Origin: an uncultured Acetatifactor sp.
GTDB taxonomy: Bacteria; Bacillota; Clostridia; Lachnospirales; Lachnospiraceae
Length of the DNA: 26,189 bases
Assembly (NCBI GenBank): GCA_934436245.1
Contig: CAKSAM010000035.1
Location: 1 to 26,189 of the forward strand
Reading direction: 5' to 3'
The number at the start of each line of letters is the position of its first letter. Position 1 is the first letter of the stretch. The notes under the pieces are model-generated. The model saw nothing but the letters and a program-made list of their open reading frames with translations, was not told the origin of the DNA and ran no database searches. The position numbers and the translations under genes are program-made. Positions 1 through 26,189 of this stretch are shown here, one piece after another.

Positions 1-31
1 ATGCCGGGAAAGTAAAACTTTAGAAGCGTTC

Positions 32-77
32 TGTAACATTTTTCTCATGTTTTCATGGTCTGTTTGTAACATTTTTC
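32..77. repeat. 13-bp direct repeat pair, 33-bp period
   Basis: TGTAACATTTTTC occurs at 32-44 and again at 65-77, so the two copies lie 33 bp apart, about three helical turns. They sit in the gene-free left edge of the window (1-218), where I see no convincing coding frame. Regularly spaced direct repeats can be binding sites for a dimeric regulator, but nothing here says which one, and the gene they would control may lie outside the window. Confidence 0.35.
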
Positions 78-218
78 AGACTTGCCAATAAGGAATCCCT
101 ATGGTATGGTGGTATTGGAAGTAATTTTTCTTCTTTCAAAATTCTTATAGACCCGTCAGTGGTCAAAGTTTTCCCTTATTACCGCAATTTAAGAAATTAA
201 TTATTATAGGACTTATTG

Positions 219-247
219 TTGACGTTTGATAACTAATATGTTATCTT
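219..247 (+). promoter_or_regulatory. Promoter with overlapping palindromic operator for the toxin-antitoxin operon
   Basis: A -35 box TTGACG (219-224) is followed after 17 bp by a weak -10 TATCTT (242-247). The palindrome GATAAC-TAATAT-GTTATC (228-245) covers the spacer and the -10 box, and TAATAT within it is an alternative -10. This is the usual arrangement for autorepression of a toxin-antitoxin operon by its HTH antitoxin. The toxin start codon follows at 265. The box assignment is by eye; the palindrome is exact. Confidence 0.55.
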
Positions 248-264
248 TTAGAAAGGACATTATA

Positions 265-627
265 ATGTACGATATTGAGTATTATTTTGACAAAAATGGC
301 TATTCTGCTATAAGCGATTATTTTGCCGATTTAGCCAAGAAATCAATATATAACAAAACAGTTCGCATACAGAAAAACAAAATATTTGCTTACATAAAAG
401 CATTAAAAGAATATGGAACCAGAATCGGAAATCCAATTGTTAAACATATAAAGGGGGATTTGTGGGAATTACGACCTTTAAATAATCGCATTTTTTTCTT
501 TTATTGGAAGGACAATAAATTTGTCTTATTACATTACTATATTAAAAAAACTCAAAAAACTCCTCATCGAGAAATAAACAAAGCCTTGGCAAATATGCAT
601 GATTGGCTGGAAAGGAATAATTCATGA
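265..627 (+). CDS. RelE/HigB-type (Gp49-like) toxin
   Basis: This 120-residue basic protein is probably a toxin of the RelE/ParE superfamily, HigB/Gp49-like subgroup, which cleaves mRNA on the ribosome. The call rests on its size and on the run from KNKIFAYIKALKEYG through KHIKGDLWELRPLNNRIFFFYW to the closing HYYIKKTQKTPHREINKA helix, the family's typical 'LWELR...R' core and C-terminal pattern. The open frame extends up to 226, but the ATG at 265 has a ribosome binding site (GAAAGGA, 251-257) and the upstream ATG overlaps the promoter palindrome. It overlaps the antitoxin gene by 4 bp (ATGA), so the two are translationally coupled. Toxin-first gene order is typical of HigBA. The exact subfamily is inferred. 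Confidence 0.85.
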   Translation: MYDIEYYFDKNGYSAISDYFADLAKKSIYNKTVRIQKNKIFAYIKALKEYGTRIGNPIVKHIKGDLWELRPLNNRIFFFYWKDNKFVLLHYYIKKTQKTPHREINKALANMHDWLERNNS

Positions 628-911
628 AAAAATATACGAATTTTGACGAAATGTTCAACGATAATGATTACGTTTCCGAGGAAGACCGGGAAATCATAAA
701 CCTTGAAGTGAAATTAATCGGTAAAATGATAGAAGCCCGCGAAAAGCAGGGATTAACCCAACGAGATCTTGCAAAAATCAGTGGGGTAAAACAGCCTGCC
801 ATTGCAAGAATAGAATCTCTGCGCTCTACACCGCAATTGGACACTCTTTTAAAAGTGTTGATTCCTCTTGGCTATTCTTTGGAAATTATTCCTTTGCAAA
901 AGGAAAATTAA
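624..911 (+). CDS. HigA-like XRE-family antitoxin
   Basis: This 95-residue protein has a helix-turn-helix of the XRE/Cro type at about residues 38-75 (QGLTQRDLAKISGVKQPAIARIE). It is preceded by an acidic N-terminal segment likely to contact the toxin. The start codon overlaps the toxin stop codon, which fixes the start and implies coupled translation. By family precedent it neutralises the toxin at 265-627 and represses the operon, most likely by binding the palindrome at 228-245. The length fits short HigA antitoxins. Confidence 0.88.
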   Translation: MKKYTNFDEMFNDNDYVSEEDREIINLEVKLIGKMIEAREKQGLTQRDLAKISGVKQPAIARIESLRSTPQLDTLLKVLIPLGYSLEIIPLQKEN

Positions 912-973
912 CGCAACCGCATAGAACAATTTTGAAGGAATTTTTGCTTGAGAATAAGAAGGAGGTTATTGAT

Positions 974-1213
974 ATGGTGTTTTTCGAATATGACGCTGAG
1001 GCGGAAAAGAGGGTCATTTATAAGGATGGCGTAGAAGAAGGCAGAGCAAAAGAAATTGTTCGGTCATGTAAGGACATTAACTTGTCAAAAGAGGATGCAA
1101 TCCACAAGTTAGAGACTCTACTATCAATCCCTACGCAATCTGCCATTGACTATTACGAAAAATTTTCAAAGGAATTTGAAAATGAATTCTCAAAAGCACA
1201 AAAAATTATGTAA
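974..1213 (+). CDS. Small paralogous protein, copy 1 (Rpn/PDDEXK-transposase tail-like)
   Basis: This 79-residue protein begins with FFEYDAEAEKRVIYKDGVEEG and ends in a predicted helical pair (LSKEDAIHKLETLLSIPTQSAIDYY). I chose ATG 974 over the open-frame start at 932 because AAGGAGG lies at 959-965 and because it then matches copy 2 in length. The DGVEEG segment and the 'LSKEDAI..LE..LSI...AIDYY' tail resemble the C-terminal regulatory tails of the Rpn / PD-(D/E)XK 'transposase-like' nucleases common in Lachnospiraceae, but no nuclease domain is present. The function is unknown. It follows the toxin-antitoxin pair on the same strand and could be read from the same transcript. Confidence 0.7.
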   Translation: MVFFEYDAEAEKRVIYKDGVEEGRAKEIVRSCKDINLSKEDAIHKLETLLSIPTQSAIDYYEKFSKEFENEFSKAQKIM

Positions 1214-1228
1214 AAGGAGCACATTGAT

Positions 1229-1468
1229 ATGAACTTTTTCGAATATGACGCTGAGGCGGAAAAGAGAGTTATTTATAAGGATGGTGTAGAGGACGGCGAG
1301 GTTAAGGGAATGATTCGATTATGTAAAAAATTTCATTTATCAAGAGAAGATACTATCCGAGAATTAGAAACTGAGCTTTCTATTTCTACACAGGCAGCCA
1401 TGGATTACTATGATAATTTTTCGAAGGAGTTGGAAAGGAAATCTTTGGATGATCAAAAGGCCTTATAA
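1229..1468 (+). CDS. Small paralogous protein, copy 2
   Basis: This second 79-residue protein is clearly a duplicate of the gene at 974-1213. The first 20 or so codons are nearly identical at DNA level (TTTTTCGAATATGACGCTGA in both), while the remainder has diverged but keeps the same pattern (LSREDTIRELETELSISTQAAMDYY). Its ribosome binding site is AAAGGAG at 1213-1219, overlapping the end of copy 1, so the two genes form an operon. It is likely soluble and helical. As for copy 1, it resembles a free-standing tail of Rpn-type nucleases; no function can be assigned. Confidence 0.7.
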   Translation: MNFFEYDAEAEKRVIYKDGVEDGEVKGMIRLCKKFHLSREDTIRELETELSISTQAAMDYYDNFSKELERKSLDDQKAL

Positions 1469-1512
1469 GAACCAAAAAGGGCAGCCCATCATGGACTGCC
1501 CTTTGGTTCTTA
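1467..1512. terminator. Bidirectional intrinsic terminator
   Basis: An extended stem pairs AAGAACCAAA with TTTGGTTCTT and continues as GGGCAG (1479-1484) with CTGCCC (1496-1501). The loop CCCATCATGGA can pair further. The A-run on the left gives a U-run when read on the minus strand, and the T-rich right arm serves the plus strand. It lies between the converging copy-2 gene and flagellin and can end both transcripts. Confidence 0.8.
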
Positions 1513-1571
1513 CATAACTCTTACAGATATGGTTCGTTCCTCTTTGGAAACAACCTGATCTCAGCTTAAGC

Positions 1572-3002
1572 TTACTGTAACAGAGACAGTACGCCCTGAT
1601 TAGACTGGTTAGCCTGAGCCAGCATAGCCTGACCTGCCTGAGCCAGGATGTTGTTGTTGGAGTACTTAACCATCTCAGTAGCCATATCGGTATCACGGAT
1701 CTGGCTCTCTGCGCTGGTGGTATTCTCAACTACGTTATCCAGGTTGTTAACGGTATGCTCCAGACGGTTCTGAACGGCACCAAGTGCGGAACGCTGAGTG
1801 GATACCTTCTGGATAGCCTGAGCGATTGTATCTATAGCCTTATCAGCATTGGTGCTATCTTTTCCATCAACCAGCAGCTTACCATCTTCGTTGACCAGTC
1901 CAAGGCTCTTTGAACTCATGGATTCAATGCTCATCTCAATCTTATTATCGTTAGATGAATCAGCTCCTACATGTAAACTTACATTTAATGCATCAGGTAC
2001 ATATGCATTATCATAAGCTTTCAATTTTGTAACAGTATTCCCTGTTGTAGCATCCTGCTCAGCCTTAATTGTGACTTTTACCTCGTCTCCTACTTTTAAT
2101 CCCGAATCCTTTAATTTATCAGCTGAAGTATCACCAGCAGCCGCCTTAATGGATAATCCTGCCTGTAAATCTTTCTGCTCTGTCTGATTCCATTTCAATT
2201 GAATCACCATCTCACCCGCAGCTCCAGTTCCTCCATCGGTAATATTGACACCCATTTTTTTAAGCTGTGCCTGTGTTAAAGTTGCCACAACAGTAGTTCC
2301 GTCTGCGCCACCTTTAACTTCATACTGATCCACATTCTTACCAGCATCTTGCTTCTGGGTAATAGTAATTTCGCCAGCTGTAGCATCATTTAATGCATTC
2401 AGTACACTTCCACTTAAATTGCCGATAAGAGCTCCACCTGCATTATTCTTTACTTCTGCTGTTACTTTACCAAGAACAACATCTCCTGCTACTAATTCAG
2501 AACCTGCTGCAGCATTTAATTCCACGTTAGCTAATTTACTTTCAACCTTCTGATCCGTATCAGTAGCAGAAACAGTACCTCTTGCATTACCCTGTAACAG
2601 ATAAGTTTCATTAAACTTAGTCGTAGTAGATACACGATCAATTTCTGTTACTAACTGATCAATTTCATTCTGGATATAGCTTCTGTCATCTTCACTGTTA
2701 GTACCATTAGAAGCCTTAACTGCCAGTTCGTTCATTCTCTGCAGCATATCGTGTACTTCGGTCAGAGCGCCTTCAGCGGTCTGTACTGCACTAATACCAT
2801 CCTGTGCATTCAGGGAAGCCTGTGTCAGACCTCTGATCTGCTTTCTCATCTTCTCACTGATGGACAGGCCTGCTGCATCATCAGCTGCACGGTTGATCTT
2901 GTAACCGGAAGACAGTTTCTCGGTGGACTTTGCCTGAGAAGCGGTGGTCAGACCTAACATTCTGTTAGAGTTCATAGCTGTAAGATTGTGTTGTACTACC
3001 AT
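1572..3002 (-). CDS. Flagellin
   Basis: This 476-residue protein is the filament subunit. The N-terminal D0/D1 region (about 1-140: MVVQHNLTAMNSNRMLG, SSGYKINRAADDAAGLSISE, LQRMNELAVKASNGTNS) and the C-terminal D1/D0 region (about 385-476: TQRSALGAVQNRLEHT, ending NQSNQGVLSLLQ) are both intact. The intervening 240 residues are a variable surface domain rich in Lys, Thr and Ala. The 'LQRMNELAVKASNGTNSEDDR' stretch corresponds to the segment of bacterial flagellins recognised by TLR5. There is no signal peptide, as expected for type III export. AAGGAGGT at 3011-3018 sets the start. It lies downstream of csrA on the same strand. No sigma-28 promoter is visible in the 180-bp gap, so expression probably depends on read-through from the csrA side. 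The gene name (hag or fliC) is a matter of convention and is left open. Confidence 0.97.
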   Translation of the reverse strand: MVVQHNLTAMNSNRMLGLTTASQAKSTEKLSSGYKINRAADDAAGLSISEKMRKQIRGLTQASLNAQDGISAVQTAEGALTEVHDMLQRMNELAVKASNGTNSEDDRSYIQNEIDQLVTEIDRVSTTTKFNETYLLQGNARGTVSATDTDQKVESKLANVELNAAAGSELVAGDVVLGKVTAEVKNNAGGALIGNLSGSVLNALNDATAGEITITQKQDAGKNVDQYEVKGGADGTTVVATLTQAQLKKMGVNITDGGTGAAGEMVIQLKWNQTEQKDLQAGLSIKAAAGDTSADKLKDSGLKVGDEVKVTIKAEQDATTGNTVTKLKAYDNAYVPDALNVSLHVGADSSNDNKIEMSIESMSSKSLGLVNEDGKLLVDGKDSTNADKAIDTIAQAIQKVSTQRSALGAVQNRLEHTVNNLDNVVENTTSAESQIRDTDMATEMVKYSNNNILAQAGQAMLAQANQSNQGVLSLLQ

Positions 3003-3010
3003 AATAATTT

Positions 3011-3022
3011 ACCTCCTTGTAT
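3011..3022 (-). promoter_or_regulatory. CsrA binding site over the flagellin Shine-Dalgarno
   Basis: Read on the minus strand, the flagellin SD region is ATACAAGGAGGT, which matches 11 of 12 positions of the SELEX consensus for CsrA (RUACARGGAUGU). A second GGA (AAAAGGAATT, about 3034-3043) lies about 20 nt upstream. Two sites, one on the SD, is the arrangement by which CsrA represses hag translation in Bacillus subtilis. Binding is inferred from sequence only. Confidence 0.6.
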
Positions 3023-3112
3023 TACTGCCCAATTCCTTTTGCGGCAGTGTGCGTATCTGTATTGTTATTGAGAAATCCTTTTCTCCCAGATACTTGTTTT
3101 TAGTTTTTATAG

Positions 3113-3169
3113 TAACCGGAGTAGGAGCTTCCCTGTCGGGCCCTGACAGAGCCGCTCTTCCTCCGGTTA
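3113..3169 (-). other. Long hairpin between csrA and flagellin
   Basis: The outer arms TAACCGGAG (3113-3121) and CTCCGGTTA (3161-3169) pair perfectly. Inside are GAGC/GCTC (3125-3128 with 3154-3157) and CTGTC/GACAG (3133-3137 with 3145-3149) around a GGGCCC centre. On the minus strand the stem is followed by ACTATAAAAACT rather than a U-run, so it is a poor intrinsic terminator. It may instead be an mRNA processing or stability element that separates the csrA and flagellin messages. Confidence 0.6.
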
Positions 3170-3182
3170 TTACCATATGAAA

Positions 3183-3452
3183 TTATTTGTCCGCATTTCC
3201 CTTTGTAATGATCACGTTGGATTTTTTGCGGTACTTCTCCGGGTGCTCTTCTTCCGCATAATATTTAGGAAGCTTCGCTCTCTCCTCCGGATCTGTGATC
3301 TGGTTCTCCAGCACCGTGCTTCGCACGATGTTCACCTCTTTCGGTGCATCGATCATGATACGGAGATGATTCTTGGTTCCTCCCAGGAACACGATCTTGA
3401 TATTGTCATTGATCATCAGGTATTCTTCCGGACTAACGGTCAGACGCAGCAT
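3183..3452 (-). CDS. csrA: CsrA, carbon storage / flagellin translation regulator (C-terminally extended)
   Basis: This 89-residue RNA-binding protein dimerises and blocks ribosome access to GGA-containing leaders. In flagellated Firmicutes its main target is flagellin mRNA, and FliW antagonises it. The CsrA fold spans residues 1-50 (MLRLTVSPEEYLMINDNIKI, then DAPKEVNIVRSTV) and keeps the RNA-binding residues L4 and R44. The region after residue 50 is unusually long and charged (about 39 residues, TDPEERAKLPKYYAEEEHPEKYRKK), compared with about 60-75 residues in typical full-length CsrA. Residues 5-10 (TVSPEE) also depart from the usual TRKxGE. Its SD is AGGGAGG just upstream. It is followed by flagellin on the same strand. 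FliW is not in the window. Confidence 0.9.
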   Translation of the reverse strand: MLRLTVSPEEYLMINDNIKIVFLGGTKNHLRIMIDAPKEVNIVRSTVLENQITDPEERAKLPKYYAEEEHPEKYRKKSNVIITKGNADK

Positions 3453-3459
3453 ATTGATA

Positions 3460-3471
3460 ACCTCCCTGTTT
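3460..3471 (-). promoter_or_regulatory. CsrA-like site over the csrA Shine-Dalgarno
   Basis: On the minus strand this reads AAACAGGGAGGT, 10 of 12 matches to the CsrA consensus RUACARGGAUGU, with the GGA inside the csrA ribosome binding site. It suggests CsrA limits its own translation. This is an inference from sequence. Confidence 0.4.
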
Positions 3472-3505
3472 TTATTCAGCCTTCCTTGCCTGCTGGTTTG
3501 CGCTG

Positions 3506-3537
3506 ATGCAACATTTTATTATGGAATGTTGCATTTT
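3506..3537 (+). repeat. Left inverted repeat of the invertible segment
   Basis: This 32-bp repeat is matched in inverted orientation at 4259-4290 with a single mismatch. It is itself built as a recombinase core site: arms ATGCAACATT (3506-3515) and AATGTTGCAT (3525-3534) flank a 9-bp spacer TTATTATGG, followed by TTT. It lies 54 bp upstream of the csrA start codon. Confidence 0.95.
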
Positions 3538-3569
3538 CCTAATTCATTTATTCTTTCAAGGAGGCCATT

Positions 3570-4151
3570 ATGAGCACGACACAACCTATCCGCAGCAAAC
3601 AGCTTTTACACGATTTTAAAAATTACTACCTTACCAAACAGCCCAACTCCCGTAATTACACACTCATCCTGATCGGTCTGAACACCGCTCTCCGCATCAA
3701 CGACATCCTTCATCTCACCTGGGGAGATGTCTATTGCACAGAACACAGCCGCTTTTACACTCATCTCCTGATCACGGAGAAAAAAACAGAAAAAGAAACC
3801 AGAATCCTGATCAACAGAGAACTTCAAAAAACATTACAGTCCTACCGGAAAACACAGACTTCCATAGCCGACACAGACTACCTCTTCCCCAGCCCCAGAA
3901 AAGTCGAATCCCCACTCTCCCGATATCAGGCTTACCGCATTGTCCGCAAAGCTGCCGAAGCCGTCGGGATCGAAGATGTGATCCGGTGTCACTCCCTGCG
4001 GAAGACCTTCGGCTACCACGCATGGAAAATGGGAACTCCGCCCGCATTGCTGATGGAGATTTACAATCATTCTTCTTTTCAGATCACAAAACATTATCTG
4101 GGAATTGAACAGGATGACAAAGATGCCGTATTTCGTGACATACAGCTATGA
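3570..4151 (+). CDS. Tyrosine recombinase (FimB/FimE-sized DNA invertase)
   Basis: This 193-residue tyrosine recombinase consists essentially of the catalytic domain, like FimB and FimE (about 200 residues), which invert the fim promoter in E. coli. The full catalytic set is visible: R42 (LNTALRINDILHL), a Lys at 71/72 in the beta-hairpin, H141 and R144 (HSLRKTF), H167 (YNHSS) and the nucleophile Y176 (TKHYLG). There is no N-terminal core-binding domain beyond about 30 residues. AAGGAGG at 3559-3565 sets the start. The gene lies wholly between 32-bp inverted repeats and ends 107 bp before the right one. It is the obvious enzyme for inverting that segment. I found no convincing promoter for it. 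Confidence 0.93.
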   Translation: MSTTQPIRSKQLLHDFKNYYLTKQPNSRNYTLILIGLNTALRINDILHLTWGDVYCTEHSRFYTHLLITEKKTEKETRILINRELQKTLQSYRKTQTSIADTDYLFPSPRKVESPLSRYQAYRIVRKAAEAVGIEDVIRCHSLRKTFGYHAWKMGTPPALLMEIYNHSSFQITKHYLGIEQDDKDAVFRDIQL

Positions 4152-4217
4152 CATACGGCTTGTATAATTGCTATAGTGATATGAGAATAACGTATTAACG
4201 ATTTTTGTAAAAAAGGC

Positions 4218-4244
4218 TAAAGTTTTCCCATGGTCAGCCGAAAT
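4218..4244 (+). promoter_or_regulatory. Sigma-28 (SigD/FliA) flagellar promoter inside the invertible segment
   Basis: TAAAGTTT (4218-4225), 11 bp, then GCCGAAAT (4237-4244). The -35 box and spacing match the sigma-28 consensus TAAAGTTT-N11-GCCGATAA exactly, and the -10 box differs from the Bacillus form GCCGATAT at one position. Transcription would begin near 4251, just before the right inverted repeat. It faces right in this assembly and would face csrA-flagellin after inversion. Confidence 0.85.
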
Positions 4245-4258
4245 ATGTAGTGCAAGAC

Positions 4259-4290
4259 AAAATGCAACATTCCATAATAGAATGTTGCAT
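4259..4290 (-). repeat. Right inverted repeat of the invertible segment
   Basis: This is the inverted partner of 3506-3537: AAA, then arms ATGCAACATT (4262-4271) and AATGTTGCAT (4281-4290) around a 9-bp spacer CCATAATAG. The only difference from the left repeat is one base at the edge of the spacer. Similarity ends abruptly outside both repeats. Confidence 0.95.
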
Positions 4291-4302
4291 TTTTCTATTT
4301 TA
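4259..4302 (+). terminator. Terminator-like hairpin formed by the right repeat and its flank
   Basis: In RNA the right repeat folds into a roughly 14-bp stem (AAAATGCAACATT with AATGTTGCATTTT), immediately followed by TTCTATTTTAAT. Hairpin plus U-rich tract resembles an intrinsic terminator lying just downstream of the sigma-28 start site. The stem is AT-rich, so its strength is uncertain. The equivalent position beyond the left repeat reads CAGCGCAAAC and lacks the U-rich tract. Confidence 0.4.
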
Positions 4303-4405
4303 ATCCTTTCATTTCTGTGGTATTCTTTTAAAGACTGCATATTGCTATTTTTCGACAAATATTTCTCTTTTATTGAAACATATACAGTCAGAATCAGGAG
4401 TACAC

Positions 4406-5326
4406 ATGAAAAGCTTTATATGTAAAATGTTCTATAAGCAGCGGGCGGCATTTGAGCAAAGCTGCGCTTCCAGGGGCAAAGAGTACCCTCTTCCGGAAGA
4501 CGTTTTCCTACAATCGGATATTTTCTATGACGAGAAGCATGTTCCGGCACATCGTCTGGATGTCTACCGTCCCAGGGGACGGGATGGAGAGATTCTCCCG
4601 GTCATCATCAACGTACATGGCGGAGGCCTTCTCATAGGGAACAAGGAATTCAACCGTCCCTTTTGTGCTTCCCTTTGTGAGGCGGGGTATCTGGTGTTCA
4701 GCATTGAGTACCGGCTGATACCGGACTGTCTCTTCTATGACCAGCTGGCTGACCTGCATCTGGCACTGGATTTTATCCGGGATCATCTGACGGAATACGG
4801 CGGTGACATTTCCCACATATATGCCTGCGGCGACAGCGGCGGTGCCTGTCTGTTGACTTATGGAATCGCCATGCAGCGAAGCACTGCACTGGCACAGGCT
4901 GCCGGAGTAACCCCTTCTGACCTGCCAGTCCGGGCACTTGGCCTGGTCAGCGGTATGTTCTATACGAACCGCCTGGATCAGATCGGACTTTTCCTCCCCA
5001 GATATCTCTACGGCCGACATTATAAAAAAAGTGCTTTTGCCCCCTATGTATCTCCGGAGCACCCGGACATCGTGACCAGCCTGCCACCCAGTCTCCTGAT
5101 CACCAGTGACAACGATAATCTTCAGAGCTATACTCTGAATTTTGAAAAGGCTCTGCGCAGACATCAGATGCCTCATAAACTGATCAACTATCCGAAGGAT
5201 CCCCGCCTGACCCATGCGTTCAGCGCTTTTTACCCGGAGCTTCCGGAAAGCAGGGAAGTGATCCACCATTTGATTCACTTTTTTGAACATACCGGGGAAG
5301 AATGTAAAGGAGGATGTGTATCATGA
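4406..5326 (+). CDS. Alpha/beta hydrolase fold-3 esterase (HSL-like)
   Basis: This 306-residue predicted cytosolic esterase/lipase has the HSL-type oxyanion motif HGGG (about residues 71-74), the nucleophile elbow GDSGG (S144), an acid residue in [10 protein letters not shown] (D235 or D237) and the catalytic histidine in LTHAF (H270). I chose ATG 4406 over an in-frame ATG at 4373 because CAGGAG lies at 4393-4398 and nothing like an SD precedes 4373. The substrate is unknown; family members hydrolyse short acyl esters. The stop codon overlaps the chemoreceptor start (ATGA, 5323-5326), so the two are translationally coupled. In this orientation the gene lies downstream of the invertible sigma-28 promoter, about 160 bp from the -10 box. 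Confidence 0.88.
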
Positions 5327-7419
5327 CATACGACGAAAATGTTTTCAAAGAAAAAGCCAATCGGAAGGCTCGTAAGATCTGGATCGTTTTTGCTGTTTTA
5401 CTGAGTGCCAACTATGGCTCCGATGCGTCCGGGGGATTATATCCCACCACTTCTTATCTGATCTTTCTGGCATTATGCTGGCTGCCTTTGATCTTCGGCG
5501 AAGTGCTGTTACGTGTAAAGGGCTGGGCAACGGAACTCTACCGCTACGATCTGGTCATCGGTTACGGCATCTTCTATACCTTTGTTATCTGTACCACAGC
5601 GTCACCCATCGCATTCACTTACATCCTTCCGGTGACAAGCTTACTGGTCCTGTATAAGAACCGGAAATTCATGATCAACTGCGGTATCGTCAACTCTCTG
5701 ATCATTGTGGGCGCTGCCGTCTACCGCTACATGTTAGGCTTTAACAGTGCTTCCGATATGAAGAATTACCAGCTGCAGCTGTCATGTATCATCCTGTGTT
5801 ACATCTGCTATGTCATGTCCATCCGCCACTTGAACGAGTCCGACGGTGCCATGACCGACAGCATCAAAGCAGACCTGCACAGAGTCGTGACCACGGTAGA
5901 ACAGGTCAAGACATCCAGCAATACCATTCTGGACGGCATTACTGTCGTAAGAGAGCTGGCTTCCGAGAACAAGCACGGTTCCGATATGGTCATGCTGGGT
6001 ATGAATGAATTGACGGATAACAACCATATGCTGCAGGATCGGACGACCTCTTCCACACAGATGACTTCCGACATCCGTGCCCAGGTGGAAAATGTTGTGG
6101 CACTCATCAGCGAAATGGTATCTCTGGTAGGGAAAACCGAATCCCATTCCAGTGTCAGTGCAAAAGATCTGCAAAGTCTGGTAAGCACTGCAACTACGAT
6201 GTCAGAGCTTTCTACGGAGCTGGAAAATGTCCTGCAGAATTTCCAGCAGGAATTTGGCATGGTGAAGCAGGAGACCGGTACCATCGAAAAAATTACAAAT
6301 CAGACGAACCTGCTGGCCTTAAACGCTTCCATCGAAGCAGCCAGAGCCGGTGAGGCAGGCAAGGGCTTTGCCGTCGTTGCTGAACAGATCCGTACCTTAA
6401 GTACCGAGACCCACGCTTCCTCCGGACAGATCAGAGAAGCTCTGTCCCGTCTGGATGCTACTTCCGCTAAGATGACCGCTTCCATTGAAGAGACCTTGAA
6501 GCTGATCCAGGTCACTTTGGAAAAGGTAACACATACCGGTGAAAATGTAAATCAGATCGCATCTGATTCCGCACAGCTCGGCAGACATATTCAGGTAGTT
6601 GATAATGCAATTAAAGAAGTCGAAAGTTCCAATACCCAGCTGGTATCCAATATGGAACAGGTAACTAATATCGTGGAGACCATTACCGGCTGTATTGCAC
6701 ACTCCAGCCAGACCAGTGAGCGCATGCTCAGTAAATATGAAGAGACCGCTGCCAATATCAATACCATTGAAGATGTCATGGAGAACATGATGTGTGATCT
6801 GGGTATCGGCGGCTTCATGGGTATCGAAGATATTCAGCCAGGCATGAAGATCGATCTGAAATTAGTCGGTCAGGGAGATACGGAATACCTTGGAGAACTG
6901 ATCGAACAGATTCCGGAAGGCCTGCTGGTATCCTGTCAGAAGGAGCTAGCACTCACCAATACCGCTTCCTGCACCTTACAGATCACTGCAGGCAATATCC
7001 TGTATTGTTGGGACAAGGCAGCCATCTCTCCTGCTCCTGAAAAGGGTGCTCATGCCTTCAAAATCTTCATTAATACCAGACCCCGGATCAATAACCGCCG
7101 TAAATACCCCCGTATGGATCTGGACAATGCCTGCACTATTAAGTTCAAAAATTCCGACAAGGAATATGCAGCTACCATGGATAATATCAGTGCCAACGGC
7201 TTTGCTTTTCTGGCGACAGACAATATCTTCACCCAGAGCAAGAATGCCTGGGTCACTGTCACTATCCATGATTTCGCCCTCCCGGATCACAATGTGCTGG
7301 AAGGACGTATCATCCGCTGTTCCGATGATAACGGTCTGTTCATCGTAGGCTGCCAGATGCCGGAGGATAACTTCTATATTCTGGAATATGTAGAGAAAAA
7401 TCTGGAAAGTAAGAAATAG
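5323..7419 (+). CDS. Methyl-accepting chemotaxis protein with C-terminal PilZ domain
   Basis: This 698-residue chemoreceptor has about six hydrophobic segments in residues 15-170 and only short loops, so it lacks a classical extracellular sensor domain. A long coiled-coil signalling domain follows (about 185-500), with the conserved hairpin tip around E338 ([22 protein letters not shown]) that contacts CheA and CheW. The C-terminal 110 residues form a PilZ domain: RRKYPR at 592-597 and D-N-I-S-A-N-G at 620-626, the two c-di-GMP-binding motifs. It probably links c-di-GMP level to chemotaxis signalling. Start 5323 has AAAGGAGGA (5306-5314) and overlaps the esterase stop. Chemoreceptor genes are frequently in the sigma-28 regulon, which fits the promoter upstream. 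The combination of a multi-pass membrane sensor, MCP and PilZ is uncommon. Confidence 0.95.
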
Positions 7420-7427
7420 TCAAATAC

Positions 7428-7458
7428 AAAAGGGTGTCGCACAGCGGCACCCTTTCTT
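7428..7458. terminator. Intrinsic terminator between convergent genes
   Basis: AAAGGGTG (7429-7436) pairs with CACCCTTT (7448-7455), extended by TCG with CGG around the loop CACAG. T-rich sequence follows on the plus side and A-rich sequence precedes it, so it can stop both the chemoreceptor and the converging AraC-family transcript. Confidence 0.85.
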
Positions 7459-7478
7459 GTTTGGTTTTATAGTTTCAT

Positions 7479-8366
7479 CTACGGCTTCAGGAGCCGGGCG
7501 ATCAGACCCTCGACCTCCTGGAGCTGTTCTTTTGTGCTCTCCTTGTGGCTTTCCTTGCGGTATTTCGAAGGGGACATTCCCTTCATGGCGTGAAAGGCCT
7601 TGGTAAATACCAGGGCATCGCTGTATCCGCAGGACAGTGCAATACTCTCGATAGGATAATTCGTGGAGTCCAGAAGCTCTCTCGCCTTGGTAATACGGAA
7701 GGTAGTAAGAAACTGCTGTGGAGACATCCCCAGATAGTTCTGGAACAGCGTATATAAATAGCTGCGGTTGATACACACATAGTCCGCCACATCCGTGACC
7801 TTGATGGGGTTACAGTAGTTGCTCTGGATAAAGGAGACCGCTTTTTTCACATACTGGTTCCCCTTATCCTCTTCCTCTCTTGCCACCACACCGGCGCTGT
7901 CGGCGATCACCGACAGAAATACTCCCAGCAGTCCGTTCCGGCGCAGATCATCCGCAATGCCAAAGGTATTGTGCTCCATCATATCCCGGACAATGGAATA
8001 CAGTTCCTCTGATTTATCACAGGAAAAAATAGGATGTCTGTCTGACAGTCCCATGCTGTGTAAATATTCTTCTGCCCGGCTCCCGGCAAATCCCACCCAC
8101 AAATAACTCCAGGGGTCCTTCGCATCCGCCTGGTAAAAAGCCAGTTCATTGGGCTGGATCAGAAAGCCGTAGCCTGCCTCCAGCCGGTATTCCTTGTCGT
8201 GAAACCGGAAATGCCCCTTGCCACTCAGGACATAGTGGATCAGGTAATGGGGCTTGGAGGCCGGTCCGAAGCTGTGCAGCGGTGCCGTCTGGGAGCATCC
8301 GCAGCAGTTCACATACAGACTTCCTGTCTTATCATTGACAAAATCCAGTTTAAATGCTTTTTCCAT
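7479..8366 (-). CDS. AraC-family transcriptional regulator
   Basis: This 295-residue protein has an N-terminal cupin-type sensing domain (about 1-165, including HYVLSGKGHFRFHDKEYRLEAG) and a C-terminal pair of helix-turn-helix motifs (about 195-290: VTDVADYVCINRSYLYTLFQNYLGMSP and IESIALSCGYSDALVFTKAFHAMKGMSPSKYRK). The layout is that of sugar-responsive AraC activators in Firmicutes. It starts 39 bp after the end of the capA-like gene on the same strand, so it could be the last gene of that operon. No sugar gene is adjacent and its target is unknown. Confidence 0.93.
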   Translation of the reverse strand: MEKAFKLDFVNDKTGSLYVNCCGCSQTAPLHSFGPASKPHYLIHYVLSGKGHFRFHDKEYRLEAGYGFLIQPNELAFYQADAKDPWSYLWVGFAGSRAEEYLHSMGLSDRHPIFSCDKSEELYSIVRDMMEHNTFGIADDLRRNGLLGVFLSVIADSAGVVAREEEDKGNQYVKKAVSFIQSNYCNPIKVTDVADYVCINRSYLYTLFQNYLGMSPQQFLTTFRITKARELLDSTNYPIESIALSCGYSDALVFTKAFHAMKGMSPSKYRKESHKESTKEQLQEVEGLIARLLKP

Positions 8367-8405
8367 CGTCGAACCATACCCTTTCTGCGCTGCGAGCTTT
8401 CTCTT

Positions 8406-9653
8406 TTAATTTACGAGAATCCCACCGTTGTCATCAAATTCCACACCGAAATCCCGGCTGTATTCATTCATACGCTGCAAAATTCTCTTCTTATCCTCCC
8501 CTGCTGCCGGAGTCGGCTTAAAATCATTCCGGGTGGACACAGAACTCACCAGACAGGGAATGATCCTGGCATTCCGGTCCTCCACCTTCTGTCCGTTTTC
8601 AAATGTAAAGGTCTGCTGGAAGATCATGGTATCTTTATCTGCCGGGTTCCGGTTGGCCCCGAAGCAGAAATTCGCCAGGCTATAGATAATATATCTGCCC
8701 TTATATTCTTCGATTCCCTGAAGGACATGGGGATGATGACCAATGACCAGATCCACGCCCCAGTCAATGCATTTTCTGCCAAGTACCTGCTGATAATCCT
8801 CCGGGTAAGTGTCTTTCTCGATTCCCCAGTGACAGCATGCCAGGATCAGGTCCACCTTCTGTTCCCGCAGCGTTTCGATATTATTCTGGATCAGCTTTTC
8901 TGCCTGTGCGCCCCATTCTACCTCATTGACGGAGATGATCCCTATTTTCAGATTCTGCTCTCCGCCGTGGGCTGCCGCACTGTCCGGGATCTCATAAACA
9001 CCTACATTTTTATCATAGGCATAGACGATTCCCTCCTGCTCCAGTGCCGCCACCGTGTCCCGGCTTCCCTGTTCGCCATAATCCAGGCGGTGATTATTAG
9101 CGAAGCTGACGGCCTCAATGCTCCCCAGTGTCAGCAGATGTGCGTAGGCCGGATCTCCCTTGATACAGTACGTCTGGTCTTCTCGCATCTGCTCCGATGT
9201 GGTCAGCGGTCCTTCCAGATTCACAATGGTCATATCGTCCGCATCAAAGATGTCTCTCACATTTTCGAAAAAATAGCCCTCATCCTCTGTCTGATCGTAG
9301 GCCTGTCGGAAAGAAGACCCGTAATCCTGCTCCTGATGCGTTCCCAATGTCACATCCCCTGCTGCGGAGATTGTGATCGTATATCGGTCACTTGCCAGAG
9401 CCGTGGAGCTTTCTGACATCCCCGGCACTGTCACATCCGCTTCCCCGGAAGCTGTACCGGTCTGGGGACTGGCTGCGGAAGACTCCTGCGTCTGACCGGT
9501 CTGTGTCTCCGTGTGATAGCCGCCGATGGGCTGCGCCAGATCTTCCTTTCCCGGAATGTAGACCTGCTGTGTCAGATCATCACCGCACCCATTTAGCATT
9601 ATTACAACTGCCGCACTAAACAGTGCCGCAAGTATCTTTTTTTGCTGCCTCAT
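8406..9653 (-). CDS. CapA-family lipoprotein (poly-gamma-glutamate-synthesis-like metallophosphatase fold)
   Basis: This 415-residue secreted protein has a lipoprotein signal peptide (RQQKKILAALFSAAVVIMLNGC, lipobox cysteine at about 23) and a low-complexity Ser/Thr/Gln linker to about residue 90. A CapA/PgsA-type calcineurin-like domain follows. The metal-site motifs are in order: AAGDVTLG, NLEGPLT, FANNHRLDYGE, CCHWGIEKDTYP and GHHPHVLQG. Family members are implicated in surface polymer synthesis, but no capB, capC or other polyglutamate genes are present, so the role is unclear. Its neighbour, an LCP-family protein, also acts at the cell surface, which supports an envelope role. Confidence 0.92.
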   Translation of the reverse strand: MRQQKKILAALFSAAVVIMLNGCGDDLTQQVYIPGKEDLAQPIGGYHTETQTGQTQESSAASPQTGTASGEADVTVPGMSESSTALASDRYTITISAAGDVTLGTHQEQDYGSSFRQAYDQTEDEGYFFENVRDIFDADDMTIVNLEGPLTTSEQMREDQTYCIKGDPAYAHLLTLGSIEAVSFANNHRLDYGEQGSRDTVAALEQEGIVYAYDKNVGVYEIPDSAAAHGGEQNLKIGIISVNEVEWGAQAEKLIQNNIETLREQKVDLILACCHWGIEKDTYPEDYQQVLGRKCIDWGVDLVIGHHPHVLQGIEEYKGRYIIYSLANFCFGANRNPADKDTMIFQQTFTFENGQKVEDRNARIIPCLVSSVSTRNDFKPTPAAGEDKKRILQRMNEYSRDFGVEFDDNGGILVN

Positions 9654-9762
9654 AAGCTGCTCCCTCTATTGTCGTATCATGATCCGCACCCTCGATGCTT
9701 ACATCCTCTCCACCGTTCGTCCATCATGCTGGCACATTGAATCTCTTGCGCTCATTGTAACA

Positions 9763-11322
9763 TCAGTCCCCTGAAGCTTCCGATGTGGAAGTGCTGTCTC
9801 CGTCACCGTACAGATTCTCCTGCAGGAATTTCTTGTTAGCTTCAAAATCCACTTCCAATACCGCCATCTTACGGATTGTCGCATCTTTATAGGTGCCCTC
9901 CAGAGGAATACTGTTCTGGATAATATCATAAGTCACAGCCTTCGGTGCCATGAGACTTAACTGATAGCATTCTGTCTGTGTCAGATTTGTAGTCAGATTC
10001 GGCATCAGACCATCTATCAGTTCCTGAGGATTCGTAAGAACACCCTTAGGAAGCTTGTGAATGACCTCTGTCAACACCTTTCTCTGTCTCTCGGTTCTTC
10101 CAAAATCCGTACCAATATAACGGTTTCTGCAATATGCCAATGCCTGCGGTCCGTTCAGATGTACCATGCCGCCAGAAGTATCCGCAAAATAGTCAGTGCC
10201 TTCCGGTCTTCCCAGTAAAATGTTATATTCCACCAGATAACCGTTCACGTACTCTACTTCCTTACTTGTCAACTCCAGATCCACGCCACCGACAGCATCT
10301 ACAAGATTGGCAAAAGCTTCAAAGTTCACCAGCACATAACGGCTGATATGGATATCAAAGTTCTGCTCTATGGTCTCCATTAACAGTTCTGCACCACCGT
10401 AAGAATAGGCAGCATTCAGACGGTTTCCCTTGTGCCCGGGAATTTCCACATACATATCACGAAGCAATGATGTCATATAGATTTTCCTGGTTTTATTGCT
10501 GATGGACAGCAGGATCATGGCGTCAGATCTGCCGTCCTCTCCATTTTCACGAGAGTCGTTACCGATCAGCAGGATATTAGTAACACCTTCTTTCTTCATG
10601 GGGGAAGAAGCCACCGATTCGATTTCCTCATAATTCATCTCTCTATAGACCTTACCCACCAATGCATACAATCCTGCTGCCAGAAAGACAATGATCAGCG
10701 CCACTGCGATCAGAAAACGTTTGAAGCCTGATTTTTTCTTCTGTTTTCCGCCTCTGGCACCTTTTTTATTTTCTTTTTTTCTCTTCTTATCGGCCTTCGT
10801 ATCTATCTCCTTACGCTTCCCGGATTTCCTGCCGGAGCGTTTTTTGTCATTATAGTCATCATAGTCGTCTTCATAGTCATCATACGCATCCGTATAGTCC
10901 TCCCGTCTGCGGCGGTGGGTTCTGTCGGTGGTCTCCTGTCTGTGTCGATCAGCGTTACTGCTGCGGCTGCCACCGTTATGACTCTCTGAAGTCTTACGCT
11001 CTGTCTCTCTGCGGACAGCCTGTCTCTTACGGTATGCAGGATCATCCCAGTCTTCTGCATAGTCCTCCCGGGATCTTGCTCTTCTACCAGACCCGATCAC
11101 ATCAAGTTCCTCCTCTTCCTCATCCTTTTCCTTCATATCGTACATCTGGGGAGAGGGACGGTCGGCAGCACGTCCTCCCACATTTGTTGCCCGGTACCCG
11201 GGATTGCGGCCGGTTCCTCTTCCGGATGCCTGCATTTCCTGCATCTCCTGCTGTAAAAAGGCTTCCAGTCCTTTTTGTATATCTTCCATCTCCTGAATAG
11301 AGTCTCTTTCCTTGTCGCTCAT
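9763..11322 (-). CDS. LytR-CpsA-Psr (LCP) family cell-wall polymer ligase
   Basis: This 519-residue membrane protein probably attaches teichoic-acid-like or capsular polymers from lipid carrier to peptidoglycan. Residues 1-200 are cytosolic, highly charged and low in complexity (Arg/Asp/Lys/Tyr runs such as YDDYEDDYDDYND). One transmembrane helix follows (FLIAVALIIVFLAAGLYALV, about 204-223). The LCP domain is about 255-490, with the conserved NILLIGNDSRENGEDGRSDAMILLS, TSLLRDMYVEIPG, LNAAYSYGG and VNFEAFANLVDAVGGVDLEL motifs carrying the catalytic Asp and Arg residues. The cytosolic extension is much longer than in most LCP proteins. It precedes the capA-like gene by 109 bp on the same strand. 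Confidence 0.93.
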   Translation of the reverse strand: MSDKERDSIQEMEDIQKGLEAFLQQEMQEMQASGRGTGRNPGYRATNVGGRAADRPSPQMYDMKEKDEEEEELDVIGSGRRARSREDYAEDWDDPAYRKRQAVRRETERKTSESHNGGSRSSNADRHRQETTDRTHRRRREDYTDAYDDYEDDYDDYNDKKRSGRKSGKRKEIDTKADKKRKKENKKGARGGKQKKKSGFKRFLIAVALIIVFLAAGLYALVGKVYREMNYEEIESVASSPMKKEGVTNILLIGNDSRENGEDGRSDAMILLSISNKTRKIYMTSLLRDMYVEIPGHKGNRLNAAYSYGGAELLMETIEQNFDIHISRYVLVNFEAFANLVDAVGGVDLELTSKEVEYVNGYLVEYNILLGRPEGTDYFADTSGGMVHLNGPQALAYCRNRYIGTDFGRTERQRKVLTEVIHKLPKGVLTNPQELIDGLMPNLTTNLTQTECYQLSLMAPKAVTYDIIQNSIPLEGTYKDATIRKMAVLEVDFEANKKFLQENLYGDGDSTSTSEASGD

Positions 11323-11378
11323 CCTGTACCTCTTTCCTTATACCTGATTTTGCCTGTTTCTATTTCTATTCATCTTCT

Positions 11379-11459
11379 AATACATCGTTTCGTAAATAAC
11401 TATACCGATCGGATTCGCAGGCGAGTGAATGGTGTAGTTATTTCAAAAACGATGTACTA
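11379..11459. repeat. 81-bp imperfect palindromic element
   Basis: Arms of 29 bp (11379-11407 and 11431-11459) match at 24 positions. The outer part TACATCGTTT / AAACGATGTA and the inner part AAATAACTA / TAGTTATTT are exact. The 23-bp centre (GATCGGATTCGCAGGCGAGTGAAT region) can form its own small hairpin. TA-rich sequence flanks it. It lies upstream of the LCP gene. It looks like a MITE or REP-type genomic repeat, but only one copy is in the window. Confidence 0.6.
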
Positions 11460-11554
11460 GGATAATATCATACTCTTCTGTATTCGTCACGGCAAAAATC
11501 CTTAAAATTTGTTTAAATGTTATCCCATATTTCTTAAGAGGCGATCCTTGTGAT

Positions 11555-11617
11555 AATAAAAAAGGACTATCTGCGGCAGCTACGTAATTTTCTTACGTAT
11601 GCTTTCCGCAGACAGTC
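11555..11617 (-). terminator. Intrinsic terminator after the cytidylate-kinase-like gene
   Basis: On the minus strand GACTGTCTGCGG pairs with CCGCAGATAGTC with one mismatch, an inner stem TACGTAA/TTACGTA follows, and then CCTTTTTTATT. The hairpin at 11565-11617 with its U-run at 11555-11563 ends the transporter-kinase operon. With the palindrome at 11379-11459 it accounts for most of the 329-bp gap between 11322 and 11652. Confidence 0.85.
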
Positions 11618-11651
11618 TCTGTATTTTTGTTGTCTTGTGTTTGCTCTGTTT

Positions 11652-12251
11652 CTATTTGTGAGCGATTCTTGCGTCTATGTAATTTTTCAGAGATTCCACG
11701 GTCTCATCCACGCCCAGTCTGCTGCTGTTGATGGACAGATCATAGTTACGGGAATCGCCCCATTTTACCTTGCAATGGCTGTTATGGTAAGATTTTCTGC
11801 GGCGGTCCTTTTCAATCATACGCTCCTCCGCATGACGGGCATCCAGCTCATAGATGTCCATGACACGCTTAATCTTGGCTTCCCGGTCTCCCAATACGAA
11901 AATGGAGATCAGATTCGGGTTATCCTTCAGCACGATCTCAGAACAACGTCCTACGATCACAAAAGATTCTCCGGCTTCCGCTTTTTTCTTAATATAATCG
12001 AACTGCATTCTGGCTACATTGTCCGCCGGAGAACTGTTCATTCCCATTACACTGCGGTACAGGAATTTGTTACGTCTCGTTTCATCGAACTCTGCCAGCT
12101 CTTTGCTGCTCACGTTCATGCTTGCAGCCACCTCGTCTAACAGGTTGTGATCGTACATCGGCAGTTTGTAATACTCTGCCAGCTTCTGTGCGATCTCATG
12201 TCCACCGCTGCCGTATTCACGGCTGACGGAGATAATCAATTGTTCACTCAT
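11652..12251 (-). CDS. Cytidylate kinase-like P-loop protein
   Basis: This 199-residue protein belongs to the 'cytidylate kinase-like' family. The N-terminal IISVSREYGSGGHEIAQKLAEYY corresponds to the P-loop region, and FVIVGRCSEIVL, an arginine-rich lid (ERMIEKDRRRKSYHNSHC) and YDLSINSSRLGVDETVE follow the Cmk pattern. Family members are probably nucleotide or small-molecule kinases whose substrates are mostly unknown; a bona fide Cmk is usually about 220 residues. It starts 12 bp after the transporter gene, and its SD (TAGGAGGG) overlaps the transporter stop codon, so the two are co-expressed. Confidence 0.85.
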   Translation of the reverse strand: MSEQLIISVSREYGSGGHEIAQKLAEYYKLPMYDHNLLDEVAASMNVSSKELAEFDETRRNKFLYRSVMGMNSSPADNVARMQFDYIKKKAEAGESFVIVGRCSEIVLKDNPNLISIFVLGDREAKIKRVMDIYELDARHAEERMIEKDRRRKSYHNSHCKVKWGDSRNYDLSINSSRLGVDETVESLKNYIDARIAHK

Positions 12252-12263
12252 GGGTCTGCCCTC

Positions 12264-13622
12264 CTACAGATATCTAGCATAGATCATCAACATAGAGATT
12301 CCTATTACTATTATAGTCGCAGGTGCCATAGCTTTGCAATATTTTCCCCATTTAATCATATGACCTGCTTTTGCTGCGGTTGCAATACCCACAACGTTTG
12401 CAGATGCTCCGATAGGAGTAGCACTTCCGCCGATATCGGTTCCCATAGCCAGTGCCCATGCAAGGATGGACAGATCTACACCCTGGGTGGCAGACAGACT
12501 GCTGATGATCGGGATCATTGTTGCTGCAAAAGGAATATTATCCACGAAAGCACTGGCAACTGCAGAAATCCACAGAATAATAGCAACCATCAGCATAATA
12601 TTACCGTTACTGATATCACCGATAAAGTTTGCCATAACTTTCAGGATACCGGTCTGCTCCAGACCTCCTACTACCATAAATAAGCCTACGAAAAACAGCA
12701 GCGTCTTATAATCAATCTGCTTGATCAGCTTTAGTGCATCCCTGCCTGCAGCGATCAGTGTCACAATGGAGATGAATACACCGATACAGGATACCGTCAG
12801 TCCCGTCTGTGCATGGGTCACCAGCAGAACTACCGCACACAGGAAAATAATGGTACTGATGATGAATCCCTTTTTGTCGGTAATTGCCTCGGAAGGATCC
12901 GGATAGGTCTGACTGCTGCCTGCCGCTGCGACCTCGCTGGCCCGCAGTTCCTTGTGAAATACCAGATAGAAATACAGTACTACCACGATCAGGGATACAC
13001 CTGCGATCAATCCGGTATTGGTCAGGAAATCCGTGAAGGAATATCCCAGGGAAGTACCGATGATGATGTTGGGGGGATCTCCGCACATGGTAGCGGATCC
13101 GCCCAGGTTCGCACAGAATACTTCTGCCAGGATCATGGGCACGGGATTAAACTTCAACAGCTGTGACAATTCAATGGTAACTGCTGCCAGGAACAGGATT
13201 ACAGTGATACTGTCAATGAACATTGCCAGTATACCGGATAATACCATAAAGGTGACAAACAGCGGTACGACCTTATACTTGACCATCTTGGCAAGGCGCA
13301 TGCACAGCCAACGGAAAAATCCCACTCTTGCCATTCCCTCTACCATGATCATCATTCCCGCTACGAACACGATAGTCTCCCAGTTGATTCCACTGGAAGC
13401 CTCTGCGGACTGTCCCACCGTATACCAGAAATGACTCGTGAAAAAGCTGCCTAAGTTCAAGGTCTCCAACACTGCGCTCATACTGTGCATTCCCAGTCCG
13501 AATACCAGCACCAGTGTCAGCAGGCCGCAGCCCAATGTGATAATGTGTCTCTCCCATACTTCCAGGACGATCAATACAAACATCGCCAGAAATATGATTA
13601 CTGCAAGTATTTGTGCTACCAC
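12264..13622 (-). CDS. SLC13 / ArsB-NhaD superfamily membrane transporter
   Basis: This 452-residue ion transporter has about 11-12 hydrophobic segments. Two inverted-repeat signature loops are visible: GGSATMCGDPPNIIIGTSLGY at about 174-194 and TDIGGSATPIGASANVVGIATAAK near residues 395-420. These place it in the IT superfamily (SLC13, ArsB, NhaD, P-protein); the substrate could be Na+/H+, arsenite or a dicarboxylate and cannot be read from sequence. It begins with GTG at 13622, with AAGGAGG at 13631-13637. A strong sigma-A promoter and a structured leader lie upstream. No arsenic resistance genes are adjacent. Confidence 0.9.
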   Translation of the reverse strand: MVAQILAVIIFLAMFVLIVLEVWERHIITLGCGLLTLVLVFGLGMHSMSAVLETLNLGSFFTSHFWYTVGQSAEASSGINWETIVFVAGMMIMVEGMARVGFFRWLCMRLAKMVKYKVVPLFVTFMVLSGILAMFIDSITVILFLAAVTIELSQLLKFNPVPMILAEVFCANLGGSATMCGDPPNIIIGTSLGYSFTDFLTNTGLIAGVSLIVVVLYFYLVFHKELRASEVAAAGSSQTYPDPSEAITDKKGFIISTIIFLCAVVLLVTHAQTGLTVSCIGVFISIVTLIAAGRDALKLIKQIDYKTLLFFVGLFMVVGGLEQTGILKVMANFIGDISNGNIMLMVAIILWISAVASAFVDNIPFAATMIPIISSLSATQGVDLSILAWALAMGTDIGGSATPIGASANVVGIATAAKAGHMIKWGKYCKAMAPATIIVIGISMLMIYARYL

Positions 13623-13718
13623 TTTTCCTGCCTCCTTGTAAATTTATCATTTTATCTCGTTAAGCGTTTTTTATGAGAAATCAAGTGGATTTCGCACCTC
13701 ACGATTTAGAACGCTTAA
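13623..13718 (-). promoter_or_regulatory. Structured 5' leader of the transporter operon
   Basis: The predicted transcript start near 13718 coincides with a stem TTAAGCGTT / AACGCTTAA (arms at 13710-13718 and 13660-13668). Inside it TGAG/CTCA and GAAATC/GATTTC can pair around CACTT. The stem leaves the ribosome binding site free about 22 nt downstream. I do not recognise a known riboswitch; it may be a 5'-end stabilising hairpin or an uncharacterised regulatory leader. Confidence 0.45.
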
Positions 13719-13724
13719 GATTTG

Positions 13725-13753
13725 ATTCTATCCGAAATATCGGCATAAGTCAA
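13725..13753 (-). promoter_or_regulatory. Sigma-A promoter of the transporter operon
   Basis: On the minus strand, TTGACT (13753-13748), 17 bp, then TAGAAT (13730-13725). Both boxes are one mismatch from consensus with ideal spacing. The spacer contains the small palindrome CCGA-N4-TCGG (13732-13743), a possible repressor site. Confidence 0.75.
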
Positions 13754-13814
13754 TTCTTCTTTCGGCTTCTATGCATAAATATTCCGTTAAGGTTTTTTAC
13801 AAATGGCGAAACGT

Positions 13815-13848
13815 AAAAAACTCCGGAAAATCCTCGATCTTCCAGAGT
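13815..13848 (-). terminator. Terminator after the GH3 gene
   Basis: On the minus strand ACTCTGGAA (13848-13840) pairs with TTCCGGAGT (13828-13820) with one mismatch and is followed by TTTTT (13819-13815). It ends transcription of the glycosidase gene, whose stop codon is at 13870. Confidence 0.8.
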
Positions 13849-13869
13849 CTTTTTATTGCTTATATTGTT

Positions 13870-16683
13870 TTATTCATTTCGAAAGCTTTCAATATCGTTC
13901 TTTCCCACATAACGTAAGAACATCCGGTTCATGTCAATGCCGCTTTCTCCGAAATACAACTTCATGTACTTCTCGCCGTCCTGTCGGATTGCCAGAATCA
14001 CTGTCTGTTCCACGATTTTGCCTTCTGTGCCGTTGATGGTCACGGTCTGCTGTAATGTATTATTCAGAAATACAGAGATCGGCAGCTGGGCCAGAGGACC
14101 CAGCGTAGAACTCATCCGGAATACCAGTTCATATCGTCCGACCTTAGGGAACCGCAGCTGGTATACTGCACTGGCAGCCTTTTTCGTAGATAATTTTTCC
14201 AGAGGAAGCGCTATTTCTACATTCTGTTCCGGCTCCGGCAGTTCCAGACGTGCCAGCACCTGTCCGCTGTCTCCGGCTCCCTCGGTGCTTACGGGGCTGT
14301 GAAGCTCCGTGCACTTCTCTTCCTCTCTGTCAAGCAGCCTCTCCATGGCAACGGAGCGTAACAGGAACCCACAGATATTTGCAGCATTCCGCATAAGCTG
14401 TGCCCTGGTCAGCCTGCCATCCGCCAGCCCCTCTGCAGTATTATCTTTATTGGAATTGGAGGCAGCATCCGCTACTACCATGTAAATATCATTTTGTGCA
14501 CGAACCATGGGAACGGTCTGATTTCCGGAGCCGGCTTCTCCTTCCTCATTGATCTTTGCCCACCAGTCGGTCATCACTATCCCACGGTAGCCCCATTCCT
14601 TACGAAGAATGGTGGTCAGGAGATCATAACTGCCTGCAGTCCACAGTCCGTTCACCGGACCGTAAGTAGACATAATGCTGTAGGCACCGCCCTGTTTTAC
14701 AGCAATTTCAAATCCTTTTAAATAAATCTCACGCAATGCTCTCTCAGATACAACCGCATTGGTATCATGCCGTTTGAATTCCTGATTATTACATGCAAAA
14801 TGCTTGATGGTACCTGTGACACCGTATTTTCCCATGCCCTTCAGCTGTGCAGCTGCCATGGTACCGGTGAGGTACGGATCCTCGGAAAAATATTCAAAAT
14901 TACGTCCGTTCAACGGATTCCTGTGAATATTGATACCGGGGCCTAAGAGGGAATCTATCTTGTTCTTACGAAGCTCCATGCCTTCCATCTCGTACAGCTC
15001 TTCCACCAGTTCCGGATCAAAGGTGCAGGCCAGCAGTGTACCGTTCGGCAGTGCATATGCCATGGTACCACAGTCCATGCGGATTCCGGAAGGGCCATCG
15101 GAACAGCAGGCAATGGGAATTCCGTAACTTCCCAGCTTTTCTGTCACTCCACCAAAGGCTGCTGCCGTTCCGGGTGTTACTTTAGGGGAACACATTCCTT
15201 CTCCACGGGTCATACAGATCAGGTCTTCATCTGACAACTGTGTCAGAAACTGTTCCAGTGTAATTTTCTGATCCAAAACATCTGCCAGTTTCCAGCCCTG
15301 ATCCCCTACATACTCGCTCTGCGTAGGTCTTTCCCGTAAAATACGTTCTGCCAGGTCGATAGTCCGTAAGGGAACATCCTCCCAGTTGGCAATGGCATGG
15401 TCACTTTCTCCGAAGAAGAATGGTTTCAGACGTTTAAACTCCTGCACCGGAGCCAATGCTTCCGTAACGGTTTGTACGACCTGCAGCTCCGCTAATGTCA
15501 CTTTGCCGGCTTCTTTTGCACTCCGCACATCGGTACCAACATAGAAGATATAGTCTCCTGCTTCCAGTACATAGCAGGATTTATGTCCAGTGACACCACT
15601 GTCATCATAGGACGCAAGCTCCGTCAGTTCTGCTTTCAGGATCAGTTCTTCACTTTCTCCGGGCTTCAGTTCTTCCGTCTTGGCATAGGCTGCCAGCTGA
15701 CGCAGCGGCTTTCCCAGTTTTCCCTGAGGAGCCTCCACATAGACCTGTATGGTCTCTCTGCCGGACATGCCACCCACGTTAGTAACCTTTACAATAGCTG
15801 TTGCTGTGGTTCCCTGTACTGCCAGACCCAGGGTCTCTGTCTGGTACTGGGTATAAGACAGTCCATATCCAAAGGGATACTTCACTTTTTCCCTGGCAAA
15901 GGTTTCAAAATAGCGATAACCCACATAAATATCCTCAGTGTAAAAATTTTCTACCGGATCTCCGAAATTTTCTGTAGAAGGATAATCTTCAATATCCTCT
16001 GCAATGGTATCACTGAGCTTTCCTCCGGGATTCACCTTTCCTGTCAGGACATCCGCACAGGCTCTGCCGCCCTCCTGACCTCCCTGCCAGATATAAAGCA
16101 CTGCCTGCGGCTGATACCGGTCTACCCATTTCATATCTATGATATTTCCGACATTCAACACCACTATGGTACGGGAAAAGGCATTGCACACATTTTGCAG
16201 GATTTCTTCCTCCGCTGCTGTCAACAGATAACTTCCCTCTGCCGCACTGTTATCCTTGTCCTCTCCTGCGGTTCGGCCGAGAACCACAATCGCCAGATCC
16301 GACTGTTCCGCCGCCTGTTTCGCCAGTTCTTCGCTGACGGGCATTTCTTCCTGGTTCCAGGGCTCCATGGCCCATCCCTCTCCTATATCAAAAGGATGAT
16401 CCTTCAGCCATTCCCGGTACTGTGCCTCCAGCGCCTCATTCACCTGTACGGTGCCGTCTTCCTTGAGACTGTCTGTAATATTGGCCACATATGGAGCATT
16501 GACCATACCTCCGGAACCCGTACCGCTCTTATAGTGTTCAAACTGGGTTCTGCCGAAGATGGATACTCTCTGTCCCTTTTGTAACGGCAGGGTATCCTCT
16601 TCATTGCGCAGCAGTACACTTCCCTCCGCCGCCACACGTCTTGCAAGTTCCGCATACTTTTGATAATCCAATGTGTATTTCAT
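13870..16683 (-). CDS. GH3 beta-glycosidase with permuted domain order
   Basis: This 937-residue enzyme is a family 3 glycoside hydrolase, probably a beta-glucosidase or beta-xylosidase acting on oligosaccharides in the cytoplasm (no signal peptide). The domains run in reverse of the common order. The (alpha/beta)6-type C-domain comes first (about 15-260, LARRVAAEGSVLLRNEEDTLPL), then a fibronectin-III-like domain (about 285-400). The TIM barrel follows (about 490-780), with the nucleophile D706 in GIVMTDWW and substrate-binding LGPGINIHRNPLNGRNFEYFSEDP and IKHFACNNQE. The last 130 residues form a beta-rich module resembling a carbohydrate-binding domain. I chose ATG 16683 (GGAGAGGAG SD) over 16728, which has no SD. 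Permuted GH3 enzymes are known in Ruminococcus and Butyrivibrio. Confidence 0.93.
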   Translation of the reverse strand: MKYTLDYQKYAELARRVAAEGSVLLRNEEDTLPLQKGQRVSIFGRTQFEHYKSGTGSGGMVNAPYVANITDSLKEDGTVQVNEALEAQYREWLKDHPFDIGEGWAMEPWNQEEMPVSEELAKQAAEQSDLAIVVLGRTAGEDKDNSAAEGSYLLTAAEEEILQNVCNAFSRTIVVLNVGNIIDMKWVDRYQPQAVLYIWQGGQEGGRACADVLTGKVNPGGKLSDTIAEDIEDYPSTENFGDPVENFYTEDIYVGYRYFETFAREKVKYPFGYGLSYTQYQTETLGLAVQGTTATAIVKVTNVGGMSGRETIQVYVEAPQGKLGKPLRQLAAYAKTEELKPGESEELILKAELTELASYDDSGVTGHKSCYVLEAGDYIFYVGTDVRSAKEAGKVTLAELQVVQTVTEALAPVQEFKRLKPFFFGESDHAIANWEDVPLRTIDLAERILRERPTQSEYVGDQGWKLADVLDQKITLEQFLTQLSDEDLICMTRGEGMCSPKVTPGTAAAFGGVTEKLGSYGIPIACCSDGPSGIRMDCGTMAYALPNGTLLACTFDPELVEELYEMEGMELRKNKIDSLLGPGINIHRNPLNGRNFEYFSEDPYLTGTMAAAQLKGMGKYGVTGTIKHFACNNQEFKRHDTNAVVSERALREIYLKGFEIAVKQGGAYSIMSTYGPVNGLWTAGSYDLLTTILRKEWGYRGIVMTDWWAKINEEGEAGSGNQTVPMVRAQNDIYMVVADAASNSNKDNTAEGLADGRLTRAQLMRNAANICGFLLRSVAMERLLDREEEKCTELHSPVSTEGAGDSGQVLARLELPEPEQNVEIALPLEKLSTKKAASAVYQLRFPKVGRYELVFRMSSTLGPLAQLPISVFLNNTLQQTVTINGTEGKIVEQTVILAIRQDGEKYMKLYFGESGIDMNRMFLRYVGKNDIESFRNE

Positions 16684-16724
16684 ATGCCTGCTCCTCTCCA
16701 TTTCCTTTCCATTAGCACTCAGTG

Positions 16725-16737
16725 CCACTTTCAGTGG
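16725..16737. promoter_or_regulatory. Palindrome upstream of the GH3 gene
   Basis: CCACT-TTC-AGTGG is a perfect 5-bp-arm palindrome about 45 bp before the GH3 start codon. The position suits a repressor or activator site, but it does not match the CcpA consensus well and no regulator is implicated. Low confidence. Confidence 0.3.
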
Positions 16738-16879
16738 TTAATGACATCCAGAAACTGTCTCTCCCATAGCCTTATCTTCCTGTAGCCTTTTGTATCATCC
16801 TTTAACGAATTTTCGTCACTCTTCAGAGCCATGTAAAGATTATAGAGAAGACTCCGAAAGAGCCTGAAAACGATTTATC

Positions 16880-18148
16880 TTATAGAATGATCCTGACTAC
16901 AAATTCCTCGTTCTCCATGAAAAACTGATACTGACCATGAAGACTCTCTACATAGTATACGATACTTCTGACTCCCAGTCCATGTCCGGATCGTTCTGTC
17001 ACCGGGATCCCATCTGTAAAGACGGGAGGCTCCTGCACCGGATTTTTCTCCATCAGCAAAAGGTGACCTGCTCTTTCCGACAACGTCAACTGGATCCTGC
17101 GTTCTTTTTCCGGCAGCTGCTGTACTGCATGCATGGCATTTTCCAATACATTGGATAAAATAGCACAGAACATCATTTCAGAACAGGGGAGTTTTTCCCC
17201 AATGGCAGCCTGCACCTCCCAATGAATTTTCCTTTCTGTGAAACGCATATTGTAAGTAGACAATACAGAATTCAGCATTTCATTTTTGCAGTAAATTTTC
17301 ATGACCGTATCTTCATAGGTCTGACTGATCTCATTCAGATATTCCAGCGCTTTTTCATTTTCACCCTGTTGGATCAATGTGCGGAGTGTTGACAGATGAT
17401 GTCTGGTATCATGTCGTAAGATCGACATTTTTTTCTCGCTTTTCCTGGTATTCGTCATTTCTGCCTGGAAAGAATTCAGCTGCATCCGGATTAATTCATT
17501 GTACTGTTCTGCCCTGTTCTTTAACTCATATTCCCGGAAATACACCAGTAAAAAGATCAGATATGTCAAACAGATCGCAAATCCCAGAAATTCCGGCACT
17601 GCCTTGTTACCGGTATACAACAAACTGGAAAACTTGGTCGTGGCATAATCAAAAATATAATATACCATGGGCAGACTTCCGATCAGCAATAGTTCTCTGT
17701 CCGTTTTTGCGAACAGCATTGCAGTCGTCTGACAGACATACCTGCACAAAATCATAAAAACGCCAATGGTCACTATAATTCTACAGGCATAGTAACACCA
17801 CTCCTGCCCTGTCACGGATAATGCGAAAAGCCCCATCCAGTTACTGCACTGACAACATAAATATGCCGTGAAAATCGAGATCAGAGAGGGAAGAACACGG
17901 AATTTGTAATGCAATACCAGTATACATAACAACGGGACATGCACGATCAGTGGATAAATCTGATCTACTGTTTCTGTTCCAAAGAGAAGTACACACAGAA
18001 CATATAGAATTCCTGAAACAACCGCCAATGACAACAATTGCAATATATTTTTCTTATCCTGCTTCACACCAAGAAAAAATGCCGACAGGAAGATTCCAAA
18101 AAGCATTGTCGTTGTATGATGCGTATATGTTAATATCTGTAGTACCAT
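16880..18148 (-). CDS. GHKL-domain sensor histidine kinase (AgrC-like)
   Basis: This 422-residue membrane kinase has about six hydrophobic segments across residues 15-205, a coiled-coil linker (205-240) and the phosphoacceptor motif RHDTRHHL with H246. The C-terminal GHKL ATPase carries an N-box (NVLENAMHA) and a G-box (GHGLGVRSI). The architecture matches AgrC/CitA-type kinases that sense peptides or small ligands through the membrane domain. No LytTR response regulator or precursor peptide lies within the window on either side, so it is an orphan here. The GH3 gene follows 197 bp downstream on the same strand. Confidence 0.9.
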   Translation of the reverse strand: MVLQILTYTHHTTTMLFGIFLSAFFLGVKQDKKNILQLLSLAVVSGILYVLCVLLFGTETVDQIYPLIVHVPLLCILVLHYKFRVLPSLISIFTAYLCCQCSNWMGLFALSVTGQEWCYYACRIIVTIGVFMILCRYVCQTTAMLFAKTDRELLLIGSLPMVYYIFDYATTKFSSLLYTGNKAVPEFLGFAICLTYLIFLLVYFREYELKNRAEQYNELIRMQLNSFQAEMTNTRKSEKKMSILRHDTRHHLSTLRTLIQQGENEKALEYLNEISQTYEDTVMKIYCKNEMLNSVLSTYNMRFTERKIHWEVQAAIGEKLPCSEMMFCAILSNVLENAMHAVQQLPEKERRIQLTLSERAGHLLLMEKNPVQEPPVFTDGIPVTERSGHGLGVRSIVYYVESLHGQYQFFMENEEFVVRIIL

Positions 18149-18204
18149 TTTCTTCTCTCTTTCGTATTCTTACCCATACATCCTTTATGGTATAAACCAT
18201 TTCT

Positions 18205-18234
18205 ATTATATGATGCCAGGGTCAAAAGGTCTAA
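18205..18234 (-). promoter_or_regulatory. Possible promoter of the kinase, straddling a repeat boundary
   Basis: On the minus strand TTAGAC (18234-18229), 18 bp, then TATAAT (18210-18205). The -10 is consensus and the -35 matches at four positions. The -35 lies inside the MITE-like repeat and the -10 at its edge, so the repeat insertion may supply or modify this promoter. Confidence 0.4.
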
Positions 18235-18407
18235 GCCCATATGAGCTTGCTCATAAGTGGGTGAAAGACCTTATGACCCACCCCGATATGAGCATAAAAG
18301 TGGGATGATAATCCCACGATATGCGAATAGAGGGTAGGATTGTGGGAGTGCGTAGCACGAAGCAATCCGTAGGCATCAAAGTCGGGAGCTTTTGACCCCT
18401 ATATCAT
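18210..18407 (+). repeat. MITE-like repeat, copy A (full length)
   Basis: This element of about 198 bp has terminal inverted repeats ATGATGCCAGGGTCAAAAG (18210-18228) and CTTTTGACCC..ATATCAT (18389-18407), 15 of 19 matching. Inside are nested hairpins (GGTCT..AGACC; CCCATATGAG..CTCATAAGTGGG) and no coding frame. A related sequence occurs in reverse orientation at 21951-22112. It fills most of the gap between 18149 and 18503. Confidence 0.8.
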
Positions 18408-18462
18408 TATATAAGACTCTGAAGGAGAAATCAATTTTTTGGTCGTTTGACTTTTTGCGTCA

Positions 18463-18491
18463 CAAATGTCTGCTTGCAGCCACTTGTTTTT
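18463..18491 (+). terminator. Hairpin with T-run in the 18149-18503 gap
   Basis: CAAATGTCTG pairs with CAGCCACTTG around the loop CTTG with one mismatch, followed by TTTTT on the plus strand. It could stop transcription entering the AraC gene from the left. The minus strand lacks a U-run, so it is a weaker candidate for ending the AraC transcript itself. Confidence 0.4.
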
Positions 18492-18503
18492 CCTTGAGGC
18501 TCA

Positions 18504-19346
18504 TTATATCTTATGTTGGCGTCTGGTATCACTGGGACTGACACCATAAGCATTGCGGTAGGTTCTGGAAAAGTGCACCAGTGATGCAAATCCGGTCTTC
18601 TGCGCAATCTCCTGGATCGTCAGAGAAGATTCCACCAGAAGTCTTCCGGCTCTGGTCAGCCGGACATTGGTAATGTATTCCAGAACGGTGGCCCCGGTCA
18701 CCTCTCGGAAAATGCGGCAAAAATAGTATTTACTTAGATGGATCTGGGATGCAATCATGTCCAGATCCATTTTTTCCGCATAATGAGCATTGATATAGGC
18801 AATGGCGTCCAGAATCTCCGGTCTGGGCGCTGCAGACAACACCGGCTTCTGCGTCCGCTCCTGCCTCGTATAGTAGTCTCTGCACAGTAGCAGCAGTTCC
18901 AGACAATAGTTTTTCTTTAGTTTCTCGGCCACAGCGTCGTGGCGGTTATAATATTTCCGCAATCGTTCGAAAACCTCTGCCAGTTCTCCGGATTGTTCCG
19001 GTGTCAGATGCAGAATATCATTCTGCAGGACCTCCAAAAACCGCTGTTTTTCCGCAGGCTTTAACATTTCATCCAGATAATCCGGTGCAAAGTTCAGGAC
19101 ATACCGGGCATAGAAATCCGAGGACAGGCTCTGCATATAATGGGTCTGGTAAGGCTTGATCAGGATGATGTCACCCGGATTCAGCACATGACAGACACCA
19201 TCCAGAAAGATGTATCGCACTCCTTTCGCCACAAAAAACAATTCGTAGGTATCGTGGTAATGATTGGTCTGCATGTCATTTTTCTTAGAGGTCTCTATGT
19301 ATTCCAAAAACAGATCCGAATAGGGATCAAAAATCGTACGAAGCAT
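18504..19346 (-). CDS. AraC-family transcriptional regulator, probable activator of the GH105 gene
   Basis: This 280-residue regulator has an N-terminal cupin sensor (about 1-140; HYHDTYELFFVAKGVRYIF and LNPGDIILIKPYQTHYM). Two C-terminal helix-turn-helix motifs follow (LDMIASQIHLSKYYFCRIFREVTGATVLEYI and IQEIAQKTGFASLVHFSRTYRNAYGVSPSD). It is transcribed divergently from the GH105 gene with 150 bp between the start codons, the classic layout for a pathway-specific AraC activator. The inducer is therefore likely an unsaturated or rhamnogalacturonan-derived sugar. This is inferred from context. Confidence 0.93.
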   Translation of the reverse strand: MLRTIFDPYSDLFLEYIETSKKNDMQTNHYHDTYELFFVAKGVRYIFLDGVCHVLNPGDIILIKPYQTHYMQSLSSDFYARYVLNFAPDYLDEMLKPAEKQRFLEVLQNDILHLTPEQSGELAEVFERLRKYYNRHDAVAEKLKKNYCLELLLLCRDYYTRQERTQKPVLSAAPRPEILDAIAYINAHYAEKMDLDMIASQIHLSKYYFCRIFREVTGATVLEYITNVRLTRAGRLLVESSLTIQEIAQKTGFASLVHFSRTYRNAYGVSPSDTRRQHKI

Positions 19347-19358
19347 CGGTTTCCTTTC

Positions 19359-19374
19359 CCGGAAAAGATTCCGG
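19359..19374. promoter_or_regulatory. Palindrome in the AraC-GH105 intergenic region
   Basis: CCGGAA-AAGA-TTCCGG is a perfect inverted repeat with 6-bp arms, 13 bp from the AraC start codon. It could be an operator for autoregulation, or an RNA hairpin at the AraC ribosome binding site. AraC proteins usually bind direct repeats, so another factor is possible. Confidence 0.35.
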
Positions 19375-19413
19375 CAAGATTCATATTATTACTTTTCACT
19401 ATCGCAAGATATG

Positions 19414-19444
19414 TTAAACATTATCCAAAATAAACGATTATAAT
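19414..19444 (+). promoter_or_regulatory. Promoter of the GH105 gene
   Basis: A consensus -10 TATAAT is at 19439-19444. The best -35, TTAAAC at 19414-19419, is poor and 19 bp away. A weak -35 with a perfect -10 is typical of activator-dependent promoters, consistent with control by the divergent AraC protein. Confidence 0.5.
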
Positions 19445-19496
19445 GTAATTATATAATAAATCTTGTGCCATGTGAAGTATATGGGAAGGAGAACTT

Positions 19497-20573
19497 ATGG
19501 AAAAAAGACCTTTAGATTACGCAAAAGCATCCATGGATACCATGATGCGCAAATGGGAAGCCCCCAAGCTTCCGCCCGAAGGAAGATTCCACTATCATCA
19601 GGGCGTATTCCTGTCCGGAATGTACAAAAGCTATGAGCTTTGCAAAGAGGAAAAATATTTCGATTACATCAAGTCCTGGGTCGATGCTGTGATCACCGGA
19701 GATGGAGTGATCAAGCAGGCTGATATGGGTCAGTTTGATGATATGCAGCCGGGTATTCTGTTATACCCTCTCTATCATCGTACCGGTGATGCCAGATATA
19801 AGAAAGCCCTGGATTCTCTGATGGCTGCCATTGATCGTTATCCCACCACTCCCGAGGGCGGCTATTTCCACAAGGCTGATCTGCCGGAAGAAATGTGGCT
19901 GGATGGTCTGTACATGGAAGGTCCCCTGCGGGCACAGTATGGCGCAGAATTTAATCACCCCGAATATTTTGATGAGGTTATCTTCCAGGCTCTGACCATG
20001 CAGAAGCATACCCGTGACCCCAAAACCGGTCTGCTGTATCATGCCTGGTCCTATGACAGGAAAGTAGAATGGGCTGATAAGGAGACCGGCTGCTCCCCCG
20101 AGTTCTGGGGCAGAGCCATGGGATGGGTGCCTGTAGCCCTTCTGGACGAACTGGATTTCATTTCCGCCGATCATCCGGACAGAGCAAAACTGGAAAAAAT
20201 GGCAGTGGATCTGTTAAAGTCTCTGCTCGCATTCCAGTCTGAAGACGGCAGATGGTATCAGGTGGTCAACCGTGGCGATGATCCCGCCAACTGGTTGGAA
20301 AATTCCTGCAGCTGCCTGTATGTAGCGGCTCTGTGCAAAGCGATCCGTAAAGGTCTGCTGGATACCTCTTATATGGAATATGCCCACAAGGGTTATGAGG
20401 GTGTGATCCGCTCCCTGACCTGGGAAGGTGATAATCTCATTATCGGTAATGTCTGCATCGGAACCGGTGTCGGTGATTATGACCACTATATCCACCGTCC
20501 CGTATCCGCCAACGACCTGCACGGGGTCGGCGCCTTCCTGCTGATGTGTGAAGAGTGTGAACAGGTATTTTAA
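19497..20573 (+). CDS. GH105 unsaturated rhamnogalacturonyl hydrolase
   Basis: This 358-residue (alpha/alpha)6-barrel enzyme of the YteR/RhiN type removes the unsaturated galacturonyl residue from oligosaccharides released by rhamnogalacturonan lyases. The likely catalytic acid is D136 in EEMWLDGLYMEGP, equivalent to YteR Asp143, and family motifs include WGRAMGWVPVALLD, FQSEDGRWYQVV, ENSCSCLYVAAL and GTGVGDYDHY. There is no signal peptide, so it acts inside the cell on imported oligomers. AAGGAG at 19486-19491 sets the start. Regulation is probably by the divergent AraC protein. No pectate lyase or transporter is adjacent, so this is an isolated step of pectin use. Confidence 0.93.
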   Translation: MEKRPLDYAKASMDTMMRKWEAPKLPPEGRFHYHQGVFLSGMYKSYELCKEEKYFDYIKSWVDAVITGDGVIKQADMGQFDDMQPGILLYPLYHRTGDARYKKALDSLMAAIDRYPTTPEGGYFHKADLPEEMWLDGLYMEGPLRAQYGAEFNHPEYFDEVIFQALTMQKHTRDPKTGLLYHAWSYDRKVEWADKETGCSPEFWGRAMGWVPVALLDELDFISADHPDRAKLEKMAVDLLKSLLAFQSEDGRWYQVVNRGDDPANWLENSCSCLYVAALCKAIRKGLLDTSYMEYAHKGYEGVIRSLTWEGDNLIIGNVCIGTGVGDYDHYIHRPVSANDLHGVGAFLLMCEECEQVF

Positions 20574-20637
20574 TAGCTTTTATTTTTCGGTCTTCATGAC
20601 CAATACCTCTTTACCTTGAAATGCATAACCCAGTTTA

Positions 20638-20679
20638 CAGATCTGCTCGCTGCCGGGATTCCGGCGGCAGGCAGATCTG
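20638..20679. terminator. Terminator hairpin after GH105
   Basis: CAGATCTG (20638-20645) pairs with CAGATCTG (20672-20679), and an inner CTGCCG pairs with CGGCAG. The following sequence, CTTATATTATTACTTTTT, is T-rich but interrupted. It sits between converging genes and may serve both. Confidence 0.65.
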
Positions 20680-20695
20680 CTTATATTATTACTTT

Positions 20696-21235
20696 TTACA
20701 GCTTTACTTTTACAAAATCATGTTCCATGGCAGGAAGCACCTTTTCGATCAGATCTGCCGTCCGCATGCGAAGGCTGGAGGTATTGATACAGGGGTGACA
20801 TCCGAAATATTCGCTGTCCAGCACCTCCTCATCGATCAACAGCTTCACCTGATGTTCCTTATCGTTCATCAGACCGAGCACACTGACAGAGCCGGGAGTG
20901 ATATCCAGGAATTTCTCCATGTATTCCGGCTTGGCAAAAGAAAGCCTCGCCGAGCCGATCTGCGCCGACAGATCCTTGGTATGGAACACCTTGGTATCCG
21001 GGATCATCAGCAGATAAAAGGCCGTCTCCTGGCGGTTGCACAGGAACAGATTCTTGCAGACCATGGATTCCAGGATCTCATCCACTTCCTTACAGTCCTC
21101 CATGGTCATCGCCGGAGCGTGATCCACACGGTCATATTCCACGCCTAAGCTATCCAGCAGGTCATAGGTGCGTATCTCTTTGTCCAGTCTGCCGGTGGTA
21201 TCGGCAGGTCTTCCTTTTTGCAATACTAATGTCAT
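20696..21235 (-). CDS. Prolyl-tRNA deacylase (ProX/PrdX, YbaK-fold)
   Basis: This 179-residue free-standing editing domain hydrolyses mischarged aminoacyl-tRNA, typically Ala-tRNA(Pro). Family features are YDRVDHAPAMTMEDC near the N-terminus, KNLFLCNRQETAFYLLMIP, GSARLSFA, GSVSVLGLMND and the C-terminal SEYFGCHPCINTSSLRM. The length and the 'GCHPCINTSSL' motif fit the PrdX/ProXp-ala group rather than bacterial YbaK (about 160 residues). The SD is AAAGGGG. It lies 20 bp after the LUD-domain gene and is probably co-transcribed with it. Confidence 0.9.
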   Translation of the reverse strand: MTLVLQKGRPADTTGRLDKEIRTYDLLDSLGVEYDRVDHAPAMTMEDCKEVDEILESMVCKNLFLCNRQETAFYLLMIPDTKVFHTKDLSAQIGSARLSFAKPEYMEKFLDITPGSVSVLGLMNDKEHQVKLLIDEEVLDSEYFGCHPCINTSSLRMRTADLIEKVLPAMEHDFVKVKL

Positions 21236-21255
21236 TGTCGTTTCCCCTTTGTTGT

Positions 21256-21882
21256 CTAATAACCAATGGTGTCGTTTACGAGGATCACATGGATCCGGTC
21301 CGTATGTCTGGAATATCTCGTGATCAGGAACTGACAGCAGATAGTATCCGGAGACTTACAGTCGAAGCATTTTCCGGTTTCTTTGCAAGGAGTCTTGATG
21401 TCGAATCTCTGGGCATTGATAGGTGCAGCCACGTTTCTCGCACGCTTCATGGCACTGTCTAAGTCTGCGCAGACCTTGTTCATGCCGACGATGAAGATTA
21501 CTTTCCTCGGTCCCTGGGCTATGCAGGAGACACGGTTGGAATTGCCGTCGATATTGACCATGACACCGTCACTGGTGATGGCATTGGCGCTGGAGAGGAA
21601 GATATCCGCATCGTATGCTGCCTTCAGTCCTGCTCTGGTATCCATCTTCGAGCGGTCGATATAGTGGTAATTGCCTGCTTCCAGAGCGGAAATCAGTCCG
21701 ATCTCTCCGGCGCTCATGCATCCGCCCATGGCAATGGTGCTTCCCTCCGGGATCAGCTCCAGCGCCTGTTTCAGCGCAGCTTCCTTATCCTCTGCGTAAT
21801 AACCTGACATGTTGCGGGACTGTAATCCCTTGATCACTGTTTTGGCCAACTGTTCATTTCTTTTTCTGATCATTTCATTCAT
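21256..21882 (-). CDS. LUD-domain protein (LutC/YkgG-like)
   Basis: This 208-residue protein has the lactate-utilisation (LUD, DUF162) fold: NMSGYYAEDKEAALKQALELIPEGSTIAMGGCMSAGEIGL, then DIFLSSANAITSDGVMVNIDG and RKVIFIVGMNKVCADLDSAMKRARNVAAPINAQR. The C-terminus carries a cysteine cluster (CKETGKCFDCKSPDTICC) that may bind metal or an iron-sulfur centre. The lutA and lutB genes are absent, so a direct role in lactate oxidation is not shown; stand-alone LUD proteins of this type are common in clostridia. AGGAAGG precedes the start. The next gene in the operon is the prolyl-tRNA deacylase. Confidence 0.9.
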   Translation of the reverse strand: MNEMIRKRNEQLAKTVIKGLQSRNMSGYYAEDKEAALKQALELIPEGSTIAMGGCMSAGEIGLISALEAGNYHYIDRSKMDTRAGLKAAYDADIFLSSANAITSDGVMVNIDGNSNRVSCIAQGPRKVIFIVGMNKVCADLDSAMKRARNVAAPINAQRFDIKTPCKETGKCFDCKSPDTICCQFLITRYSRHTDRIHVILVNDTIGY

Positions 21883-21950
21883 CTCTTAACCTTCCTGCCT
21901 TTCCGTAATCTGCAAACTTTATTTCTGCGAAACGATTTCTTATTGGTCCT

Positions 21951-22112
21951 ATGATGTCGGGGTCAAAAGCCCCCGACTTTGATACCTACGGATTGCTTCG
22001 TGCTACGCACTCCCTCTTCTCCGCTCCGCTTCGGTCCGTGCTAAACATGTGCCACTGGCACATAGCACCCTACCCAATATTCGCATATCGTGGGATTATC
22101 ATCCTATTTTAT
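21951..22112 (-). repeat. MITE-like repeat, copy B (truncated, with an internal insert)
   Basis: This copy is in reverse orientation relative to 18210-18407. It begins with the terminal repeat ATGATGTCGGGGTCAAAAG, continues with near-identical sequence through the 'ACGGATTGCTTCGTGCTACG' block, and rejoins copy A at TTCGCATATCGTGGGATTAT. In between it has about 50 bp not found in copy A. The distal third, including the second terminal repeat, is missing. With the riboswitch promoter beyond, it accounts for the 21883-22390 gap. Confidence 0.8.
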
Positions 22113-22149
22113 CAAAAAAATAATTCTGTGTATAGCAACCATTTTATAT

Positions 22150-22178
22150 TTGACAATACTTTTCGCATATGCTAGGAT
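22150..22178 (+). promoter_or_regulatory. Sigma-A promoter of the riboswitch-ATPase transcript
   Basis: A perfect -35 TTGACA (22150-22155), a 17-bp spacer, and -10 TAGGAT (22173-22178) with an extended TGC before it. The predicted start near 22184 coincides with the first base of the riboswitch. Confidence 0.85.
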
Positions 22179-22183
22179 ATTTC

Positions 22184-22308
22184 CAATATTAGGGAGTAGT
22201 TCACATCGGATAACCGATGTTGTGTTGGTCGTCATCACGTTAGTGAAGCCACAGGCAGTCGCTAACCGGGCAGTACACGTCTACAGAAATGGAACGAGAC
22301 TTTTATTG
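22184..22308 (+). ncRNA. yybP-ykoY manganese riboswitch
   Basis: The conserved pieces of this Mn2+ aptamer occur in order. AGGGAGTAG (22191-22199) is followed by a stem-loop ACATCGG-ATAA-CCGATGT (22203-22220). The signature GTCGTCATCACG (about 22229-22238) comes next, then a stem GTTAGTG / CGCTAAC continuing into CCGGGC, and the 3' segment AACGAGAC. P1 closes between CAATATTAG (22184-22192) and CTTTTATTG (22300-22308), with a two-base internal mismatch. The GGGGAGUAG and GUCGUCA signatures align with the Lactococcus yoaB aptamer as I recall it. Downstream is a P-type ATPase, a common target of this class. Mn2+ binding is expected to stabilise P1 and switch expression on. Confidence 0.85.
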
Positions 22309-22339
22309 TATGTTTATCGTGCAGTAAAAGTCTTTTTTT
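22297..22339 (+). terminator. Riboswitch-controlled terminator
   Basis: AGACTTTTA (22297-22305) pairs with TAAAAGTCT (22325-22333), followed by seven T residues (22333-22339). The left arm is the same sequence that closes riboswitch helix P1, so P1 and terminator are mutually exclusive. That is a transcriptional ON switch with ligand. Confidence 0.88.
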
Positions 22340-22390
22340 GCGTGATAAACAAAGGATCCGGGTACATTATTTAAGAAGGAGGATTTGTAT

Positions 22391-25018
22391 ATGACACAAA
22401 AAAACATCTGGAATATTTCTGTAAAAGAACTCATGGAAAAATATCAGGTGACAGAACAGGGGCTTACTACTGCCCGCTCGGAGGAGCTTCGCCTGGAAAA
22501 GGGTGAAAATATCCTGCAGGAGAGCAGGCGCAAAAGTATACCGGAAGTATTTATCAGTCAGTTTGCTGATCTGCTGGTAGTAATCCTGATCATTGCAGCT
22601 GTGATCTCCATGTTTTCCGGCAATACGGAGAGTACCGTTGTAATCCTGCTGGTACTGGTGATCAATGCCATCCTGGGCACCCTGCAGCATGTAAAGGCCC
22701 AGCGTTCTCTGGATAGTCTCAGGCAGTTATCTTCGCCCGGTGCAAAAGTCATAAGAGACGGTGTGAAACGGGAAATTCCATCAAGGGATATTGTGCCGGG
22801 AGACATTGTCATATTGGAAGCGGGCGACATGATCGTGGCCGATGGACGTATCCTGCACAGCTATTCGCTGCAGGTCAACGAAAGCTCTCTGACAGGCGAG
22901 TCTGCCAACGTAGAAAAAACAGATGCCGTTATAGAGGATGATGTGGCACTTGCTGACCGGGCAAATATGGTCTATTCCGGAAGTCTGGTTACCTACGGAC
23001 GCGCCGAGATGCTGGTGACTGCTACCGGCATGGAGACGGAGCTGGGTAAGATTGCAGGACTGATGAATGCAGCCAAAGAGCGCAAGACACCTCTGCAGGA
23101 GAGCCTGGACAAGTTCAGCAGCAGACTTGCCATACTGATCATGATCATATGTGCTGTCGTATTCTGCCTGTGTATCTATCGCCGAATGACGCTGTTGGAC
23201 TCCATGATGTTTGCAGTGGCACTGGCCGTTGCAGCGATCCCTGAGGCACTGAGCTCCATTGTGACCATAGTGCAAGCCTTTGGTACACAGAAAATGGCAA
23301 AGGAAAATGCAATTATCAAGAATCTGAAAGCTGTGGAAAGTCTGGGCTGTGTCTCTGTCATCTGCTCTGATAAGACCGGAACACTGACTCAGAATAAAAT
23401 GACGGTGCAGCAGATTTATATAGAAGACCGGTTATACGAGCCGGATCAGCTTGACCTTTTGAATCAGACACATCGCTATCTGCTCTATGACGCTGTCCTC
23501 AACAATGATTCCAGTATCGTCGATGACAAGGGCATCGGTGACCCTACAGAATATGCCCTTTTAGAGATGTTTCGAAGGATTGACGCGGATACATCTTCTA
23601 TTTTGAAAGAAGCAAACATGCATGAAGATATCCTCAGGCAGAACATGCAGCGTCTTGAGGAAGTGCCTTTTGATTCCGACAGAAAGCTGATGAGTACGAA
23701 ATATATGCTGCATGGTGTACCCACGATCCTTACCAAAGGTGCTGTGGATGTTCTCTTAGACCGCTGTGACTATGTGCGCTGCAGCGACGGTATCCGTCCT
23801 ATGACGGAAGCTGAAAAAGACAAGATCCGTATGCAGAATCAGCTTTTTTCAGAAAATGGCCTGCGTGTATTGTCTTTTGCTTACAAGGAATCGGATGAAA
23901 ATCTCGACATCCATGCGGAGTATGGCTATACCTTCCTGGGCCTGATCTCTATGGTAGATCCTCCCAGAGAAGAATCTGCGGCTGCCGTTGCAGCTTCTAA
24001 GAGAGCCGGCATCCGTCCGGTCATGATCACAGGTGATCATAAGGTAACAGCAGTGGCAATCGCCCGCCAGATCGGGATATTCGAAGATGGAGACCTTGCA
24101 CTGACAGGTGCTGAGCTGGATGCCATGAGCGACAGTGAACTGGATGAACAGATCGTAAAAATCTCCGTCTATGCCAGAGTATCTCCCGAGAACAAAATCC
24201 GGATTGTCGAGGCATGGCAGCGCAGAGGTAATATTGTCTCCATGACTGGAGACGGTGTGAATGATGCTCCTGCATTGAAAAAGGCGGACATCGGTGTCGC
24301 TATGGGAATTACCGGAACAGAGGTATCCAAGGATGCCGCAGACATGATTCTGTCGGATGATAATTTCGCAACGATCATCAAGGCAGTGGCAAACGGGCGT
24401 AATGTATACAGAAATATCAAAAATGCCATTTTGTTCCTGCTGTCCGGCAATACCGCCGGTATCTTAGCAGTATTATACACATCCCTGATGGGCCTTCCTG
24501 TGCCTCTTACACCTGTACATCTGCTGTTCATCAACCTGCTGACCGATTCTCTTCCGGCCCTGGCAATCGGCATGGAGCCGGCAGATGACGACCTTCTGAA
24601 AGAAAAGCCCAGGAATCCACGGGAAGGAATCCTCACCAGAGGCTTTTTGATTACGATGATAACACAGGGTCTGCTGATCGCAGCAGCAGCCATGACAGCT
24701 TATCACATCGGACTGACCGTCAGTTCGGCTATGGCCTCCACTATGGCTTTTGCCACACTGACACTGGCCAGATTGTTCCATGGTTTTAACTGCCGTGGCA
24801 GCGAATCCATCTTCCGGCTGGGACTGACCTCGAACCGGTATAGTCTCTATGCTTTCGCCGCAGGAGTCTCTTTACTGGCACTGGTTATCTTCATCCCGGG
24901 ATTACACAGTGTATTCAGCATAGCCGATCTGCCTATGACAGCACTCGGTCAGATCGTAGGTCTCGCTCTCATGCCGACCGTGATTATACAGATAACGAAA
25001 ATTATCAGACATAGATAA
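22391..25018 (+). CDS. P2-type cation ATPase, probable Mn2+/Ca2+ exporter
   Basis: This 875-residue membrane pump has an actuator motif TGES (168-171), the phosphorylation site CSDKTGTLTQNKMT (D327) and the hinge MTGDGVNDAPALKKADIGVAMG. Ion-binding elements include AAIPEAL in TM4 and NLLTDSLPALAIGMEPADDD in TM6, as in SERCA/PMCA-type Ca2+ pumps. About ten transmembrane helices are expected. An in-frame TTG exists at 22385, but ATG 22391 has AAGGAGGA at 22376-22383. The Mn2+ riboswitch upstream suggests export of Mn2+ and/or Ca2+, as for Streptococcus MgtA and Lactococcus YoaB, rather than Mg2+ uptake. No partner genes are adjacent. Confidence 0.95.
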   Translation: MTQKNIWNISVKELMEKYQVTEQGLTTARSEELRLEKGENILQESRRKSIPEVFISQFADLLVVILIIAAVISMFSGNTESTVVILLVLVINAILGTLQHVKAQRSLDSLRQLSSPGAKVIRDGVKREIPSRDIVPGDIVILEAGDMIVADGRILHSYSLQVNESSLTGESANVEKTDAVIEDDVALADRANMVYSGSLVTYGRAEMLVTATGMETELGKIAGLMNAAKERKTPLQESLDKFSSRLAILIMIICAVVFCLCIYRRMTLLDSMMFAVALAVAAIPEALSSIVTIVQAFGTQKMAKENAIIKNLKAVESLGCVSVICSDKTGTLTQNKMTVQQIYIEDRLYEPDQLDLLNQTHRYLLYDAVLNNDSSIVDDKGIGDPTEYALLEMFRRIDADTSSILKEANMHEDILRQNMQRLEEVPFDSDRKLMSTKYMLHGVPTILTKGAVDVLLDRCDYVRCSDGIRPMTEAEKDKIRMQNQLFSENGLRVLSFAYKESDENLDIHAEYGYTFLGLISMVDPPREESAAAVAASKRAGIRPVMITGDHKVTAVAIARQIGIFEDGDLALTGAELDAMSDSELDEQIVKISVYARVSPENKIRIVEAWQRRGNIVSMTGDGVNDAPALKKADIGVAMGITGTEVSKDAADMILSDDNFATIIKAVANGRNVYRNIKNAILFLLSGNTAGILAVLYTSLMGLPVPLTPVHLLFINLLTDSLPALAIGMEPADDDLLKEKPRNPREGILTRGFLITMITQGLLIAAAAMTAYHIGLTVSSAMASTMAFATLTLARLFHGFNCRGSESIFRLGLTSNRYSLYAFAAGVSLLALVIFIPGLHSVFSIADLPMTALGQIVGLALMPTVIIQITKIIRHR

Positions 25019-25181
25019 TTGGAAAAAGAAACTGCAATCTTTCCTTTTTTACCTTCAGATATTCTTCCGCATAATGTGTCTCTTCGTCGGTTGTCAGAAT
25101 AACCTCCTGTCCCTGCGGCATGTCAATATCCGTTGCCACAAGCAGGAGGGAATCCTCCTTTGTTTGTAGTGAAAAATCATC
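25005..25181 (-). pseudogene. Remnant of an unidentified gene (C-terminal fragment)
   Basis: An open minus-strand frame of 58 codons plus stop runs from just after a TAG (25184-25182) to TGA at 25005-25007. It has natural protein composition, including KEDSLLLVATDIDMPQGQEV, then ILTTDEETHYAEEY, and no usable start codon or SD. It overlaps the last 14 bp of the ATPase gene. It looks like the tail of a decayed gene whose 5' part is gone. I do not recognise the family. Confidence 0.4.
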
Positions 25182-25198
25182 CTAGTGACTTTGTAATA

Positions 25199-25216
25199 CC
25201 TAAAGTCAGCTTTAGG
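25199..25216 (-). terminator. Weak terminator hairpin after the Fic gene
   Basis: CCTAAA-GTCAGC-TTTAGG forms a 6-bp stem just past the Fic stop codon. The following minus-strand sequence (TATTACAAAG) lacks a strong U-run, so termination is uncertain. Confidence 0.4.
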
Positions 25217-25223
25217 TCAAGGA

Positions 25224-26177
25224 TTATTGTTTTACATATCTCTGATTCTTACTATTTGGCTTTTCCGGCAATGTCATTTTTATTAGTCCCAACTCTATGG
25301 CCGGCTTGATATAATTTTTTCGAAATGTTTCCTTGGATTTCAGATGCAGTGCCTCCATGATCGCATTAGCGGTATAGGGGACATCGTACTCCATTACTTC
25401 CAGCATCCGTTTTACATATTCTGACATACTTTCATTTATCTTATTTACCTGTATGATAACCTCATCTAATACCTGATCTATCATACTCAACATAAATTCT
25501 ATAAAAACATCTGAATTTCCATTCACATGACATTTTGCTATTGCATCATAATATTCTGCCTGGAATCTTTCAATCTGACTTTCCAACGGAATATATTCAA
25601 ACACATTTCTCCAACGATATAGCATTACCGTATGCCATAATCTGGCCATTCTTCCATTTCCGTCTGCAAAAGGATGTATAAACACAAATTCATAATGAAA
25701 AACAGCTGACACAATAAGCGGATGTATTGTCCCTTCACTGTTTTTAACCCATGAAAATAAATCCTTCATCAGTTCATTTACCATATTCGGCGGCGGTGCC
25801 ACAAAAATACACTGATCTCCGGAAAAGACACCCTCTTCCCCTTTTCTGAATACACCTGATTCCTCTACTATTCTATAGGTCATTATTCCATGGATTTTTT
25901 TCAGATCTGACATGCTTTGAGGATTTATTTCCGAGATTTTTTCATATGCAGCATATGCATTTTTCACCTCTTGTATTTCCTTTTGATCTCCCAATACAAG
26001 ATGACCATTGATGACATCTCTCACTTCAGCCAGAGACAAGGAATTTGCTTCTATTTTTAAGGAAGAATGAATGGATCGGATCCGGTTGTTTATCCTTAAA
26101 TGCGTCCTTGCCTCCAATTCCCTGTGACTGCTTATTTTACCTACTTTTTCAGATATAGAAGAAACAAGCTCCAACAT
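25224..26177 (-). CDS. Fic-domain protein (probable AMPylase/nucleotidyl transferase), start uncertain
   Basis: This 317-residue protein has an N-terminal helical region with an inhibitory-type motif SSLKIEAN (S39..E43), the Fic core with HPFADGNGRMAR (H168), and a C-terminal winged-helix-like region (about 250-317; AIMEALHLKSKETFRKNYIKPAIELGLI). Fic enzymes transfer AMP or related groups to target proteins; the N-terminal Glu of class II members blocks ATP binding. Here the residue after that Glu is Ala instead of Gly or Asn. The ATG at 26177 has no SD in the 12 bases left in the window, so the true start may lie outside. Target unknown. Confidence 0.9.
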   Translation of the reverse strand: MLELVSSISEKVGKISSHRELEARTHLRINNRIRSIHSSLKIEANSLSLAEVRDVINGHLVLGDQKEIQEVKNAYAAYEKISEINPQSMSDLKKIHGIMTYRIVEESGVFRKGEEGVFSGDQCIFVAPPPNMVNELMKDLFSWVKNSEGTIHPLIVSAVFHYEFVFIHPFADGNGRMARLWHTVMLYRWRNVFEYIPLESQIERFQAEYYDAIAKCHVNGNSDVFIEFMLSMIDQVLDEVIIQVNKINESMSEYVKRMLEVMEYDVPYTANAIMEALHLKSKETFRKNYIKPAIELGLIKMTLPEKPNSKNQRYVKQ

Positions 26178-26189
26178 TTTATTTGAGAT

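Follow-up and report, generated by a model that had tools for sequence, protein, structure and literature searches.

A putative self-contained invertible flagellin switch with its own tyrosine recombinase in gut Lachnospiraceae

The DNA analysed here (26,189 nucleotides, hereafter the window) carries at positions 3506–4290 a segment that is very probably an invertible cassette. As judged from sequence comparison, the cassette occurs in both orientations among relatives. Two states are predicted, interconverted by its own recombinase: OFF, with the internal promoter running into a terminator, and ON, with that promoter facing a csrA-flagellin unit. The first-pass annotation of this DNA had proposed an invertible flagellin switch carrying its own recombinase, and this proposal is supported by an inverted junction in two public open reading frames, P0003 and P0012, and by a related locus, L046, that was assembled in the ON orientation. 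The window as sequenced is predicted to represent the OFF state. The most probable function is to turn a flagellin ON and OFF, the OFF state being plugged; the plan is Hin-like but built around a tyrosine recombinase.

Table 1. Features of the cassette and its neighbours (window coordinates).
Feature	Position	Strand	Basis or description
Flagellin, 476 aa, switch target	1572..3002	-	PF00669, PF00700
Hairpin with GGA in loop, flagellin leader, predicted CsrA-type site	3025..3047	-	Enriched in related leaders
csrA, first gene of switched unit	3183..3452	-	PF02599 at 3.1e-18; 54 bp from left site core arms
Left recombination site	3506..3537	.	10-9-10 palindromic arms, core TTATTATGG; central 6 bp TATTAT, as in right site
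Tyrosine recombinase, 193 aa, presumed invertase of segment	3570..4151	+	PF00589 at 6.1e-26
Sigma-28 (FliA) promoter motif, pointing right in sequenced orientation	4218..4244	+	Motif match and fixed position in relatives
Right recombination site	4259..4290	.	Core CCATAATAG, which is CTATTATGG inverted
Predicted intrinsic terminator, OFF state only	4259..4302	+	Right site, flanking A/T runs and outer T-run
Esterase and PilZ-containing chemoreceptor genes, neighbours right of switch, probably not switched target	4406..7419	+	Opposing or unrelated genes in relatives; predicted terminator

Elsewhere in the window there are a Clostridiales-1 RNA (18211–18378, 147 bits), tandem Gp49-family and HTH genes resembling a HigB-HigA toxin-antitoxin pair (226–911), two adjacent small ORFs with no Pfam match that both contain FFEYDAEAEKRVIYKDGVE (932–1468), and a gene for a Fic-family protein (25224–26177).

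The inverted repeats that bound the segment are 32 nucleotides each, 97% complementary and spaced 721 nucleotides apart. Both sites have the 10-9-10 layout that the first-pass annotation had reported, and their two 10 bp arms form a palindrome around the 9 bp core. A search with the arm pattern, allowing up to three mismatches, returned two matches in the window and none in 100 shuffled sequences. At the same threshold the genome of Lachnospiraceae bacterium GAM79 (locus L002; a single 4.08-Mb contig) contains only these two sites, and the same is true of the genome that carries locus L003. The arms, TGCAAC...GTTGCA, are common to sites throughout the family described below. The segment holds a promoter motif between inverted, site-specific repeats.

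A complete recombinase gene lies between the repeats, as had been annotated. Its product scores 91.7 bits against PF00589 (gathering score 27.1), and residues R42, K72, H141, R144, H167 and Y176, which we take to be the catalytic R-K-H-R-H-Y set, are invariant across 14 aligned relatives. The protein falls below the curated cut-offs for FimB/FimE (NF007370, 46.0 vs 221; NF007371, 44.8 vs 222) and below the equivalog cut-offs for XerA (75.4 vs 220), XerC (39.7 vs 335.15) and XerD (50.4 vs 329.6). We infer that this recombinase flips the segment in which it is encoded. A search of plasmids and IMG/VR found no copy. No promoter for the recombinase was found in the 67 loci with a site pair (from the best 80 of 359 matches; see below), in which the best sigma-A-like scores barely exceed those of shuffled sequences: the mean best score reading into the recombinase was 8.39 from the left flank (shuffled, 8.06; at least 10/12 in 10 of 67 loci) and 8.40 from the right flank (shuffled, 8.11; at least 10/12 in three of 67).

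A scan of one genome per species placed the cassette within a wider family. The best 80 of 359 matches correspond to 79 loci, with recombinase identities of 53–97%. Among 80 loci from this set, including the window, 67 have a recognisable site pair (27 nt in 50 loci, 26 nt in 17), and in the remaining 13 no pair was recognised by the site pattern. Positions 11–16 of the site are identical within the pair in 67 of 67 cases and variable between loci, while position 10, immediately adjacent to this central six, agrees in 58% of the 27-nt pairs. As a selection-matched control, left and right sites of the 27-nt class were combined across loci: of 2450 combinations, 1456 satisfied the rule by which pairs had been chosen, and the central bases were equal in 51 of those 1456. 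Genus and family searches extended the collection to 127 distinct recombinases (including the best 80 of 359 species-scan matches), of which 88 lie between a recognised site pair; for the other 39 no pair matching the site pattern used was found. The central 6 bp are equal within the pair in all 88, and 59 distinct 6-mers occur overall, which points to many paired site changes, though related loci are not independent. Nine genomes contain two or three cassettes each, and none of their 11 same-genome pairs share a 6-mer, although in one pair the difference is a single base. The central 6 bp are presumably the region of strand exchange, and each cassette would appear to have a private crossover sequence. 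In isolate B63 (loci L059 and L074) three cassettes, each with its own 6-mer, lie within about 12 kb amid many flagellin genes. Sampling across the family, with a threshold of E 1e-40, gave a match in 30 of 397 genomes. It is likely that these loci form a family of Hin-like switches in gut Lachnospiraceae, each with its own tyrosine recombinase, sigma-28 promoter and private 6-bp crossover sequence, which would let several flagellins of the same genome switch free of cross-talk, and each using the site itself as a default-off terminator.

The promoter motif beside the right site is the sole match in the window to TAAAGTTT-N11-GCCGATAA with up to three mismatches, and it has two. This match is weak by itself, because 0.29 would be expected in the window by chance and 28 of 100 shuffled sequences contain one. 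The motif gains weight because its position is fixed in the cassettes of relatives: a sigma-28 motif (at least 12/15) points outward in 67 of 67 site-pair loci from the best 80 of 359 matches, with the end of the -10 element always 43–49 bp short of the right site's far end, and background matches elsewhere in those loci occur at 0.071 per kb per strand. The outward sigma-28 promoter of the first-pass annotation is thus strengthened by the relatives. In the wider set, 87 of 88 cassettes have such a motif within 120 bp of a segment end, including four (L103, L150, L157 and L158) with the motif at 52–90 bp from the site end; in L168 none was found within that distance. In one variant (L141:3150-4350) the motif lies at the other end, on the 5' side of the recombinase, divergent from it and aimed away from csrA-flagellin. 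A FliA gene scoring above the curated cut-off is present in both close genomes, GAM79 and L003, and the promoter is presumably active.

Evidence for inversion comes from close relatives of the window. GAM79 is 96% identical to the window over 4.6 kb, the next closest relative is the MAG carrying L003, and the window and both relatives share one orientation. P0003 and P0012 are database proteins, known here from their protein sequence, that are encoded on contigs with the source label lgn (lengths 19,316 and 22,980 bases). Their recombinase reading frames begin in the right flank and span a junction specific to the inverted segment: in the 38-residue start, the first 27 residues exactly match a leftward reading of the right flank and site, and the left end of the cassette and then the recombinase follow. 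A scripted inversion of the window reproduces this start, except for one stop and a few leader residues, and the native order is unable to encode it because a TGA directly precedes the shared stretch. A query with P0012 residues 1–45 returned P0003 and P0012 alone. In addition, locus L046 was assembled with its promoter facing csrA (at 65 bp) and flagellin (at 503 bp), which is the aim that the first-pass annotation had assigned to one of the two orientations. Both orientations are therefore represented, the native one by the window, GAM79 and L003, and the other by P0003, P0012 and L046; the claim that the segment flips has gained support, and the search across relatives that had been suggested as a check gave a positive result. 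Among the 88 cassettes the promoter points away from flagellin or csrA in 82 and toward them in one (L046), lies between two flagellins in two, and has neither gene found beside it in three.

Two further public reading frames were recorded. P0099 starts inside the site, with a right-type core base before the recombinase, which fits inversion and is by itself no proof, and P0032 fuses the first part of the esterase with the recombinase and may be an assembly chimaera. A contig end lies within 300 bp of the sites in seven of 79 loci from the best 80 of 359 matches, vs 1.8 expected; this is only a hint, because flagellin repeats can also break contigs. The corresponding count at 1500 bp was set aside, as it includes L074, whose listed end is the end of the locus.

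The right site, as sequenced, appears to form part of an intrinsic terminator. This was examined in 65 loci, that is, the 67 site-pair loci from the best 80 of 359 matches minus L046 and L015, by comparing the sequenced arrangement with the flipped one. The 16 nt after the site contain on average 9.63 T as sequenced and 2.95 when flipped, the former being higher in 65 of 65 loci; the stem is extended by 6.26 pairs vs 1.43 (better in 59 loci, equal in six); and the folding energy is −21.5 vs −13.6 kcal/mol (better in 60, worse in five). Counting Watson-Crick pairs only, the stem extension is 5.29 with a locus's own flank and 1.74 with the flanks of other loci, indicative of covariation. In the wider set, the T excess is on the non-flagellin side in 75 of 75 cases, and L046, the locus assembled ON, shows the reverse, with an energy of −15.1 as assembled and −26.5 if flipped. 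The window itself follows the family (11 T vs 1 flipped; energy −18.1 vs −12.8). Its stem is AT-rich with four G-C pairs, and a plain terminator scan gives two such sites vs 1.2 expected, so the case for a terminator here is carried by the family. We infer that the hairpin stops transcription.

Flagellin and/or csrA adjoin one side of 83 of the 88 cassettes and both sides of two (L015 and L103), and were not found beside three. No further sigma-28 match was found in the window, in agreement with the earlier statement that flagellin is disconnected from sigma-28 in the given orientation, and in L116 and L117, the two closest relatives, the 800 bp upstream of this flagellin contained no match of at least 11/15. 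Hairpins with GGA in the loop are typical of CsrA sites. They occur in 60 of 79 flagellin leaders vs two of 79 shuffled leaders (one shuffle per leader), suggesting that the switched unit may carry its own translational brake; the csrA product would then limit flagellin translation. The idea of a single fold shared by the leaders was rejected: for the 33 leaders (of 83) that contain GGGCCC, RNAalifold gave −4.8 kcal/mol, which is almost nothing, and the GGA hairpin was the one feature to stand out.

The GAM79 genome encodes two further flagellins. One is 82% identical at its start and is preceded, at 187 bp, by a sigma-28 motif of its own; the other lacks such a motif. Given the motif of the former, flipping probably decides whether one particular flagellin is made, not whether the cell is motile at all, and OFF cells could still be motile. 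A comparison of the switched flagellins of the window and GAM79 shows agreement in 99 of the first 100 alignment columns and in 90 of the last 102, and in 45 of 139 aligned residues in columns 150–350. At the DNA level the middle of the gene (1877–2582) could not be aligned with GAM79, and the surrounding DNA is 93–97% identical. The middle of the protein would appear to be changeable, as expected of a surface antigen. A second csrA-flagellin pair (L119) in the L003 genome lies on a contig that ends 99 bp past the csrA start, and may mark a second switch.

In the proposed mechanism, transcription by sigma-28 polymerase would begin a few bases ahead of the right site. In the OFF state the RNA would fold on that site and transcription would stop; flipping would take the terminator away from the path of the promoter, which in the ON state would fire through the left junction, where there is no T-run, and reach csrA after 54 bp and flagellin after 504 bp.

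The first-pass annotation had also envisaged possibly reciprocal expression, with the promoter serving csrA-flagellin or, after a flip, the esterase-chemoreceptor genes. Both of the latter genes are oriented rightward, away from the right site. A tblastn search with the window chemoreceptor placed it directly after the switch in the window, L002 and L003, which make up the whole clade, and only there. Some leak through the terminator is possible, and with it leaky read-through into the chemoreceptor genes of this clade; L015 (6500–7900) and L103, moreover, have a flagellin gene on each side with no T-run contrast, so that a flip there would choose between two flagellins. Nevertheless, a two-way toggle is unlikely for the window, as the predicted terminator separates the promoter from the esterase, and the right-hand neighbours are not conserved. 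The first ORF right of the segment opposes the promoter in 34 of 61 loci from the best 80 of 359 matches (the 67 minus six in which the right flank was short or yielded no ORF; length was the sole criterion for calling ORFs, and L015 and L046, with the flagellin unit on their right, are included). The 27 forward ORFs are unrelated between species, the commonest Pfam family, ECF transporter, accounting for three, and others including argininosuccinate synthase, phosphotransacetylase and impB/mucB/samB relatives. The right-hand genes were therefore rejected as a conserved target, leaving flagellin as the target and the right side as incidental; the reciprocal part of the earlier proposal is unsupported. 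An extended -10-like sequence, TGGTATTCT, noted by eye at 4318–4326, is a candidate that could serve the esterase genes. A GenBank scaffold labelled 'Bacteriophage sp.' (L001; MT839087.1) matches window positions 4316–8897 at 88.8% identity and so is bacterial DNA; it starts 26 bp beyond the right site.

Flipping may be rare, since 82 of 83 one-sided loci are in the OFF state and the window, L002 and L003 agree in orientation. The same observations would suit a fossil or locked switch, whose sites once recombined, whose orientation is now nearly fixed and whose promoter mainly makes a short RNA. This is very improbable in view of the inverted junctions of P0003 and P0012 and the ON arrangement of L046, the intact recombinase frame, and central 6 bp that are still equal within every pair while varying between loci. 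The notion that the recombinase is the integrase of a small mobile element, moving the segment between sites with inversion as an incidental outcome, draws on phage records with relatives at 39–54% identity among the 20 best listed; it is extremely improbable, given that the sites are inverted rather than direct, that csrA and/or flagellin adjoin 85 of 88 cassettes, and that the position of the sigma-28 motif has been kept in every site-pair locus from the best 80 of 359 matches. The preferred reading thus remains an ON/OFF switch of csrA-flagellin.

Gut Lachnospiraceae flagellins are strong immune signals. If many genomes of this group keep a flagellin under such a switch, its expression in the gut would be bistable, cell by cell, and gene counts would overstate the number of producers. 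With 59 natural 6-bp crossover sequences in one site frame, the family also offers material for experiments on overlap recognition by small tyrosine recombinases and on what keeps cassettes within a cell from recombining with each other. Many Roseburia and Eubacterium flagellins have been placed under sigma-28 (PMC3720852), and the words recombinase, integrase and phase variation are absent from the main text of that report. No description of the present combination was found among the papers listed in searches of the open-licence PMC literature.

Each element of the cassette has a precedent: Hin, RecV, the cwpV OFF terminator and the enclosed recombinase of Providencia. In Salmonella, flagellar phase variation depends on Hin/fljBA, where Hin is a serine recombinase acting at hix sites with a Fis enhancer. 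As in Hin/fljBA, recombinase gene and flagellin promoter share one invertible segment of similar size and the flagellin unit lies just outside; unlike Hin, the present system combines a tyrosine recombinase (PF00589) and a sigma-28 promoter with palindromic-arm sites that match over 6 bp, and a terminator is predicted for its OFF state. The Clostridioides difficile flagellar switch, as described in the reports cited, is a 154-bp segment with 21-bp repeats upstream of the flgB operon, where RecV serves several switches and the OFF state is Rho-dependent (PMC5386303, PMC7446863). On that description, tyrosine recombinase, inverted repeats, clostridial flagellar phase variation and, as predicted here, an OFF state tied to transcription termination are shared features, whereas here the segment is about 780 bp, encloses its recombinase and promoter, and faces a csrA-flagellin unit. 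For C. difficile cwpV an intrinsic terminator has been proposed in the OFF orientation only, with the promoter outside the 195-bp segment (PMC2784873); the predicted OFF-only terminator is similar here, but the promoter is inside the segment and turns away as well. Finally, small tyrosine recombinases of about 200 aa also operate the FimB/FimE fim switches and that of Providencia stuartii, whose 844-bp fimbrial segment, as reported, likewise encloses a recombinase ORF (PMC5903667); the present cassette differs in being flagellar, not fimbrial, and in a recombinase that scores far below the FimB/FimE models.
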